A DNA stretch of 64,000 nucleotides from Terriglobia bacterium (GTDB taxonomy: Bacteria > Acidobacteriota > Terriglobia > Terriglobales > Acidobacteriaceae): NCBI GenBank assembly GCA_020072645.1, contig JAIQGK010000003.1, positions 372,001-436,000 of the forward strand, read 5' to 3'. The notes under the pieces are model-generated. The model was given only the letters and a program-made list of their open reading frames with translations, was not told the origin of the DNA and made no database searches. The translations under genes and the position numbers were made by a program. Shown here piece by piece: positions 1 through 64,000 of this stretch (its first letter is position 1; the number at the start of each line of letters is the position of its first letter).

Positions 1-1428
1 AACGAGCGCGGCAGCTAACGTCTCAGGTACTGATTTAGCGTAAACTCGGGCCAACTCCCAGACTAAAGCCTCTTCGGCGACAGCGAGATGGTGCGCGAGT
101 CTGGTGCACCATTGATGGTGGTCCACGCCATGTAGACCAGCAGAAAAATCGCCTAAATCCGTCCCGTACTGCACCTGGACAAAGGCACGGACTGCAGCAC
201 TGGCAAACAGCTCCTTTTCGGGTGGCAGCGTTCCGGGAAGAGCGAATATATTTTCCTTCGGCGTTGGTTGTTTGTCTCCATCCAAAACTACCGCGACTGG
301 CAAGCCGGCTTCTGCAACGGTCCGAATGGTCGTTTTCAGGTCTTCTGCCCCGCGCTCAGCGGCATAGATTCCGGTCGTCGATAATGCTGTCGGGTTTATC
401 CGTCGTATCAGTTCAGTCAAGATCGCCCGCGCGACATCGTCTTCGACTAGCACATTGAGTGCTTTGTCGTACCCCTTTGACATCAGGCTCTTCGCTTCGA
501 TTGAAGTAAGGCCATAAACGACCTTTATACCGCTCGATGAATTGTGGATATACACAGTCGATAAAGACGGCAGGGCAGCGAGCAGTGGGTCGCTGTGTGT
601 TGTTAGAAAAATCTGGTGACCGCGGCGAGTCGCGACGTCAACCAAGAAATTACCAAACTCGCGTTGCGCGTGAGGGTGCAGTGATGTTTCTGGCTCCTCA
701 ATCAGGACACAGCTTTGTTGCGGCAATGCTTCGAGGCTGGTAACGAGATATTGAATACGCCCTTCGCCGCACCCCATATGCGCTTCTGAATACATATTGC
801 CCCCGCGCTTTACCGAAACGACGGCTTTTGACCGGTCGGAATAAGAAACTGTATGCCGCTGCATATCGTCATACGACTGGTCCATGATTCTGCAGGTCCA
901 CTTCTTGATGTGTTCAGCAACGCCTTCGGAACTGTCAACCTTCAGCTTCGACGCATACCGGACAATAAAATCACGCATTTCGATTCGCGGAAGGTACAGG
1001 CCCACACCCGCGAATTGCGTAGGTCGCTCAAGGCGCCTTCGGTATCCAGACCAGTTGGACTTTGCCGCGTTACGAGAAATAGTCAGTTGTTTCAGGCTGT
1101 GATCCTTCTGCCAGAACTTGTATTCGACTCTCGCGTCCATCTTGAATGGGGAGGGGTCCAATGTGCCAACGACTAGGAAATCCTTGATGTAGTAAGAAAG
1201 GGCGAATTTCGGGTTATTTCTGTACGCGACAGCTGCAAGCTGAAGGAGGGTTGATTTTCCTGTACCGTTTATCCCGCAAAAAGCCGTGATTGGACTCTTA
1301 ACCTCGACGGTCGTATCGGCGTGGCAGCGAAAGCCATATACTCTCATTTGCGTCAGCACCGTGCCGAAATTATCAAAGCGATTCGTTTCAACAAATTTTG
1401 CCTGCAACACAGACCGCGGGTCACTCAT
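1..1428 (-). CDS. OLD-like AAA ATPase with TOPRIM-like C-terminus (3' end beyond window)
   Basis: Reading leftward from an ATG at 1428 the frame stays open to base 1, giving 476 codons with no stop, so the gene is cut by the window edge. An SMC/OLD-type Walker A (GINGTGKST) sits near residue 55. A signature-like stretch (GCGEGRIQYL) is followed by a Walker B ending in two acidic residues (CVLIEEPETSLHP). A HSDP/H-loop follows (TTHSDPLLAALP). Further on, LNVLVEDDVARAIL and VAVVLDGDK fit the acidic motifs of the TOPRIM nuclease half of OLD proteins. The start overlaps the stop of the upstream helicase by four bases (ATGA), so the two are translationally coupled and probably act together in defence. 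The family call is firm, the exact system is not. Confidence 0.8.
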   Translation of the reverse strand, partial: MSDPRSVLQAKFVETNRFDNFGTVLTQMRVYGFRCHADTTVEVKSPITAFCGINGTGKSTLLQLAAVAYRNNPKFALSYYIKDFLVVGTLDPSPFKMDARVEYKFWQKDHSLKQLTISRNAAKSNWSGYRRRLERPTQFAGVGLYLPRIEMRDFIVRYASKLKVDSSEGVAEHIKKWTCRIMDQSYDDMQRHTVSYSDRSKAVVSVKRGGNMYSEAHMGCGEGRIQYLVTSLEALPQQSCVLIEEPETSLHPHAQREFGNFLVDVATRRGHQIFLTTHSDPLLAALPSLSTVYIHNSSSGIKVVYGLTSIEAKSLMSKGYDKALNVLVEDDVARAILTELIRRINPTALSTTGIYAAERGAEDLKTTIRTVAEAGLPVAVVLDGDKQPTPKENIFALPGTLPPEKELFASAAVRAFVQVQYGTDLGDFSAGLHGVDHHQWCTRLAHHLAVAEEALVWELARVYAKSVPETLAAALV

Positions 1429-4400
1429 TCAGCAGCCTCAACGATTTCGTTTGCGCCCACGTAGTAATGCTCAACTCGCACGATGGGTTCCCAACCCAAC
1501 CGCGCCGGCTCTTGCACGATGTGAAGTTCAGCCTTCGACCCGCAATTGAAAACCACATATAACCAGTAATCCCGCTTCAGGCGCTCGGCAGTCTTGTATT
1601 CATTGGCTGTCAGCGCGACTTCACCGACACCCGCACGGCCCTTCACTTCAATAAACCGAACATCGGTAAACGTCTTCGCGTCGTGCGGGTGCGGCTTCCG
1701 TGAGATCAAGTCAAAACCACGATTTTCCGCCTCTACACTTTCAACTACCCAACCCCGGGCAATCTCGTACCGTTTTACTTCTTCTACGGCAACTCTCTCG
1801 ATCTCCTCATCCCGAACCATTGGCGCAATTCCCGGCGCATCTCGTTCGGGATGCGGCAAGACCCAGGCCCGCCCAAGGTGCTGGATGTCACCGATGGTGC
1901 ATTGCTTCTCGTTCCGCAATTCCGCTCGGCGGTTCTCCAGGCGATTGTTCAACTCATCGAGGTGTGCCTCGGAAAGAGCGATGTTTCCATCGAGCCCTGG
2001 AATGGTCGTACCTGCCTGCTGGCGACCGACGAGTTCCGCCAACTGCAAGTTCTGGCGGTGAATCAGTTCGCCAAGTGAAATCTCCATGTGCCGCGAGATC
2101 GTGTCCACTTCCTTGTCGCGCTGCGCCGCTGTTTCCGCCAGGAATGATTTCAATGCTAAATCGACCAGTACGCGTTCAACTCCTGCGCGATCTGGCAATC
2201 GACTGCCGTCGGGAACCGGTGTTCCTTTCGGCGCGGGTGAAACGTCTAGCAATAGCGTTGGTTGCCGGATGGCGAGGTCACCGCTTGAAGTGGCTTCTAC
2301 GATGAAGAGTCGGCGATGAAGTGTGTTCGCTCTGCCGTCCTTGATGGACGCGGCAAAAACATCGAGGCGGTACGGGGTCTTTGTGTGCAAGTCGTAAAAA
2401 ACGGCGCCGCGCCGAAGGTCGTCAGTCACCCTTGCGGTGACATCGTCTCGCACCGCTTCAAATAGCGGGTGGCCGGGAGTGACCCATTCCAAAGTTGGGT
2501 CTGCCGGCAGCAATGCTTTATCGAAAACTACTTTCTGGTACTCGCGTCCGAGTTTGCCGAACCTGCCTTCCAGCCGTTCGCCAATAGGCACGAGCGTGCG
2601 AGGAATCTTCCCGACGCGATAGACATGCCCGTCTTTCTGCACAGGGCGGGGATTGACACCAGCGATTGGGCCTGCCGTCGTGAAGAAATCCTCAATGACC
2701 TCGGGGATCAGGCGCCGCTCGCGGGCTTCAGCCGATTTGCCGACAATAGACGCCAGATTCAATTCGCGCTTCGCCAATCCTTCCAGTGTCGAATCGGTGA
2801 TTTTGCGGAAGCGACCCGCATCCACTTCACGCACGATCCGCGCTTCGATATTCGGCAGGTCAGTACGCTTGGCGTACATTTCCCGGAATAGCTTTTCAAG
2901 GAGGTTCGACGGAAAGACTTCGCCTATCACGTCAAAAACATGGTCGGTGCCGAGTTCGCGCCGGATCTCGCTCAACCGTTCTAGCAGCTTTTGGAGTACG
3001 CGGCCTTCTCGCGTATTCACGGCCACGAAGTTGGAAATGAGACAATCGTGCTCCTGCCCGTAGCGATGTATACGCCCCATTCGCTGTTCAAGCCTGACCG
3101 GGTTCCAAGGAATATCGTAGTTAATCATTAACCAGCAAAATTGCAGGTTGATGCCCTCACCGGCTGCCTCCGTAGCTACGAGAACCTGGGCTTCCTCGCG
3201 GAAATCACGCTCGGCATAAATACGCGTACCCGGTGTGTCGCGATCGCCAATCTTCATGCCGCCATGAATCTGGGTGACCTTGAGACCCCATTCGCGGAGC
3301 TTGCCAAGCAGACGCCCGTCTTTGCCGTCGCCGGCGAGGTAATCAAGTGTGTCTTTGTGCTCGGTGAAGATTAGGAGCTTTATCTTCGGATTCGAGAAGA
3401 TTTCAAGCTCGCTCAGAACCTTCTTGAGCTTCACCAGTTTGGATTCGATCTCGCGATGCTCAAGCACCCTCGCCTGGTCAATCAGCCGGCCGATTTGCTG
3501 AATGTCTTCTTTCAGCACAGTCGGGTCAAAACTGATTGCTGCGTTTTCAATCTCCTCGATATACTCTTCGCGCTCTTCCTCCGGCAGATCATCCAAGTCC
3601 TCAGGGATATCCATTTGCTTGCGCAGATACTCCCGTGGATCCTCGAGAATCTTCTTCCGCTTCTCGCGCATGCGTTCCAAGCTGCGGTGAACGGCGTAAA
3701 TGCTGGACGCGAATCGTCGTTGGAGCATGGCCATTGTGAAGGTCAGAGCACGGCTGCGGGGCGTATCTTCCTGTGCGGCCTTGATGGACTGGTCCTCCAC
3801 GTAGCGAGTCAAAGCATCGTAGAAGTCATATTCGTCGCCGTCCAGGTCGAACGATGCGGTGTTTACGGTTCGATTCGTGAACAGCTTCGTAACATTGCCG
3901 GTTTCCGGGTCTGGGAACGAGATCAACGCTTCTTTGGTCCTCCGCAGATAGAACGGAGCGTAGTTCCGGCGCATGGCTTCTTCGAGGCTTTTTACATTGC
4001 CATAAACGTCCCGGTCGAGTAGTTCGAGAAACAGGCAGAAATTCTCGGGATCGCCTTTATGAGGCGTGGCAGTCATCAGCAGGAAATGGTCAGTCATTCC
4101 CGACAACGACTCGCCCAAACGATATGCCAGGGTCTTCTTGTCCGCGCTATACGCTGCCATCTTGTGGGCTTCGTCAACGATGATCAAATCCCAACGGCTG
4201 CGGAGCAGACTGTCTTTCGCGTCCTCAATTCGGGAGACCCACGAAATGGAGGTGATGACCTGATTCCGCTCCTGCCACGGGTTCATCCCGTAATTTGCTC
4301 GGAGCACATCGCTGCGGATCAGCTCGAACTGCTCGCGGAATTTTTCCTTCATCTCACGTTGCCACTGGAACGACAGGCTTGCCGGCGTAATGATGAGAGT

Positions 4401-4853
4401 CCGCTTCACTAGCCCGCGAATTTTCAGCTCCTTGAGCAGCAAGCCGGCCATGATCGTCTTGCCTGCACCTGGGTCGTCGGCAAGAAGGAAGCGAATGCGC
4501 GGCATCGTGAGGAAATAGTCGTAGACTGCTTCAAGTTGATGTGGCAGGGGATCAACCCGCGCAATCGAGAGAGAGAAATACGGGTCGTACTCGTATGCCA
4601 GCCCTAGGCGAAACGCCTCGACGCCGATGCGGAATCGGCTCGGGTCACCGTCAAAGGGCTCCCTTTCAGGCGTTGCTTCCAATTGGGCAATCTGTTCTGG
4701 GCTGAGGATTGGCTCGTGGACCAAATTGCTGTTTAGACCCTTGCCGACCAGCTTTACCGAGGTACCCATCGGAATGGCAACAATGATCTGCACCGGTTCC
4801 GGGAATATTGATCCCCGTACAATGACGTTCGGTTTGAGTTGGTCCAAAATCAT
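1425..4853 (-). CDS. SNF2-family helicase with C-terminal DUF3883 (DrmD-like)
   Basis: This 1142-residue SF2 translocase has Walker A (DDPGAGKT, about residue 127), DEAH (about 228), the SAT-like motif TATPHKGD and motif VI (RLEQRMGRIHRYGQ). That is the HepA/RapA branch of SNF2. A long charged middle region follows, and the C-terminus holds a DUF3883 module (about 1020-1130) with FIEVKGRAG, which resembles the (D/E)xK core of PD-(D/E)XK-like folds. The same SNF2+DUF3883 build is typical of DrmD in class 1 DISARM, but no DrmA/B/C or methylase gene is visible here. It is the first gene of a leftward pair with the OLD-like ATPase. The ATG at 4853 follows a weak GGGAAA ribosome site. Role inferred: dsDNA translocation in phage defence. 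Confidence 0.85.
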   Translation of the reverse strand: MILDQLKPNVIVRGSIFPEPVQIIVAIPMGTSVKLVGKGLNSNLVHEPILSPEQIAQLEATPEREPFDGDPSRFRIGVEAFRLGLAYEYDPYFSLSIARVDPLPHQLEAVYDYFLTMPRIRFLLADDPGAGKTIMAGLLLKELKIRGLVKRTLIITPASLSFQWQREMKEKFREQFELIRSDVLRANYGMNPWQERNQVITSISWVSRIEDAKDSLLRSRWDLIIVDEAHKMAAYSADKKTLAYRLGESLSGMTDHFLLMTATPHKGDPENFCLFLELLDRDVYGNVKSLEEAMRRNYAPFYLRRTKEALISFPDPETGNVTKLFTNRTVNTASFDLDGDEYDFYDALTRYVEDQSIKAAQEDTPRSRALTFTMAMLQRRFASSIYAVHRSLERMREKRKKILEDPREYLRKQMDIPEDLDDLPEEEREEYIEEIENAAISFDPTVLKEDIQQIGRLIDQARVLEHREIESKLVKLKKVLSELEIFSNPKIKLLIFTEHKDTLDYLAGDGKDGRLLGKLREWGLKVTQIHGGMKIGDRDTPGTRIYAERDFREEAQVLVATEAAGEGINLQFCWLMINYDIPWNPVRLEQRMGRIHRYGQEHDCLISNFVAVNTREGRVLQKLLERLSEIRRELGTDHVFDVIGEVFPSNLLEKLFREMYAKRTDLPNIEARIVREVDAGRFRKITDSTLEGLAKRELNLASIVGKSAEARERRLIPEVIEDFFTTAGPIAGVNPRPVQKDGHVYRVGKIPRTLVPIGERLEGRFGKLGREYQKVVFDKALLPADPTLEWVTPGHPLFEAVRDDVTARVTDDLRRGAVFYDLHTKTPYRLDVFAASIKDGRANTLHRRLFIVEATSSGDLAIRQPTLLLDVSPAPKGTPVPDGSRLPDRAGVERVLVDLALKSFLAETAAQRDKEVDTISRHMEISLGELIHRQNLQLAELVGRQQAGTTIPGLDGNIALSEAHLDELNNRLENRRAELRNEKQCTIGDIQHLGRAWVLPHPERDAPGIAPMVRDEEIERVAVEEVKRYEIARGWVVESVEAENRGFDLISRKPHPHDAKTFTDVRFIEVKGRAGVGEVALTANEYKTAERLKRDYWLYVVFNCGSKAELHIVQEPARLGWEPIVRVEHYYVGANEIVEAAE

Positions 4854-5069
4854 TTTCCCGTAAACTCAAGTACTGCAGAGACTTACACTGCAAGCCGAAG
4901 GCTCGCACGCACCTAAAGATCCAAGGGGAAGCAATTCGCTGGTGGCCTTCAACTATAACAAAGGATTAGAGATAATCGCAGTAGATAAAGCGCCCTAGTA
5001 AATGCACAGTTCCGCTAAGCACCCCGGCAGGAAAAAAATTCCACCCGAGTCTCCGTTTGCATATGGCTC

Positions 5070-5897
5070 TCAGCTACGGAGGATGCGATAGCAGATCTCG
5101 CCATCATGAGCACGAAGAGTTCGCGTGGGGAGCTTCTCTACCAACTCCCAGTCGCTGAACGCAGCTTCCGTATCGAAAGCTCCAAGGATCATGAGTAAGC
5201 GCGAGGTGTCCATGCCCGCGACGGAGAAAGCGACATACGTGTCGTGCAATGTGTCGACAACCTCGACTAATACGGCAGCTGTTTCCTCGCCGCCGAGGAT
5301 ACCAACTTGCTCTACTCCAACATTTGAGCGAGCGCGGTCGAGAAGCTGTTGGGCGTCCTCGTAGAGGGTTTCTACGAAGCGCCGACCACGGTCCTCAAAC
5401 AATGCCGCGTAGTCATCCTCCGTCGGCATTAGGGCGCCTGCGCCGATCAGATCGTGAAAGTACGGGAATGCGTCATCGTCCTCGCCGGACCGATGCAGCC
5501 GATACGCACATAACCAAACGACTCGCTCGGCCTGATCGTACCAGGTTGCCCCACGGTGATCGTGCCCATGCCCAAGGCGATGAACGGTTAAATCGCCGGC
5601 TGCGGGCCCGACCGTCCGCGTTCCGATTGGTTCCGTCGCGCGCTGGGTTTCGAACGCATGGACGATAGGGTGTGCACGAGCCTCGGCAAACCTCGTGCTC
5701 GACTCGAAACCGAGATCGGAAACGAGGCATCGTAGCGTGATTCTGAGTTCGTATCTCTCACAGATGAAGGAGCCGCCTTGGCATCGAAATGGCTGTCGAC
5801 CGTTCACGGGGCGAATGCTCTGAATCTCAGTGGTCGACCTACCGCTTAATTCGTGCAGCAGCTTGCTTTGCACGCTCACGGTTATGGCGGTTCGCAT
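5070..5897 (-). CDS. unknown protein, partner of the upstream wHTH regulator
   Basis: I do not recognise this 275-residue protein. It is acidic and probably soluble, with no membrane segments. Recognisable stretches are HRLGHGHDHRGATWYD and an acidic helical part (GEDDDAFPYFHDL). The ATG at 5897 overlaps the regulator's 3' end by 59 bases. The first 30 residues look like the regulator's other frame, so a GTG at 5807 (VNGRQPF) is an equally good start. Translational coupling to a DNA-binding protein resembles toxin-antitoxin or regulator-effector pairs, and it lies divergent from the ubiquitin-like operon. No catalytic motif is apparent, so function is open. Confidence 0.6.
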   Translation of the reverse strand: MRTAITVSVQSKLLHELSGRSTTEIQSIRPVNGRQPFRCQGGSFICERYELRITLRCLVSDLGFESSTRFAEARAHPIVHAFETQRATEPIGTRTVGPAAGDLTVHRLGHGHDHRGATWYDQAERVVWLCAYRLHRSGEDDDAFPYFHDLIGAGALMPTEDDYAALFEDRGRRFVETLYEDAQQLLDRARSNVGVEQVGILGGEETAAVLVEVVDTLHDTYVAFSVAGMDTSRLLMILGAFDTEAAFSDWELVEKLPTRTLRAHDGEICYRILRS

Positions 5898-6741
5898 ACG
5901 CGGCTAATCCTTCTCTGTCGTTTTCTTTAAGCATGCGCCTGACGTCTTGTGACTCCGAGTCAAGGACGTCGCGGTGCCGGTCGAGGAATTCGCACCAGGC
6001 ACGCCGTAAGACTTCGGACGGATCGGATCCCTGCATCCTGGCTAGTCCCTCAACGCTGGCGCGAACTTCCTCTGGAATATTAAATTCCGAGCCTCCGCTG
6101 AACACCTGTTTAATGCCGGTTGTCGCGGCGCCGCTCATCTCCGCTGCAGATAGCAGGTCAATGAACGCGTCCCCCTCCCGACGCGACCGGCTCACTCGCT
6201 GGACATATCCTTTCTTTGCGAGAGCGCTCAGGCGATTGACAGCGGCGTTCACTTCTATGCCTGCGATGTCTGCGACTCGGGAGCTGGTCACTTCGCCGCC
6301 AGCGCTTCGAACCAATCCGTAGGTTTGCATTTCGACCGTAGTGAGAGCCCCAATGGGTCGCGCTTGACTTAGCGGCGCATCGGGAGCTGAGGAAAGAAAA
6401 ATTGGCAGCTCGTGTTTCTCAGCCAAAGCCTCCAGAAACTCTACGACCGCCTCGTCGGACGTCACGATGACGAGCGCAGCTGAACCGTAAACCCCTCTGC
6501 GTATGGACTGACCGAGTGGGAGGATCATTTCTTTGAGCGCACCAGGGGAAAACAAGCAACCCTCTAGATTGATAGAGAAGACGCGCTCCGAGTCTGTAGC
6601 GGTAGGTGGAAATTCCTTATCGCGATACCGCGCTATTTGATGGCGGTCGGGGTAGACAGCGGTTGGAGGCCGCGAAGGATGATACGCAATTGGCTTTTCC
6701 AGAACGCTCATATGAGGTGTCATCATAATGTATCGAAGCAC
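5839..6741 (-). CDS. winged-helix regulator with STAS-like N-terminus, putative repressor of the Ubl operon
   Basis: This is a 300-residue protein. Residues about 55-115 look like an alpha/beta STAS-like domain (VFSINLEGCLFSP, SAALVIVTSDEAVVEFLEAL). Residues about 140-195 form a MarR-like winged helix (TSSRVADIAGIEVNAAVNRLSALAKKGYV, where AAVNRLSAL is the recognition helix). Residues about 215-245 resemble a ribbon-helix-helix (FNIPEEVRASVEGLARMQG). It is transcribed from the minus-strand half of the symmetric promoter at 6766-6803, so autoregulation and control of the divergent Ubl operon is a natural inference. Starts at GTG 6741 or ATG 6726 are both possible, with no clear ribosome site for either. 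The domain names are my reading of the sequence only. Confidence 0.65.
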   Translation of the reverse strand: MLRYIMMTPHMSVLEKPIAYHPSRPPTAVYPDRHQIARYRDKEFPPTATDSERVFSINLEGCLFSPGALKEMILPLGQSIRRGVYGSAALVIVTSDEAVVEFLEALAEKHELPIFLSSAPDAPLSQARPIGALTTVEMQTYGLVRSAGGEVTSSRVADIAGIEVNAAVNRLSALAKKGYVQRVSRSRREGDAFIDLLSAAEMSGAATTGIKQVFSGGSEFNIPEEVRASVEGLARMQGSDPSEVLRRAWCEFLDRHRDVLDSESQDVRRMLKENDREGLAAYANRHNRERAKQAAARIKR

Positions 6742-6765
6742 GCCAAACCGGCGACTTTCATCACA

Positions 6766-6803
6766 CTTGACACAGTGTATTATGTGTATTACACTTTGTC
6801 AAG
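6766..6803. promoter_or_regulatory. palindromic operator with two overlapping divergent sigma-70 promoters
   Basis: Two 15-bp arms (6766-6780 and 6789-6803) are inverted copies with two mismatches around an 8-bp spacer. Each arm supplies TTGACA to one strand and the TACACT -10 to the other. The plus strand has TTGACA 6767-6772, 17 bp, TACACT 6790-6795. The minus strand has TTGACA 6802-6797, 17 bp, TACACT 6779-6774. It sits between the divergent regulator and the Ubl operon, and a GGAGG at 6807-6811 precedes the Ubl start. A dimeric repressor on the palindrome would shut both promoters together. Confidence 0.8.
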
Positions 6804-6815
6804 AATGGAGGCAGG

Positions 6816-7076
6816 ATGCCTGACAACGAGATAGATCTCGCTATCGTGGTGAATGGCCAGCCGACGGTGGTCCGCGCGAACAAGAACGCGCCGTTGCGAA
6901 CCGTTATCGCTCGGGCGCTAGAACAAACCGGAAATGCAGGACAACCGCCAGACAACTGGGAACTGAGGGACGCTGCCGGCGCTCCACTTTCTTTGGACCA
7001 GAAGATCGCCGACTTCGGTTTTCCCGCGGACATACGGTTGTTCCTGAATCTCAAGGCAGGAGTTGGCGGAGCATAG
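6816..7076 (+). CDS. ubiquitin-like beta-grasp protein with C-terminal Gly-Gly-Ala (BilA-like, DUF2604-like)
   Basis: This 86-residue protein has a beta-grasp pattern: strand LAIVVNGQPTVVRAN, helix LRTVIARALEQTG, strand WELRDAAGAPL, the turn LDQKIADFGFP and strand ADIRLFLNLKAG. It ends AGVGGA, so Gly84-Gly85 is followed by one residue, Ala86. A Gly-Gly tail blocked by a short extension is what a JAMM peptidase trims before E1 activation. The next three genes encode an E2-like protein, a JAMM protease and an E1, overlapping by 1-4 bases. It has a single domain, whereas ISG15-like BilA proteins are described with two, so this may be a variant. ATG 6816 has a strong GGAGG ribosome site. Confidence 0.85.
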   Translation: MPDNEIDLAIVVNGQPTVVRANKNAPLRTVIARALEQTGNAGQPPDNWELRDAAGAPLSLDQKIADFGFPADIRLFLNLKAGVGGA

Positions 7077-7693
7077 TGAGTCCGGAGCAATTTGTTGACC
7101 CGCAGGTGTCACGCGCGAAGTTCGATCGTGAGCTCGCCGAATATCGACACCTTGAGGCAGACTACCGTCGGCGCGGTTGGCTGCTGGTCAAAGCTGAGTT
7201 TCCATCGGTTCTCGTCGTCCTCGCGACGCCGCAGCTTACGCCTCCAGCGATCGTTACCGGCGTTGCGTTCGACTACACGAACTACGATATGCGGCCTCCC
7301 TCCGTGCGCCTAGTTGATCCCTTCACCTCGGAGCCGTACAAAATGAATGAGCTTCCCACTCATCTCAAGCGGTCTGTAGAAACGGGTGGCTCACCCATTC
7401 CGGGTCTGCAGCTTCCGCTCGGCGCGCAGGCGCGGTTTATCTCCCAGCAGCCGCTGATGCAGTGGTATGGACCGGAGGATATACCTTTTTTGTGCATTGC
7501 CGGTGTTCGTGAATATCACGAGCATCCAGGACATTCTGGCGATGCTTGGGAGCTACACCGTCGCGCCGGTGCAGGTCGTCTTGTCCGACTGCTGGAGACC
7601 ATTGCAAAGTATGGAGTGCAGCCGATTTCCGACTACCAAGTATCACTACAACCTCGCATCTCGGGATTTATTCAACGAGAGGTGCCGTCGTGA
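7076..7693 (+). CDS. E2-like ubiquitin-conjugating protein (BilB-like, possible CEHH metal site)
   Basis: This 205-residue protein has an E2 layout: a first helix (FDRELAEYRHLEADYRRRG), hydrophobic strands, then FDYTNYDMRPPSVRLVDPF, which parallels the E2 strand that ends in proline-proline. It has only one cysteine, Cys140, in PFLCIAGVREYHEHPGH, the place where an E2 catalytic Cys would be. Glu146, His148, His150 and His153 follow it, which also fits the predicted metal-binding CEHH module found in bacterial E1/JAB operons. The start is GTG 7076, sharing one base with the Ubl stop. In this operon it would accept Ubl from the E1 and pass it to targets. E2 fold versus metal-binding role needs a structure prediction. 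Confidence 0.75.
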   Translation: MSPEQFVDPQVSRAKFDRELAEYRHLEADYRRRGWLLVKAEFPSVLVVLATPQLTPPAIVTGVAFDYTNYDMRPPSVRLVDPFTSEPYKMNELPTHLKRSVETGGSPIPGLQLPLGAQARFISQQPLMQWYGPEDIPFLCIAGVREYHEHPGHSGDAWELHRRAGAGRLVRLLETIAKYGVQPISDYQVSLQPRISGFIQREVPS

Positions 7694-8157
7694 CGCTCAC
7701 GCAGGTGGAGCAGTTTCAAGTGCCCGCAAAGGTTGTTAAAGAGACTGAGGGGATCCTGCGCAGCGCGGGCGCCAAGGGGTACGAAGCTTTTGTACTCTGG
7801 AGTGGTCGGCAGCAGGGTCGATTGTTCAACATTCTGACGGCCCACGTTCCAAAACAAAACTCGTATCGCCTGCATAGCGGGCTGTGCGTACGTGTCGAAG
7901 GCGACGAGCTTCACCGCCTCAACGTGTGGCTCTACGAAGCAGGCGAAGTCTTGGCCATTCAGGTCCATGCCCACCCAGACGAGGCGTATCATTCCGAAAC
8001 GGATGATACCTATCCAATCGTGGCAACACTGGGCGGCCTTTCCATCGTCGCAGCGGAGTTTTGCCGCGCGGGTCTCTTCACGTCTTCGACCGAGATATAC
8101 CGCCTCCAGCCAGACGGTTGGACCAAACAAAAAGCTGATCTGGTGAAGGTGACATAG
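7690..8157 (+). CDS. JAB/MPN (JAMM) Ubl-specific isopeptidase (BilC-like)
   Basis: This is a 155-residue protein from GTG 7690, overlapping the E2-like stop by four bases (GTGA). The JAMM zinc site is complete: Glu32 in YEAFVLWSG, then His93-x-His95-Pro in VHAHPDEAYHSETDD, with Ser102 and Asp105. This is a metalloprotease of the deubiquitinase class. Its expected jobs are trimming Ala86 off the Ubl to expose Gly-Gly and removing Ubl from conjugates. A longer in-frame reading upstream to 7546 lies inside the E2-like gene and is not needed. The operon position between E2 and E1 matches the BilABCD order. Confidence 0.88.
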   Translation: MTLTQVEQFQVPAKVVKETEGILRSAGAKGYEAFVLWSGRQQGRLFNILTAHVPKQNSYRLHSGLCVRVEGDELHRLNVWLYEAGEVLAIQVHAHPDEAYHSETDDTYPIVATLGGLSIVAAEFCRAGLFTSSTEIYRLQPDGWTKQKADLVKVT

Positions 8158-9662
8158 TGGCGCTAGCGGAATATTACGATCGGGCAGCACTAGCGGCTTC
8201 ACAAGTCATCGCCGGATTTGCGCCTGATCTCTTTCGAAGAAGCCTCGAGGAGGCGAATGTTGGGTTGGCAATTGATAAAGAGGCAGCAATATCCGACGAG
8301 GGTAAAGCACTGGCCGACCTCTCCATCAGATTGCTCGCGCGATTATACCCTTGCTTAGAAGTGAGGGCTGAGCTTTCATCAGAAGGCGAGCGCCTAGAGA
8401 GGGTTGCTCGAATGATCAACCCGCGGATCGAGTTTCGGCGTGGAGCTTCCGTTGGAATCGGAATTGGTTCTGGAACTCCTCGTTTCGAAACCACTTACTT
8501 TGCCGGCAGTCACGGATGGGATGCTTTGCTTTCCGTGAGTGAGCCAGTTCGAACAGGATCTTCATCAAATCCGCTTGGTGCGGGTGCGGCTGCCTGCCTC
8601 GCTGTGCGCAATATTTTTGCGCACCTATTGTTACCCAAATCGGACCGCCTCCCAAACATTGACGTACGGCTATCGACATTTTCGTGCGAGCAGAGTGAGA
8701 CTCCGACAAATATTCCGAATGACAATTGGAGTCTCACGGGAGAAGCGGCACTCGTCGGCGTGGGCGCAGTCGGTAACGGGGCCGTGTGGGCGCTCGGGCG
8801 CTCCCCTGTAAGGGGCGCGATTCACATCGTCGACCACGAGTGCCTGGAACTCAGCAATCTTCAGCGCTACGTGCTGGCTAACCAGGCCGACGAGGCCAGA
8901 CCCAAGGTGGAAATTGCTCAGGAATACTACCTTCGTGAGCTCAAGTGCATACGCCATCAAGTGAAATGGGCTGAGTTCGTGCAGGAATGTGGATACGCTT
9001 GGCGACACGTTCTCGTTGCAGTGGACAGCGCGGCCGACCGCCGTTCTGTGCAAGCTGGCTTGCCCGAATGGATTGCTAACGCCTGGACTCAGCCGGGTGA
9101 TCTTGGCGTGTCCGTGCATGGTCGTTTCGACGGTGCGGGCGCATGTCTCGCATGTCTATACCTGCCGACCGGCACGGCTCCAAATGAGGATGAACTCGTT
9201 GCCGCCGCGCTAGCGATCCCTCAACTCGTGGCAGACGTGCGAACATTGTTGCACAGCGGGGCTGGTGTCGATAGATCTCTGTTATCGGCTGTGGCGCAGA
9301 GCCTTCACCTGCCACTCGAGGAGGTTTTGCGTTATGAGGGGAGACCGATTCGCGAACTCTACGTGGAGGGCGTATGTGGCGGTGGTCTTATTCCGCTTGG
9401 CGTTGTAGGTCTACCACGTCAGGAACTACATGTACCACTTGCCCACCAATCAGCACTTGCAGGAATTCTCCTTGCCGGCGCACTCGCGAAGCGCGCTGTT
9501 GGTAAGACAGCCGAGACGACCACAACGACTCGCATCGATGTGACCAGGCCGCTCGGTGAATTCTTGACGCAGCTGACACTGAAGGCGCGCACTGGGCTAT
9601 GCATCTGTGAAGACGACGATTATGTCCATGCGTACCAGGCAAAATTCGGCGTCATCGGGTAA
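8157..9662 (+). CDS. ThiF-fold E1-like adenylating enzyme (BilD-like)
   Basis: This is a 501-residue protein starting at GTG 8157, one base into the JAMM stop codon. Residues 1-190 are an unrecognised N-terminal domain. The ThiF/E1 Rossmann core starts at about 197 (LVGVGAVGNGAVWAL, Gly201-x-Gly203-x-x-Gly206). Asp226 (HIVDHE), the NLQR motif 234-237 and Asp289 (VAVD) complete the adenylation site. Candidate thioester cysteines are Cys330 and Cys333 (GACLACLYLP). Others are Cys407 and the Cys482/Cys484 pair near the end. It would adenylate the Ubl C-terminal Gly and hand it to the E2-like protein. No ThiS/MoaD pathway genes are near, so a cofactor-sulfur role is unlikely. Confidence 0.88.
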   Translation: MALAEYYDRAALAASQVIAGFAPDLFRRSLEEANVGLAIDKEAAISDEGKALADLSIRLLARLYPCLEVRAELSSEGERLERVARMINPRIEFRRGASVGIGIGSGTPRFETTYFAGSHGWDALLSVSEPVRTGSSSNPLGAGAAACLAVRNIFAHLLLPKSDRLPNIDVRLSTFSCEQSETPTNIPNDNWSLTGEAALVGVGAVGNGAVWALGRSPVRGAIHIVDHECLELSNLQRYVLANQADEARPKVEIAQEYYLRELKCIRHQVKWAEFVQECGYAWRHVLVAVDSAADRRSVQAGLPEWIANAWTQPGDLGVSVHGRFDGAGACLACLYLPTGTAPNEDELVAAALAIPQLVADVRTLLHSGAGVDRSLLSAVAQSLHLPLEEVLRYEGRPIRELYVEGVCGGGLIPLGVVGLPRQELHVPLAHQSALAGILLAGALAKRAVGKTAETTTTTRIDVTRPLGEFLTQLTLKARTGLCICEDDDYVHAYQAKFGVIG

Positions 9663-9815
9663 AGTTGAGTCTTCCTAAATCATCTCATCGTCGCCGCTCG
9701 GACCATGTCTGGCGTAGTCCACGGATGCCTGAAAAGCAGCTGGCATCGTTATGCTCCGAGATGAAGACGGTATTCGCAGAGGCCGTATAATAGGCGCCTA
9801 CCTTTGTTTGAAGTA

Positions 9816-10340
9816 TTACCTTCGGGCGCGCTTGGGTCGATTGCTGCCGTGGGCGGATTTCGGCTGCTTTTTGACCGTTTCTTTTGAGCCAGATACCGAT
9901 GCGATTCCGTATGCAAAAGCTTTCGTCGCATCGGCGACGTTAACCAGCTCTCCAAGCATCCGCGGTAAATCGACAACAAAGCTCAGGTAGCCTTGACCAG
10001 GTCTTGAAAGGACGCTGATAAGCTCTCCCTCACGGACAATAGCCACATCGCCCCCAGTGACTACGAGTCGGACTTCTGAAAGCGGCTTTTCGATCTCTTC
10101 GTCTTCGTGCAGAAATTTCACGACTTTTTTGAGCGAGGAAGTCGTGACGCCTGACTTTCGCAGCTCAAACGCTACTTTTAGGGCGACTAGGTCACTAAAG
10201 CTGTAAATGCGCTCGCTTCCTGAACCCACGCCCTCGGAAACACTTGGCCGGATCAAACCCTTCTTCGCCCAAAGATTCAACGTTGAGTATGGAACCCCCG
10301 TTAAACGGGTGACTTGCCTCGGTGTAAAGCCGACCTGCAT
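9816..10340 (-). CDS. MerR-family transcriptional regulator
   Basis: A MerR winged helix starts the protein (FTPRQVTRLTGVPYSTLNLWAKKGLI, residues 4-29). SFSDLVALKVAFELRKSGV and SSLKKVVKFLHE follow, then a beta-rich C-terminal half without the paired cysteines of metal sensors. The tail is rich in Lys/Arg. ATG 10340 is preferred because the MerR fold begins there; the frame is open to 10433. It is divergent from the short-Argonaute operon (start 10494) and converges on the E1 gene, so it is the likeliest local regulator of the Argonaute operon. The ligand is unknown. Confidence 0.75.
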   Translation of the reverse strand: MQVGFTPRQVTRLTGVPYSTLNLWAKKGLIRPSVSEGVGSGSERIYSFSDLVALKVAFELRKSGVTTSSLKKVVKFLHEDEEIEKPLSEVRLVVTGGDVAIVREGELISVLSRPGQGYLSFVVDLPRMLGELVNVADATKAFAYGIASVSGSKETVKKQPKSAHGSNRPKRARR

Positions 10341-10493
10341 ATGCACCAAAAGTGTAGCACGATTGACGCCGAATGAAGCGAGGTATATTCTTAATGTACT
10401 CCTTTTGATAATGCCCGCCATCAAGAGAAGCAATAGGCAATTGAGCTGCCTGTGGGCCTCACACTCCTGGGAATCTTGTTCTGAGGTTGTGAA

Positions 10494-13073
10494 ATGTCAG
10501 TTACCAATGGTAGTAAAGAGGCGCTGTCGGTGCTTGCCTCACTTCTGCGGCCGGGAGACCGCCCCTGGCCTCTTCTCTTGCTTGGCGCCGGAGCCTCTTT
10601 CCGGTCGGGCGTTCCGACTGCAGCAACCGCGGTTAAGCAGATTGCACGCATTTCGTATTCCGAGAGCGTCCTGCGAAATAGTCGCCCGCCGGAGCGAGTC
10701 AAGCCTTCCGAATGGGAGTCGTGGCTCCAGAGCCTACCGTGGTTCATCCCCGGTTCTGATCGTCTAGCCGAGAATTTTCCTCTCGCCGTAGAGCACCTGC
10801 TGGTTCCCGCCGAATTCCGTAAACGCATCATTCTTGATCTGATGCGACCTGTGAATGGCATCAGCCCTGGTTACAAGGTTCTGGCCGATTTTGTAATGCG
10901 AGGGCTTGTCCGAACAATTCTGACGACGAATTTCGATACGTGCCTCCCAGATGCGTTTAGGGAACGGCAACCGCACATCCGCAGAATTGACGAAGTCAAT
11001 CGTTACAGCGGCGATTACGACCAATTCAGTATCTATAGCAAGTGCCAAATCATTTGGCTGCATGGTCGCGCGGAACACTACTCGGATCGGAATGCGAGTG
11101 GCGAAACCGGGTCGTTGGATGAGCCGCTGATTTCCAGACTTCGGCCCATGCTCGACGCGTCACCTGTAATCGTCGTTGGTTATAGAGGTTCGGAATCGTC
11201 GATCATGGAAGGACTGTTTAGGCAGACCAATGACGGCCGACTTGATTTTCCGGCGGGCATTTATTGGTGCATCAGGGGTGGCGAAACTCCACATCCGAAC
11301 GTCGAAAGATTGGCGGGTCGGCTCGGTTCTAATTTCCGCTTCCTCAAGATCGACGGATTTGACGAGCTCTTTAGTGAGCTGTCTAAAGAACTCGCCGGTC
11401 AAGACCGATATGCGGTGCCAGAAAACGCCGTCCGGGCTTCAGAAAGCATCCACGCATTCGATGAAAGCGTTATTCAAAGCGCGTCACTCGATGACGTTGA
11501 TCTAGATCTTACGCTCTCTGTACTGCGAGAGTACTGCACCCGGCTGGGGCGGGCTCCACTGACGAGAGAGACACTGATTCCACTCATGCGTGAGCAAGGC
11601 CTCGTCGTTCCTGATGAGAACGGCGATAGAGTCACGGCAGGAGCCCTTTTGCTTTTTGGCCGGCGGACCCAGGAATTCTTCCCACACGCCGTTGTCTCGC
11701 TCACTGAAGCTGGTAAGAAACGTGAAATATACGACGGCAACCTAATCACTCAGCACCGGCGACTTCTCGAAAAACTGGAAAGTGCTGAAGTTAACCCGCC
11801 ACTAAAAGTTAAGAAACGGCGGGTACATAGCGATGAGGTGCCGTATCCTCCGCGGGTTCTCGTCGAACTCTTGGTCAACATGCTGGTGCATCGCGATTAT
11901 GAGATTCCGGAAAAGTCCAGCATTGAGGTGCAGCCTGGGGCAGAAATTACATTCACCAATCCAGGTGGACTCACGCCGAAATTGGCTGGAAAGCTGGGAC
12001 TCGGATCGGATGGCAGAATCCTAGTGTCCGAAAGTGTGACCGATCAACGGAATCCTTCTCTGTGCGACATTTTTTTTGGGCTCAAGGCGATGGAACGAGC
12101 TGGGACGGGTTTGATGGACGTTGCCCAGCTAATGGCGACCTCGGGAGGTACGTCAGCCTTTTATCACAGCCCTGTCGAATCACGATTTACGGCTGTTGTG
12201 GCACAAGCCCAAGCGTCTGCGGGATCGCGCAGCGTGGCGCGGTCGGATGTTCCGACAGGACTGTACGTGCTCAATGTTCTTCCATTTACTGCTGTACCCG
12301 AAAAGGTCTCAATCATTCGATTGACTGTACCGCTACATCAGCGCCCGTCCAGCGTTGATTTATCGGAATGCGGAACGTTCGTGCGGCGTGCAGGAGGGCT
12401 TGAATTATGGAGTTTCGTGCCGTTTCCGATTTTGCTGTCGCTGCTCGACCCTATCATTGATAAGAAGTCCAGCATAGCTCTCCTGCGCCGGGAAATCGAG
12501 GCATGTCCAGATTCAAAGCGCGTTCTATCTTGGCTATTACGAAACCACGTGGAGTACCACTTCCTCGGGTTCGAAGATCAAGGATTGATTCTTGAGGACG
12601 CCGGGAAGCATCGTGCCTATTTCGCGGGCACGAAGAAGGGCGAGCGAATGGTCGTGTGGAACAGTGCCCAAAGGCGTGGGATTAAGCGGGAAGTTGTCAA
12701 GAGGCGCGCGGACGGGCCACGAGCTTGGTTCGAAAATGAAGGGTTTGGTTATGAGGTTGTGGATCTCGGAGGATCGTGGTGTCTTCGCGTTAAACCCTTC
12801 TACATGTTTACGGGCCAGAATGCGAGGACGCCTCTATCGTCTTTTGCGCGCGCTGCCAAGGCGACACGTCGCATTAAGTTTGATCGGAATAAGAACGTGG
12901 AGGCGGATCTCGCATTTTGGGCTAATTTTATCGGTCGTGGTGCCGAAACGATCAACGTTGGCGACCTGCATGTCGACGATTTGCTCATCGACACGAATTT
13001 TTTGACAGTAGAAGTGCCGGAGATTGGATTGAGCAACAATGAGCCTGAACTTAAGAATCGAATGTCTGCCTGA
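10494..13073 (+). CDS. SIR2-HATPase-APAZ fusion, effector subunit of a short-Argonaute system
   Basis: This 859-residue protein has three parts. SIR2-like NADase, about 25-300: GAGAS 31-35, TTNFD 144-148, His190 (WLHG) and VVGYRGS 227-233. A GHKL/RecG-like HATPase_c_4 region, about 330-570: ELLVNMLVHRDY 458-469 as the N box, FTNPGGL 487-493, RNPSLCDIFF and MERAGTGL 533-540. An APAZ-like domain, about 585-845: ERMVVWNSAQRRG, WCLRVKPFYMFTG, LSSFARAAKATRR. APAZ replaces the missing N/PAZ half of the short pAgo encoded next, which overlaps by 35 bases. In SIR2-APAZ/pAgo systems, guide-target recognition switches on NAD+ depletion and abortive infection. The intervening ATPase-like domain is the odd part. 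TGAGG at 10481-10485 precedes the ATG. Confidence 0.85.
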   Translation: MSVTNGSKEALSVLASLLRPGDRPWPLLLLGAGASFRSGVPTAATAVKQIARISYSESVLRNSRPPERVKPSEWESWLQSLPWFIPGSDRLAENFPLAVEHLLVPAEFRKRIILDLMRPVNGISPGYKVLADFVMRGLVRTILTTNFDTCLPDAFRERQPHIRRIDEVNRYSGDYDQFSIYSKCQIIWLHGRAEHYSDRNASGETGSLDEPLISRLRPMLDASPVIVVGYRGSESSIMEGLFRQTNDGRLDFPAGIYWCIRGGETPHPNVERLAGRLGSNFRFLKIDGFDELFSELSKELAGQDRYAVPENAVRASESIHAFDESVIQSASLDDVDLDLTLSVLREYCTRLGRAPLTRETLIPLMREQGLVVPDENGDRVTAGALLLFGRRTQEFFPHAVVSLTEAGKKREIYDGNLITQHRRLLEKLESAEVNPPLKVKKRRVHSDEVPYPPRVLVELLVNMLVHRDYEIPEKSSIEVQPGAEITFTNPGGLTPKLAGKLGLGSDGRILVSESVTDQRNPSLCDIFFGLKAMERAGTGLMDVAQLMATSGGTSAFYHSPVESRFTAVVAQAQASAGSRSVARSDVPTGLYVLNVLPFTAVPEKVSIIRLTVPLHQRPSSVDLSECGTFVRRAGGLELWSFVPFPILLSLLDPIIDKKSSIALLRREIEACPDSKRVLSWLLRNHVEYHFLGFEDQGLILEDAGKHRAYFAGTKKGERMVVWNSAQRRGIKREVVKRRADGPRAWFENEGFGYEVVDLGGSWCLRVKPFYMFTGQNARTPLSSFARAAKATRRIKFDRNKNVEADLAFWANFIGRGAETINVGDLHVDDLLIDTNFLTVEVPEIGLSNNEPELKNRMSA

Positions 13074-14544
13074 ACCTGTACTGTTGTTCGGAGGCAATGC
13101 AACGGGCGTCGAACCACGTCGCATCATGGCAAAGTACGGCGCAGCGGACAAAGCGGCTGCACCGAACGAGCTTCGCATCGGTATCGTCGGTCCCGCAGCG
13201 GACGTTCAATTCGCGCGGAATTGGCTCCCCCGATTGAACGGGGTCGCGATAGCGCGCGAGAAGAGCGCGAAACGATATCGGGATTGGCCTGGTGCGCGGC
13301 AGGTCTTCGGCGCGACCTTCGTGGCAGATGATCGGTTTATTCGTCCGCTGGACGATGATCGTTTGAACCTGGCGCTCCACCGCGCTGCACCTTCTGAGCG
13401 GTTTGACGAGCTGCTCGATCTGTTTGACTCTAGAATTCAAGGTCTTTTTGGCGATACCCGCCCTGACTGCATCATCGTGTGTTTACCTGATGAGTTGGCA
13501 GACTTGAGGATCAGCAATCCGAAATTGTCTGCAAAGGAACGCGAGATTCTCGAGCGGCTTCAGCGAGAAGAAGAGCAAGAACAGATGTCTCTCTTCCAGC
13601 CTACACCGGAGGAAATGAAGGCGGCCGAAGAGTTACGAACAACTGCTGAGGATTTGCTGTTTCGGACGTTCTATCGAGCGCTAAAAGCGCGCATCATGAC
13701 GCATCAGAATCCTGTCCCGATACAGGTCATCCGCACAGAGACATTCCTTCGGCCCGATGAGGAAGGCCAGAGTTTTGCGACGCGAGCTTGGAATCTAGCG
13801 ACTTCTCTTTTTTACAAAGCTGGACATGAACCGTGGCGGCCAGGCGATTTGCCTGGCAATACGTGTTTTATCGGGATTTCATTTCATCATCTTAAACGCA
13901 GAGAAGGTGATGTGATTTACGCGAGCGTGGCGCAGGCGTTCTCGAACGACGTGGAGCCGTTCGCTCTGAAAGGATCTCTGGTTCCGCATAACCAGCGCAG
14001 GGATCGTCAGCCGTATCTGACAGAGTCTCAATCTGCAAGTTTGATGGCGGACGTTCTCGACAAGTACAAGGATCGCGCCGGAATGCTTCCCGGGCGAGTG
14101 GTGGTGCACAAGACAAGCATCTATCAGCCGGAAGAAGAAGCGGGGTTCCGGTCTGTCGCAGAATCGAAAGTATCGGCATGCGAGTTGATGTGGATGCGAA
14201 GTACGGCGTTCCGGCTAATCCGCAAGGGAATGCAAGAGCCCTGGCGCGGAACCTTGTGCAGCGTGGGCGACGAGTCATATCTGTTCACCAGCGGATATGT
14301 TGCGTGGTGGGACGAGTATCCCGGTCCTCATATTCCAGCCCCACTGGAGATCGGGTCGTGCGGAAAGACAGATATTCGGGAACGAGCAAGAGAGCTTCTC
14401 GCGCTCACGAAGATGAACTGGAATTCCAGCGAAGGTCTTGGGCGTTTTCCAATCACGATTTCTTTCGCGCGGCGGGTTGGAATGCTAATGACGGAGTTGC
14501 CAGAGAATCAGATCCCAAATCCATCGTATCGGTTCTATATGTGA
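13039..14544 (+). CDS. short prokaryotic Argonaute (MID-PIWI, catalytically inactive)
   Basis: This is a 501-residue protein. The MID part is about 140-270 (FRTFYRALKARIMTHQNPVPIQVI region) and PIWI about 245-501 (RAWNLATSLFYKAGHEPW, TCFIGISFHH, VVVHKTSIYQPEE, and a C-terminal PITISFARRVG ending in a hydrophobic YRFYM). Where active Argonautes carry catalytic Asp residues this protein has Ser281 (GISFH) and Lys/Thr (VVVHKTS), so slicing is not expected, as in all short pAgos. The terminal hydrophobic residues fit the usual anchoring of the C-terminus in the guide 5'-end pocket. It forms an operon with the SIR2-APAZ fusion, with which it should assemble into a guide-loaded sensor. Confidence 0.85.
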   Translation: MSLNLRIECLPEPVLLFGGNATGVEPRRIMAKYGAADKAAAPNELRIGIVGPAADVQFARNWLPRLNGVAIAREKSAKRYRDWPGARQVFGATFVADDRFIRPLDDDRLNLALHRAAPSERFDELLDLFDSRIQGLFGDTRPDCIIVCLPDELADLRISNPKLSAKEREILERLQREEEQEQMSLFQPTPEEMKAAEELRTTAEDLLFRTFYRALKARIMTHQNPVPIQVIRTETFLRPDEEGQSFATRAWNLATSLFYKAGHEPWRPGDLPGNTCFIGISFHHLKRREGDVIYASVAQAFSNDVEPFALKGSLVPHNQRRDRQPYLTESQSASLMADVLDKYKDRAGMLPGRVVVHKTSIYQPEEEAGFRSVAESKVSACELMWMRSTAFRLIRKGMQEPWRGTLCSVGDESYLFTSGYVAWWDEYPGPHIPAPLEIGSCGKTDIRERARELLALTKMNWNSSEGLGRFPITISFARRVGMLMTELPENQIPNPSYRFYM

Positions 14545-14604
14545 GAGGCTGCCTGACACGGAAGTTGGAGAATTGGGCCAAACAAATTGCCTGTAGCATC
14601 GGGC

Positions 14605-17600
14605 ATGCAAAAACGCAAGAGTAGTGCCTTGAACAGAGATGAATGGTCTGAAATTCCGCGGAGATATGCCTTCTCGAAACGCCTCGGGAAGAATGTAATC
14701 CAGCAGTTAAAGTTCCCTGGCTTCCGTATAAGTCGTGGAGCTGGTGAGATCGACGGAACAGACACCCGCCAAGTTGAACACTCTGGAAGAAAAATCCTCA
14801 TTAGTAAGACACGTCGCACGACACTGCCGGATGGTGTCGACGACGCATTGTGGGAATCAGAGGGTGGAATCCAATGGGCTAAGCGTTACGAATTGGACGA
14901 TCCCAAGTGGCAGGCAATCATCGATCGTCGGCGCTTTGCCGTGTCGAGTTGGGAGGACAAGTTCAAACTCATTCGAGAAACGCGAAATCCTGATTTAACG
15001 ATCAAGACGGCGGGTCTGCGCTCACCGCAGATTGGGGCTATTCATAAGGCACTTGGCCATTGGGAGATGTCTTTAGATGTCGCCACTATTGTGATGCCCA
15101 CCGGCACAGGCAAGACCGATAGCATGGTGGCTTTGATGGCTCTCAGGCAGCCGAGCTGCCTGTTGGTAGTAGTGCCGACCGACGCGCTTCGGACGCAGCT
15201 AGCGAACAAGTTTTTGGAATTTGGTGTGTTGATCGATTCAGGGCTTCTTCCGACCGATGTGAGGTACCCCGTTGTCGGCACTCTGAAGTCTGGTTTGGAC
15301 AATCCTGCAGAAATTCGGACCTTTTGCGACGCTTGCAATGTAATCGTCACGACGATGCCGCTGCTCGGGACGTTCAGCGACCTCGACCAAATCACGCTGG
15401 CTTCATGCTGTAGTCACCTTTTCATTGACGAGGCACACCACGTAAGGGCCGCGACGTGGAACAGGATGCGATCACGGTTTGCCGGCAGGCCAGTCTTGCA
15501 GTTTACGGCAACGCCTTACCGGAACGATGGACAGCATGTGGATGGCCAAGTCATTTTCAATTACCCACTCCGTAAAGCACAGGAGAACGGCTACTTCAAA
15601 AAGATTGTACTGAAGGAATTGTGGGATTACGTGGAGCCTGATCAGGCGGTGGCGACAGCGGCAAGCGAGCAACTCAAGACCGACTTAGGCTCAGGCTTCG
15701 ACCATTTGGTGATGGCCAGGGCGGCAAATATCGCGAAAGCAGAGTACCTGAAAGACATTTACGACAGAGTTGCGCCAGAGTTCACGCCGGTAGTGGTACA
15801 TAGCGATTTGAAGCAGCAGGAGCTACAAGCCCGATTGCAGCAACTCTACGACCGAAAATCGCGAATCGCGATATGCGTCGCGATGTTTGGAGAGGGTTTC
15901 GATTTCCCTGAGCTGAAAATTGCCGCGCTGCACGATATCCACCAAAGTTTAGCTGTGACGATTCAGTTTACCGGCCGGTTTACCCGGGTAAACCCAAAGG
16001 TTGGTGACGCGACCATTATCGTAAATCGTGCCGTTGCGGAAGTGGACGAATCTGTCCGCGAGTTATACGCGCAAGGAGAGGGGGCCGATTGGAACAAGGT
16101 ATTGACGAAGTTGACGGAGGGAGCGACCGAGGACCAGGCCAGCAAGGAAACGTTCTATCAAAGCTTCACGTCTGACAACCAAATGGTTCCCGTTCAAAAT
16201 GTCTCGCCCAAGATGAGCACGGTTGTTTATCGGACCTACATTGGAAAATGGAAGCCGTGGAGGATAAATGAATGCTCTATCGCGTCGCGAATTCTGGGTG
16301 AGGCGTGCATCAGCCTGACGGAAAATACGGCTTATTTTATTACGGGTATCGCAGAGGCGGTCGAGTGGGCGGAAACCTTTGACTTCAGCAATCAGACTTT
16401 CGATCTCTATGCGTTGTTTTGGGACCCGCAGACGAAATTGCTCTTCATTAACAGTTCTAATAACTCCAGTGTCCACGAAGATCTTGCAAGGATTGTGGCG
16501 GGCGAGGACGCGGAGCTAATCGCCGGCTCAACTCCTTTTAAGGCTTTGCATGGGATCAAGCGACTGTTACTACACAACGGAGGCCTAAATGACCGATTAC
16601 GGCGATCTGTCCGGTTCATGATGTTCACAGGCGCCGATATCCAGGCATTTATGGACGCTTCACAATTGCACGGTAAGGAGAAGACTCACGTTTTCGGAGA
16701 TGGATTTGACGGGACATCGCGCGTGACAATTGGCGCTTCCAAGAAGGGCAGAATTTGGTCCTGGCAGGAAGCCAAGGACCTGCTGGAATGGAAGAAATGG
16801 TGTGTCGGAGTCGGGGCCAAGTTGATCGATCCTTTGATCGAACCCGATTCATTTCTGCAAGATTCAATGGTTCCCGAAGATATCGTCAAGCCGCCAGACT
16901 TGTATCCGTTGACAATTGAGTGGCCAGACGAGTTTTATCAGCGCAGTGAGGAATCGATTGTCATCGACCACGGAACTGTGAAGGCGCCCTTTTTCGATGT
17001 TGGAATCGATCTGATCGATCCGGCGCCTGGGCAGCAAATCAGGTTTTCTGTGTTCACCGAAGAATTTTCGGCATCTTATCGACTGAAATTTCTTGAGAAG
17101 AACGTCGTATACAGGCCTGATGGCGAGGACCTTCTGTTAAGAGTTGGTAGGAAATCTTTCAAACTGTCGGAATTCTTCTCACTCGCACATCCGATCATTA
17201 GATACGAGAAGGACTGCTTTAGCCGAGGTGATCAACTGCTCCGGCCGCGAAAGCCAAGGCTTCCCATCTTTAACTCAGAGAAAATCCAAACATGGGACTG
17301 GAAAGGTGTTGACCTCACGAAGGAGTCTCAGACGATTCAAAAACGAACAGACACGATTCAACGACGAACGATCGAGGTCGTTTCGTCGGCGGATTGGGAT
17401 CGGGAATATGCCCTGGTATACGACGATGATGCTCCAGGCGAAGCAGCGGACGTTGTTGGTGTTGCAGTATCCGGTGGCACTCTACTTGTGGATCTATTTC
17501 ACTGCAAATTTACAAAACAGATCGCTGGTGCGAGGGTGAAGGACCTCTACGAGGTCTGCGGACAAGCTCAGCGCAGCAGAAAGTGGCGTGAGAATGTGGA

Positions 17601-17865
17601 TCGTTTCCTGATCCATTTGATGAATCGTGAGAAATACCGAATGAAGAAGACCGGGGTATCTAGGTTTGAGCGTGGAGATTTTAAGCAACTACAAGAGATT
17701 CGGGCCCAATCGCGATCATTGTTGCCGGAATTTAGAATCTTCATCGTCCAGCCCGGCCTCTCAAAAGGCAAACTCACCGATGACCAAAGAGAGCTCTTGG
17801 CCTCCACAGAACTCTACCTCTATGAGACGTTTGGAATTGTGTTCAGGGCTATTGCCAGCGCATAA
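14605..17865 (+). CDS. SF2 DEAH helicase with C-terminal nuclease-like domain, Argonaute-operon accessory
   Basis: The reading frame opens at a TTG (14587). The ATG at 14605 is preferred, giving about 1086 residues. Counting from 14587, Walker A is VMPTGTGKT (169-177), DEAH 281-284, TATP 307-310 and motif VI FTGRFTRVN 461-469. This is the type III restriction/DEAD-like SF2 fold. The C-terminal ~150 residues contain APGEAADVVG (Glu952, Asp955) and LVDLFHCKF (Asp969, Lys974) followed by LYEVCGQAQRSRKW. This acidic-acidic-xK arrangement suggests a PD-(D/E)XK-type nuclease. It starts 60 bases after the pAgo stop on the same strand. It could generate guides or degrade invading DNA; that role is inferred. 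Confidence 0.8.
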   Translation: MQKRKSSALNRDEWSEIPRRYAFSKRLGKNVIQQLKFPGFRISRGAGEIDGTDTRQVEHSGRKILISKTRRTTLPDGVDDALWESEGGIQWAKRYELDDPKWQAIIDRRRFAVSSWEDKFKLIRETRNPDLTIKTAGLRSPQIGAIHKALGHWEMSLDVATIVMPTGTGKTDSMVALMALRQPSCLLVVVPTDALRTQLANKFLEFGVLIDSGLLPTDVRYPVVGTLKSGLDNPAEIRTFCDACNVIVTTMPLLGTFSDLDQITLASCCSHLFIDEAHHVRAATWNRMRSRFAGRPVLQFTATPYRNDGQHVDGQVIFNYPLRKAQENGYFKKIVLKELWDYVEPDQAVATAASEQLKTDLGSGFDHLVMARAANIAKAEYLKDIYDRVAPEFTPVVVHSDLKQQELQARLQQLYDRKSRIAICVAMFGEGFDFPELKIAALHDIHQSLAVTIQFTGRFTRVNPKVGDATIIVNRAVAEVDESVRELYAQGEGADWNKVLTKLTEGATEDQASKETFYQSFTSDNQMVPVQNVSPKMSTVVYRTYIGKWKPWRINECSIASRILGEACISLTENTAYFITGIAEAVEWAETFDFSNQTFDLYALFWDPQTKLLFINSSNNSSVHEDLARIVAGEDAELIAGSTPFKALHGIKRLLLHNGGLNDRLRRSVRFMMFTGADIQAFMDASQLHGKEKTHVFGDGFDGTSRVTIGASKKGRIWSWQEAKDLLEWKKWCVGVGAKLIDPLIEPDSFLQDSMVPEDIVKPPDLYPLTIEWPDEFYQRSEESIVIDHGTVKAPFFDVGIDLIDPAPGQQIRFSVFTEEFSASYRLKFLEKNVVYRPDGEDLLLRVGRKSFKLSEFFSLAHPIIRYEKDCFSRGDQLLRPRKPRLPIFNSEKIQTWDWKGVDLTKESQTIQKRTDTIQRRTIEVVSSADWDREYALVYDDDAPGEAADVVGVAVSGGTLLVDLFHCKFTKQIAGARVKDLYEVCGQAQRSRKWRENVDRFLIHLMNREKYRMKKTGVSRFERGDFKQLQEIRAQSRSLLPEFRIFIVQPGLSKGKLTDDQRELLASTELYLYETFGIVFRAIASA

Positions 17866-17926
17866 TCAACCGCAAGAATCACGGCGCTGCCCAAAATTTC
17901 GGATTCCTCTGTTACAATTTAATTCA

Positions 17927-17958
17927 CAGAGCAGGGACAGATGCTCTGGTTACTTTTT
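17927..17958 (+). terminator. probable intrinsic terminator after the Argonaute operon
   Basis: A 7-bp stem (CAGAGCA 17927-17933 with TGCTCTG 17942-17948) and an 8-base loop are followed a few bases later by TTTTT at 17954-17958. It lies 60 bases past the helicase stop. The gap between stem and T run makes it a weak call. Confidence 0.4.
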
Positions 17959-18062
17959 CGCGTGGTGTCCATGGTGTCCGTTTCGCCTCGAATTCTTGAT
18001 ATATGGGGTGGAAACGGTTGAAACAGGCGACACAGTTGACAGCAGGGAAGTACAGTAAAGAT

Positions 18063-18083
18063 GCGGGTTTCCCACTAACCCGC
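18063..18083. repeat. perfect 7-bp hairpin beside the tRNA fragment
   Basis: GCGGGTT (18063-18069) pairs exactly with AACCCGC (18077-18083) around a 7-base loop. There is no T tract on either side. It lies 13 bases before the truncated tRNA-Asp and may mark the island edge or be a recombinase or regulatory site. No function can be assigned. Confidence 0.4.
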
Positions 18084-18095
18084 TGAAAACAAGCT

Positions 18096-18134
18096 GGGGA
18101 CGTAGTTCAGTTGGTTAGAACGCTGCCCTGTCAA
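18096..18134 (+). pseudogene. tRNA-Asp(GTC) 5' half, truncated after the anticodon loop
   Basis: The acceptor strand GGGGACG, the D-arm (GTTC ... GAAC with AGTTGGTTA loop), anticodon stem CTGCC and loop CTGTCAA (anticodon GTC) match a bacterial tRNA-Asp. After the loop the partner stem GGCAG is absent and unrelated sequence follows. The T-arm, acceptor 3' strand and CCA are missing, so it cannot make a tRNA. A break exactly at the anticodon-loop edge is typical of a crossover or att boundary. No matching 3' half was seen in the window. Confidence 0.75.
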
Positions 18135-18244
18135 AGACCCGCCTTGGTAAGTTCCGATACTTCGCAATATCAATCTAACCTCTATTCAACGAACGCTCGC
18201 GATCAAGATAACTGGCTGATCTTGACCTTTCAGCGGCACGCCGA

Positions 18245-18770
18245 TCAGTTAATCGTGAACTCCCACCCACAATACTGGCCAGAAGCTGCGTCAGGAGGAC
18301 AGTGCAAGCAGGTCGTATGTATTCGTGAATCGATTGTCGCAGCAAACGTTTCGAACTCAATGATACCCACACTTTTGCAAGGCAAATCCGCCAGACCCTT
18401 GCGGCGCCGGGCGCCTTGCACTCGACAGAGATCCATGAAGAAGCGCAGATGCTTGCGGTCGTCCGACCATTCGGTGCGTTGAGTGTTGATGACCGCGTAG
18501 AGACGCAGGCGCAGGGCTCTTTCCAGGGGCATGAAGCCCTCCGCCAGCCGGAATGTTAAAAGTAGTCATGATGCGGCGGGCCTCGGCGGAGGCGAAGCGC
18601 TTCCAGGAGCGAGCGTCTAGATCGATGGCGGTCTCCATGTCAAAGCGCTCTTCTGCTGCAAGGAACCAGCAGCCATCATGGGCGAGCCAGTTCTTGGCGA
18701 ACATCTCCAGTGCGAGCAATAAATCCTCGCGCCCCATTGCCGCGAACGCATTTCCTGGTTGAGATGACAT
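18245..18770 (-). pseudogene. DUF6125-like protein gene broken by one frameshift
   Basis: The 5' part from ATG 18770 reads MSSQPGNAFAAMGREDLLL and contains NWLAHDGCWFLAAEERF and SWKRFASAEARRIMTTF. The 3' part continues one frame over with ALRLRLYAVINTQ, CRVQGARRRKGL, PCKSVGIIEFETFA and CPPDAASGQYCGWEF, ending at 18245. Dropping one C from the C4 run (plus-strand G4 at 18526-18529) joins them as GGGLHALERALRLRLYA. The conserved Cys and the Trp/His motifs fit a small cytosolic family I recall as DUF6125. It is either a recent pseudogene or a single-base sequencing indel; the rest of the gene is well kept. Confidence 0.65.
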
Positions 18771-19025
18771 AGATCCTCGCCTCAACTCTATCCTGAAACC
18801 GCACAACCCTCTCCGCGTGCCTATGAAGTAGAAACTCTCCCCACGCACATCCGTACGGGGAGCAGGCTGTCCTGCGTCTGGAGGCGCCCGCGCAAAGGCG
18901 AGAAACCGGCGTCTACCATGGCTTGTCACTCGATACGCGCAAGAGCAGGGCGACAGCTTCCATCGCCCTGTCGCCCGCATCTACATGTCGGTATTGGCAT
19001 ATTCAGGATGCTGGAACCGAGGTCA

Positions 19026-19553
19026 TTAATTTGCCGGAGGGTTCGGCATCGGGTATGCTCTGCGCGCCCCTGCCCACAGTGGAAATCCGTTGGCATCACG
19101 CAGTGTCAGCACTTGGTCTCCCTTTGTGATTTCTTTAGCAATCAAGAAATCCGATCCCTGATACTGCAGTTTTGAGCCAGTGATAGTAACTTTGTCACCC
19201 TTCGCTAGCGTGAAATTCTTCTGACTAAGGAAAGCCGATGGTCCAACGTGTACGGCCAGGGCACCTTCATCAGTCTTCAGAACAATGTGCGTGCCCGTCC
19301 ACCCTCTCGGGCAGTTTCCCCACATCGGCTGATTACTGCCGGCTGTTTGGGCGGTGAGTTGTTGAACTTCTTCCACCGTGCCCTTCAGCGTGGTTTCAGT
19401 CGAGACGTTATACAGGGGACCGCGCATGGCTCGGCCTCCACCAGGTCCGCCACCCATCTGGGCGATTGCGTGCGAAGCTGTGAGCAGCAAACTGAGCGCG
19501 ACTGTAAGCAGCACAAGCTTTTTGTAAAATCTATTCACTAATGATGTCTTCAT
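19026..19553 (-). CDS. secreted small OB-fold-like protein
   Basis: This is a 175-residue protein from ATG 19553; the frame is open to 19589 but the signal peptide starts better here. It has a Sec signal peptide (KKLVLLTVALSLLLTASHAIA, cleavage after AIA) and a Gly/Met-rich linker (MGGGPGGGRAMRG). A beta-rich part follows (TTLKGTVEEVQQL, GTHIVLKTDEGALAVHVGPS, KGDKVTITGSKLQYQGSDFLIAKEI). The pattern of a short strand, TGS and KLQY is like periplasmic OB-fold (BOF/DUF5666-type) proteins. No enzymatic motif is seen. It lies in the accessory region beside the arsA scrap. Confidence 0.65.
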   Translation of the reverse strand: MKTSLVNRFYKKLVLLTVALSLLLTASHAIAQMGGGPGGGRAMRGPLYNVSTETTLKGTVEEVQQLTAQTAGSNQPMWGNCPRGWTGTHIVLKTDEGALAVHVGPSAFLSQKNFTLAKGDKVTITGSKLQYQGSDFLIAKEITKGDQVLTLRDANGFPLWAGARRAYPMPNPPAN

Positions 19554-19851
19554 CGTATTTCTCCGTGAATGAAAGTTTTTCGAAATCATTCTATAAATGA
19601 AAACACCGGAAACGTCCGCATAGTCGCTGTCCCGTGACTTCGCTCACGCACATCTGTGATAGGACACACTGCAGCAGCCCTGTTTGCAGCGCTTCCATCT
19701 CCACTCGAGGTGAACATTCAATGTGACTGCGATCACAACGCGCAAAGCGGGGCAGATGGGCATCATAGGCCCCTACATCTATATGCATGTAGTTATCATG
19801 GAAACTGATGGCAAAATCGAGATTATTTCGACTCGGGGCGGAGTTGAAAGA

Positions 19852-19911
19852 ACCGACGCCACCTTTTCCCGTGAAAAACAGATAACGGCGAGAATCGCGG
19901 AGTAAATTCAT
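19852..19911 (-). pseudogene. 5' fragment of an arsA-type ATPase gene
   Basis: From ATG 19911 the first 20 codons read MNLLRDSRRYLFFTGKGGVG, the N-terminus and deviant Walker A start typical of ArsA anion-pump ATPases (normally followed by KTS). After the GVG the reading departs from the family, so only a scrap remains. It lies a few kb from arsR/arsP and suggests an arsenic gene cassette was cut here. Confidence 0.5.
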
Positions 19912-19988
19912 CTTTCGATTCGAGTCTCCTATCTTAGGGTAGGTTGATCGTCAGGCGGCAGACTGCCTTGTTGGACTTGTAAAAATCA

Positions 19989-20432
19989 TTACGCAGCCAT
20001 CGCAACATCAACTGCAGCCTCAAGCTGGGACCTAGCCTTGAGCGAGTTAGTCACCAGACATGTCTGTTCGGCTTTCGTCAACATCCGGACCGCCTGTTCC
20101 CTATTAGTTTCGGGAGACACCTTGAGGCGAGCGCGCACAACAAACCCTGTGAACTGCGTCACATGTTCGACCCTGTCCAGGGCGCCTGTCACTTCGCAAT
20201 CAAGCGAAATCCATGACAACTTTGAGACGGCGGCAATGCCTCGAAAAGTCAGTACAAAGCAGTCTGCCACCGCAGCAACGAGCAGAGTTTCCGGAGACCA
20301 CCGATCACCTGGCCCGCCAAACTCGGTCGGCGTGGCAGTGACGAGCCTGGGCAGCCTCTGTGCGTCAATTACAACATCGCCCTCCACATTGGCAGATGCT
20401 GTAACGGTATAGTGATGTGGAAATGGTTCCAT
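19989..20432 (-). CDS. OsmC-family peroxidase-like protein
   Basis: This is a 147-residue protein from ATG 20432 (MEPFPHHYTV); the frame extends to 20516 without need. OsmC/Ohr landmarks are present: WSPETLLVAAVADCFVLTFRG with the first conserved Cys, and AEQTCLVTNSL with the second. The pair forms the thiol-peroxidase centre that reduces organic hydroperoxides in the cytoplasm. It is downstream of the DevBCA-type exporter on the same strand but separated by about 110 bases. Assignment to OsmC versus Ohr is not attempted. Confidence 0.85.
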   Translation of the reverse strand: MEPFPHHYTVTASANVEGDVVIDAQRLPRLVTATPTEFGGPGDRWSPETLLVAAVADCFVLTFRGIAAVSKLSWISLDCEVTGALDRVEHVTQFTGFVVRARLKVSPETNREQAVRMLTKAEQTCLVTNSLKARSQLEAAVDVAMAA

Positions 20433-20541
20433 GATTTTCAACCTTTCATTTTCTGGTTTCGATGTCCAATGGGAGAAAGGAAAGATTCCTCTATGCTGAC
20501 CGCGCGTTTGTCCCATCCAACGGCAATATTGCCGGCTGCCG

Positions 20542-21216
20542 TCATTGAATTACCCCGTCTGCAATTCGATACACCTGATCAAAGCCCTCAACCATTCGAT
20601 CATCATGCGTCACCACGATCACGGCGGCTCCTGTCTCGCGGCTGAGTTTGCGGAGGAGCCGCATCACGATTTTGCCTCGTTCTGTGTCCAGAGCGGCCGT
20701 GGGTTCGTCGGCGAGCAATACTTTAGGATGGTTGGCAAGTGCCCGAGCAATAGCCACCCGCTGCTGTTCACCGCCCGAGATCTCGCCGGGATAGTGATGC
20801 CAGCGGTGTGCGATTTCCAGGTATTCAAGCAGTTCCATGGCCCGGTCCTGCGCTTCTGCCTGCGGTATATGGTTGAGAGACAGAATCAGTTCCACATTTT
20901 CCAGTACCGTCAAGAAGGGAATCAGGTTGTACGACTGGAAAATTACTCCCATTTTTTGGCGTCGCAGGGCCCGAACATCAACGCCCATCCACCCTTCATC
21001 GAAAACTGGCACGCCATCCAGTTCAATGCGGCCATGCGTAGGCTCATTGATGCAGCAAATCGCTGTCAGCAGGGTGGTCTTGCCGGAGCCGCTCGGACCG
21101 AGCAGAGCCACCAGCTCACCGCTGTTCACACTGAGATTGGCGTCGATGAGAGCCACGGTCTGCGCATCGCCGTGGCCGTAAATCTTCGTCAAGTGCTCCA
21201 CACGTACAACTTCCAT
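20542..21216 (-). CDS. ABC transporter ATP-binding protein (MacB/LolD/DevA type)
   Basis: This is a 224-residue protein from ATG 21216 (MEVVRVEHLTKIYG). It has Walker A GPSGSGKTT, Q-loop FQSYNLIPF, signature ISGGEQQRVAIARAL, Walker B VLLADEPTAALD and H-loop VVVTHD. It belongs to the LolD/MacB subfamily that works with FtsX-like permeases and membrane-fusion proteins. The permease gene ends 6 bases upstream and the HlyD-like gene overlaps the permease, so the three form one exporter operon. Substrate unknown. Confidence 0.92.
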   Translation of the reverse strand: MEVVRVEHLTKIYGHGDAQTVALIDANLSVNSGELVALLGPSGSGKTTLLTAICCINEPTHGRIELDGVPVFDEGWMGVDVRALRRQKMGVIFQSYNLIPFLTVLENVELILSLNHIPQAEAQDRAMELLEYLEIAHRWHHYPGEISGGEQQRVAIARALANHPKVLLADEPTAALDTERGKIVMRLLRKLSRETGAAVIVVTHDDRMVEGFDQVYRIADGVIQ

Positions 21217-21221
21217 ACAGA

Positions 21222-22427
21222 TTATCCCCCACTCAGCGCTGTCCCAGGATCGACTTTCAGCGCGCGCCATATTCCCAGAATGCTCGCCAATATGCAGATC
21301 AGTACCACAATCGCGAACAGCGCCAGCATGTCGAACGGTTGTATGAGCACGGTCCGCGGATAGAGCGTGTATGTCCTGCTGATGAGCGCGTAGCCCACGG
21401 CGAAGCCGATCACTCCCAGCAAGAGTGACTGCTGCAGGATCATGTTGACGATGGTTCGATCTGCTGCCCCGATAATCTTCAAGGTTGCAATCTCGCGCAG
21501 CTTATCCATGGTGAGCGTGTAAATGATAAGTGCAATGATCACGCCGGAGACGATCACAAGGATCGTTCGGAACAGCCAGAGCTGCTTTTGGGATTTCTCA
21601 ATGAAACCTTTGAGAAGGAGCTCCCGTTCCTGGTCGGCTGAGAACACTTGATAGTGGTTCCAGCGGCGGACGTAATTCGCAACCTCGGCGGCCGCGGATG
21701 GATCGTCGAGCTCGGCTACGATGGCATTGGCGAAATGCGGGTTCTCCGCGGCAGCCAGAGCCTTCTCGGTTGCCTTGTTGCGCATGAAGGGACTCATGCT
21801 GGCCAGTTGTGCGTACGTCGCGACCACGCGCTCGCGATTGTTCCGTATTGCGTCATTATCCAATTGGAACTGGATGACCTGTGCGTCGGCCAACGAAACG
21901 AACGCGGCGGGGTCTCCCGAGGGCGACGGCATTCCCTGAGTAAGACCCACCACAGTGTAATCTTCCAGTCCCAAATGGATCGTATCTCCCACTGCATACC
22001 CGGATTTGCGATCCGCCACAATTTCATAGTGTTTCTTGGTGATGGTGCGGCCCGCCACAATCACAGGTGGACCCCCAATCCTGTCCAGCTTGTACCCGAT
22101 CAGAAACAGCCGGATCGATTTTCCCCCGCGCGGAATTTGCACGTATTGAAACGAGAGTGGCGAAGCCCGGCGGACACCTTCGACAGCCGCAATCGAATAT
22201 TCCAGGTCTTCCGGCAGGCGCGAGCTTTCCGCGAACGGGCCACGCGTGTCTTTCTGGACCACCCATATCTGGGCCGTTGTCGCCTCAATCACTTTGGTTG
22301 CGTCGCCGATCAAGCCGCGGTAGATTCCGCTCATCGCCATTACAACTGTAAGGAGCAGTCCCAATCCGACGCAGGTAAGCAGAAAGCGCGTCATGTGGCG
22401 GCGAATGTCGCGAATCGCAAGATTCAT
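21222..22427 (-). CDS. FtsX/DevC-like ABC transporter permease
   Basis: This 401-residue protein has a first membrane helix near residues 15-35 (FLLTCVGLGLLLTVVMAM) and a large periplasmic MacB-type core domain to about 270. Three further helices follow (about 280-305, 330-350, 365-390), ending in KVDPGTALSGG. This four-helix FtsX layout is shared by DevC and MacB-type mechanotransmission transporters. The start overlaps the upstream HlyD-like gene by four bases. With its neighbours it should form a tripartite efflux or secretion system across the envelope. Confidence 0.88.
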   Translation of the reverse strand: MNLAIRDIRRHMTRFLLTCVGLGLLLTVVMAMSGIYRGLIGDATKVIEATTAQIWVVQKDTRGPFAESSRLPEDLEYSIAAVEGVRRASPLSFQYVQIPRGGKSIRLFLIGYKLDRIGGPPVIVAGRTITKKHYEIVADRKSGYAVGDTIHLGLEDYTVVGLTQGMPSPSGDPAAFVSLADAQVIQFQLDNDAIRNNRERVVATYAQLASMSPFMRNKATEKALAAAENPHFANAIVAELDDPSAAAEVANYVRRWNHYQVFSADQERELLLKGFIEKSQKQLWLFRTILVIVSGVIIALIIYTLTMDKLREIATLKIIGAADRTIVNMILQQSLLLGVIGFAVGYALISRTYTLYPRTVLIQPFDMLALFAIVVLICILASILGIWRALKVDPGTALSGG

Positions 22428-23755
22428 GGGGTACCTCGCCCAGCAGTGGCCGTTTCTACCCGGCTGGTGCGCACGCGTCTTCCGGACGTGAGCTGTATGC
22501 CTGCGGCGCTCGGCTGAACAAGAACCTGTTCGGAATCGGAGAGACCATTGAGGACTTCAACGAGCCCGCGTTTGTCCGTCATGCCGAGCCCTATTGGACG
22601 TAACTGAAGTTTGCCGTTCGTCACAATCCAAACCGCCGGTCCGTCGCGGCCAGACACGATCGCGGTTCGGGGAAGCGCTTTGGCTCCCGCTTTCTCAGAT
22701 TTCAGAATATAGACCTCGGCCGTTTCATTCAGTTTTATGTCCAGTGGCCGCTGGGCAAAGGCAGCATCCACAACCACTTCCTCAGTAACCGGGTCAGCTT
22801 CTTTCGCGATTCGTGCAACGTGCCCGGAGATCTTGCGGGTGGGCGCGGACCGCAAAGTGATGGTTGCCGGCTGGCCGCCCTTGAGTCCCTCGATCTCACG
22901 TTCATCAATGTTGGCCGACACCCAGATCAAGCTGGACTCGGCGATGGTGAAGATAGGGAGCCCCGGAACCACCGTCGCTCCTTCCTCCAGATCGCGTGAA
23001 ACAACGTAGCCATCAACCGGACTGGTGACGATCGTGTATTGCAGATTGGCTTTCTGGAACCGCACGTCTGCTTCAGAACCAGCCATCGTCTTTTGGGAGA
23101 CCGCAAGCTGACCCTCGGCCGCTTTCCCTTCCTGCTGGGCCGAATTCTGCATGGCTTGCGAGTTCCGCAAGTCCTCTTGCGCCTGAGTGTAGGCCGTTTC
23201 AGCAGTATCGAGCGATTCTTTTGAAACTACTCCGCCTTCGTGGAGTGACTCAGTGCGTTTGTAGTTGATTTCAGCAAGGCGCAGACCTGCCTGTGCCCGG
23301 GCGACCGCGCTGATGCTCGCATGAAGGCGCGCCTCACTCGCGGAGAGGTTCGCTCGCGCAGAGGTGACCGCAGCCTGTTGCGCCTGGGCCAAACTCGTAG
23401 CCTGTCCCAGTTGACTCTGGAAATCCTGGTTGTGCAGCTTAGCCAGAATCTGGCCTTTCCGCACCACATCGCCCTGATCGACATAGACCTTCAACACAAC
23501 GCCGTTGATCTTGGCGCCAACCCCAATTGAGACTTTGGCGTGAACGAAACCGGTACCGGCAGCCTCATCGCGCAACGTCATCTGGGACAGATGCGTAACC
23601 GGAACCTTGGGCGGAAGAAGGGCGAGGATGATGAGAACCAAGGCAACCCCGCCAGCGCCGATCATCCACAGCCGACGCCGCCGCTTTGACCTTGCCGGCG
23701 GTAGAGGCCGGACTGGAGCTACCTGCGGTTTTATTGGTGCTTCAATTGTTGCCAT
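22424..23755 (-). CDS. HlyD/DevB-family periplasmic adaptor (membrane fusion protein)
   Basis: This is a 443-residue protein from ATG 23755 (MATIEAPIKPQ). It has a short cytoplasmic Pro/Arg-rich leader, one membrane helix (WMIGAGGVALVLIILALLP), a lipoyl half-motif (KVYVDQGDVVRKGQILAKL), a long Ala/Gln-rich coiled-coil hairpin (SLAQAQQAAVTSARANLSAS onward), then the second lipoyl half and beta-barrel (SPVDGYVVSRDLEEGATVV). It links the FtsX-like permease to an outer-membrane channel that is not encoded nearby. It is the first gene of the exporter operon and follows the thioredoxin gene by 22 bases. Confidence 0.9.
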   Translation of the reverse strand: MATIEAPIKPQVAPVRPLPPARSKRRRRLWMIGAGGVALVLIILALLPPKVPVTHLSQMTLRDEAAGTGFVHAKVSIGVGAKINGVVLKVYVDQGDVVRKGQILAKLHNQDFQSQLGQATSLAQAQQAAVTSARANLSASEARLHASISAVARAQAGLRLAEINYKRTESLHEGGVVSKESLDTAETAYTQAQEDLRNSQAMQNSAQQEGKAAEGQLAVSQKTMAGSEADVRFQKANLQYTIVTSPVDGYVVSRDLEEGATVVPGLPIFTIAESSLIWVSANIDEREIEGLKGGQPATITLRSAPTRKISGHVARIAKEADPVTEEVVVDAAFAQRPLDIKLNETAEVYILKSEKAGAKALPRTAIVSGRDGPAVWIVTNGKLQLRPIGLGMTDKRGLVEVLNGLSDSEQVLVQPSAAGIQLTSGRRVRTSRVETATAGRGTP

Positions 23756-23777
23756 CGGACTGCTTCCTTTCAGTGCA

Positions 23778-24041
23778 TTATTTCCCGACAGTGGTCGACA
23801 CCAAGCATTCGGTAATCCAGACCTTGATCTCGTCCTCATTGGGAACGCGGCCGGACACCTTTATGACACCATTGATGGCGATGGTAGGTGTGGCCAGTAT
23901 GCCCGCTCTTGCCATGTCAATAGGATCCATCGCTTTGGTGATATTGGCCTCCACGGCGGATGCCTCGACAACGCGGCGCACACGCCGTTCAGTTTCTTTG
24001 CACTTAGCACAACCAGGACCGTACACAGTAATATTCAGCAT
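23778..24041 (-). CDS. small thioredoxin-fold protein (permease-associated redox-active disulfide protein)
   Basis: This 87-residue protein has a thioredoxin-like fold with GPGCAKCKE as the CxxC centre near residue 11 and the cis-Pro segment ATPTIAING near 50-58. It is the TM0996/MTH895-type small glutaredoxin-like family that regularly accompanies ArsP-type permeases. The gene sits 9 bases downstream of the permease, in the same operon as arsR. It probably reduces or relays a thiol-bound metalloid to the permease; this role is inferred from context. Confidence 0.85.
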   Translation of the reverse strand: MLNITVYGPGCAKCKETERRVRRVVEASAVEANITKAMDPIDMARAGILATPTIAINGVIKVSGRVPNEDEIKVWITECLVSTTVGK

Positions 24042-24050
24042 GACTCCTCA

Positions 24051-25133
24051 CTACATGATGAGATTGAAAACGTAACCGACAATCAGGATCCCGACTGCAA
24101 CAACGCCGACAAATGCGGCGATGAGCGGCAGCCGAAGGACTTTACGGAGAATGATGGTTTCCGGCAGTGAAAGGCCGATCACCGACATCATGAATGCCAG
24201 CACGGTGCCGAGCGCGGCGCCTTTGCCAAGGAGAGCCTGCACGACCGGAATGATGCCTGCGGCATTGGAATACATTGGCACGCCGATCAAGACGGCGAGA
24301 GGTACGGACCACCATGCGCTTTTGCCCATGATGGACGCCATGAAGTTCTCGGGAACGTAACCATGGATTCCTGCTCCCACGGCGATGCCGGCGATCACGT
24401 AAGGCCACACTTTGCCGACGATATCTCGCACGGCTTCTTTTCCCAGCCGGACACGTTCAGGCCAGGAGAGCTTCTGGTCGGCAACCCCACTGTCGCCGAG
24501 ATGAGTGGCGTAAACCCACGGCTCCACGAACCGCTCCATCTTGAGACGGCCAATCACCCACCCGGCGACAACAGCTATCAGCAAGCCCATCCCAGCGTAG
24601 ATCGCAGCCACACGCCAGCCGAAGAGTCCGAAGAGCAGGACAAGCGCAACCTCGTTGACCATGGGAGCGGAAATGAGGAAAGAAAACGTGACTCCGAGCG
24701 GTACGCCAGTCGTGACAAAGCCTATGAAGAGCGGGACTGCGGAGCAGGAGCAGAACGGTGTGACGACTCCCAGCAGCGCGGCAAAGAGATTCCCGGCGGA
24801 TTCGCTCTTACCTGCCAAAACGGCCCGTGTGTGCTGCGGTGTGAAAAATGACCGGATGATGCCGACACCAAAGACGACCAGCACCAACAGCATCAGAACC
24901 TTTGGGGTCTCAAAGATAAAGAACTGAACCGCCGTTCCGAGGTGAGTTGTTTTGTTCAGTCCAAGGACTGAAAAAGTGAGCCAGTCCGCCAGTACCGGTA
25001 GTTGGCGGTAAACAAGGTACCAGGCCGCAGCAGCACCAATGCCTGCAAGAAACAGGAATCCTTTGTGAGCCTCCGGGCGCGGCTTCTTCTCTATGGATTC
25101 GTGGGTCTCAGGGTATGGTTCGGCCTTAAGCAT
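24051..25133 (-). CDS. ArsP-type permease (organoarsenical/metalloid efflux family, DUF318)
   Basis: This is a 360-residue protein from ATG 25133, with the frame open to 25223. It has about eight to ten membrane helices and the conserved cysteine signature GVVTPFCSCSAVPLF, characteristic of ArsP-like permeases. In studied ArsP proteins these cysteines bind trivalent organoarsenicals. ATG 25133 directly follows the arsR stop, so transcription with arsR is certain on spacing. Neighbours arsR and a small thioredoxin match known arsR-arsP-trx units. The exact substrate (methylarsenite or another metalloid) is not proven. Confidence 0.85.
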   Translation of the reverse strand: MLKAEPYPETHESIEKKPRPEAHKGFLFLAGIGAAAAWYLVYRQLPVLADWLTFSVLGLNKTTHLGTAVQFFIFETPKVLMLLVLVVFGVGIIRSFFTPQHTRAVLAGKSESAGNLFAALLGVVTPFCSCSAVPLFIGFVTTGVPLGVTFSFLISAPMVNEVALVLLFGLFGWRVAAIYAGMGLLIAVVAGWVIGRLKMERFVEPWVYATHLGDSGVADQKLSWPERVRLGKEAVRDIVGKVWPYVIAGIAVGAGIHGYVPENFMASIMGKSAWWSVPLAVLIGVPMYSNAAGIIPVVQALLGKGAALGTVLAFMMSVIGLSLPETIILRKVLRLPLIAAFVGVVAVGILIVGYVFNLIM

Positions 25134-25134
25134 C

Positions 25135-25539
25135 TCATTGTCCTCTACGCTCGGTGTTGCCCAGATCCCTGGGGAGTCCCGAATATGGGTGCCATTGAGT
25201 GGCATTGCATGCTCCGTCCTCAATGGCCTTCTTCAGCTTGTGAGAATCGTCTGCGAAAGCAGCATTTCGAGAGAACGTTGTTCGCAGAAAAGCAAATAGC
25301 TCCTTACTTAAGCCCTCACTGGGATCGGCCAAGCGATAACACATGCGTGGTCCTTCGCGCCGATCGAGCACCAAGCCTGAGTTCTTCAAATATGTAAGGT
25401 GACGGGAGATGTTCGGCTGCAAGAGGCCCAAAACATACTGCACGTCGCACACACAGAGCTCGCCATGCAACAGCAGGTTGAGTATCCGAAGGCGGGTTAA
25501 ATCCGCCAGCCCTTTAAATATCTTCTCAAGTTCCCTCAT
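25135..25539 (-). CDS. ArsR-family metalloid-responsive repressor
   Basis: This is a 134-residue protein from ATG 25539 (MRELEKIFKGLADLTRLRIL); an upstream extension to 25668 lacks family features. The winged helix includes GELCVCDVQYVLGLLQPNISRHLTYLKNSGLV. The ELCVCD motif carries the two vicinal cysteines that bind As(III)/Sb(III) in ArsR. It is the first gene of the arsR-arsP-thioredoxin operon and likely autorepresses through the dyad at 25590-25607. Confidence 0.9.
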   Translation of the reverse strand: MRELEKIFKGLADLTRLRILNLLLHGELCVCDVQYVLGLLQPNISRHLTYLKNSGLVLDRREGPRMCYRLADPSEGLSKELFAFLRTTFSRNAAFADDSHKLKKAIEDGACNATQWHPYSGLPRDLGNTERRGQ

Positions 25540-25589
25540 TGATATGCTCTTCTGCAACGGCAATTCACCTTTTGTGATTGGCTGTTTTC

Positions 25590-25607
25590 GCTTATTCGGA
25601 TACAAGC
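25590..25607 (-). promoter_or_regulatory. candidate ArsR operator
   Basis: An imperfect dyad (GCTTATTCGGATACAAGC on the plus strand; GCTT/AAGC arms with partial inner symmetry) lies about 50 bases upstream of the arsR start. Position and form fit an autoregulatory site. The match is weak. Confidence 0.4.
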
Positions 25608-26067
25608 ATATCCCTATGCCTGTATCACTGGCTGTGACCCGCGTCACGTGCGAATGTATCTGGATCACAGGAGCCGAAGTCCTTCACTGACTAAATTAAA
25701 AGATCCATATCCACAAAGCTCACATTGATTAGTACGAGCGAGACCTTTTTGTCCAGCACGCCGATTCGCCTTCCTTATTTATTTCTGGCACAGAGAACCA
25801 TAGGAAAGTAGCTACGTCGGTGATTTTCGCGACATGGATCACTAAAGTGTCTCCGTGCATCTCACGGCTATACGGCATCCCTCGGTTTTCAGCACACGTG
25901 GGCATTAACGCGCACCAATCCCGCCCGCTTATACGGGTCCAGAAATCGAGTTGACTCATGCACCACGGCCAGCATCCTGGGGAGCGCACTACTCCGAAGA
26001 CGGAACCTCTGCGCCAGTGCGTCCCGAATAGGTTTTTGGCTTTCTCTCGTCTTATATAAAATACCGT
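25608..26067. other. intergenic region without a recognisable gene
   Basis: The stretch between the arsR promoter and padR holds only short frames with no protein-like composition (for example 25729-25989 on the minus strand, rich in Trp/Cys/Met). No repeat or RNA structure stood out. Confidence 0.5.
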
Positions 26068-26082
26068 TATCGATTTTCGATA
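26068..26082 (+). promoter_or_regulatory. perfect palindrome on the padR start, candidate PadR operator
   Basis: TATCGA (26068-26073), TTT, TCGATA (26077-26082) is an exact inverted repeat that ends on the A of the padR ATG. AT-rich sequence (TATATAAAATA) lies just upstream. PadR regulators commonly repress their own gene through such dyads. Confidence 0.6.
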
Positions 26083-26393
26083 TGGAACATCGGTCCATCC
26101 TTTTCGGGCTCGTTCGGCTGCATGTTCTCTACCATGCCAGCAAGGAAGATGTATTTGGCCTGGAGATGATCCGCGAACTCGGACGTCACGGCTACAGCCT
26201 TAGTCCGGGGACCCTGTATCCTCTGCTGCACGGCATGGAGCGCGAAGGCTATCTGAAGTCTGCTCAGCGTCAATCTGGCGGTCGGATACGAAAGTTCTAT
26301 CGTGCAACCAGGAAAGGAAGGGCTGCATTGAAAAGGGCGCGCGATCAAGTGCGTGAGCTTTTCGGAGAGCTGTTTGATGGACAATCAACGTGA
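26082..26393 (+). CDS. PadR-family transcriptional regulator
   Basis: This 103-residue protein has a PadR winged helix: FGLEMIRELGRHGYSLSPGTLYPLLHGMEREGYL, the GTLYPLL recognition segment of the family, and the wing SGGRIRKFYRATRKGRAAL. A single C-terminal helix indicates subfamily 2 (short PadR). It precedes the doxX and chrA genes on the same strand and likely controls them and itself through the palindrome on its start codon. There is no clear ribosome site, so translation may be leaderless. Confidence 0.9.
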   Translation: MEHRSILFGLVRLHVLYHASKEDVFGLEMIRELGRHGYSLSPGTLYPLLHGMEREGYLKSAQRQSGGRIRKFYRATRKGRAALKRARDQVRELFGELFDGQST

Positions 26394-26432
26394 AGTAAAG
26401 GTTACAAAACAATCAACAGTACGGGGTGGAAG

Positions 26433-26908
26433 ATGAAGGATCGCGTGAGTTCAGCAGTCGCAATCATACGTTTGCTGGTCGGCTGGGTTTTTCTTGTGGA
26501 AGGAATTCTCAAGTTTATGTTGCCCGATTTATGTTGCCCGATGAACTCGGGGTCGGACGGTTCACATCCATCGGAATACCTGCTCCGCAGGTGATGGCGC
26601 CCTTTGTGGGCCTCGTAGAGATCGTTTGCGGCGCTCTGGTGCTGGCCGGACTCTTTACCCGCTTCGCGGCAGTTGCTCTGCTGATCGATATCAGCGTGGC
26701 GATTATTTCGACCAAGATTCCAATGTGGCTGGGGCATGGATATTGGCGCTTCAGCCTGCCCAAGCTGAAACACTATGGATTTCTCAGCATGTTCCATGAA
26801 GCACGAACCGATTTGTCGATGGTCCTGGGACTGATTTTCCTCCTTATGGTCGGGGCAGGAGCGTGGTCATTGGATGCGAAGCTATGGCAGTCACCCAAGA
26901 AATCGTGA
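26433..26908 (+). pseudogene. DoxX-family membrane protein gene frameshifted by a 14-bp tandem duplication
   Basis: From ATG 26433 the protein begins MKDRVSSAVAIIRLLVGWVF and runs into KFMLPD, then shifts frame and stops at 26592-26594 after 53 residues. The correct continuation (ELGVGRFTSIGIPAPQVMAPF and three further membrane helices) is open in another frame to 26908. Removing one copy of the duplicated 14-mer (26514-26541) restores KFMLPDELGVGRF and a single DoxX reading of about 153 residues with four helices. DoxX proteins are quinone- or thiosulfate-related membrane subunits of uncertain role. As written the gene is broken. Confidence 0.8.
26514..26541 (+). repeat. exact 14-bp tandem duplication inside doxX
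   Basis: TTTATGTTGCCCGA occurs twice head to tail (26514-26527 and 26528-26541). Fourteen is not a multiple of three, so the extra copy shifts the frame. It looks like a recent slippage event. Confidence 0.95.
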
Positions 26909-28078
26909 CTGACGTACGAGTTGTGCCCAGGCCAAGGCTACTGCGTGAGCTGGCGCTCCTGTACGTCCGTCTCGGAACCACGGCTTTCGGAGGGCCAGCA
27001 GCACATATCGCGATGATGGAGGAAGAAGTTGTCCGTCGCCGTGGCTGGCTGACCCATGAGCAATTCTTAGATCTCTTCGGCGTTGTCAATTTGATCCCGG
27101 GCCCAAGCTCGACTCAAATGGCGATTCAAATTGGGTATCGGGTGGCGGGATGGCCAGGATTGTTGGTTGGCGGTCTCTGCTTCATTTTCCCAGCGGCGCT
27201 CCTGACCCTGGTGCTCGCCTGGCTTTACGTGAAGTATGGGACGCTTCCGCAAGCTGCCGCTGTCTTATACGGCGTGAAAGCGGTCATGGTTGCCGTCGTG
27301 CTGCAAGCGATATGGAATTTGGCTCGAACGGCCGTCAAGACTAAATTATTGGCCCTGATTGGTGTTCTCGCGGTATTAGCCAATGCGTTTGGACTGAACG
27401 TTCTGCTGGTTCTTTTCGGGGCGGGAATCATCGTAGTTGCCGGCAAGAAAACAGCGGGGTTGAAATCCCTGCGGTCCAAGGCCTTGGCACTACTGATCCC
27501 ACAAACCCCATTGGTCGCCTCGACTGGAACTTTGGGAGCAGCGGCGCCATTTGGCCTTTTATCCTTATTCTTGTTCTTTCTGAAAGTCGGCGCGGTCCTC
27601 TTTGGAAGCGGCTATGTTCTTCTGGCTTTTCTCCGCACCGATCTCGTGGTCAAGCTCCGCTGGCTCACAGACAAGCAATTGCTCGATGCCATTGCTGTCG
27701 GGCAGCTAACGCCAGGGCCGGTCTTCACAACCGCGACCTTTATTGGCTACTTGCTCGGCAGTGTTCCAGGGTCGGTTGTGGCAACAGTCGGCATTTTTCT
27801 CCCGTCTTTCTTATTCATCGCTGTCATCGGTCCCCTGGTTCCACGCCTGCGGAAGTCGGCAGTGTTCGGCGCATTCCTTGACGGTGTAAATGTCGGGGCC
27901 TTGGCGCTGATGGTTGTTGTTACGTGGCACCTGGGGGAGGGCCGCTATCGTTGACGTGGCTACTGCCGCTCTTGCTCTATTGAGTTTGATTGCTCTAATT
28001 CGCTTCAAAATGAATACAACCTGGCTGATTCTGGCTGGAGCCATTGTCGGCTTGCTCGCTGGAAGAGGGCTTGGGTAA
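26884..28078 (+). pseudogene. chrA: chromate transporter ChrA, frameshifted near its 3' end
   Basis: ATG 26884 (MAVTQEIVTDVRV) opens a ChrA with both halves: FGGPAAHIAMMEEEVVRRRGWL with GVVNLIPGPSSTQMA, and FGSGYVLLAFLRTDLV with VGQLTPGPVFTTATFIGYL. The frame ends early at 27954 (GEGRYR). One base fewer in the G5 run at 27933-27937 restores GRAAIVDVATAALALL and a last helix to TAA 28076, about 398 residues, the usual ChrA length. The lost part is one membrane helix. CHR proteins export chromate. It overlaps the doxX end by 25 bases. Either a real indel or a homopolymer read error. Confidence 0.8.
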
Positions 28079-28123
28079 CTCATCAGGGACAAACCCGAAG
28101 ATAGAAAGTTATTAGGAGAACCG

Positions 28124-29641
28124 ATGAAAAAGTTTTTGGAGTCGAGACGACAGTTTCTGAAAACTGCAGGTATGACAGCTGGGGCGATGCTCCTATCCAG
28201 CCGAGACAGTTCCGGTCGGAGCGGAACGACGATGCAGCAAAACCAATCCTCGGGAGCTGCCGCCGAGTCCGAACCGGCAAATTACACACTGCGAATCAAG
28301 ACGTCGCCTGTGGAGATTGCGAAAACCCGGATTATTTCGTTAACCACGTACAACGGACAGTTTCCTGGACCGTTGCTTCGCCTGAAAGAAGGCCAAGAGG
28401 TGACGGTGGATGTCTATAACGAAACCGATGTCCCTGAGCAACTGCATTGGCATGGGCAGATGATACCGGTTGAGGTGGACGGAGCAGGCGAGGAGGGCAC
28501 ACCTTTCATCCCCGCACATGGCAAGCGTCGGATTGTATTCACGCCCAAGCCAGCGGGGCTCCGTTTCTATCACACACATATTCGAGCCGGAGCAGACCTT
28601 TATGGCGGCCAGTACAGTGGCCAGGTTGGTCCGGTGTTTATCGAGCCAAAGCATGAGCCTGGCAATTATGATCGCGAAGTCTTTCTCACGCTCAAAGAGT
28701 TTGAGCCAACCTTCAGTCGTGGCGGAGACATGCCAATGGATTTCCTCTCTCCTGCGACTAAGGTGAAGACGCTCGAGGAGCAGGGTGAATCTGCCATGAA
28801 GGCTTCGCTTGCCAAGGGCTTGCCCCATGGATATGAAGTGGGCTACGGTTCCTTCACGATCAATGGACGGATGCTGCACCACGGAGAGCCAATCCGCGTG
28901 AAGCAAGGCGAACGAGTCCTGTTCCATGTGCTAAACGGCAGCGCCACGGAGATTCGCAGTCTTGCACTGCCAGGACATTCCTTCCACGTGGTTGCATTGG
29001 ACGGCAATCCCGTGCCGAATCCCATGAACGTTCCGGTCCTCTGGCTGGGTACTGCTGAGCGGGTTTCTGCCATGGTGCAAATGAACCACCCGGGAGTTTG
29101 GATCATGGGGGACACTGCCGATGACGATCGACGCCATGGCATGGGCATTGTGGTGGAGTATGCGAGACAAAAAGGCAAACCACTGTGGGTCCCGCCGCCG
29201 CGTTTCCGCTGGAATTATGCCCGCTTTGCCAAGCCGGACGCCAGTGCGCCTCCGCCAGACGAGACCTTCGAGATGATCTTCAAAAAGGAAAATGCCGCTG
29301 AAGAGGGCTTCAATCGCTGGACCATCAATGGAGTCGCCTATCCGATGGCAAATGAAATGGCCCCGGCATCGTTCCATTTAAAACAGGGCAAGCGGTACAG
29401 AATCCACATGCGGAATGCCAGTGACGATATCCACCCGATTCATCTCCACCGCCACAGCTTCGAACTGACCAGTTTGGCCGGAATCCCGACTGCCGGAATC
29501 CTGAAAGACGTGGTCATGCTCGGTGGTTATCAGGAGGTTGGCGTTGATTTCGTTGCTGACAATCCGGGGTTGACACTATTTCACTGCCACCAGCAATTAC
29601 ACATGGATTTTGGTTTTATGACTTTTTTTGACTACATCTAA
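28124..29641 (+). CDS. Tat-exported three-domain multicopper oxidase (CopA/laccase-like)
   Basis: This is a 505-residue protein. The N-terminus has a Tat signal (SRRQFLKTAGMTAGAMLL). The copper ligands are all visible: LHWHGQ (near 106) and FYHTHIRAG (near 148), HPIHLHRHSF (near 445), and LFHCHQQLHMDFGF (near 490), with type 1 Cys in HCH. An AGGAGA ribosome site precedes ATG 28124. Such enzymes oxidise Cu(I), phenols or metals in the periplasm. It lies with other metal and stress genes (chrA, arsR/arsP), so copper or metal tolerance is likely. Confidence 0.9.
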   Translation: MKKFLESRRQFLKTAGMTAGAMLLSSRDSSGRSGTTMQQNQSSGAAAESEPANYTLRIKTSPVEIAKTRIISLTTYNGQFPGPLLRLKEGQEVTVDVYNETDVPEQLHWHGQMIPVEVDGAGEEGTPFIPAHGKRRIVFTPKPAGLRFYHTHIRAGADLYGGQYSGQVGPVFIEPKHEPGNYDREVFLTLKEFEPTFSRGGDMPMDFLSPATKVKTLEEQGESAMKASLAKGLPHGYEVGYGSFTINGRMLHHGEPIRVKQGERVLFHVLNGSATEIRSLALPGHSFHVVALDGNPVPNPMNVPVLWLGTAERVSAMVQMNHPGVWIMGDTADDDRRHGMGIVVEYARQKGKPLWVPPPRFRWNYARFAKPDASAPPPDETFEMIFKKENAAEEGFNRWTINGVAYPMANEMAPASFHLKQGKRYRIHMRNASDDIHPIHLHRHSFELTSLAGIPTAGILKDVVMLGGYQEVGVDFVADNPGLTLFHCHQQLHMDFGFMTFFDYI

Positions 29642-29682
29642 AAATCATCGGCGGAGAGCCCGCCGGCCGGCGGTGATTATTA

Positions 29683-30897
29683 ATGATGAATGAATCGCCA
29701 ATGCGAAGGCGCGCATTCGCTGGAGTTTCCAGAAACACCGTTCTTCTGGCGTTCACCAGCCTGTTTGCGGATATCTCGACGGAGATGCTTTACCCGATCC
29801 TGCCGATCTTTCTCACGCAAACGCTGCATGCAAGCGGCAGCATCGTCGGCCTGGTGGAGGGCATTGCGCAGGCAACACAGAACATTGTGCAAGGCTTCTC
29901 GGGTTGGCTATCGGACAAGCTGCAAAAGAGAAAATCCCTTGCCCTTGCCGGCTATTTGCTGTCGGCAGTATCCAAACCACTGATTGGCTTTGCGACGGCA
30001 TGGCCGGGCGCGTTCGGGGCACGCTTTCTGGACCGGTTTGGCGCCGGATTCCGCTCCGCGCCGCGCGATGCCCTCATCGCATCGTCGGTGGCTGAGGAAA
30101 ACAGAGGGGCGGCTTTTGGCCTTGAAGGTATTGGCGATAATTCAGGCGCGTTCCTGGGACCATTGCTGACCGTTCTTCTTTTCATCTCGTTCCATGTCGG
30201 CATCCGCTCGATTTTCTATCTCGCCATCATTCCCGGCCTTCTCGCCTCTCTGATGGTCTTGCTCGTCCGGGAACGGCCCGCGCCGGTGACGGCAAAAGCT
30301 AAAATCGATGTTAGTCTGCGGCATTTTCCGAAACCCTATTGGAGATATCTGCTGATCACAGCATTGTTCGGAGTCGGCTATTCGAGTACTTCCTTTCTGA
30401 TTTTGCAAACAAAGGATATTGGCGCTTCTTTCGAGGCGACCATCTCGATTTATGCGGGCTTCAACCTCGTGGCCGCGCTGGTTTCCTATCCGGCAGGATC
30501 TCTTTCCGACACAATGGGCAGAAGAAATGTCCTTCTACTAGCATTCATCATATTCTTCATTGCCTATTTCGGTTTTGCGCGCGCGAGAAGCGTCGTGCTC
30601 ATCGCGGCCTTGTTTGTCTTCTATGGGCTATTCCAGGGAATATTCCGCTCCGTGGGCAAGGCATTTGCCGCGGATTTCGTGCCGGAGCAGCTGCGCGCCA
30701 GTGGAGTTGGCTGGTACAGCACGACCGTTGGCCTATTGCAGCTGGTCGCAAGCATTGTTGCTGGCCTGCTTTGGGACCGCGTCGGCCATGCGGCAGTGTT
30801 CTATTATGGCGCAGCCTTTGCCGCCATGGGCACGATTGCATTGCTCGTGTTGATCCCAGGGAGACAGAACAAACCCAACGAGGCCCCGGTCCGATGA
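29683..30897 (+). CDS. MFS transporter
   Basis: This 404-residue protein has about twelve membrane helices. The loop 2-3 motif GFSGWLSDKLQKRK and its second-half echo YPAGSLSDTMGRRN are the MFS A motifs, and DRFGAGFRSAPRDALIASS follows helix 4. It resembles the acidobacterial and proteobacterial MFS exporters found with metal or drug resistance genes. It follows the multicopper oxidase by about 40 bases on the same strand and may be co-transcribed. Substrate unknown. Confidence 0.88.
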   Translation: MMNESPMRRRAFAGVSRNTVLLAFTSLFADISTEMLYPILPIFLTQTLHASGSIVGLVEGIAQATQNIVQGFSGWLSDKLQKRKSLALAGYLLSAVSKPLIGFATAWPGAFGARFLDRFGAGFRSAPRDALIASSVAEENRGAAFGLEGIGDNSGAFLGPLLTVLLFISFHVGIRSIFYLAIIPGLLASLMVLLVRERPAPVTAKAKIDVSLRHFPKPYWRYLLITALFGVGYSSTSFLILQTKDIGASFEATISIYAGFNLVAALVSYPAGSLSDTMGRRNVLLLAFIIFFIAYFGFARARSVVLIAALFVFYGLFQGIFRSVGKAFAADFVPEQLRASGVGWYSTTVGLLQLVASIVAGLLWDRVGHAAVFYYGAAFAAMGTIALLVLIPGRQNKPNEAPVR

Positions 30898-30964
30898 CTT
30901 GAAATTCTCGGGCGTGGTGACCGTCTTCAGATGAGAGGCCTGATGGAGCAGGAAAAAACCAATT

Positions 30965-31360
30965 TTGATCCCGAAGCTGCTACCTTTTGCCACGTTCGTT
31001 GTGCTCGGACAGTTTGCCGTCGTCATCTGGCACTTGCTCTTGCTTGTCAAAGTTCAACCCAACACGCCTCGGATCGCGCTGCTGCTGCTGGTTGTGATCA
31101 ATCTGATCCCTGTCGCGGCGCTGGTTGTATTCGCAAAAGGTCATCACAGGCTGGCCGGGTTACTTATTGTCGTTCCTTTCGGTGTGGCACTAGCCATTGG
31201 CAGCTACACACACTTCTTGAGTGCCGGCACTGACAACGTGTTTCGGATGCCGCCCGGCGAACTGAGATTGCCATTTCAAGTCAGTGCCGTGTTGCTGGCA
31301 GTCCTGGAAACAGCCGGTTGCTGGATCGGGTTGCGGATGTTTATCCACGGTAGAAAATGA
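30965..31360 (+). CDS. four-helix membrane protein of unknown function
   Basis: This 131-residue protein begins at TTG 30965 after an A-rich leader (GGAAAAAA). It has four hydrophobic segments (LLPFATFVVLGQFAVVIWHL, IALLLLVVINLIPVAALVVF, LAGLLIVVPFGVALAIG, FQVSAVLLAVLETAGCWIGL). A HFLSAG turn lies between the third and fourth. I do not recognise the family. It is on the same strand as the MFS gene, 70 bases on. Confidence 0.6.
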   Translation: MIPKLLPFATFVVLGQFAVVIWHLLLLVKVQPNTPRIALLLLVVINLIPVAALVVFAKGHHRLAGLLIVVPFGVALAIGSYTHFLSAGTDNVFRMPPGELRLPFQVSAVLLAVLETAGCWIGLRMFIHGRK

Positions 31361-31469
31361 GCAGCCGTTAAAGGGACACCCCAGTACTACAGTGTGACGC
31401 GCTGTGCCTCAAGAAACAGAAGTGACCTTGATGGGGAACGTAAACTGAACAGCCGTCGCGACCTGCTAC

Positions 31470-31835
31470 TCAGTGCCGGCCGGGCTCGAACAACTCAATC
31501 GGATTCCCATCAGGGTCTTCGACCTGAACCTGTTTGCCACCAGGACCGACTTCCATTTGGTTTCGAAAACGTACCTTGGCTTTCTTGAGATCAGCAATTA
31601 GCGCAGGCAGGTCTTTCACTTGCAGGACCACGCGGTTCCATCCGCCGGGCTCTTGTTGACGGCCATCGGGCATTGGTCGGGACCCAGATGCGCCAGGACC
31701 GCTCAAGATCAACTTGAGGCCGCTGATTGAAACCTGGCCGAAAGCGGGCAAGTTCTGCATGTCCAGATTGAAACCAAGCGTCTGCGTATAAAAGGTTAAG
31801 GCCCGCTCAACATCTTTGACCTTGATATCGAACAC
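31470..31835 (-). CDS. VOC/glyoxalase-fold protein
   Basis: This 121-residue protein has a single vicinal-oxygen-chelate domain: MFDIKVKDVERALTFYTQTLGF at the start, WNRVVLQVKDLPALIADLKKAKVRF in the middle and VEDPDGNPIELFEPGRH at the end. The final Glu (PIELFEP) is the usual metal ligand. These proteins include glyoxalases, fosfomycin-type resistance enzymes and dioxygenases; the substrate cannot be told. It is alone on the minus strand. Confidence 0.85.
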   Translation of the reverse strand: MFDIKVKDVERALTFYTQTLGFNLDMQNLPAFGQVSISGLKLILSGPGASGSRPMPDGRQQEPGGWNRVVLQVKDLPALIADLKKAKVRFRNQMEVGPGGKQVQVEDPDGNPIELFEPGRH

Positions 31836-31946
31836 CCCAAAACCCCATAATGAAAGCCTGTGTCGTATGAGGTGATTCCGAGTGTTGCCTCTCGTTCTGC
31901 TGTATTGAAGTCATCGTTAGATACTCCAGTCGTAACGATCAAGTAC

Positions 31947-32130
31947 TTAGTTACTTGGCCGAGATTTCGTCTTCGCCAGGTTAAGGCCTTGGGAGCGCGT
32001 GAAGGCGAGGTATTCGCGCGCGTATTCCGGCGGCAAGATCTCGACCAGCGTTTCGTTCTCAACCCACACTTCGATCAACGTGAAAGGGGCCTCGATTGCA
32101 GCGAAAGTACTGCCAGGCCTCGCGGCGCGC
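31947..32130 (-). pseudogene. short coding remnant of unknown origin
   Basis: A minus-strand reading to TAA 31947 (AIEAPFTLIEVWVENETLV, then ILPPEYAREYLAFTRSQGL) has protein-like composition but no start. It lies between the VOC gene and the integrase relic. I do not know its family, and it is probably the 3' end of a deleted gene. The rest of 31836-32316 shows nothing I can name. Confidence 0.3.
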
Positions 32131-32316
32131 GGTAACTCTCACCTGACCTGAACAGAATGGAATCCATACCATCCATACCGTAATCGGGCGAATTGCGGTT
32201 AATCAACGTTTCTTGTGTGACTCATGTTCCAGATGTGATAGAACGTAACTGCCGGTAAGGACTTCGGTTTTTGGCATGTCATTGAACCTACTGCGTCAGC
32301 AATAAAGCGGCTCAGA

Positions 32317-32336
32317 GAATCCCACTCTCTCCGCCA
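32317..32336 (+). repeat. tRNA-Ser 3'-end-like att fragment, copy 1
   Basis: GAATCCCACTCTCTCCGCCA matches the T-arm/acceptor 3' end and CCA of a bacterial tRNA-Ser. No body of the tRNA precedes it. A 17-bp core (32320-32336) is repeated at 33022-33038. Confidence 0.65.
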
Positions 32337-32454
32337 GCCTTTAGTTTCAAAGGATTGCGGTCGTGGCTACCCGCCACGGCTACCCACCCCAAGAAAAATC
32401 GTCGGTTCCTCCACATTTTCTCGGTATTAAATTAGGCCGAGTCGGAGGAAAACG

Positions 32455-33060
32455 ATGTCAACCGCCACAATCATGGTGCGCTTGCGGCTCGACGGCGAGC
32501 GCAGATACGTCAAGGCTACATTTGTAAAAGGTCGGCCATAGCTACCAGTAGGACACCCCGAAGCGCAGTTCCATCTGCGGTATCGCCTGAACGGAAAGCG
32601 TTGATGGGAGCACATTGGGACAGACCCCAATCAGGCTCTTGTCGCGAAGATCAATAAAGACAGGGAACTGAGCTTTTCTGCACTCACCCCAGAAAAGCCG
32701 GTGGAGCTGAAGTCCACTGGAAGGCAGCTCACGTTCGCTGAGGCTGCGGCAAAGTGGCTCGATCAGGTTTCCACGACCCGCGCACGGAAAACGTACCAGA
32801 GCCGCAAGTTCACGCTGGATGAGTTCCAGAAGGTATGCGTCGTCGCATATCCAAGCGATGTGACCCGCGAGGTTGTTATGGCCTTTATCAAGTACCTCGG
32901 AAGCAGGGGATTGACGAACCGCACGATTTGCAATCGGCTGGGCGCTCTGCACCGGTTTCTTAAGACAGTGGGAGTGAAGGGAATGCCTCGGCAGGAGGTT
33001 AACAATCAGGCCGGATGGGTTTCCCACTCTCTCCGCCATAACTTTGTTATCAATAGCTAA
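32455..33060 (+). pseudogene. degenerate tyrosine integrase, two in-frame stops and missing catalytic domain
   Basis: From ATG 32455 the frame reads MSTATIMVRLRLDGERRYVK to a TAG at 32539-32541, then in frame to a TGA in GKR*WEHIGTDPNQAL, then openly from about 32701 to TAA 33060. The open part is a core-binding SAM-like domain (LTFAEAAAKWLDQVSTTRA, YLGSRGLTNRTICNRLGALH). The catalytic domain with its Arg-His-Arg-Tyr set is absent. The reading breaks into the second tRNA-Ser-like repeat (WVSHSLRHNF). Clearly a dead integrase of a tRNA-targeting element. Confidence 0.8.
33022..33038 (+). repeat. tRNA-Ser 3'-end-like att fragment, copy 2
   Basis: TCCCACTCTCTCCGCCA is identical to 32320-32336 and lies inside the truncated end of the integrase frame. 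It probably marks the recombination or deletion join that removed the rest of the integrase gene. Confidence 0.65.
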
Positions 33061-33261
33061 GGTGCCTGAAATCCGTGGGATTTGAAAGCAATATGTTTCA
33101 CGAAGCCGCAAAAGACAGCGGCGATTAGGCCCGCGAACTCCCATTTCTTGCTTAGTGATTCTATATGTCAACCTTGCACAGGCGAAGGCAGGCCTGCGGT
33201 CCACATCCATTTTCGAAAGCAGCCGCGTTATTTTCCTGCCGGTTTTTCTTGGGTAATGTAG

Positions 33262-34350
33262 TTATGCCGGTTGTTGCTGTGTCATGCAATGAATGGCGCC
33301 CAGGCCCCAGATGAAATCTCCGCAGTGTATGCCGACGATTTCGCGATCAGGAAACAGGCTGGCAAGAATATTCAGCGCAAGACGATCATGCGGATCGTTG
33401 AAGGTCGGCGCCAGCACCAGTCCATTGGCGATATAAAAATTGGCATAGCTGGCGGGCAGGCGCTGTCCGCGAAAGATCACGGGGCGGGGAAGCGGCAGTT
33501 CGACGATCTGGAGTTTCCGTCCCTGAAGATCAGTGGCGGCGCGAAGACGACGTAAATTTTCTTGCAGCGGTTCATAGTTGGCATCGGTTTTGTTTGGCTC
33601 GACCACTGTTAGCACCGTATCGGTCGAGACAAAGCGAGAAATATCATCTACGTGGCCGTGCGTGTCGTCGCCCTTGATGCCACATCCCAGCCAGATTACT
33701 TTTTCGACTCCAAGATAATCAGCAAACACTTGCTCCAGGTCGCGTTGTGAGAGTCCCGGGTTGCGCTGCTGCACCTTGCTAAGAAGGCATTCTTCCGTGC
33801 TCAGCATTAGTCCCTGGCCATTCACATCAATGCTGCCGCCTTCAAGGACCACCCGATGTGCCTTGCCATTGCGCTCAAGGATAGGCGTAAACTGCCGAAG
33901 CTTGAGCTTCTTCCCGATGCGCTCAGGAAGCTGATTGTCATGCTTCCAGTCGGAATACTTGGCCCAGGCATTGAAGCGCCAGTTAGTCAGCGCGATCCCT
34001 TCTTGATTTCTGACAAAGGTAGGGCCGGAGTCGCGCGTCCAGATGCGGTTTGTGGGCCAGAGGTGAAACTTTACGCGCTTCGTGTCGACATGGCTGCGCT
34101 TCAGAACCTCACGCGCAGTTTGTTTCTCTCGCGCGGAGCCAACGATCAGGTTTACGTCTTCCACGCGGCCCAGATGGCGGATGATATCGGCAAAGACCCA
34201 GGGTATGGCGTCGAATTTTCCCGGCCAGTCTGAGCGGTTGTGCGGCCACGCCAACCACGTGGACTGGTGTGGCTCCCATTCGGCGGGCATACGATAGCCG
34301 AGAGATTGGGGCGTGGGCTGCGGATCTGACGGCGTTTTCGCGCGAGACAT
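33262..34350 (-). CDS. aguA: agmatine deiminase
   Basis: This 362-residue member of the guanidino-group-modifying superfamily opens YRMPAEWEPHQSTWLAWPHN, has TRDSGPTFV, a central GGSIDVNGQG and GDDTHGHVDD, and ends with the active-site Cys357 in GLGAIHCMTQQQP. It converts agmatine to N-carbamoylputrescine plus ammonia. Its ATG shares one base with the aguB stop (TAATG), so the two are coupled. With pyruvoyl arginine decarboxylase at 38.1 kb it completes arginine-to-putrescine. Confidence 0.93.
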   Translation of the reverse strand: MSRAKTPSDPQPTPQSLGYRMPAEWEPHQSTWLAWPHNRSDWPGKFDAIPWVFADIIRHLGRVEDVNLIVGSAREKQTAREVLKRSHVDTKRVKFHLWPTNRIWTRDSGPTFVRNQEGIALTNWRFNAWAKYSDWKHDNQLPERIGKKLKLRQFTPILERNGKAHRVVLEGGSIDVNGQGLMLSTEECLLSKVQQRNPGLSQRDLEQVFADYLGVEKVIWLGCGIKGDDTHGHVDDISRFVSTDTVLTVVEPNKTDANYEPLQENLRRLRAATDLQGRKLQIVELPLPRPVIFRGQRLPASYANFYIANGLVLAPTFNDPHDRLALNILASLFPDREIVGIHCGDFIWGLGAIHCMTQQQPA

Positions 34351-35252
34351 TAATCCAGGAACCTGTGTGTTATGCCGCCATAGCTATCAATGCGGCGGTC
34401 GCGTAGGAATGGCCAGTTGCGGCGGACGTCTTCAAGATGTTTCAGATCGCATTGTCCTATCAAGATTTCTTCTTTGTCGTGTGACGCTTCCACAATGATC
34501 CGTCCGAAGGGGTCGCAGAGAAACGAGCCGCCCCAGAATTCCAGGCCTTTGCCCTGAGCGCGATTGCCGCGAATGTCGCCAAACTCGTGGCCCACCCGGT
34601 TGACCACACCCACAAAAACGCCGTTGGCGATGGCATGGGCGCGCTGAATCGTCCTCCATGCGTCATGCTGGGCCACGCCAAACTCGGCTTTTTCGTCAGG
34701 GTGCCAGCCTATGGCAGTGGGATAAAAAAGAATGTTGGCGCCTTGCAACGCCGTCAGGCGCGCGCCTTCTGGATACCACTGATCCCAGCAGACGAGAGCT
34801 CCCATGCGTCCATACTCAGTGTCAAAGGCTTTAAAGCCAAGATCGCCCGGAGTGAAATAGAATTTCTCGTAATAAAGAGGGTCGTCCGGGATGTGCATCT
34901 TGCGATAGAGGCCTTTGGTACTGCCATCGGCATCAAGAATCACTGCGGTGTTGTGGTAAAGGCCGCGGGTGCGCTTTTCGAAGACAGAAACGACGACCGT
35001 AGTTTGGGTTTCGCGGGCAACGGCGGAAAACGCTTCTGTGGTCGGGCCAGGGATCGTCTCGGCCAAATCGAAGAGCGCGGCATCTTCACGCTGGCAGAAA
35101 TACTGCGTGCGGAAAAGTTCCGGCAGGCAGACCATTTGCGCACCCTGCTTAGCAGCGGAGCGGACTTTTTCCACGGCCCGGCGAACGTTGTCGTCGGGGT
35201 CGGCAGAGCAGTGCATCTGGATCAGCCCCACGGTAAAGATGTCAGAAGCCAA
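34350..35252 (-). CDS. aguB: N-carbamoylputrescine amidase (carbon-nitrogen hydrolase)
   Basis: This 300-residue nitrilase-superfamily enzyme has the full Glu-Lys-Cys triad: Glu45 (LPELFRTQYF), Lys118 (LYRKMHIPD) and Cys155 (ALVCWDQWYPEGAR). The WYPEGAR stretch is typical of AguB. It hydrolyses N-carbamoylputrescine to putrescine, CO2 and ammonia. It is first in a two-gene operon with aguA. Confidence 0.93.
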   Translation of the reverse strand: MASDIFTVGLIQMHCSADPDDNVRRAVEKVRSAAKQGAQMVCLPELFRTQYFCQREDAALFDLAETIPGPTTEAFSAVARETQTTVVVSVFEKRTRGLYHNTAVILDADGSTKGLYRKMHIPDDPLYYEKFYFTPGDLGFKAFDTEYGRMGALVCWDQWYPEGARLTALQGANILFYPTAIGWHPDEKAEFGVAQHDAWRTIQRAHAIANGVFVGVVNRVGHEFGDIRGNRAQGKGLEFWGGSFLCDPFGRIIVEASHDKEEILIGQCDLKHLEDVRRNWPFLRDRRIDSYGGITHRFLD

Positions 35253-35318
35253 AGTATTTCCTCGTGATCAGTTCTTGAAAAGAATAAGAATAGCAGACAC
35301 GACTTTCACGATTAATGC

Positions 35319-35654
35319 CTATCGCTGCAGCAGGAGAACGTTGTGGCCTTCCGGGTCGTGAAGCACAGCCCATTTTGCCTGGCGCTCAACAAAACGGTGT
35401 TCTCCAATGGCGCTTATGGCTGCCTGCAGGTCCGAAACTTCAAAAAATAAAACTGCCTTGTCCAGCGAAGGATACGATTCAGAGCCTTTGAGTTCGAGGC
35501 AGACAAAGCCTGCATCGGTGTTAAATCTCGCATATCGTTGTGGATCCTCGTCGGAAATTTCGAGGCCCATCGTATCGGCATAAAACGCCCTGGCTTTCTT
35601 CAGATCGCTGAAGTAAAGCTCAACGCCCGTAAATCGCGCGCCTATGGATTCCAT
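35319..35654 (-). CDS. VOC-family protein
   Basis: This 111-residue glyoxalase-fold protein has FTGVELYFSDLKKARAFYADTMGLE at the start, CLELKGSESYPSLDKAVLFFEV in the middle and LHDPEGHNVLLLQR at the end. The metal-site Glu of classical glyoxalases is replaced around the last strand (NVLLL), so it may not be an enzyme of that type. Upstream of aguB by about 65 bases on the same strand, it could belong to the polyamine operon. Function unknown. Confidence 0.8.
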   Translation of the reverse strand: MESIGARFTGVELYFSDLKKARAFYADTMGLEISDEDPQRYARFNTDAGFVCLELKGSESYPSLDKAVLFFEVSDLQAAISAIGEHRFVERQAKWAVLHDPEGHNVLLLQR

Positions 35655-35773
35655 GTTTCACTCCTCGAGCGGATGCTATCTTCTCACGCGCCGGTGCGCA
35701 AGGTGGTTTGACTCTGAGACGCGCAGCGTTTACTTTTTAAAGTTTGCCCCAAACGAATCCTAGAGGTGAAGCA

Positions 35774-36871
35774 TTGAGCAAGAAGCAGGAAGGCACAGGC
35801 ATTGACCGCAAGCTGCACGATCCAGTGCAGGACAAGCTTTCTCCGGTGTTTCCGCTGGATCTTTCCAAAGCCAAGAGCATCAGCGACCTGATGCGCGGCA
35901 TGGCGGACACTGCCTTCACCGGTCGCCAGCTGGGAGAAGCGGTGGATGTGCTGGAAGCGATGGCCCGCGACAAAGACTGCTTTGTCGTCATGACTCTGGC
36001 CGGCGCCATGACGGTGGCTAAACAGGGTTTGATTGTCTGCGATCTGATCGATAAAGGTCTGGTAAATGCCATTGTCTCCACCGGCGCGCTCATGGCGCAT
36101 GGATTGGTTGAGGCCACCGGCTGCAACCACTATCGCTATGACCCCAGAATGAACGACGTTGAGTTGTACGAAGCGGGTTACAACCGCGTTTATGACACAC
36201 TGGAGCCGGAGCAGAACCTGGACCACGTTGAGCTGGTGATGGAAGAAGTGCTGGGCAAGTGGGATCCGCAACAGATCATGTGTTCCTGGAAGCTAAACCG
36301 CGCGATAGGCGACCACCTGAAGCACCATGCCAAAGGGCGGGGAATTTTAAAATCGGCGTATGAGAAGAATGTTCCGGTCTTTGTTCCGGCGTTCACGGAT
36401 TCAGAGATGGGGCTGGATGTGGCACTGAACAATCGCATGCGCGCCAGAGAAGGCAAGCCGCAGTTGCGCTACGATCCTTTCCTTGACCTTAATTATTTTG
36501 CGGAAACGCTGCTGCAGCAGAAAAAGCTGGGTATTCTGACCATTGGCGGCGGCGTGCCACGAAACTGGGCACAGCAGTTTGGGCCTTATTGTGAACTGCG
36601 GGTGCGTCGCGCGGGAGAAGATGTGCCGCTCAAGCGTTATCACTATGGCGTGCGCATCTGTCCAGAGCCGGTGTATTGGGGAGGACTTTCCGGGTCGCCT
36701 TATTCAGAAGCAATCTCATGGGGCAAGTTCGTCCCGCCGGCCGAAGGCGGCCGTTTTGGCGAGGTCTTTATCGACGCGACGGTCGGCTTGCCGATCATGT
36801 GCGCAGCGGTGTTTGAAAGGCTGGGGAAGGGATACAAAAAAGCATCGTTGCAGAGGAAGGTCGCACTATAA
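35774..36871 (+). CDS. deoxyhypusine-synthase-like enzyme (probable homospermidine synthase)
   Basis: The frame is open from TTG 35744, but AGAGGTGAAGC just before TTG 35774 (LSKKQEG) marks the likely start, giving 365 residues. Features are the NAD site region (VVMTLAGAMTVAKQGL, IVSTGALMAHGLVEATG), TIGGGVPRNW, and EAISWGKF with the catalytic Lys318 that corresponds to Lys329 of human DHS. Bacteria lack eIF5A, and studied bacterial DHS-like proteins make homospermidine from putrescine and spermidine or deoxyhypusine-like products. Its place beside aguA, aguB and pyruvoyl ADC supports a polyamine role. Confidence 0.85.
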   Translation: MSKKQEGTGIDRKLHDPVQDKLSPVFPLDLSKAKSISDLMRGMADTAFTGRQLGEAVDVLEAMARDKDCFVVMTLAGAMTVAKQGLIVCDLIDKGLVNAIVSTGALMAHGLVEATGCNHYRYDPRMNDVELYEAGYNRVYDTLEPEQNLDHVELVMEEVLGKWDPQQIMCSWKLNRAIGDHLKHHAKGRGILKSAYEKNVPVFVPAFTDSEMGLDVALNNRMRAREGKPQLRYDPFLDLNYFAETLLQQKKLGILTIGGGVPRNWAQQFGPYCELRVRRAGEDVPLKRYHYGVRICPEPVYWGGLSGSPYSEAISWGKFVPPAEGGRFGEVFIDATVGLPIMCAAVFERLGKGYKKASLQRKVAL

Positions 36872-36878
36872 TTCCTTT

Positions 36879-37112
36879 ATGAGTCGAGATGCAGGTGAAA
36901 TATTTAAAGAAGCTTTGGCGCTTCCACCTGAAGCCCGGGCTGCTCTGGCAGATTACTTGTGGGACAGCCTTGATCCGGAAGTGGACGCAGACGCTGAAGA
37001 AGCTTGGCGCCAGGAAATTAGGCGGCGCATCCTTGATCTGGATTCCGATAAGGTAGTCGCCATATCCTGGTCTGAAGCCAGCGCGCGCCTGCTCGCTAAG
37101 CTTCCAAACTAG
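36879..37112 (+). CDS. addiction-module-type small protein (RelB-like antitoxin family)
   Basis: This 77-residue protein from ATG 36879 begins 8 bases after the DHS-like stop. The pattern IFKEALALPPEARAALADYLWDSLDP and EAWRQEIRRRILDLDSDKVV is that of the putative addiction-module component family (PF09720). No toxin gene of ParE/RelE type follows; the next gene is convergent. It is therefore an orphan antitoxin or a solitary regulator. The frame extends upstream to 36543 only inside the DHS gene. Confidence 0.8.
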   Translation: MSRDAGEIFKEALALPPEARAALADYLWDSLDPEVDADAEEAWRQEIRRRILDLDSDKVVAISWSEASARLLAKLPN

Positions 37113-37117
37113 ACCAT

Positions 37118-38011
37118 TCAACCGCCCATAGCTGCGCGCTTGATCTGGGCATTGATTTCCCCGCCGATGAGAAATGCCAGGCCGATGACGTACAGCCACA
37201 CTAGGAGAATCATCATTGCTCCAAGAGATCCATAGGTCGCCGTGTATGTGTTGAAGAAATGCAGGTAGACACGAAGCCCCGCCGAAGCAGTAAGCCAAAG
37301 GAATTCACCAAAAAGTGAGCCGGGCGTAATCCAGTGCCACTGACGTTGGTCCAGGCTCGGTCCAAAGTAATAGATCAGAGAGAACGACAAAGCCAGGAAA
37401 AGCACGACGGCTACCCATTGCAGGCCCTTCCAGACAATCACAACGGTGGACGTGAGGTGAAGCTTGATGCCGATCCAATCACTAAAGTGCTCGCCTGCAA
37501 GCATGATAACCAGCGAGGTTATGAGGAGGGTCAAGATTGCGATTGTAAGTCCGAGTGCGATGACCCGGCCCCTGAACCAGCTACGAGATTCGCGTACATG
37601 ATAGACCGCGTTCAGGGTAGAAATCATCGAACTCATGCCGCCAGAAGCAAACCAGAGGGTAAGGACGATGCCAAACGTGAGCTTGCCACTTGTGGCGTTC
37701 GCGGCCATCTCGAGTGTGATGGCCTTCAGTAGCTGGAACGCCGGCGGCGGAAGAAAACCCGCGAAGTACGATAGCAGGCTGCTTTGTAGCTCGTGGCTGC
37801 GGGATGCAAACAAGCCAAACAGGGTGAGTATGAACAGCAACAGGGGGAAGAGGGCAAGCAGGAAATTGTATGCCAGCTCAGAAGCACGTCCGAAGATGTC
37901 ATCTTTGTCGATGCCATGAACCACCCTTCTGGTGAGCTGCCAGAAGGTCAATCCGCCCAAGTTCCAAATCGGTTCGAGTTGTTTCCCCACGCTGGAGCCG
38001 GAAGGCGCCAT
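37118..38011 (-). CDS. YihY/BrkB-family inner-membrane protein
   Basis: This is a 297-residue protein from ATG 38011 (MAPSGSSVGKQLEP); a start at 38068 is possible. It has six membrane helices in the YihY/BrkB pattern: DIFGRASELAYNFLLALFPLLLFIL, GMSSMISTLNAVYHVRESRSW, YFGPSLDQRQWHWITPGSLFGEFLWL and YGSLGAMMILLVWLYVIGLAFLIGGEINA. The family is widespread and its function is still unclear. It converges on the small addiction-module gene. Confidence 0.88.
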   Translation of the reverse strand: MAPSGSSVGKQLEPIWNLGGLTFWQLTRRVVHGIDKDDIFGRASELAYNFLLALFPLLLFILTLFGLFASRSHELQSSLLSYFAGFLPPPAFQLLKAITLEMAANATSGKLTFGIVLTLWFASGGMSSMISTLNAVYHVRESRSWFRGRVIALGLTIAILTLLITSLVIMLAGEHFSDWIGIKLHLTSTVVIVWKGLQWVAVVLFLALSFSLIYYFGPSLDQRQWHWITPGSLFGEFLWLTASAGLRVYLHFFNTYTATYGSLGAMMILLVWLYVIGLAFLIGGEINAQIKRAAMGG

Positions 38012-38076
38012 AAATAAAGATCTACGTTTCGAGCTCTCAGCAAGAGTAATTCTCCAGCTGGGCGGCAATCCCGCTT

Positions 38077-38622
38077 CTATTCAAAGATCAGAATCGCCGA
38101 CGCAATCACTGTGGTCCAGAGTCCGCGTTTGTCCCCAACGCCGCTCTGGGTGATGTTGGTCGTGCGGACGATCTTGTTGGAGATCCGGTAAATTTCTTTT
38201 TTCTCGTCCCAGGAAGTATCAGGATTAAAATCCACGTTGAGAGTGGTGGCGAGCATCTCTGCGGCCAGCTCTTCAGCGTATTCCCCGGCCACATCATCCG
38301 CCTCGCCAAAGGAATGGTGCTCGCTCAGGTAGCCGTAGGTGCTGCGGTCCGCGGGCATGGCTAGGCCAATGCTGGCAGCGGTGAGGCGATGAGGCTCGCG
38401 CGTGGAGTTTTCCGCAACCACGGCAAAGGTGACTTCGCCGGGATGCAGGTATTTCACGCCTTCCTTGCGCGAGATCAGCTTGCAGTGAGGTGGAAAAATG
38501 GAGGAAACCCGGACCAGGTTCTGCGCCGCGATTCCCGCATCCCTGAGCGCCAACTCAAAAGATGTGAGTCTTTCTTTGTGCTTGCCCACTCCGTTGGTCA
38601 GGAAGATGCGCTTCGGCACCAT
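38077..38622 (-). CDS. pdaD: pyruvoyl-dependent arginine decarboxylase
   Basis: This is a 181-residue protein from ATG 38622 ([13 protein letters not shown]), with the frame open to 38730. It has the self-processing site [10 protein letters not shown], with cleavage between Ser40 and Ser41 to form the pyruvoyl group on the beta chain (matching Ser52-Ser53 in the M. jannaschii enzyme). [16 protein letters not shown] and [12 protein letters not shown] are further landmarks. It converts arginine to agmatine, feeding AguA/AguB, which lie 4 kb away on the same strand. This avoids ornithine. Confidence 0.9.
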
Positions 38623-38859
38623 GTTTAAACCCAATTTGCTTGCCTCCAAAAAAGCTGGTTTTTCGTGAATAAAAAAAATAACACACGTGGAGAGTTGAGC
38701 GCAGAAAATTTGTGTAAAACTTTGGCCCATTAAAAAACAGGATCGCAGGAAAGGCTTGAGCTTCTCTCATGTGCACCGAATCTGGTGCAAGTGCGATTCA
38801 AGTGCGAAGCAGAAGGCCGGGGAGTGTAAGCGGCAATTCTTACTGGCCCGAAGTCGAGA

Positions 38860-39777
38860 TTAGCCGCCCGGTTGCGACGCAGCTGCGGCCAAAGGAGGGT
38901 GCTTGATCTTGACCGCAATTTCCATAAAAGCCAGCGCGGCGCGGCTTAAGGCCTTGTCCTTGCGAAAGACGAGGGCCAAATCGCGGCGGAGAGAGGCGTC
39001 CCCCATGGGAATTGCCGCCAGAACACCTGCTTTTACGTCTTCTATAACATTGGAGCGTGCGATGAAGCCCACGCCAACGTCGGCGGCCACAAAGCGCTTG
39101 AGCAGTTCGCTGGAATCAAGTTCCATGGCGATCCTGGGCTTGAGCCGGCGCTCTTCAAATAGATTTTCAATCGAGTCACGCGTGCGGCCCAGCTTGGGAA
39201 GGAGCAGGGGAAAAGGCACCACGTCGGCAATGCTGGCCTGCGGCATTCGGCTGAGCGGATGGCCGGGTGGCGCAATGATAACGAGCTCGTCGCGATGAAT
39301 ATTCACCACCGTCAGGCGCTTGTCATCCACTGGCGCGGAAACAACGCCGAAGTCGACTGAATTCTCAATGATCGATTCCAGGATTTTAGCCCGCTCCAGC
39401 CGGCTGATCTGGACGCCCACGTTGGGATAAAGCTTTTTGAATTCGGCAAAGACCTCCGGCAGGATGTGGAGGCAGGTGCCTTCATTGGCGCCAACAACGA
39501 TTTCTCCCCGAGGGACGCGCTCCATTTCCGCTACGGTCGTAAGCATGGTTTTGCGGGTGTCCAGGGTGTGCTCCGCATATTGCTGGAACACCTTGCCCGC
39601 TCCCGTAAGCGCCACCTTGCCGCCACTGCGGTCAAACAGACGGGCGCCTATCTCTTCTTCCAGAGCGCGGATTTGCGCCGAGACCGCCGGCTGCGTACGA
39701 AAGCGCTTCTCCGCCGCGCGGGAAAAGCTGGTGTGGCGCGCGACTTCCAGGAACGTTTCCAGCTGATCAAAGTCCAT
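38860..39777 (-). CDS. LysR-family transcriptional regulator
   Basis: This is a 305-residue protein from ATG 39777 (MDFDQLETFLEVARHTSFSR). The LysR helix-turn-helix spans residues 1-60 (AAEKRFRTQPAVSAQIRALEEEIGARLF), followed by a periplasmic-binding-like effector domain (VVGANEGTCLHILPEV, PGHPLSRM). It is divergent from the quinone-oxidoreductase gene starting at 39877, the usual arrangement for control of that gene and itself. pdaD is downstream but about 240 bases away, so regulation of it is uncertain. Confidence 0.92.
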   Translation of the reverse strand: MDFDQLETFLEVARHTSFSRAAEKRFRTQPAVSAQIRALEEEIGARLFDRSGGKVALTGAGKVFQQYAEHTLDTRKTMLTTVAEMERVPRGEIVVGANEGTCLHILPEVFAEFKKLYPNVGVQISRLERAKILESIIENSVDFGVVSAPVDDKRLTVVNIHRDELVIIAPPGHPLSRMPQASIADVVPFPLLLPKLGRTRDSIENLFEERRLKPRIAMELDSSELLKRFVAADVGVGFIARSNVIEDVKAGVLAAIPMGDASLRRDLALVFRKDKALSRAALAFMEIAVKIKHPPLAAAASQPGG

Positions 39778-39876
39778 GTGGTATCTGATTGGTGGCTCAG
39801 AACGGTATAACATGAAATCCGCTGTGGAAAAGCAGACAAAGATTTCCAGGCACTTGCGGGAGGGCAGTTATCTGGC

Positions 39877-40890
39877 ATGAAAGCTGTGATTGCCGAACAA
39901 TACGGCGGCTCTGAAGTATTGGAACTTAACCATGATCTGCCCGTGCCGCGTGTTGGACCAAACGGCGTGCTAGTAGAGGTGCGCGCTGCCAGCGTGAATC
40001 CGGTGGATTGGAAGCTGAGGCAGGGACTGCTGCATGCAGTGATGCCGGTCGTATTTCCCGTGATCTGGGGCTGCGATCTTTCCGGCGTGGTGAAAGAGGT
40101 TGGACCGTCTGTAACTCTGTTTAAGCCCGGCGACGAAGTTTACGGCATGAAAGATGGCTATGTCGCAAAGACCTATCGAGGAACGTACGCGCAATACGTG
40201 GTGGTTCCGGAGAAATCACTCGCGGCAAAACCAAAAAACCTGACCTATGAAGAAGCAGCCGCGGTGCCCCTGGCGGCATTGACCGCATGGCAGGCGATGA
40301 TCCAGCAGGGAAAGCTCAAACCGGGGCAGCGAGTGCTGATCCATGCCGGCGCAGGCGGCGTGGGAGTGATGGCAATCCAGCTTGCGAAGGCTTTTGGCGC
40401 TTACGTTGCCGCTACGGCCAGCCCGCGCAACCAAGACTTGTTGGGTGAACTTGGCGCCGATCTGGCAATTGATTACACGCGCGAGAAAATCGGTAAGGTG
40501 CGTCCGAAATTTGATCTGGTGCTTGATGGCGTGGGTAGGAGCGTCTGGGCAGAGTCATTTCGAGCACTGAAAATAGGCGGTCGCCTTGTTACTTTAACCG
40601 CGCCCGTTCCAGAGCAGTCAAGCGGCAAGGTGAGATTTTTTGCAACGGCGATTCGAGGAATAGTGTTCGGCGTTGCGCGCGGACTGCTCAGCGGCAAACG
40701 ATTGTCGATGACGCGAGTGAAGCCTCGTGGTGGTGAACTTGAGAAGATTAGTGCTTTGATTGATGCAGGAAAAATTCGTCCGGTAGTTGAAAAAGTATTT
40801 GCTCTGGAGCAGATTGCCGAAGCGCATCGGCTAAGCGAAATCGGCCACGTGAGAGGGAAACTCGTGATAAAGATTCGCGGAACGGAATGA
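39877..40890 (+). CDS. NADPH:quinone-oxidoreductase-like zinc-free alcohol dehydrogenase
   Basis: This 337-residue MDR-superfamily protein has a GroES-like N-terminal half (VNPVDWKLRQGLL, GCDLSGVVKEVGPSVTLFKPGDEVYG) and a Rossmann half with GQRVLIHAGAGGVGVMAIQLAKAFGA. The catalytic and structural zinc cysteines of ADH are absent, so it is of the QOR/enoyl-reductase type. It is divergent from LysR. Reduction of quinones or activated alkenes is likely; substrate unknown. Confidence 0.9.
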   Translation: MKAVIAEQYGGSEVLELNHDLPVPRVGPNGVLVEVRAASVNPVDWKLRQGLLHAVMPVVFPVIWGCDLSGVVKEVGPSVTLFKPGDEVYGMKDGYVAKTYRGTYAQYVVVPEKSLAAKPKNLTYEEAAAVPLAALTAWQAMIQQGKLKPGQRVLIHAGAGGVGVMAIQLAKAFGAYVAATASPRNQDLLGELGADLAIDYTREKIGKVRPKFDLVLDGVGRSVWAESFRALKIGGRLVTLTAPVPEQSSGKVRFFATAIRGIVFGVARGLLSGKRLSMTRVKPRGGELEKISALIDAGKIRPVVEKVFALEQIAEAHRLSEIGHVRGKLVIKIRGTE

Positions 40891-40942
40891 ACTCACACTG
40901 CCGCCGAACACGCGCAGGTCTGCTGACGTATCCGACAAACAG

Positions 40943-40976
40943 AATGGCCCGCCGGGAATAGCGGGCCATTTTATTG
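40943..40976 (+). terminator. intrinsic terminator after the quinone oxidoreductase
   Basis: A 10-bp perfect stem AATGGCCCGC (40943-40952) / GCGGGCCATT (40961-40970) with an 8-base loop is followed by TTATTG. It is 53 bases past the stop codon and is a clear rho-independent terminator. Confidence 0.8.
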
Positions 40977-41083
40977 CCTAGGGGATGGAAAGTTTATGTG
41001 TTGAGAATGACGGCTCGTGACCGGGAAACGCCCGAGTCCATCATTTCGCTGTGTTAGAAGGTTTATGTTTTACGAGCCAGCCA

Positions 41084-42028
41084 TTACGGGCCGGGTTGGG
41101 CAACGGCAGTGCCTGAGGCGCCGGTTGCTACAGTAACGCCTGTTTCCTGTCGAAGCTGCGCCAGTTCATGCTTATAAACATGGTTATCAGGGAATTGCTG
41201 AGCCAGAGCTTCCATCAAATCAAGCGCCTTGGGCTTGTTGTGATCATGCAGCGCGGCGATGACGAGGAAAACCTGCGCAAAAGGCGCCAGGTAGTGGCCC
41301 TTTTCCGCAACAATCTTCAGGTTTTTCAAGCCTGTGGCTTTGTCTGTCTGTGCTCCACCGGCGCGCAGGAACCAACGCACAGCCGAGGACTTGAGACTGG
41401 TCATATAGTTTTCCACGCCAATGGGAAGATAAGCGTCGTAATTGTCAGGGTTCGTTGCAATCAAAGTTTCAGCAAGAGAGCGTGACTGCTTCAGGTATTT
41501 CAACGCGTCCCGTTCCTTGTCCTCAACCAGAGCGAGGTAATCACCATGCAAGCCATCCATCAGAATGCGCGCGAAAATTGCGGTGGCATCCTTGGGATCT
41601 TTGGCCAGACTGGCCTCAGATAAGGTCCTGGTCTTTTCCAGCGCAGCTTCGAACTGCGTTTTCACCGCGGGATCAGGCATGAGCGCTGTGGATTTATCGG
41701 TCTTCTTGTCGTCCGCGATAAACTGGGCTTCCAGGATGTGCAAGCGATCACACTCTGAAAATAGGTACACGGCCGCGTCGGAAACCGGCCCCATCGGATC
41801 GTCCGGATGCTGGCCCTGCCATTCAGTGAAGGCACGGTGGGCCTGATCGAATTGCAGGTTGTACACGCTGCGATATCCGGCTTCAAGTGCTGAGGTCGCG
41901 GTGGTGCTTTGGGCATGGGCCGCCGAGCCGAGCAGTACTACGCTGCATGTGGCCCAAGCCAAAATTCTAAATGCATTTTTGATCTTGCCAAAAAGCGCTT
42001 TTTGCTGGCGCAGATTTTGATTGAACAT
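41084..42028 (-). CDS. secreted TPR-like protein
   Basis: This 314-residue protein has a Sec signal peptide (AWATCSVVLLGSAAHAQ, cleavage after AHA). Repeated helical hairpins with TPR-like spacing follow (LEAGYRSVYNLQFDQAHRAF, EAALEKTRTLSEASLAKDPKDATA, LIATNPDNYDAYLPIGVENYM, LMEALAQQFPDNHVYKHELAQL). The tail is Ala/Thr-rich. It probably works as a periplasmic scaffold. I do not recognise a closer family, though acidobacterial genomes carry many such proteins. Confidence 0.7.
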   Translation of the reverse strand: MFNQNLRQQKALFGKIKNAFRILAWATCSVVLLGSAAHAQSTTATSALEAGYRSVYNLQFDQAHRAFTEWQGQHPDDPMGPVSDAAVYLFSECDRLHILEAQFIADDKKTDKSTALMPDPAVKTQFEAALEKTRTLSEASLAKDPKDATAIFARILMDGLHGDYLALVEDKERDALKYLKQSRSLAETLIATNPDNYDAYLPIGVENYMTSLKSSAVRWFLRAGGAQTDKATGLKNLKIVAEKGHYLAPFAQVFLVIAALHDHNKPKALDLMEALAQQFPDNHVYKHELAQLRQETGVTVATGASGTAVAQPGP

Positions 42029-42465
42029 TATTCGCCCTTCATTTTTTGTTGGATACTGCTTACATATCGCATGGGTGGTGATTCACAAAAGCTGCCTACT
42101 GCCTTGATATGGGGGATATCACAGTGGCTGCGATCAACTCGAAAGGGTTTTTGGGGATTGTTTTGTCCCGGCTATTGGATGATACCGTAGTGGCCTCGGT
42201 CGCTAAAAAAAGAAAATGTTTTTAAATTTCTGTGCGCAATATTCCACCAAATATGTGCAACGCTTTGCACGTTGCGCAGATTTGGCATTCGGCAGCACGG
42301 GCGCATATGTATAAATTCGCCCTGAGCTGCGGCCTGTAGGACTGATGTTCCAAAGCCATCGTCGCTTGCGTGGCCACTCCCTCTTGCGATGAGCAGCGGT
42401 GTGAGAGTGATGACACCAAATCCACCTGTTAAAGACTACCGGTCTCCATTCGAAACTATGTGTGG
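42029..42465. other. intergenic region, nothing identified
   Basis: The 437 bases between two minus-strand genes contain only short non-protein-like frames and an A/T-rich patch near 42206-42228. No repeat, RNA gene or clear promoter stood out. Confidence 0.5.
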
Positions 42466-43080
42466 CTATATGGCTCTGTTGCCAGATGGCGACGCACTGC
42501 TTAGAGCGTTATCTCTTCTCAACGCCAAGCTGCGCTTAAGACCGCGCCGGAGCAGATAAACTCGGAGCCAGAGCCCTCCCATAGAAAGGAAAGGCAATGA
42601 ATAAAGCACGAATTGCCACTGTCCAGAGAGGGGAGGGGAGGCGTTTATATAGGTTGTGGTTTCATTGACACCGCGTGAGCTTTGCAAACGGACCCTGATT
42701 TGCCATGATTTCTCGCCGTCAAATGGCGCTTCAGCCTCGTACTGTTCATCCTGAGATTCACGGTCCGCAGCATAAAAAGTTTCAGGCGAATTTTGGTTTG
42801 CAGGCTGAACGCCGATTTCGACCTTCAGGTCATCCGGTAAAGTGGGCACCGTTGTTCCGGAGGATGGGCGCACCCTAACAAAGAATCTTCCGGTATCCAT
42901 GTGCTGTTGCGCCCACACAGAGATCGTCCAGGGGCCCACCTGCTCATCAGTAATAATGCGGGCAGGCGGCGCATGATGGTCATGGGCCAGAGCACTCATG
43001 TTGCACAACAGCAAGAAGCATGCAAGACAAAGAAATTGTCCTAGATGCGCAGCCCGCTTCCGTAGGAAACAGGAATTCAT
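42466..43080 (-). CDS. secreted protein with C-terminal membrane helix
   Basis: This is a 204-residue protein from ATG 43080 (MNSCFLRKRAAHLGQFLCLA). It has a signal peptide ending in SALAHDHH, giving a mature His-rich N-terminus. A beta-rich extracytoplasmic domain follows (ITDEQVGPWTISVWAQQH, GRFFVRVRPSSGTTVP, SWQIRVRLQSSRGVNETTTY). A C-terminal helix is preceded by QWQFVLYSLPFLSMGG and followed by a basic tail. It is the last gene of a four-gene cluster with UnbV/UnbU. Family unknown; the AHDHH start suggests metal contact. Confidence 0.65.
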   Translation of the reverse strand: MNSCFLRKRAAHLGQFLCLACFLLLCNMSALAHDHHAPPARIITDEQVGPWTISVWAQQHMDTGRFFVRVRPSSGTTVPTLPDDLKVEIGVQPANQNSPETFYAADRESQDEQYEAEAPFDGEKSWQIRVRLQSSRGVNETTTYINASPPLSGQWQFVLYSLPFLSMGGLWLRVYLLRRGLKRSLALRRDNALSSASPSGNRAI

Positions 43081-43082
43081 GC

Positions 43083-43682
43083 TCAAGATGTGTATGCCGG
43101 GCGTGATTGCCATGCGCATGTACAAAGTGCCCTTTCCGCGTCCTGCTTTGCAGGAAACAGGTGGTAATACATACCGATAATCATGGGGATGAAAACTACA
43201 GTGTTGTAAAACAGATGCAACTCAACCCGCGGAATAAACTGTTGCAGGATACTGGCCGGAACAGGCGAGCCAAATAAATTATGATGAAAAGTTGCCTGTC
43301 CAATGAGCAGCAAATGTTCGATATGGTGCCAGAATTGTATGATCAGCGCGACGGTCCACCATTTACGCGAGGCGCCGACAAAGCCCTTGCGAAGCACCCA
43401 GATGCCCACCAGCATGATCAGCGCGTAACCATAGTGTAAGACTTCAGAAGTCACCAGCCAGGGAAACCAGAGACCCAGTACCCCTCCCGCTTTGGGCCGA
43501 GGCCAATGCAGCACCCATATCTGCACTGCCTGGGCGAGATGCTCAGCCCAGTGGCCAAGAACAACGATCATGAATAATTGCAGGGCGCGCTCATGCCATT
43601 GCACATTCAGCTTCTCGTGAATGCTGACCCCGGAGTGCGCTTTCGAATTGACTTCTTGAAGAGTTGAATTTGTAGCAGCCAT
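43083..43682 (-). CDS. His-rich polytopic membrane protein of unknown function
   Basis: This 199-residue protein has about five membrane helices. Histidines sit in or near the helices in recurring pairs (LGHWAEHLAQ, EVLHYGYALIML, IIQFWHHIEHLLLIGQATFHHN, ELHLFYNTVVF). HxxxH and HHxxH patterns like these are seen in membrane di-iron or heme proteins, but no family is recognised. It lies three bases upstream of the last gene and 68 bases after UnbU, so the cluster is one operon. Confidence 0.65.
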   Translation of the reverse strand: MAATNSTLQEVNSKAHSGVSIHEKLNVQWHERALQLFMIVVLGHWAEHLAQAVQIWVLHWPRPKAGGVLGLWFPWLVTSEVLHYGYALIMLVGIWVLRKGFVGASRKWWTVALIIQFWHHIEHLLLIGQATFHHNLFGSPVPASILQQFIPRVELHLFYNTVVFIPMIIGMYYHLFPAKQDAERALCTCAWQSRPAYTS

Positions 43683-43749
43683 ATCATCTCCTTGAAAAAA
43701 ACCCTTGCTGGATAAGCGATCAATGTTGGTTTGCAGGTTGAGGCAAAAC

Positions 43750-44682
43750 CTACGCCATTTCGCGCGCCAAGACCGTTGCGGCTTGCGCAGCGACTCCCTG
43801 CCTGGATGTGGCGTTCAAATAGTTCTGGGCATAAAGAGTGATTCCACGGGATAGAGATACCAGAGTGAGCGCGAAGAAGAAGCCGAAGACCACGTGCATG
43901 GTGACCAGAACTCCGTAGGTTGCGGCGACGAGAGCGCCAAAGAGCAATTGACCCCGTGGCATGCAAGGACACGTGGCCGGATCTGTGACCATATAAAACG
44001 TGAACAGGACAAAAGCCGCTCCCGTCATCGGCAGAAGCGCGGCAGTCAAGGGAGTGCCGAAGGCCACATTACGAACCAAGGCCTGAAGGAAGAAACCGCC
44101 TACCCATCCGATGGCGACACAGATTCGCCTGGTGAACCTGATATTGAGAAAGCTACCGCTCACCACAATGATTGCAGGCAGAATCCAGCTTCCCCATCCG
44201 TGAATGTTTTCAGTGAAGTGATACGGCGGAGCAATGCCTACCCAGGGGAAGAGCAGCAGTGTGAGACTGATGCCAAAATTCGAAGGATTCAAGAAGTGAC
44301 GTTGTCCATTCTGCACCGCTATGCGCACAAGCGCCTTGGAGCAAATGGCCGCCGCAGAGGCAAACATAATCGGCAAGAGGTTCACATTGGAATAGAGGAG
44401 CATGGCGCAGGCAACGCCGGTGATATGCGCCGACAAGAGAAAGTCCACCATGTTTCGCCAGCCGCCTGAGAACCGCGGTTTGCGATTGTGGGCATAGCAA
44501 TCCACAAGCTCAAACCATATCTCGCAGGCATAAGCTGTGAGGACGGACACAAAAGGCTGGATCCAGGCCTGCTCAAAGCCGAAGACCGTGTGGCCGAGAA
44601 TGTTGAAGACGGTGATGGCAATGGCAAACCGGCGCAATCCTCCCAGGCGATTGGTCGGGTTCGCAGTCACTTTCATCGTCAT
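43750..44682 (-). CDS. UnbU-like membrane protein (RnfD/NqrB-related)
   Basis: This 310-residue protein has about ten helices. The line NGQRHFLNPSNFGISLTLLLFP and the pattern VTDPATCPCMPRGQLLFGALVAATYGVL (split by loops) match the UnbU/RnfD group, where the TDP...P motif is the flavin-attachment loop of RnfD/NqrB. UnbU and UnbV were named from enediyne clusters but occur together elsewhere without enediyne genes, as here. The 5' end overlaps unbV by four bases. Electron transfer across the membrane is a fair inference. Confidence 0.8.
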   Translation of the reverse strand: MTMKVTANPTNRLGGLRRFAIAITVFNILGHTVFGFEQAWIQPFVSVLTAYACEIWFELVDCYAHNRKPRFSGGWRNMVDFLLSAHITGVACAMLLYSNVNLLPIMFASAAAICSKALVRIAVQNGQRHFLNPSNFGISLTLLLFPWVGIAPPYHFTENIHGWGSWILPAIIVVSGSFLNIRFTRRICVAIGWVGGFFLQALVRNVAFGTPLTAALLPMTGAAFVLFTFYMVTDPATCPCMPRGQLLFGALVAATYGVLVTMHVVFGFFFALTLVSLSRGITLYAQNYLNATSRQGVAAQAATVLAREMA

Positions 44683-46640
44683 GAGTTCCTCCTTCCCGGC
44701 GAAGCCAGCAAGATTGTGTGCAGGCCCGGAGTCAGGTGTAAGGTCTGGCGGTGAATCGCGCCGTTCACGTCGCGCCAGGAAAGATTCACCGCAACCGTTG
44801 CGGATGCGGGTAGCTGTCCCAGTCCGAAGTGCAGTTCCGGGCTGCGCTTTCCTGAGTGCCCGTTGCCGGCGTCAACTTGCTGGGCCATGAGCCGGCCATC
44901 CGGCAAGTGGAGCGTTGCGGTTGCGCCGATTGCATAACGGCCGTGAAGGTCACGCGATGGATGCCCAGGCAGATCCCTGGTGTCGGGCGTTGCTTCGCCG
45001 TTGACCGGCAGCAGCAGATAGAGTTGCAGGAAGCTGTTCGGCGTACTCGTCTGGTTATGGTAAAAGACTGAATCTTCCCATTGGTTGGCGAGTGCGAAAT
45101 CCAGCAACCCGTCTCCATCCACGTCCGCGGTGGCAATGCCGCGCGTCACCTGGGGATCGTCCAGTCCCAGATCATGAGACAGATCAACATAGCGGCCGGA
45201 AGCCGACGGAACAAAGAAATGATTATGATCGTGGCCGCTCAGGTCATCGCCGGGATGAAAGTGCGGCCAGCTTGCAGGATGGCGCAGCAGATTATCATTG
45301 CCCATGGCCAGTTCGTGCAGCTCCGGCCAGCGGTCAGCAATGCCTTTTACAAAACCTGCCGCCTGGACAACTTGCAGCGAACCTTCATTATCGAAGTCGC
45401 CAAAACGGATGTCCCAGGACCAGCCGTTGCGCGAGAGGCCCAGCGGTTCGCTTGCTTCCCGGTAAGGCGCGATTCCGGCCCGCATTTGATTGAGATTGCC
45501 GGTGCTCAGGAAAATCAGATTGCTTTCTTCCAGCGCGAACTCCGATGTGATGTCGCTGACCGCCAGGTCAGGGATGCCGTCATGGTTCAAGTCGCCGCAG
45601 TCCACTCCCATGCCTTTGAAGGAATCGTGGCCAAGAACTTTGGAAGCGGGGGTCATCAGCGTGCGCTTGCCGAACAAGCGCTGAAAGTGCAGATGTCCGG
45701 GCACGGAAAGATTGCGCAGTAGCACGTCCGGGCCAAAGTCATTGGCAATGTAGATTTCGGGACGCAGATCACCATCAAGATCACAGGCAGCCAGGGCCAG
45801 GGTCCATCCTGATTGAGCGGTACCTTCCAGCACGTTCGTTTGCTCGCCGAACTCTACTCCGGGAACATCGCCGCCGACGGTGCTCTTCCACAAGAGGAAA
45901 TGCTTATTGCCGCCGTTGTAAGCGCGCGACATGGAATCCTGCATTTCAGCAGGGTACGTAGAGTGAGCGTCTAATACCCGCGACCCATCGGCAAAATAGT
46001 TGCCGAAAACCAGATCGATGTGCCCGTCGCCATCAAGGTCTGTGGCAAGCGCGGCGTTGGTATACCAATCTTGAACGGACGGCAAAAGTTCCTGGGGCTT
46101 AAAGCTGGCGCTGCTGAGATTGCCGGCCTGTGGCTGCTGCAGGAATACCACGGGAGAGCGGCCCCAGTAATAGACCACAATGTCCATGAGTCCGTCTTCG
46201 TTCGCATCCAGCGGAAGGCAGCCCATGGGCGCCATGGTATTTGAGTCATACGAGAGAGGGCGTGGGGCCAGCACAAAGGGTTTGTAGCGCTGCGGCGTGC
46301 CGGGGACCGGAGCAACAATCACCTGATCAGTCCGGGTGTCCACGTAGCAAAGATCGTTAGGCAGGCCGTCACCATCAAGGTCATTCAATGCAACGGAAGC
46401 GCCAACGGAAGAGACCCAGGTGGAGATTCCGGCCAGGCGGGGATTGACAGAGCGAATTGTCTTTGCGGGATATCCGGGGACTTGAGGCAGGGCGCTCCGC
46501 TGAAATTGGAAGTGGCTGGTCAGAGCAAGCCGCTCGCGCGCGGAGATACGCGGCAACTGCGTCGCAAAGTAGAGACCAGCCAGAATCAATGCGGCAGAGA
46601 CCGGCTTAAGCCAACGCTTGAACCAATGGAATGGAGGCAT
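44679..46640 (-). CDS. CRTAC1/UnbV-type FG-GAP repeat protein with ASPIC domain
   Basis: This is a 653-residue protein from ATG 46640, with AAGGTG six bases upstream supporting it over GTG 46649. A membrane/signal helix (VSAALILAGLYFATQLP) is followed by several FG-GAP/VCBS calcium-binding repeats with DxDxDG: DLDGDGLPND, DANEDGLMDIVVY, DLDGDGHIDLVFGN, DLDGDLRPEIYIAND, DVDGDGLLDFALANQW. The C-terminal ASPIC/UnbV domain (ASVTVNLSWRDVNG-like) ends in a TLHLTPGLHTI strand. A secreted beta-propeller that pairs with UnbU. Confidence 0.85.
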   Translation of the reverse strand: MPPFHWFKRWLKPVSAALILAGLYFATQLPRISARERLALTSHFQFQRSALPQVPGYPAKTIRSVNPRLAGISTWVSSVGASVALNDLDGDGLPNDLCYVDTRTDQVIVAPVPGTPQRYKPFVLAPRPLSYDSNTMAPMGCLPLDANEDGLMDIVVYYWGRSPVVFLQQPQAGNLSSASFKPQELLPSVQDWYTNAALATDLDGDGHIDLVFGNYFADGSRVLDAHSTYPAEMQDSMSRAYNGGNKHFLLWKSTVGGDVPGVEFGEQTNVLEGTAQSGWTLALAACDLDGDLRPEIYIANDFGPDVLLRNLSVPGHLHFQRLFGKRTLMTPASKVLGHDSFKGMGVDCGDLNHDGIPDLAVSDITSEFALEESNLIFLSTGNLNQMRAGIAPYREASEPLGLSRNGWSWDIRFGDFDNEGSLQVVQAAGFVKGIADRWPELHELAMGNDNLLRHPASWPHFHPGDDLSGHDHNHFFVPSASGRYVDLSHDLGLDDPQVTRGIATADVDGDGLLDFALANQWEDSVFYHNQTSTPNSFLQLYLLLPVNGEATPDTRDLPGHPSRDLHGRYAIGATATLHLPDGRLMAQQVDAGNGHSGKRSPELHFGLGQLPASATVAVNLSWRDVNGAIHRQTLHLTPGLHTILLASPGRRNS

Positions 46641-47049
46641 CTTAATCACCTTGTTAGGGGGCGGAAGCTATTTCTTCGCGGAACGGCCAAGCCCTTCAGC
46701 CGGGGAGCATCATGCAGCCAAGACCGCTAATTGCTGGCAGAGAATTTTTCATTTGAAGAAACAATATGAGACGAATCAACGACTTGTCTTGTTTCAATTC
46801 AGGAAGATCTTGCGAGTAGTTGTGGCTTCGCCCCGTCCCTTACAGGGCTTGGTGTGATCTACCGCTCAGCATGGGAGCCAAGCGCAGGAGCCAAGTGCTT
46901 GAGAACACGGTCTGCGCGGTCAAAAGCTTGCAACAAGATACACCTGAATCCGCGCGTTGGCAATGAAAAGATGCAGCGAGGAAGGGCCGCTGCATCCATA
47001 TGAGTTGGCTTTGCACTACGATTTTTAGCAATTGGTAATCAGTAACATG
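46641..47049. other. intergenic region, promoter of the UnbV operon presumed
   Basis: About 400 bases between the UnbV start and the terminator of the next gene contain no protein-like frame. No repeat or RNA was recognised. Confidence 0.45.
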
Positions 47050-47078
47050 AAAAGCCTGCCGTCGAAAGGCAGGCTTTT
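47050..47078 (-). terminator. intrinsic terminator of the 47.1-48.1 kb gene
   Basis: An 11-bp perfect stem AAAAGCCTGCC (47050-47060) / GGCAGGCTTTT (47068-47078) has a 7-base loop and is symmetric in T/A content, so it could act in both directions. It lies 45 bases past the stop of the minus-strand gene. Confidence 0.8.
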
Positions 47079-47122
47079 CAATCTGATTCAAGTCCCGTAC
47101 AAGGGCGCCCAGCGGCGTTCAG

Positions 47123-48112
47123 TTAGAGCTGTTGCAACTCATTGATCTTCTCGCGCACCTTTTTTGTGAATCCTTCCACCTCCGCGGGCGAAAATTGCGC
47201 GGCGCGGAAAGCATCACTGATCTGCTGATCGGAAAGCTGGGCCAGGTAGCCGGCGATCCACTTGGCATGTTCGCGGGGGATGTGCTTGAAGCGCCAGAAA
47301 TCGATGTAATCAGGGTCGGCATTCTTGATCAGCGGCAGAGACTGGAAATCCTTGAGTTTTCCTTTGGTATAAAACATTGTCTTGCCGGCCTTGCCGAAGC
47401 TAGATCCCAGGTCGGCGGCAATGTAGCGCTGTTCACCTTCAGGCGTGGAATAGACGTGCTGGTTCGAGCCCTTGAGATCGACGTTGCATATGATTTCCAT
47501 CATGATCTTCAGGCCGTCGAGTTCTTTGGTCCCCACGAATGGATTTTTGTCCCATGACCAGTCCGCGATCTCCTGCTCGCCCTTGTCGCGGCGCTTGAAC
47601 CTTGCGCCTGCAAGCTTTTCGCCCTCGATGAGGTTCTGGCCGCGCGTCATTTTCTGCCGCAGCTGGCCCACCGCCAAGTCCGCAAGGTAATAATCTTCAT
47701 TGGTAAAGTACCCGACGGCCCAAACCAGCCGGGTGGCAGCGGTTTCAGGCTTGGCCTCGTTTCCAAATTTTACGCCCCACTTGATTCCGTCTTCATCGAC
47801 CGCATTAAATTTGGGGTTCACGCCGTTCTTATCTTCCTTGAGGAACTTAAGCTTGCCCTTAGGGAGACGGTCCTTGCTTCCGGGGCCATAAAAAAGATCG
47901 CGCGAAGCAATGTCACTGGGCTCGCGCCATATCACAGCGGCGCCAGCGCCGAGCTTCGGCTTAGCTTCAGCCTTGGTATCAGGCTTGGAAGATTTTTCCG
48001 ACGCTCGCAGCATGAATCGCTGGCCCGGGCGTGCCGTCTGCGCGGATGCAAGCAGGCAGCCGAAAACCAGAAGCGGCAGAATTGCGGAAAGGATTCGTTT
48101 CGGAATGAACAT
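47123..48112 (-). CDS. secreted protein of unknown function
   Basis: This 329-residue protein has a signal peptide (ILPLLVFGCLLASAQ) and a Lys/Glu-rich linker to about 60 (ASEKSSKPDTKAEAKPKLG). A globular domain follows (KWGVKFGNEAKPETAATRLVWAVGYF, NPFVGTKELDGLKIMMEIIC, YIAADLGSSFGKAGKTMFYTKGKLKD). The DLGSSFG and EI.CN segments are reminiscent of kinase-like or phosphatidylinositol-kinase-like folds seen in some secreted bacterial proteins, but I would not name it. A clear terminator follows. Confidence 0.65.
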   Translation of the reverse strand: MFIPKRILSAILPLLVFGCLLASAQTARPGQRFMLRASEKSSKPDTKAEAKPKLGAGAAVIWREPSDIASRDLFYGPGSKDRLPKGKLKFLKEDKNGVNPKFNAVDEDGIKWGVKFGNEAKPETAATRLVWAVGYFTNEDYYLADLAVGQLRQKMTRGQNLIEGEKLAGARFKRRDKGEQEIADWSWDKNPFVGTKELDGLKIMMEIICNVDLKGSNQHVYSTPEGEQRYIAADLGSSFGKAGKTMFYTKGKLKDFQSLPLIKNADPDYIDFWRFKHIPREHAKWIAGYLAQLSDQQISDAFRAAQFSPAEVEGFTKKVREKINELQQL

Positions 48113-48437
48113 GGTTTTTTACCTCCCGGCACTTTTCGGACCGCCGCATCAAGTTCCACGGGAACCCGTTAGCTTGAGAGTAGGCACAAAGTTCATGGCT
48201 CGAAACTGTCAGAAATGACAGGTCGCCCGGGGGCCGCGGGCGAGGTGGGGAACGTACCGCCCCCGGGGCTTATAGAATTACGCGCAATCCAGCTCGGCAT
48301 CACGATATCGAATACCAGCGCGCGAGAAGGAGGACAAGTTGAGGCTTCACGCGTCAAGCCTCTCTCCAAAAGTCCTTTTGCATGGGCTATGTAAGGTTTT
48401 CAACAATGTGTTTATTGGCCCGGGACGGCCCGCTACG
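48113..48437. other. intergenic region, nothing identified
   Basis: This stretch between the 3' end of the ric gene and the start of the secreted-protein gene at 48112 has a GC-rich run near 48220-48270 and no protein-like frame. Confidence 0.45.
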
Positions 48438-49178
48438 TTAGACACAAACCTCCGTTTTGCCCTCCATGGCGATTGCGCGCGGAAAGAGTATGTTGTTCTC
48501 AAGGTGAACGTGCTGATGCAGATCGCTTTCGAACTCCTTCAAGGCGGTGAACAGCGTTTTGTAACTGAAGCAGGCATCCTCAGGGGGCGTGTAGTTCCCA
48601 CTCAGTTCGGAGATCGACTTCAGGGCAGCGCCCGCTGAATCATGCTCAAGTTGCATCATGTGCACGGGGTTGCTCACAGTGCCGAAAACGGGCATCGGTT
48701 TCGGTCGGCCAGTGCTGACGGCACTTTCCAAAGCGACGATGTGAGGAAAAAGAATGTGTTCTTCTTTCATCATGTGCGAAGTCAGCTCAGCGGCCATTCC
48801 CTGGAATGTCTGCTGGATCTTGCCCAGTTCTGGATGGTTCTTTCCATGGACCGATACCACCTTGTGCAAAAGTTGCTGGAGGCGCGGGATTTCCTGTTTC
48901 ACATAGACATGGTGAGTGGTAACAATATGTTCGACTAGGCTACCGAGCGCTCCGTTCGTGAAATCCGGCAGGCTGGCTTCTGTCGTCGGTGTAAAGCTGC
49001 CGCCTTGTTCCAAAGCGCGCAGCACATCGTCAACGGGAAGATGCGCATGCATGCAGGCATCGCTCAGCGATTTTCCCCCGCCGCAGCAATAGTCGATGCC
49101 GAGCTTCTCAAAAGTCCGGGTCGCATTGGGAATTTCTATGGCTAACTCTCTGACTGTCCTGGTGGCACTTAGATTCAT
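48438..49178 (-). CDS. ric: RIC-family di-iron iron-sulfur cluster repair protein
   Basis: This 246-residue protein has an N-terminal DUF542 domain with GIDYCCGGGKSL (two cysteines), then a hemerythrin-like domain whose ligands are spread over LVEHIVTTHHVYVKQEI, LTSHMMKEEHILFPHI, MMQLEHDSAGAAL and LHQHVHLENNILFPR. It is the YtfE/ScdA/NorA group that repairs Fe-S clusters after nitrosative and oxidative damage. A TGAC-N4-GTCA box lies about 80 bases upstream and an Fnr-type regulator gene is next door, which fits induction by NO or low oxygen. Confidence 0.9.
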   Translation of the reverse strand: MNLSATRTVRELAIEIPNATRTFEKLGIDYCCGGGKSLSDACMHAHLPVDDVLRALEQGGSFTPTTEASLPDFTNGALGSLVEHIVTTHHVYVKQEIPRLQQLLHKVVSVHGKNHPELGKIQQTFQGMAAELTSHMMKEEHILFPHIVALESAVSTGRPKPMPVFGTVSNPVHMMQLEHDSAGAALKSISELSGNYTPPEDACFSYKTLFTALKEFESDLHQHVHLENNILFPRAIAMEGKTEVCV

Positions 49179-49256
49179 GGCTTTTAAGCTCCTTGAAAGA
49201 CCTGGGTTATTGAAGTCTCCAGCTGTGAGTCTAGGAGCGCCCGTCGATTGAGCCTA

Positions 49257-49268
49257 TGACTTTTGTCA
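49257..49268 (-). promoter_or_regulatory. candidate Crp/Fnr (Dnr-like) box upstream of ric
   Basis: TGAC-TTTT-GTCA (49257-49268) is a perfect palindrome of the NNR/Dnr half-site type, 79 bases upstream of the ric ATG. It lies just past the end of the Crp/Fnr-family gene. Confidence 0.5.
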
Positions 49269-49280
49269 CAGGGAAGCCGA

Positions 49281-49979
49281 TTATTCCGAGGTTTCGAGTT
49301 CGGCCTGCAATCGTCGAAGATCGGGAATGACCACGGTTTTGGCATCCATGCTGATGAGTTCCTCAGCCTGCAAACGGCTCAAGTTGCGCGATACCAGCTC
49401 CCGCACTGTGCCAATCTCTGATGCCAATTCCTGATTACTGGAAGGCAATTGGACCTCTATTCCTGCCGCGGTCTTCTTTCCTGTTTTCGCAAGACGGATC
49501 AGCACCGAAATGAGCCTTGAGCGAACAGTGGTGAAAGAGAGCTCTTCAATAATTGCAACCAGCTTTCGCAGACGCCCACCGACCACTTTAAGGACTTTAA
49601 GAGGGACTTGAGGATGCACGAGGCACAGGGAATGGAAGTCCTGTTTGCTGATGAAATAAATTCTGGCATCGCCGACGGCAGCACTAGATGCCGGGTAAGT
49701 GCCGCCATCGAACAGCGGCAGTTCTGCGACCGAACTCCCAGGGCCTTCAACCGTTAAAATCTGTTCGCGGCCATTGGGCGAACTTTTGAAGATCCGTACA
49801 TGGCCGGTCTCGATAACAAACAGGCCGGTGCAGGGATCACCTTCGGTAAAAAGAATCTCCCCCTTGTGATAGTCGCGGGGCACGGCCCGCTCTGCGAGGA
49901 ACTGAAATTCAGTTTCAGTAAGTCCATTAAAAATGGGCACTCGCCGAAGAATGGTTAATACATGAGGCACAGCCGGCAT
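49281..49979 (-). CDS. Crp/Fnr-family transcriptional regulator
   Basis: This 232-residue protein has a cNMP-binding-like barrel (FQFLAERAVPRDYHKGEILFTEG, GLFVIETGHVRIFKSSPNGR, GSSVAELPLFDGGTYPASSAAV), the dimer helix (HPQVPLKVLKVVGGRLRKL) and the winged helix ELASEIGTVRELVSRNLSRL. The recognition helix has the Glu-x-x-Ser-Arg set of Fnr. The N-terminal Cys cluster of Fnr is absent, so it is more like Dnr or a cAMP-free Crp. Neighbouring ric suggests NO or redox control. Confidence 0.9.
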   Translation of the reverse strand: MPAVPHVLTILRRVPIFNGLTETEFQFLAERAVPRDYHKGEILFTEGDPCTGLFVIETGHVRIFKSSPNGREQILTVEGPGSSVAELPLFDGGTYPASSAAVGDARIYFISKQDFHSLCLVHPQVPLKVLKVVGGRLRKLVAIIEELSFTTVRSRLISVLIRLAKTGKKTAAGIEVQLPSSNQELASEIGTVRELVSRNLSRLQAEELISMDAKTVVIPDLRRLQAELETSE

Positions 49980-50215
49980 GACTTATATTCTAATCGCCAA
50001 ATTTTCCCACAGCTGCGATTGCCGCCGGCATTGCCGGCCATTGAGTGTTCGTGTCTCCAGGCAGGCTGCGGTGCATGGATGGCCCATGAATACCTGGCCG
50101 TTGGAGAGCACACCCGGAAGAGCGATTAGGGAGCCTGGTGACATGCAAATATTACGACTCTGCAGGACCGTCGGCGGGCATCAGGCGATCAGGCTTAAGT
50201 AATCTATTATCTATA

Positions 50216-52084
50216 GTGCTTTCGCCGAGCAGACAAATTGCCGAGATTCGCGATTATGCAGCGGTTGGAGATTGTCGTTCTGCAGCTCTGGTTTCAAGAT
50301 ACGGATCAGTAGACTGGCTTTGCTGGCCGCGATTTGATAGTCCGTCGATTTTTGCCGCCATTCTCGACAAGGAGAAAGGCGGCTATTGGTCGATATCTCC
50401 GGCGGCACCGAGCCAGTTCGAGCGCGCTTACATTCGTGGTTCCAATGTTCTTGAAACTCATTTCATCTGCCCAACCGGGCACGCAACTCTCACTGATCTC
50501 ATGCCGGTGGCTTCAGAAGAGTTCAAGCGGCGACACATGCTGCCCGATCACGAACTTCTGCGGCAAATTGTATGTACAGAAGGAGAGATTAAGCTGGAGG
50601 TAGCATTCTGCCCTCGTCCTTATTATGGAGCGAGAGAACTGAAGCTCCAGAATCTGGGCGCGCATGGTTTGCGATTGGAATTCAGGCGGGGAGCCTATTT
50701 CTTGCGCAGCAGCATTCCTTTGAAGATCGATGGAAACGAGGCCCGCGCAGAGATCTCAATGAGAGATGGTGATGTGCTCCAGTTCTCGCTCAGCTATTCG
50801 GAAGAGTCGCCCGCCATACTGCCGGCATTGGGTGAAAATGCAACTGCTTCAATCGAGCGTTCCGTAAAATGGTGGCAGGGATGGGCGGCGCGAGCAAAGT
50901 ACCAGGGACCGTATCGTGACGCAGTCGTGCGTAGCGCTCTGGCGCTCAAACTCATGGCGTATGCGCCTTCGGGAGCGATCACAGCCGCCGTAACAACTTC
51001 ACTGCCTGAGCGGATTGGAGGCAGCCTCAACTGGGACTATCGCTACTGTTGGTTGCGTGACGCATCGCTGACCGTGCGTGCGCTTTTGGGCCTTGGTTAC
51101 ATCGAAGAAACAGAAAGCTTCATGACCTGGATGTTGCATGCCACGCGGCTGACCCAGCCTCAATTGCGTGTCCTGTACAACGTTTTCGGTGGGATGGCTC
51201 GTCGCGAAGAAGAACTGGACCTTGCGGGCTATTTCGATTCCCGGCCAGTGCGAATTGGTAACGGCGCAAGACACCAGCTTCAACTTGATGTCTATGGAGA
51301 AGTGATAGAAGCTGCGGCCCAGTATGCACAGCGGCATGGACACTTTGACCGCACTACACAAAAAGTCTTGATCGGCTTTGGAAAGTACGTTGCGAAACAC
51401 TGGAACCTTGCTGACGAGGGCATATGGGAGCCAAGGTCCGGGGGGGCCCACCACACCCATTCGCGACTGCTCTGCTGGACGGCTCTCGATCGCCTGCTTG
51501 CGCTCAGCGACAAAGGCTTTCTGGATGGAGTGCCACGCCAGCAATTTGAACAGGAGCGCGGACGGATCCGGCAACAGATAGAACACCGAGCATGGAATGA
51601 GGGCCTCCAGAGCTATGTAAGTGTCCTTGATGGTGACTGCGTAGATGCCACTCTGCTACGCCTCCCATGGTATGGCTTTGAAGAAGCACAGTCCCTTCGC
51701 ATGAAGAGCACGTATCGCAGAATCCGTCAGGAACTGAGCGCCGGTGATGGTCTCCTGTTTCGCTATCGGTCCCAACCTCCTGAGGGGGCGTTTGGTATAT
51801 GCGGCTTCTGGGCCGTGGAGTATCTCGCGCTGGGCGGAGGCACGCTAGAAGAAGCCCATGCTCTCTTTGATCAACTTTTGAAGTATGGAAATGATCTCGG
51901 CTTGTTTGCTGAGGAGATTGATCCTGGGACAGGAGATGCCCTTGGGAATTTCCCCCAGGCGTTCACACACATCGGGCTGATCAGCGCGGCGCTCACCCTG
52001 GAAGAAAAGGAACGCGGAGAGTCTCATCCTGCCGCACAGACCGGCGAAAATGTTAAATCAGGCAGCCGCGAGGTGATCCAGTGA
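50216..52084 (+). CDS. glycoside hydrolase family 15 enzyme (trehalase/glucoamylase-like)
   Basis: GTG 50216 is preferred because the family begins there: IRDYAAVGDCRSAALVSRYGSVDWLCWPRFDSP; the frame is open to 50138. The protein is about 622 residues. It has an N-terminal trehalase-like beta domain to about 240, then the GH15 (alpha/alpha)6 barrel with SLNWDYRYCWLRDASLTVRALL, GIWEPRSGGAHHTHSRLLCWTALDR and the C-terminal GLFAEEIDPGTGDALGNFPQAFTHIGLISAA. It cleaves alpha-glucosidic bonds in trehalose or maltose-type sugars. It overlaps the next gene by four bases. Confidence 0.9.
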   Translation: MLSPSRQIAEIRDYAAVGDCRSAALVSRYGSVDWLCWPRFDSPSIFAAILDKEKGGYWSISPAAPSQFERAYIRGSNVLETHFICPTGHATLTDLMPVASEEFKRRHMLPDHELLRQIVCTEGEIKLEVAFCPRPYYGARELKLQNLGAHGLRLEFRRGAYFLRSSIPLKIDGNEARAEISMRDGDVLQFSLSYSEESPAILPALGENATASIERSVKWWQGWAARAKYQGPYRDAVVRSALALKLMAYAPSGAITAAVTTSLPERIGGSLNWDYRYCWLRDASLTVRALLGLGYIEETESFMTWMLHATRLTQPQLRVLYNVFGGMARREEELDLAGYFDSRPVRIGNGARHQLQLDVYGEVIEAAAQYAQRHGHFDRTTQKVLIGFGKYVAKHWNLADEGIWEPRSGGAHHTHSRLLCWTALDRLLALSDKGFLDGVPRQQFEQERGRIRQQIEHRAWNEGLQSYVSVLDGDCVDATLLRLPWYGFEEAQSLRMKSTYRRIRQELSAGDGLLFRYRSQPPEGAFGICGFWAVEYLALGGGTLEEAHALFDQLLKYGNDLGLFAEEIDPGTGDALGNFPQAFTHIGLISAALTLEEKERGESHPAAQTGENVKSGSREVIQ

Positions 52085-52560
52085 ATTGGGCTAGCTGGCT
52101 ATTATGGGGGTTTCTTGCAACCATTGTCCTGACCACAATTAGTGCGGGAGCCCAGGGACTGGGACTCACTCGCATCAACTTTCCCTACATGCTCGGCACC
52201 ATCTTCACCCCTGATCGAGATCGCGCAAAGCTGTATGGCTTCCTGGTGCACCTGGCAGTGGGATGGGTATTTTCCGTGATTTACGTCTTCATCTTCCAGG
52301 CTCTGGGAGTGGGAGGTTGGTGGCGGGGCGCACTGATCGGCGTTTGTCACGGAATCGTCGTGCTGGTAGTCGTCATGTCACTCATGCCGGGGTTGCATCC
52401 ACGCATGGCCAGCGAGCAACAAGGTCCGACGGCCCAGAATCTGCTCGAGCCCCCAGGATTTCTGGCCTTGCATTACGGCGTGCAAACCCCACTGGCGATC
52501 ATGATTGCGCACACGGTTTTTGGAATGATTCTGGGCGCGTTCTATCACCTGGCGCGATGA
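52081..52560 (+). CDS. four-helix membrane protein of unknown function
   Basis: This 159-residue protein begins with the ATG-like NWASWLLWGFLATIVLTTISAG and overlaps the GH15 stop by four bases (GTGA). Four hydrophobic segments follow the pattern helix, loop (LGLTRINFPYMLGTIFTPDRDRA), helix (VGWVFSVIYVFIFQAL), helix (GIVVLVVVMSLMPGL), helix (PLAIMIAHTVFGMILGAFY). A family seen beside GH15 genes in Acidobacteriota and others; function unknown. Confidence 0.7.
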   Translation: MNWASWLLWGFLATIVLTTISAGAQGLGLTRINFPYMLGTIFTPDRDRAKLYGFLVHLAVGWVFSVIYVFIFQALGVGGWWRGALIGVCHGIVVLVVVMSLMPGLHPRMASEQQGPTAQNLLEPPGFLALHYGVQTPLAIMIAHTVFGMILGAFYHLAR

Positions 52561-52579
52561 CCGATTCACTCAAATGGCT

Positions 52580-52960
52580 TCATGCCGCGCTGGGATAAGC
52601 GATGGTGCTCAGCAGGCCGTTGTTGGCCTGGCGAGAATCAAGCCGCGTATGCTGCGCCACGATCGGCACATCAGACTCTATGACGCTCGAATAATCCGTG
52701 TCTCTGGGAATCATCTCTGGCTCGCGAAGATCGTTGAATCGCACATGCCGGGTTCGCCGCGCAGATACGATCAGGCGATACGGGCCAACTGGCTCACGGT
52801 CCTTGTAATAAATGGTAATTTCCACATGTGCGTCGTTATCTGAGCAATTCAGCAGACACACAGTTTCGTGGCTTGTCATCTGCGGCTCAGGCCCGTGGCT
52901 CTCTTTGGGAATGTATCCTTCAGCGATCACCCACGTTTTCTCTCCAATTGGTTTTCTCAT
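52580..52960 (-). CDS. sensory rhodopsin transducer (ASRT) family protein
   Basis: This 126-residue protein has the beta-rich ASRT pattern: KTWVIAEGYIPKESHGPEPQMTSHETVCLLN, then VEITIYYKDREPVGPYRLIVSARRTRHVRFNDL, then VIESDVPIVAQHTRLDSRQ. No rhodopsin gene is seen in the window. Other family members were proposed to bind small molecules or sugars. It is separated by 13 bases from the FAD/Fe-S gene on the same strand and may be in one operon with it. Confidence 0.85.
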   Translation of the reverse strand: MRKPIGEKTWVIAEGYIPKESHGPEPQMTSHETVCLLNCSDNDAHVEITIYYKDREPVGPYRLIVSARRTRHVRFNDLREPEMIPRDTDYSSVIESDVPIVAQHTRLDSRQANNGLLSTIAYPSAA

Positions 52961-52973
52961 AGCTCCTCCTCGA

Positions 52974-55900
52974 CTATCTGTCTGATCTGTTTAAGCGTTT
53001 GGCCAGGAGCACTCCTCCCACCGCTGTGACGCTAAGCGCCGCCAAGGCGCGCCATCGAGCGTTACGCCTGGACGCTTCTCTACGTTTCACCAAAGCTGCC
53101 TCTGGATATATACCGTCAACGCGGCCATCTGTCTGCGCGATCTGAATCACCTCAGCCAGGTGCAGCGCCTGGCGACCTGTCTGCTGTGCGATCTGCTCGC
53201 GACAGCTGAAACCATCCGCGATAATGATTGTGGATATCTCTGCTTTTCGCACTTCCGGCAATAAGCGGCGCTCACCAATGGCTATCGAAATGTCATACTT
53301 ACTGCTCTCGAAACCGAAGGAACCAGCCATGCCACAGCATCCCGAGTTGAGAACCTGTGACTCAAGTCCCAGTTTCTTTAGAACGGCGTTCTCAGCATCA
53401 AATCGCAACACTGACTTGTGATGGCAATGGCCCTGCACAAGCGCCTTACGTTGCAAGTGCGGAGGCTGGTAATTCTTCGCTTTTGTCTCAAGAAACTCAC
53501 TCAACAGCAGCGTTTGTGCCTTCAGTTTCTGCGCCAGTGGGTCGTCCGGAAAAAGATTTGTGAGTTCGTCACGGAACACTGAAGCGCAGCTTGGTTCCAG
53601 CACCACGATTGGCAAACCGGATTCAATCGGAGAGCGCAATGCCTTCATCACTCGGCGCAAGTAGAGCTTGGCGGCATCCAACATGCCGTAATCGTAAAGA
53701 GGACGGCCACAGCAGAGATGCGTCCGCGGTATCTCCACTGAAAACCCCGCATGCTCTATCACTTCCGTTGCTGCCTGCGCTGTTTCCGGGAAAAAGTAGT
53801 TATTAAACGTGTCCGGCCATAGGATGACTTTGCCCTTCGTGGCGGAATCGGCCGACTTCCGTTTCATAAACCAGTTGCGGAATGTCTGCGGAGCAAACTC
53901 TGGAATCGTACGGCCCAGCGGCATACCCGCAGCCAGCTTGGCCAGATGGCTGAGGCCCGGAGTCTGGGTGACGAGATTGACAACTCCGGGCCAGATCGAC
54001 GCCAGACGTGCCCATTGGTCGATCCATCCAAAAGCGTAAGCATGCCGAGGGCGTATGCGGCCTTCCCAGTAGTGTGAAAGGAATTCAGCTTTGTAGGTGG
54101 CAATATCCACATTCACCGGACAATTGCCCTTGCATCCTTTGCAGGAGAGGCAGAGGTCCAATGACTCTTTTACATTTTCGTCACGCCAGCCGCCGGTAAT
54201 CACGTTGCCATTGAGCATCTCCCAGAAGTGATGCGCTCGCCCTCGGGTCGTATGCCGCTCTTCATGCGTGACCATAAAGCTGGGACACATAGTGTCGTCA
54301 TCTGGATTGGCCGCATCCTTGCGGCGGCACTTGCCCACACCCACGCAGCGCAACGCAGCATGCGCGAAGCGGCCTTTGTCGTCTGGATATTTGAAATGCG
54401 TTTCCGGTTCCCAAGGGTGGTAGTCCGCTCCAAGCCGCAGGTTTTCATCGATGCGATACGGATCAACGATTTTTCCGGGGTTCATTTTCCAATCGGGGTC
54501 CCAGATGGATTTGAACTCGCGAAATGCTTCAATGAGTTTATCGCCAAACATTTTGTATAGAAATTCAGCGCGTGCCTGGCCGTCACCGTGCTCTCCGCTG
54601 AGACTACCGCCATATTTCACGCACAAATCCGTGGCCTCATCCATGAAGGAACGCCATTTGCGAATTCCTGGCTCACTCATCAGGTCAAAACTGACGCGAC
54701 AATGGACGCAGCCCTGGCCAAAATGTCCATAAAGCACAGAGTTATAGTCGTATTTGTTGTAGAGGGCGCGCAGGTCACGGAGGTATCCGCCTAGCTTTTC
54801 GGGCGCAACGGCGGAATCTTCCCACCCTTCCCATGTATCTGGCTCGCCGGGAACAAAGGCTGTTGTTCCCAAACCCGATTCGCGCACCTGCCACAGATGT
54901 TCCATCTCAGATTTGTCGGTGAATAGTTTCATGGAAGGGGAGCCGGGCTTCTTTCGCAAGACTTCCATGACGTGTTTTGCAAGATCAATTGCGTCCTGCT
55001 TTTTTTCAGCGCCAAACTCCGCCATGAGCCACCCTTTGCCTTCGGGCAGTAGTTTCAGATAGCGCGAATTCCGCCCTGCTTTTTTCTCTATGTTTTGATA
55101 CAGATCTTCGTCAATGCCTTCGAGCGCGGTTGGCTGAAATGGGTCGATATCCAACACGTGGTCTGCCGCCTCATACACGTCTGGATAGCCAAGCATCAGG
55201 ATCACACGCTCTGCTTTGGCATCAATCAATCGCACTTTGGCTTCCAAGATGGTGACGAGCGTGCCTTCGCTCCCGACCAGGGCGCGTGCGATGTTGAAGC
55301 GGCCATCGCGGTCAGGTATCAGCTGATCAAGGTTATAACCGGATATCCGGCGCGGAATTTTGGGATATCTTTCCTTGATCAGCTCCGCGTAATGCGAACG
55401 CAATGATTTGAGATAGCGAAATATATCTCCCGTTCGGCCGCCGTGACCGGTGCAGCGCTCCAACTCAGCATCATCCATCCAGCCCACTTTCATGCGCGTG
55501 CCGTCGTAAAGCAGGATTTCAAGTTCGTCAACGTTTTCATGCGTGCGGCCGGACATTTGCGCGTGCGCGCCGCACGAGTTGTTGCCGATCATGCCTCCAA
55601 AGCAGCAGTGTGTGTGAGTGGCGGGATCTGGCCCCCATACCAGAAGATTGCCGCTTACCTGCATTGCCTCATTGCGTAATTCATCGCAGACCGTTCCCGG
55701 CAGCACGCGTGCCCAGCGCTCGCGGATATTTATTTCCTGCACTCCATGCATGTATTTTGACCAGTCCAACACAATGGCAGTGTTGCAAGTCTGGCCGGGA
55801 ATGCTGGTACCGCCTGCCCGCGAGAGCAGTGGCGCACCGTATTTATGGCACGCGTTAACAGCCTGGACAACATCCTCCTTTGATCGCGGAATGACCACCC

Positions 55901-56114
55901 CGATCGGTACTTGCCGGTAATTTCCAGCGTCCACGGCATACATGGCTTTCGTCCCGCTGTCGAAACGCACCTCGCCTTCGATGTTGCTGCGCAGCTCAGC
56001 TTCCAGACCCTTCACATCCACGCCGGAAGCGGAGCGCCAGTCGCGGGGGCGCGAGGCAATCGAATTCTTGAGGTCGTCGAGCGGAAAGATTGGATTCTTG
56101 CTGGCAGACATCAT
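52974..56114 (-). CDS. FAD- and Fe-S-containing oxidoreductase (DLD/GlcD-GlpC fusion type) with C-terminal membrane anchor
   Basis: This 1046-residue fusion begins with a PCMH-type FAD-binding domain (GVVIPRSKEDVVQAVNACHK, PLLSRAGGTSIPGQ, GNNSCGAHAQMSGRTHENV). FAD-oxidase C-terminal domain to about 560. A Fer4 region (LCLSCKGCKGNCPVN) follows at about 660, then CCG-type cysteine-rich modules (HLCCGRPLYDYG, GHCHHKS, SGCCGMAGSFG). The last 30 residues are a membrane helix (ALAALSVTAVGGVLLAKRL). It oxidises a 2-hydroxy acid such as D-lactate, glycolate or a sugar acid and passes electrons to the chain. Confidence 0.9.
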   Translation of the reverse strand: MMSASKNPIFPLDDLKNSIASRPRDWRSASGVDVKGLEAELRSNIEGEVRFDSGTKAMYAVDAGNYRQVPIGVVIPRSKEDVVQAVNACHKYGAPLLSRAGGTSIPGQTCNTAIVLDWSKYMHGVQEINIRERWARVLPGTVCDELRNEAMQVSGNLLVWGPDPATHTHCCFGGMIGNNSCGAHAQMSGRTHENVDELEILLYDGTRMKVGWMDDAELERCTGHGGRTGDIFRYLKSLRSHYAELIKERYPKIPRRISGYNLDQLIPDRDGRFNIARALVGSEGTLVTILEAKVRLIDAKAERVILMLGYPDVYEAADHVLDIDPFQPTALEGIDEDLYQNIEKKAGRNSRYLKLLPEGKGWLMAEFGAEKKQDAIDLAKHVMEVLRKKPGSPSMKLFTDKSEMEHLWQVRESGLGTTAFVPGEPDTWEGWEDSAVAPEKLGGYLRDLRALYNKYDYNSVLYGHFGQGCVHCRVSFDLMSEPGIRKWRSFMDEATDLCVKYGGSLSGEHGDGQARAEFLYKMFGDKLIEAFREFKSIWDPDWKMNPGKIVDPYRIDENLRLGADYHPWEPETHFKYPDDKGRFAHAALRCVGVGKCRRKDAANPDDDTMCPSFMVTHEERHTTRGRAHHFWEMLNGNVITGGWRDENVKESLDLCLSCKGCKGNCPVNVDIATYKAEFLSHYWEGRIRPRHAYAFGWIDQWARLASIWPGVVNLVTQTPGLSHLAKLAAGMPLGRTIPEFAPQTFRNWFMKRKSADSATKGKVILWPDTFNNYFFPETAQAATEVIEHAGFSVEIPRTHLCCGRPLYDYGMLDAAKLYLRRVMKALRSPIESGLPIVVLEPSCASVFRDELTNLFPDDPLAQKLKAQTLLLSEFLETKAKNYQPPHLQRKALVQGHCHHKSVLRFDAENAVLKKLGLESQVLNSGCCGMAGSFGFESSKYDISIAIGERRLLPEVRKAEISTIIIADGFSCREQIAQQTGRQALHLAEVIQIAQTDGRVDGIYPEAALVKRREASRRNARWRALAALSVTAVGGVLLAKRLNRSDR

Positions 56115-56120
56115 TTCTCC

Positions 56121-57224
56121 TTATGCGGCGAATCGTTCCGCATCAGCACGCTTGAGTTCAAGCCCGTTTCCGGGGCGCGACAAATCAGGGCGTAGCTCTC
56201 CATGGACTAGCTGCGGCAGACCGTCAAATAACATGGCCTCAATGCGCACATGATCGTGGAAATATTCCAGGTTCTTGAATGGGTGTACTGCACATGCAAC
56301 GTGCGTATGCAGCGCGGGAGCGGTGTGAGCTGAAAGTGGTATGTTATGCGCCTGGCAAAGGGCCGCCACCTGCAAAAATGCAGTGATCCCGCCGCAACGA
56401 GTGACGTCGGCCTGCTGCACATCCACGGCTCCCGAGGCAAGCATGTTGCGGAAATAGAAAATGTCATAGCCGTATTCCCCGGCAGCGATCTCCATGCCTG
56501 ACGGCGCCCGGTCGCGTACGAGCCGAAGACCAGCAAGGTCGTCAGATGAGACCGGCTCTTCAAACCACGTTACGCCGAAGGGAAGAAACCGCTCTGCCTG
56601 CATTAGCGCTTGTTTGCGACTGTAAGCCCCGTTAGCGTCCACGTAGAGCTCGGTTTCACTAGAGATCGCTTTGCGTGCGACACGGACGCGTTCCACGTCA
56701 CGGATGGCATCGCGTCCGATTTTTATCTTTACGCGCTTAATACCCCGCTTTACCCAGCCGGAGAGTTGGTTTGTAAGTTGCCTGTCTGAGTAAGAAGTGA
56801 ATCCACCGCTGCCGTAAATCGGCGCAGCATCTCTAACCTGGCCCAGCAAAGTGACCAACGGCAGATTCAGCAGGCGGGCTTTCAAGTCCCATAGCGCGCA
56901 ATCCACGGCTGAGATCGCCATGGAACAAATGCCAGGGCGACCGAGATTGCGTATCCTTTGCCACATTGCCATGTAAGCCGCCCGTGGGGACATGACGTCC
57001 TTCCCCACCAAACATGGAATCAGCGTGTTGTGAATCAGAGATGCCGTTGCAGTGTCGGCATAGGTGTAGCCGATGCCTTGGTTGCCGCCGCCCGAAACGC
57101 TGACCAGTACCAAAGTTGTACGGTTCCAGTCCAAGGTACCGTCAGATTCAGGGAAGTCGGTTGGGACCGTGTAAGTTTTTACCTCTACGCGATCGACGGG
57201 GACGATCTGTGAAATGCGCCGCAT
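56121..57224 (-). CDS. mandelate racemase/muconate lactonizing enzyme family member
   Basis: This is a 367-residue protein from ATG 57224 (MRRISQIVPVDRVEVKTYTV). Enolase-superfamily catalytic markers are RVKIKIGRD (Lys-x-Lys), LYVDANGAYSRKQAL (Asp metal ligand), WFEEPVSSDDLAGL (Glu), AAGEYGYD (Glu) and DVQQADVTRCGGITA with HTAPALHTHVA (general acid/base His). It probably dehydrates a sugar acid. It is 7 bases upstream of the large FAD/Fe-S enzyme in the same operon, which suggests a catabolic pathway for a hydroxy acid. Confidence 0.9.
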   Translation of the reverse strand: MRRISQIVPVDRVEVKTYTVPTDFPESDGTLDWNRTTLVLVSVSGGGNQGIGYTYADTATASLIHNTLIPCLVGKDVMSPRAAYMAMWQRIRNLGRPGICSMAISAVDCALWDLKARLLNLPLVTLLGQVRDAAPIYGSGGFTSYSDRQLTNQLSGWVKRGIKRVKIKIGRDAIRDVERVRVARKAISSETELYVDANGAYSRKQALMQAERFLPFGVTWFEEPVSSDDLAGLRLVRDRAPSGMEIAAGEYGYDIFYFRNMLASGAVDVQQADVTRCGGITAFLQVAALCQAHNIPLSAHTAPALHTHVACAVHPFKNLEYFHDHVRIEAMLFDGLPQLVHGELRPDLSRPGNGLELKRADAERFAA

Positions 57225-57435
57225 GTGGAATCTAAGCTGCAGTTTCAATACATCAGGCAGTGGATTTGAAAAAAGCCGACTTCTAATTCGATGTCTGCAG
57301 TGTGGCAAGGGTAGCCAACCGCCACGGAATCAGATAAGCAAATATCGTATTACGATACGTGAGCAAACGCGACGTTTCGCGGCGGCATCCCAGATGGTAT
57401 ACGACTTTTAATTTGAGGAAGGACGGTATTGGAAC

Positions 57436-58479
57436 GTGGCGAAGCATGAAGTAGTTGTTATCACCGGGGCTTCTGCGGGAGTGGGACGGGCCACCGTCCG
57501 CGAGTTTGCTCGACGGGGAGCATCGATAGGTTTAATTGCCAGGGGAGAAGACGGATTGACGGCAGCCCGCCGGGAAGTGGAGGCAGCGGGCGGTAAAGCG
57601 CTGGTCCTTCCAGTTGACGTCGCCAATGCCGGCGCGGTTGAAGCTGCGGCGGACTACGTGGAGAAAACCCTGGGGCCCATTGACATCTGGGTAAACAATG
57701 CTATGGCATCGGTTTTTTCGCCGATCAAAGAGATGACCCCAGAGGACTTTAAGCGAGTCACTGAGGTGACGTACCTTGGATATGTATATGGCTCGTTGGC
57801 AGCTCTCAAGCGTATGCTGCCAAGAAATCGCGGCACGATTGTGCATGTAGGCTCAGCGCTCGCCTATCGGAGCATACCGTTGCAAGCTGCTTATTGTGCC
57901 GCCAAGCACGCAGTGCTTGGCTTTTTCGCCTCATTGCGCACAGAGCTTAAGCACGATCACAGCAAAGTGCGTACGACCATGGTGCAAATGCCGGCTCTCA
58001 ATACTCCGCAATTTGGCTGGGTGAAAAGCCGCCTGCCACGCAAGGCGCAACCGGTGCCGCCGATCTTTCAGCCAGAGGTGGCGGCCCGCGCTATTTATTA
58101 CGCCGCGCATCATCCTGACCGCCGCGAGTATTACGTGGCGTGGTCCACCGTGAAGGCAATCTTCGGCAACAAACTTGTTCCTTCTTTGGGTGATGACTAT
58201 CTTGCGCGCACCGGATATGACTCACAGCAACATGATGGCCCGGAAGATCCCAATCGCCCTAATAATCTCTGGGAGCCTGTTGCCGGAGATCACGGGGCCC
58301 ACGGAGCTTTTGACAAGCGCGCACACTCCTTCAGTATGGAAATGTGGTTGGAAAGCCATGCCAAGTGGCTGGCCTTGGCTGTAGGATTGACCGTTGCCGG
58401 AGCCACACTCAGTTTGGTGAGACGATCAGCGTCAGAAGAGAATCAGGGCGTGGAACCGCAAACGAACGCGGCGGCATAG
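57436..58479 (+). CDS. short-chain dehydrogenase/reductase with C-terminal membrane anchor
   Basis: This 347-residue protein starts at GTG 57436 after GAGGAAGGAC. It has a classical SDR core: TGASAGVGRAT (TGxxxGxG), NNAMASVF, VGSALAYRSIPLQAAYCAAKHAV (Ser, Tyr-x-x-x-Lys). The tail after about 300 holds a single hydrophobic helix (WLALAVGLTVAGATLSLV) and a Lys/Glu-rich end. It is divergent from the enolase-superfamily/FAD operon. The substrate is unknown; the membrane anchor echoes that of the FAD/Fe-S enzyme. Confidence 0.9.
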   Translation: MAKHEVVVITGASAGVGRATVREFARRGASIGLIARGEDGLTAARREVEAAGGKALVLPVDVANAGAVEAAADYVEKTLGPIDIWVNNAMASVFSPIKEMTPEDFKRVTEVTYLGYVYGSLAALKRMLPRNRGTIVHVGSALAYRSIPLQAAYCAAKHAVLGFFASLRTELKHDHSKVRTTMVQMPALNTPQFGWVKSRLPRKAQPVPPIFQPEVAARAIYYAAHHPDRREYYVAWSTVKAIFGNKLVPSLGDDYLARTGYDSQQHDGPEDPNRPNNLWEPVAGDHGAHGAFDKRAHSFSMEMWLESHAKWLALAVGLTVAGATLSLVRRSASEENQGVEPQTNAAA

Positions 58480-58647
58480 CTGATTTTGCTGATAAAAGTC
58501 GTGATGCACTTTCATGTTCTGTGACATCTTTGTACTACCTCGCGGTTTTAACGAAGATGGCTTTTCAGCAAATGCGCCTTGAAACTATTGTGAATGGCCG
58601 ATTGAGGCAATTCCCAACAAAACAGTGTTCCGAGGAATTCGCGATTT

Positions 58648-59391
58648 TTATTCTTCGATTCCTGCAAACAAATCAGTTTCCATTGCCATCTTGCTTGGCT
58701 TTGCGCTGTTGGCCAGATGAAATACTTCTGTCTTGCCGCGCCTGCGGATGGTCTCTTCAAAAAAGCCGAACAGGGGCGCTTGGGATGTGTGGAGTTTGAA
58801 AGCTGCTATCTTGGCATCAATCTCATGCTGCTTTAGTTCGATAACGGTAGTAGTGGGCGCCAGCGAGACCGGCTGACGGTCTGGCATGGTGAAGAGAGCG
58901 GTAGCGTAATAGAGCTTCTGCGTACGATGGGGCGCAAGTCCATTTTTCAGTTGGTCGATGAAACGATTCGTGCGTCCGGCCCAGTGGCAGGCCATGGTGG
59001 CGAAGACGGAAATCATGGAGTGGTCCGGGTGTGCGGTGATGGCGCCTTCTGTTCCCATGGTGATCACCACCTGCGGACGCAGCTCGCGGACCAACCGAGT
59101 CAGCCTGGCCACTACCTCATAAAAATCCTGGCGATCGAGCTTGCCGTCGGGATAGTCGAGCACGGTTCCGCGGCTTACTTTCAGCAACTTGCAGGCAGCA
59201 TTGAATTCCAAGCGACGAGTGGCGGAAAGTTCGTCGTCTGATTTGGCCGAGCCGCGATGCGTGGCTGCCTGGCCGGGGGTAAGGCAAATCACATGGGTTT
59301 CCACGCCGCGTTCAGCGTAGCGCAAAAGAGTGCCGCCAAAGCTGCCGGCTTCGTCGTCAGGATGGGCGGTAAAACAGAGGAGCCGAAGCAT
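58648..59391 (-). CDS. PIG-L-family deacetylase
   Basis: This 247-residue protein has the zinc motif AHPDDEAGSFGG at residues 9-20 and the second-site HPDHSMISVF near 142 with TMGTEGAITAHPD. This is the LmbE/PIG-L family that includes N-acetylglucosaminyl deacetylases such as MshB and BshB. The substrate here (a GlcNAc-type glycoside) is undetermined. It is monocistronic on the minus strand. Confidence 0.9.
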   Translation of the reverse strand: MLRLLCFTAHPDDEAGSFGGTLLRYAERGVETHVICLTPGQAATHRGSAKSDDELSATRRLEFNAACKLLKVSRGTVLDYPDGKLDRQDFYEVVARLTRLVRELRPQVVITMGTEGAITAHPDHSMISVFATMACHWAGRTNRFIDQLKNGLAPHRTQKLYYATALFTMPDRQPVSLAPTTTVIELKQHEIDAKIAAFKLHTSQAPLFGFFEETIRRRGKTEVFHLANSAKPSKMAMETDLFAGIEE

Positions 59392-59486
59392 CTTTTTTCT
59401 CTTTATCCTTCTCTCATCTGGTGAGCTTCTTGTGTATCATGCCCGGCCGTTTCATGCCACACGCCGGAAGCCGGAAAAGAGCTGCC

Positions 59487-60083
59487 ATGCATCCCCGAGC
59501 AATCACTTTTAGTGGCCTTCTCTTGATTATTGCCGGTTTGGCCGTTGTCGCGGCGGCTAGAAACTCGACAAAGCCAATGTCCGGTGTGCGTTCCAACATG
59601 CCCGCCGGGTATGCCGTGATGGTGCTCAAGCCATCCAAAGCCACGCTTTCCCTTATGGGCCTGATCGAATGCCCTGAACTGGAAGGCGCACAGCACGTGG
59701 CGGAAGGCTCACACAAAAGGCTTGTCTCCGCCGACGGTGCAACGATCAGGCAATTTCCCCAGCGGTTCAGCTTTCGCATTACCGCATCTCTTAAGAAGAT
59801 TTTTATTGAAGGACCAGACTCGTCTGTTGATGTATCGGGCGCTCCCCAGGAATTGCTGCTTAATCTGAAGTTCCGTATCCGTGCCTATAACGGCCTGGAA
59901 TCCCGGGAAATCGAGCCGCAATCCATTGAGATGATTGGCGTGCCGGCTGACGTGCCTTATGACGAGCGCGTGTATCGCATCAATGTCGATACAGGAAATC
60001 TTCCCATCACCGACCGCGTGATCATTGAAATACTTTCGCCGCAAGGCGAGCTTCTAACCCATTTTCCTTTTAGTCTGCTTTAG
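59487..60083 (+). CDS. secreted or membrane-anchored protein of unknown function
   Basis: This is a 198-residue protein from ATG 59487 (MHPRAITFSGLLLIIAGLAVVAAARNS); the frame extends upstream to 59421. The hydrophobic N-terminus is a signal anchor. A beta-rich remainder has PSKATLSLMGLIECPELEGAQHV, FSFRITASLKKIFIEGPDSSVDVSG and VPYDERVYRINVDTGNLPI, and it ends in FPFSLL. It is not recognised. Confidence 0.65.
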   Translation: MHPRAITFSGLLLIIAGLAVVAAARNSTKPMSGVRSNMPAGYAVMVLKPSKATLSLMGLIECPELEGAQHVAEGSHKRLVSADGATIRQFPQRFSFRITASLKKIFIEGPDSSVDVSGAPQELLLNLKFRIRAYNGLESREIEPQSIEMIGVPADVPYDERVYRINVDTGNLPITDRVIIEILSPQGELLTHFPFSLL

Positions 60084-60093
60084 CTTTTTTGGT

Positions 60094-61065
60094 TTAGGTC
60101 TTTAAAGGAGCGGGTTGCGTGGCGGTCTGCCAGTCCGCTTGCGCGACCATCGCCGGATCCAACGCGGGCTCTGATGCAGGAGCGCTGGCCACCACAGGCG
60201 CGGGCATCCATGCGCGGATTTCCGGCATGGCGGCGCGGGCGGCTACTTCTCCGCAGCGAATCAAATCGGGGGCGCGAACAAAGTCGTCATAAGCGAATTC
60301 GCCGATCTCCGGCTGAAGCACAATGTCCGACGCGGCCTTCCACGGTCCGCACATTCGCTCCTGGGCGATGGAAAAGCATTGCCCAATCACGTCAAACACA
60401 TGGCGCGGACCGCCAGGCTTGACCCAATGGGCCGCCAGGTGGACGGAGATTACACGCTCTGCGCCCATATCGCGCAGGGGAGTGGCCGGGACCGAGTGGG
60501 CCAGAAGCCCGTCGACGAGCAACTGTTCGCCGATTCTTACAGGCTGGAACATTCCAGGATAAGCGCAACTGGCGCGCACAGGGTCCACCAGGTCGCCTTT
60601 GGTAAAGACCACGGCATCGCCGGTAATGATGTCAGTGGCGGCAATGGCCATGGGAATCTTAAGCTCTTCAAAAGTTTTGCAGCGCAGCACTTTGCGCAGG
60701 AAGATTGACATCTTGTCATTACTGAAGAGTCCAAAGCGGGAGAAGGTCCAGCGGGAGAAATCTTTGAATCGGACCAGCGCCGCTACTTCTTCCAGTTCTT
60801 TGGCGCTGATACCGCTGGCATAAGCCGCGCCAATGACCGATCCAACACTGGTGCCGGCGATAAAGTCCACCGGAATATTTTCTTCTTCCAAAACTTTCAG
60901 GATGCCGATATGGGCCAGTCCGCGGGCAAAACCTCCACCCAGCGCAATGCCGACTTTGGGAATCCGCGGCGGCTCAACGGGGGGCACTGCAGGAACAGTT
61001 TGGCGGGCAAGTTCTCGTCCCAGGGCGCGGACGGACCGTACGATTCTTTTCAGCTGATTCTTCAA
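60094..61065 (-). CDS. patatin-like phospholipase
   Basis: This 323-residue protein has the oxyanion motif GIALGGGFARGLAHIG near 35, the nucleophile elbow GTSVGS near 69 and the catalytic Asp in VDGLLAHSVPATPLRD (Asp-Gly). It is the RssA-type bacterial patatin hydrolase acting on acyl esters at the inner membrane. An Ala/Pro-rich C-terminal tail is unusual. Convergent with the preceding gene. Confidence 0.9.
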   Translation of the reverse strand: MKNQLKRIVRSVRALGRELARQTVPAVPPVEPPRIPKVGIALGGGFARGLAHIGILKVLEEENIPVDFIAGTSVGSVIGAAYASGISAKELEEVAALVRFKDFSRWTFSRFGLFSNDKMSIFLRKVLRCKTFEELKIPMAIAATDIITGDAVVFTKGDLVDPVRASCAYPGMFQPVRIGEQLLVDGLLAHSVPATPLRDMGAERVISVHLAAHWVKPGGPRHVFDVIGQCFSIAQERMCGPWKAASDIVLQPEIGEFAYDDFVRAPDLIRCGEVAARAAMPEIRAWMPAPVVASAPASEPALDPAMVAQADWQTATQPAPLKT

Positions 61066-61311
61066 CGGCGCTCCTTAACCTGGACTTGCCGCAACCAGAT
61101 TGCACCTTTAGCGTAAGATGCTGGTTTAGCGAAAGCGTTTGTACAGTAAAGTTAAACCGCAAGCGTGAAGTATTAGTTTCACTCTTTTTTGGCTGAATGG
61201 CAGGCAACTTGGCATGATGTTGGTAATCTCAAAAGCGGCCCAAAATGGGACCAGAAAAGTCGTTAAAATGGCCTGTTTAACCTTATTTTCGACGTTCGAG
61301 CAGATACTTTC

Positions 61312-61794
61312 TTGACCAAAATGGTGCGCGAATTTTCCTCTGGCGCGCTGGTGCTGCGGTACATGCAGAAACAGTGGTGGGTGGCCGTGATTGAGCCCGG
61401 CCGCGAAGGTGAGCCCGAAGACCGTAAAAACGTTGTCGCCCTGCCCAAAGGCAACGTGGACGCCGGAGAAAAGCCCGCTGAGACCGCGTTGCGTGAAGTC
61501 CATGAAGAAACCGGCCTCAAGGCCACGCTCATCGCCAAACTGGGCGACATCAAGTATGTCTATGTGCGCAAATGGGAGGGCAATCAAAAGGCGTTCAAGA
61601 TCGTATCCTTCTTTCTTACCAAGTATCAGTCCGGCCAGATTGATAACGTTACGGAAGCGATGCGGCATGAAGTCCGCCGCGCCTACTGGCTGCCGCTTTC
61701 AGAAGCTCCCGGCAAACTCAGCTATAGTGGCGAACGCCAGATGGCGGAAAAAGCCCTTGCGTACATTGAAGCTCATCCGGACGAACTGGCATAG
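61312..61794 (+). CDS. Nudix hydrolase
   Basis: This 160-residue protein has the Nudix box GNVDAGEKPAETALREVHEETGLKA split over residues about 45-70, with the REVHEETG catalytic core. The pattern SSGALVLRYMQKQWWVAVIEPG at the start and MAEKALAYIEAHPDELA at the end is common in the MutT/diadenosine-hydrolase group. It hydrolyses nucleoside diphosphates linked to another moiety. TTG 61312 or ATG 61321 are the start options. Confidence 0.88.
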   Translation: MTKMVREFSSGALVLRYMQKQWWVAVIEPGREGEPEDRKNVVALPKGNVDAGEKPAETALREVHEETGLKATLIAKLGDIKYVYVRKWEGNQKAFKIVSFFLTKYQSGQIDNVTEAMRHEVRRAYWLPLSEAPGKLSYSGERQMAEKALAYIEAHPDELA

Positions 61795-61993
61795 CTCTAT
61801 GTCTTGTCGCCCAGCACCCTTGCCGCCAAAGATTGGTGGAGCAAGCGCTCCTGTCCGAAAAAACTTTATGGAGCGCAGGTGCCCTCGCCTGCGGTAGATC
61901 TCATTTGTGGACAACGTACCAGCGGTTTTCCTTTGTGATTCTTCGTGTCCTTTGTGGTAAAAAGTACTGGGTTCGCGCTGGAGATCAAAAGAA

Positions 61994-62242
61994 ATGCCCG
62001 AAGGCTACTACGTCCCGTTCTCGGCTATCGTTGACGCTCCGTACTGGCACTACAAATTTGGCCAGGGACCCAAAGCGAATAATTCTGCGGGAACCATTCC
62101 CAAGGGTGGCCTCATCCACGTGCAAGGCCCGGCGGGTGCCTGGGGCGGTACGCACCAGAGCGCATACCTGATGGGCGTGGGAAGGATCATTGTGAAGATC
62201 GGCGATTTCCAGCCAGCGCCGGCGCTGACGACGAATTCCTGA
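61994..62242 (+). CDS. short protein of unknown function
   Basis: This 82-residue protein is rich in Gly/Pro/Tyr/Trp (YYVPFSAIVDAPYWHYKFG, GAWGGTHQSAYLMGVGRIIV). No signal peptide or known motif. It starts with ATG 61994 without an obvious ribosome site. It may be a conserved acidobacterial protein or a chance frame. Confidence 0.45.
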   Translation: MPEGYYVPFSAIVDAPYWHYKFGQGPKANNSAGTIPKGGLIHVQGPAGAWGGTHQSAYLMGVGRIIVKIGDFQPAPALTTNS

Positions 62243-62284
62243 CGATGCATTCTTATTGCTCTATTTCTTTCGAGGGAAACGCCT

Positions 62285-63229
62285 ATGGTGCGATCAGCTG
62301 TAGTCATCGTTGCCCTGGGGTTCATTTTCGGAATCCGACTGCTTGATGCTCAAGTGCCTCGGCTTCCAAGATTGACACAGGAAGAGCTAGCGAGTCATCT
62401 CAGGAAGTATGTCCCGCCCATTTACCCAGCAACCGCAAAGTCGGCTAAAGTGCAGGGGGATGTTGTCATCAACGTTGAGATTAGTCCAGACGGTATGGTG
62501 AGGTCGACACGGGTTCTCAGCGGACCTACCATGTTGAGGGATGCTGCGGCATCTGCTCTAAAGCAATGGCGATATTCTCCATTTCACAGCGGCGAAGGAA
62601 CTACTGCAGTGATCGGAAATGTTCTGGTGAGCTTCACTTTGCGCGAAAAACCAGAGGTACACACTCCGCACGAGTCCTCGGCAAACGGCAGTTACTCAGT
62701 CTCTATAAGATTTCCGCCCAACGATCATCAAGGAGAGTCCGATGCAGAAGTTGCGAAGCGGTTCGATATCCCATGGGAAACATGCACACGTGGCGTGATC
62801 GCGGATGCAACAGACGAGGGAACGGCGAATGCCTGCAAGGAGGCTGCGGCCATTGCGGACGAGTTCCCCCCAGATCGGCGCTTCACAGAACGAAGGCGCG
62901 CCTATGTCTATGCGGCTACGGTTTATGCCAATCTCCGTGATCTCAATACCGCGCTTCATTACGCGGACAAGGCTGTAGAAGTTGTGAAGCTCGGAAACGG
63001 AGACGTCGCCGGCGTTGAGGCAGCGTATTCAATTCGCGGAGAAATCCGGGCTCTTTCTGGTGATATGGAAGGCGCTGATAAAGACCTATCTATCGCAGAG
63101 GATATTAGCCGCAAAGGCCAGCTCTTCGGTGCGCTCAAACGCGACCTACAGTTCCACGCAGAGTTGCTGACGCGTATGAATCGATCCCAGGAAGCCCAGG
63201 CCAAGCTTGCCGAGGCCGCCATGCTGTAA
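62285..63229 (+). CDS. TonB C-terminal-domain secreted protein with helical repeats
   Basis: This 314-residue protein begins with a signal peptide (VVIVALGFIFGIRLLDAQ). A TonB-C domain spans about 35-115 (VPPIYPATAKSAKVQGDVVINV, LSGPTMLRDAAASALKQWRYSPF). The rest is helical with TPR-like spacing (YVYAATVYANLRDLNTALHYADKAV, EAAYSIRGEIRALSGDMEGADKDL). Such TonB-C/TPR proteins are very common in Acidobacteriota. The TonB-C part probably acts independently of a TonB box partner. Confidence 0.85.
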   Translation: MVRSAVVIVALGFIFGIRLLDAQVPRLPRLTQEELASHLRKYVPPIYPATAKSAKVQGDVVINVEISPDGMVRSTRVLSGPTMLRDAAASALKQWRYSPFHSGEGTTAVIGNVLVSFTLREKPEVHTPHESSANGSYSVSIRFPPNDHQGESDAEVAKRFDIPWETCTRGVIADATDEGTANACKEAAAIADEFPPDRRFTERRRAYVYAATVYANLRDLNTALHYADKAVEVVKLGNGDVAGVEAAYSIRGEIRALSGDMEGADKDLSIAEDISRKGQLFGALKRDLQFHAELLTRMNRSQEAQAKLAEAAML

Positions 63230-63267
63230 ACCGTGAATGGCCAAGGGTCGTCCTGAGCGCCTGTGGC

Positions 63268-64000
63268 TCAGTGGCTTTTTACTTCATGCCCAGAGAATGC
63301 CAATTCCATGTGCGTTGGGGCGCCGTCCATCACGCTGTCCAGTACCAGGCTGACTGGTAATTGCAGCCCGCTAATAGGCTGGTGATCAATCTTGATCGCC
63401 AGTTTTACCACGCCGGATCCTGAAGTAGGCTTGTAATCCGCGTCATATCCGGTCAGGACAAACCCTTTAGCTGTGTGCACAAATTGCGGCCGCACTGAGC
63501 TGCTAAATTCCGCCGAATTTACCTTGATATCCGTGATGATCAGGTTTTTTCCCATCATGGTGACGACGTCCGAGGACCCGTCTTTATACGAAAGCTGGTA
63601 CTGCGTGCCAAGATTTTCCAGCGTGTAGTTGACTTCAGGCGCGGGGAACGGAGAGTTCAACATAAACAAGGACCATGTGGTGAAAAAGCCGTTGATGGCC
63701 TGGTCCATGCCAGAATAGATATCTTCAAAGCCCTTGCGCTGCTGTTCATTCACCGGCTCGGTGTCCGCGTGGTGGCTCACCGTCACTTTGTCCGTGTGGT
63801 CCAGCAGCATGGAAAAGTGTATTCCGTTCAAAAGTTTCAGCCCGGCTTGCGCGCTGGCAGGATCGGACGCGAGCTGGTCTTTCAGCACCAGTTCCCAGTT
63901 CGGCTTCACGGTGGCGCGGAACTCATCCAATCCCGCCGCGCGCAGGCTGTAATATGCATGCCGCGCATCGTCCATCACCTTCTTGCTATCTGCTACAGGG
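63268..64000 (-). CDS. protein of unknown function, 5' end beyond window
   Basis: Reading leftward from the right edge, the frame is open without a stop through PVADSKKVMDDARHAYYSLR, so the gene starts past 64000; the GTG at 63978 is probably internal. About 244 residues are visible. The sequence is beta-rich (VNYTLENLGTQYQLSYKDGSSDVV, VTMMGKNLIITDIKVNSAEFS, GVVKLAIKIDHQPISGLQLP) and ends SGHEVKSH. I do not recognise it. Confidence 0.65.
   Translation of the reverse strand, partial: PVADSKKVMDDARHAYYSLRAAGLDEFRATVKPNWELVLKDQLASDPASAQAGLKLLNGIHFSMLLDHTDKVTVSHHADTEPVNEQQRKGFEDIYSGMDQAINGFFTTWSLFMLNSPFPAPEVNYTLENLGTQYQLSYKDGSSDVVTMMGKNLIITDIKVNSAEFSSSVRPQFVHTAKGFVLTGYDADYKPTSGSGVVKLAIKIDHQPISGLQLPVSLVLDSVMDGAPTHMELAFSGHEVKSH

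Follow-up and report, generated by a model that had tools for sequence, protein, structure and literature searches.

A probable BIL (bacterial ISG15-like) conjugation operon in an Acidobacteriaceae genome and the divergent CapS-like gene beside it

What kind of system is encoded by four overlapping frames at positions 6816-9662 of an Acidobacteriaceae contig, and is the gene diverging from them their switch? In the window (the whole stretch of 64,000 nucleotides analysed here) these frames lie on the plus strand and encode a ubiquitin-like modifier (Ubl), an E2, a JAMM protease and an E1, which is the order BilABCD. The modifier gene bilA (6816..7076, 86 aa) starts with ATG, while the E2-like conjugating enzyme bilB (7076..7693, 205 aa), the deubiquitinase-like JAMM protease bilC (7690..8157, 155 aa) and the E1-like activating enzyme bilD (8157..9662, 501 aa) all start with GTG; the successive overlaps are of 1, 4 and 1 bases. 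For bilC the GTG at 7690 was taken as start, and a longer frame from the TTG at 7546 is also listed.

As judged from sequence, this is very probably a BIL (bacterial ISG15-like) operon with BIL conjugation chemistry, because all four proteins find their best PDB match in one solved BIL operon (8TYX-8TZ0), because the catalytic residues are conserved across relatives, and because gene order and tight overlaps fit. The E values against the solved chains are 4.7e-27 for BilA (8tyx_A), 3.1e-49 for BilB (8tyz_C, deposited as E2(BilB)), 4.5e-31 for BilC (8tyx_B, DUB(BilC)) and 1.3e-113 for BilD (8tyz_A, E1(BilD)). The reading is further supported by the defence genes nearby in the window, a HmaA-type helicase and a SIR2 protein with a short pAgo. 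An earlier note made from the DNA letters had proposed a Bil-type operon in BilABCD order with overlaps of 1-4 bases and had named a GG tail, a lone Cys140 and the JAMM and E1 motifs; the frames were found as it stated and every one of these motifs is present.

Other bacteria have already yielded four-gene Ubl-tagging systems of this kind, including crystal structures, and a complete, intact operon from an Acidobacteriaceae genome is now added to them. The operon of 8TYX/8TYY/8TYZ/8TZ0, which we take to be that of Chambers 2024, likewise combines a single-domain Ubl, a CEHH E2, a JAMM protease and an E1 with a catalytic Cys, with the catalytic residues kept. A nearly identical copy of the solved BilB is found on pNGR234a of Sinorhizobium fredii NGR234 (L006), where the genes stand in the same order; the window BilB and BilD are, however, only about 43% identical to those of NGR234, and the BilA tail in the window is GG-A instead of AG-A. 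The PADLOC models for BilB, BilC and BilD match the window proteins weakly (1.5e-5, 9.8e-9 and 1.9e-13); on the NGR234 proteins BilD scores 1e-15 and BilB has no match at 0.01, although it is almost the solved protein. An excerpt of PMC10952713 gives PF14455, PF14464 and PF14459 for the ISG15-like system.

BilA has one DUF2604 match (PF10790, residues 3-85), which agrees with the single beta-grasp domain claimed in the earlier note, and with its 86 residues it does not have the two consecutive beta-grasp domains of ISG15-like BilA proteins. Its residues 5-86 align with the solved BilA chains (98 and 100 residues) over 82 residues, up to the final residue of the latter, and in 27 of 28 BilA frames fewer than 100 residues precede the domain, the number of domains being judged here from frame length and not from structure. 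The suggestion that a single-domain Ubl marks a distinct subtype is rejected on that alignment and on the short frames, which predominate in the set examined. Multi-domain BilA chains exist too (8u38_A, 243 aa, 2.1e-14 against the window BilA). A BIL branch with short Ubls spans four phyla, as assigned from record titles.

The searches of protein families suggested in the earlier note gave matches well outside the range of chance, namely DUF2604 for BilA (1.1e-25), PF14455 (Metal_CEHH) for BilB (1.3e-57) and, for BilD, ThiF in the C-terminal domain (1.1e-9) next to Prok-E2_C in the N-terminal region (2.1e-24); the JAMM protein alone was weak (Prok-JAB 0.032), and yet it is BilC that matches the solved DUB closely. 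Its JAMM residues (E32, H93xH95P and S102xxD105) are conserved in 29 of 29 rows as E, H, H, S and D, and in the alignment with 8tyx_B E32 falls on the E33A site. The predicted catalytic C407 of BilD aligns with C417 of the solved E1 and is conserved in 28 of 29 rows; the exception, L003, lacks that stretch. In BilB the only Cys is Cys140, followed by Glu146, His148 and His153; this spacing (C, +6, +8, +13) is identical to that of the CEHH motif reported for BilB, and the four residues are invariant across all 32 rows.

By comparison with the solved relatives, BilC would trim the final Ala of BilA and expose Gly85, which the C-terminal sequence of BilA (...AGVGG-A, a single residue beyond GG) fits. 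BilD would adenylate BilA and then carry it on Cys407, from where BilB would receive it on Cys140, with His153 in the active site, and attach it to target proteins at lysines; BilC may also take BilA off its targets. An anti-phage role of the operon is plausible, and by analogy likely, since the BIL system of Collimonas OK412 is reported to target the phage central tail fibre (Hor 2024, as cited in the parts of PMC11364771 and PMC12948488 consulted). That system is likened here by description: Ubl conjugation against phage is reported for it, but a review calls its BilA two-domain, against one domain in the window. The Bub operons (Ye 2026 and Gong 2025, via an excerpt of PMC13373217) also represent a bacterial ubiquitination-like pathway; the window proteins, in distinction, have BIL chains as their best matches among PDB entries.

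Upstream of bilA on the opposite strand lies a putative regulator gene (5839..6741, start codon uncertain) encoding a CapS-like N-terminal part, a MarR-type winged helix (about residues 133-195) and an extra C-terminal helical part (about residues 205-300). Against the CapS profile it scores Prob 96 over 152 columns; most of this comes from the winged helix, the N-terminal halves alone giving Prob 2 and P 0.024 and outscoring all 100 column shuffles. A structure model built on an alignment of nine rows has a pLDDT of 77.4, and the best 50 of 1326 Foldseek rows found with it (PDB copy with entries to April 2026) consist almost entirely of winged-helix proteins, and no row reaches E 0.001. No STAS domain was found in Pfam or among these best 50 rows. 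A CARF reading was rejected, its matches being weak (PADLOC 0.0012; NCBIfam Csa3 0.13 and 0.06; Foldseek Csa3 at rank 24, E 0.0072).

In the literature searched here, CapK+CapS is the sole BIL-associated switch found in print, as far as the consulted part of PMC13373217 goes. The window regulator shares with CapS an N-terminal domain followed by a winged helix, but it is divergent instead of in line, has no CapK found next to it and does not keep the D in the DxSF motif that surrounds phospho-Ser54. In columns counted by eye, D52 is present in 7 of 7 CapS rows and Ser or Thr at position 54 in six of seven (Cys in L054), whereas window-type regulators have D at the D52 column in 0/9, with Ser or Thr in that aligned column in 9/9, and Ser at the Ser54 column in 1/9 or 0/9, depending on one gap; the D and phospho-Ser of CapS are thus not conserved in them. 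For CapK, the closest HATPase_c_2 match lies some 190 kb away on the same contig, and a crude GHKL pattern, never calibrated on known CapK, found none in frames of at least 150 aa near the regulator at nine of nine loci, several on short contigs.

Between the two divergent genes is a 38-base palindrome (6766..6803), a candidate operator, to which none of 60 and none of 40 shuffles gave an equal. It contains two overlapping promoter-like sites, TTGACA-17-TACACT toward bilA (6767..6795, plus strand) and its mirror image toward the regulator (6774..6802, minus strand); three such sites occur within 6600-6900, against a shuffle mean of 0.3. We infer that divergent gene and palindrome form a repressor-operator switch, in which the CapS-like winged-helix protein would bind the palindrome over both promoter-like sites and keep the operon off.

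In the BilD tree the loci with a homologue of the regulator ahead of bilA make up one clade (98/97): all eight of its rows have the gene, and it was found in none of the remaining 21. L016, which lies outside that tree, has it too. The tree has 29 rows and leaves out L016 (where the contig ends within BilD), L020 (whose BilD is spread over three frames and was scored piecewise) and L027 (no BilD match). Homologues were searched in L001-L034 and the window with one phmmer-type round (E 0.01, frames of at least 50 aa), so that a strongly diverged copy may have escaped it; among the rows lacking the regulator, upstream DNA is all but absent in L003 and L026 and shorter than 1 kb in L034. Some records are copies (L001 and L036 of the window, L002 of L014, L004 of L029, L035 of L011), and L037-L047 entered only as background DNA in the inverted-repeat count. 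The rhizobial plasmid loci L005-L007, three of 12 found, have no divergent regulator, unlike the window. No BilB was found in phage records, no BilB or regulator in viral contigs, and no regulator in plasmids with the L012 copy as query.

The chemistry could be read otherwise. Sulfur-carrier clusters share with conjugation systems both the ThiF domain and a beta-grasp protein with a GG tail, and the ThiF match of BilD would suit a biosynthetic cluster of the MoaD/ThiS-like type without protein conjugation; this is scarcely credible, given that the E2 belongs to the family of the solved BilB, that Cys407 of the E1 matches Cys417 of the solved BilD, and that the NCBIfam ThiF/MoeB matches all lie far under their cut-offs. 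The name of PF14455, 'Predicted metal binding domain', would make the CEHH protein a metal-binding accessory protein instead of an E2 (the earlier note had held that the four residues of its E2-like protein could bind metal), and the invariance of C, E, H and H is expected under either reading. Yet the protein closely matches a chain deposited as E2, and a review of the BilB structure assigns catalysis to Cys138 and His151 and a structural role, by hydrogen bonds, to Glu144 and His146, so that published grounds speak against a metal site and the accessory-protein reading is very improbable.

That BIL-type conjugation here answers general stress or DNA damage, and not phage, is unlikely, though better placed than either of these: according to the consulted part of PMC13373217, phage protection is not shown for the related Bub operons and CapK+CapS responds to DNA damage, and the window regulator is CapS-like. 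Against it stand the neighbouring defence genes and the phage defence reported, in the sources seen in part, for a BIL system. About as doubtful is the view of the divergent gene as an ordinary neighbour. The inverted repeats speak for it in not being uniform: those of the window and of other regulator loci differ, the best palindrome before bilA is matched by at least 3 of 40 shuffles in five of nine regulator loci (L008, L010, L011, L012 and L016), and a good one occurs in 3 of 17 loci with no regulator (L022, L024 and L028). Position and rarity speak for a regulator of the operon, the gene being divergent and adjoining bilA in the window and in eight other loci, of four phyla by record title or inference. 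On the same side, four of the eight others carry another inverted repeat in the regulator-bilA gap (a motif picked by eye from the same loci it was counted in). Among 396 genomes of the phylum, with at most six candidates scored per genome, 10 match at E 0.001, eight by the winged helix only; the two full-length matches are the genome itself and G420, which carries the contig of L011 and has the gene likewise beside bil. A general family in the phylum was rejected on this count.

The regulator and palindrome beside this BIL branch may be the new element, and they would make control of the branch testable. Our tentative proposal, to which we give somewhat less than an even chance, is that one BIL branch, in several phyla, has its own divergent CapS-like repressor, without CapK or the phospho-serine motif, acting at an operator across overlapping divergent promoters. 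If true, the N-terminal domain would sense infection or damage otherwise, e.g. by a remote kinase acting on the conserved neighbouring Ser/Thr, by a ligand or by the conjugation system itself. Behind the regulator, and tentatively linked to the system, is a gene of uncertain start whose frame overlaps that of the regulator (5070..5897, minus strand); searches of Pfam, PADLOC, PHROGs and NCBIfam gave no match for it within the limits applied, and among the loci scanned its homologue stands next to the regulator in L008 only.

The four genes bilA (6816-7076), bilB (7076-7693), bilC (7690-8157) and bilD (8157-9662), all on the forward strand, encode a ubiquitin-like protein (Ubl), an E2, a JAMM protease and an E1. 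Their position given in the earlier note was confirmed, with overlaps of 1, 4 and 1 bases, and a purine-rich stretch is found upstream of bilA. The assignment to the Bil (BIL) type was borne out by the PDB, where all four proteins find their top match in one solved operon, each in its counterpart chain: the Ubl 8tyx_A for BilA (4.7e-27), the E2 8tyz_C for BilB (3.1e-49), the DUB 8tyx_B for BilC (4.5e-31) and the E1 8tyz_A for BilD (1.3e-113). More remote are the 243 residue BilA of Methylobacterium brachiatum (8u38_A, 2.1e-14) and a multi-ubiquitin protein (9d5b_A, 2.5e-14) for BilA, and the NEDD8 E1 (1.4e-4), the next match of BilD. The family profile check proposed earlier gave strong Pfam E-values for DUF2604, Metal_CEHH, Prok-E2_C and ThiF but only a weak one for BilC, which is clear against the PDB. 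As the crystallised E2 differs very little from the BilB of S. fredii NGR234 plasmid pNGR234a (1.3e-128), the solved operon groups with the rhizobial plasmid loci L006 and L007. For the ISG15-like system PF14455, PF14464 and PF14459 are listed (PMC10952713). The window operon adds a member to an already known BIL kind.

The earlier note had taken the single-domain Ubl as a possible distinct subtype. The solved BilA chains, of 98 and 100 residues, align with residues 5-86 of the window BilA through the final residue, and in 27 out of 28 BilA frames, read from stop to stop, fewer than 100 residues precede the domain, the exception being L017 with a long N-terminal region of about 180 residues; the search reported one match in each of the 27. 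A single domain is therefore not a distinguishing trait. BilA tails vary between loci. All nine loci carrying the divergent regulator described below have the GG, at which BilA ends exactly in three (L009, L010, L012) and which is followed by one to three residues in the other six. As bilC is retained in all nine, including the three with BilA ending at GG, a role of BilC in removal fits as well as one in trimming. In L017 (6215-7603) and L022 (6623-7570) bilA and bilB share one open frame with no intervening stop, as would arise from a fused BilA-BilB that BilC cleaves or from an internal start codon in the same frame.

The residues given in a review (PMC11354881) as BilB Cys138, Glu144, His146 and His151 and BilD Cys417 correspond by alignment to C140, E146, H148 and H153 of BilB and C407 of BilD in the window. 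The four BilB residues are kept in 32/32 aligned rows, E32, H93, H95, S102 and D105 of BilC in 29/29, and C407 of BilD in 28/29, L003 having no sequence at that place; the additional His150 of BilB is Asn in L006 and L007. The suggestion that the Cys-Glu-His-His of BilB could bind metal is unsupported, since the same review assigns a structural role to the Glu and the first His.

Relatives of the system conjugate BilA to lysine. The window has intact genes, the active-site residues and a conserved divergent neighbour, and its operon would work like the published relatives, against phage. In these, BilA is described as being trimmed and then carried as E1~BilA on Cys417, with a Cys of the E2 acting in catalysis (PMC11354881). 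According to work cited in PMC11364771 and PMC12948488, attachment in the Collimonas system is to the central tail fibre of the phage.

PF14455 is rare, being present in 4/399 genomes of the class and 6/200 of the family, own genome counted. Other Acidobacteriaceae copies sit away from the window on the BilD tree: a distant clade holds L003, L026, L029 and L030, and a different one L032. The window's nearest BilD is that of a Solirubrobacteraceae MAG (49%); the operon was likely gained horizontally. Relatives occur in 12 of 72,556 plasmid records, all from Rhizobium, Sinorhizobium or Mesorhizobium, and in none of the phage records or viral contigs searched. In L023, L025, L029, L030 and L031 bilC is on the strand opposite bilABD, directly behind bilD in L025 and about 2.3 kb past it in the others, which makes this a branch with a split operon.

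The regulator gene (5839-6741, reverse strand) is transcribed away from bilA, and a divergent homologue precedes bilA in eight other distinct loci (L008-L012, L014-L016), the loci being recorded under Actinomycetota, Dormibacterota, Acidobacteriota and Pseudomonadota. On the BilD tree of 29 rows, from which L016 is absent, the eight regulator-bearing rows are set apart by one branch (98/97), found in 99% of 200 bootstrap trees and with a value as low in 0/500 label shuffles; among the 21 remaining rows L003 and L026 have almost no upstream DNA and L034 less than 1 kb. Full-length matches in the phylum sample are limited to the window's genome and G420, which carries the contig of L011.

All nine members match MarR_2 of Pfam (best 2.7e-7), the cut-off being exceeded by L012 only among four members whose bit scores were inspected. 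A model built on the nine-row alignment combines a winged helix with an N-terminal part of beta-alpha-beta-alpha-beta order, and block pLDDT is 76-95 for residues 51-200. A candidate relative is CapS, a repressor with a STAS domain and a winged helix that the kinase CapK phosphorylates upon DNA damage (PMC13373217), which we compared as WP_001567865.1, named there, and six plasmid relatives. When the regulator profile was set against CapS alone, only the winged helix aligned (Prob 62); profile against profile gave Prob 96 over 152 columns, the winged-helix halves alone Prob 96, and the N-terminal halves Prob 2 (P 0.024, the score exceeding 100/100 column shuffles). Since the winged helix carries the match, the relationship is firm there and only suggestive outside it. 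The DxSF motif of CapS has its D in 7/7 CapS but in none of the nine regulators, which have Ser or Thr in the aligned column; regulator residue 94 is Ser or Thr in all nine. No CapK was found near the window regulator, the closest HATPase_c_2 match on the contig being about 190 kb away. CapK and CapS are reported ahead of five Bil operons (PMC13373217), so a CapS-type connection is already known. A kinase-less, divergently placed CapS-like gene was not found in the literature searched, and the main BIL papers may describe one; the regulator could, though we lean slightly against it, make the window operon a new regulatory variant.

The regulator would repress the BIL operon. Between it and bilA is a 38-base palindrome (6766-6803), as good in 0/60 and 0/40 shuffles, holding TTGACA-17-TACACT as mirror images, one per strand, so that a single bound dimer could cover both promoter-like sites. 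In L012, L014, L015 and L016 a different inverted repeat, ATCCACTGT-N2-ACAGTGGAT within 2-3 mismatches, lies 23-37 bases ahead of bilA; in 310,639 bases of other loci it occurs never with 2 mismatches and twice with 3. In L011 the repeat is weak (5 mismatches), in L009 a palindrome of another kind lies ahead of bilA, and in L008 and L010 the gap holds no clear inverted repeat. The best palindrome ahead of bilA is equalled by at most 1/40 shuffles in three of nine regulator loci (the window, L009, L014; 2/40 in L015) against three of 17 regulator-less loci (L022, L024, L028), and a palindrome per se is thus no marker of the regulator.

Behind the regulator a gene for an unknown protein is found in the window (5070-5897, reverse) and in L008 (4958-5827, reverse); of the loci scanned, it is confined to those whose regulator carries an additional helical part at the C terminus. 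This part has a weak CopG-like match in PHROGs (0.16), from which an antitoxin/toxin-like pair appears possible.

The genes at 1-4853 (reverse), an ATPase frame leaving the window, OLD-like by eye, and an HmaA/DrmD-type helicase (PADLOC HmaA 1.5e-188), are a defence island. At 10494-14544 (forward) a SIR2-domain protein of 859 amino acids (PADLOC Aga_SIR2 7.8e-150) overlaps a short pAgo gene (8.8e-135); the pair is SPARSA-like, with an ATPase-like region (Pfam HATPase_c_4 4e-5) between the SIR2 and C-terminal parts. Divergent from it is a MerR-like regulator (9816-10433, reverse; Pfam MerR_1 8.5e-12, PADLOC mad1 1.1e-6). Directly upstream of the distant BIL operon of L033 is a LexA-like repressor frame by eye (551-1285, forward), hinting at DNA-damage control. 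In L005 (R. etli p42a, 10371-11729) the BIL operon is followed by genes for TIR-domain and caspase-family proteins. Near that of L008 a large frame (1214-4783, forward) with an E1-like glycine-rich motif by eye is possibly a second Ubl-type system.
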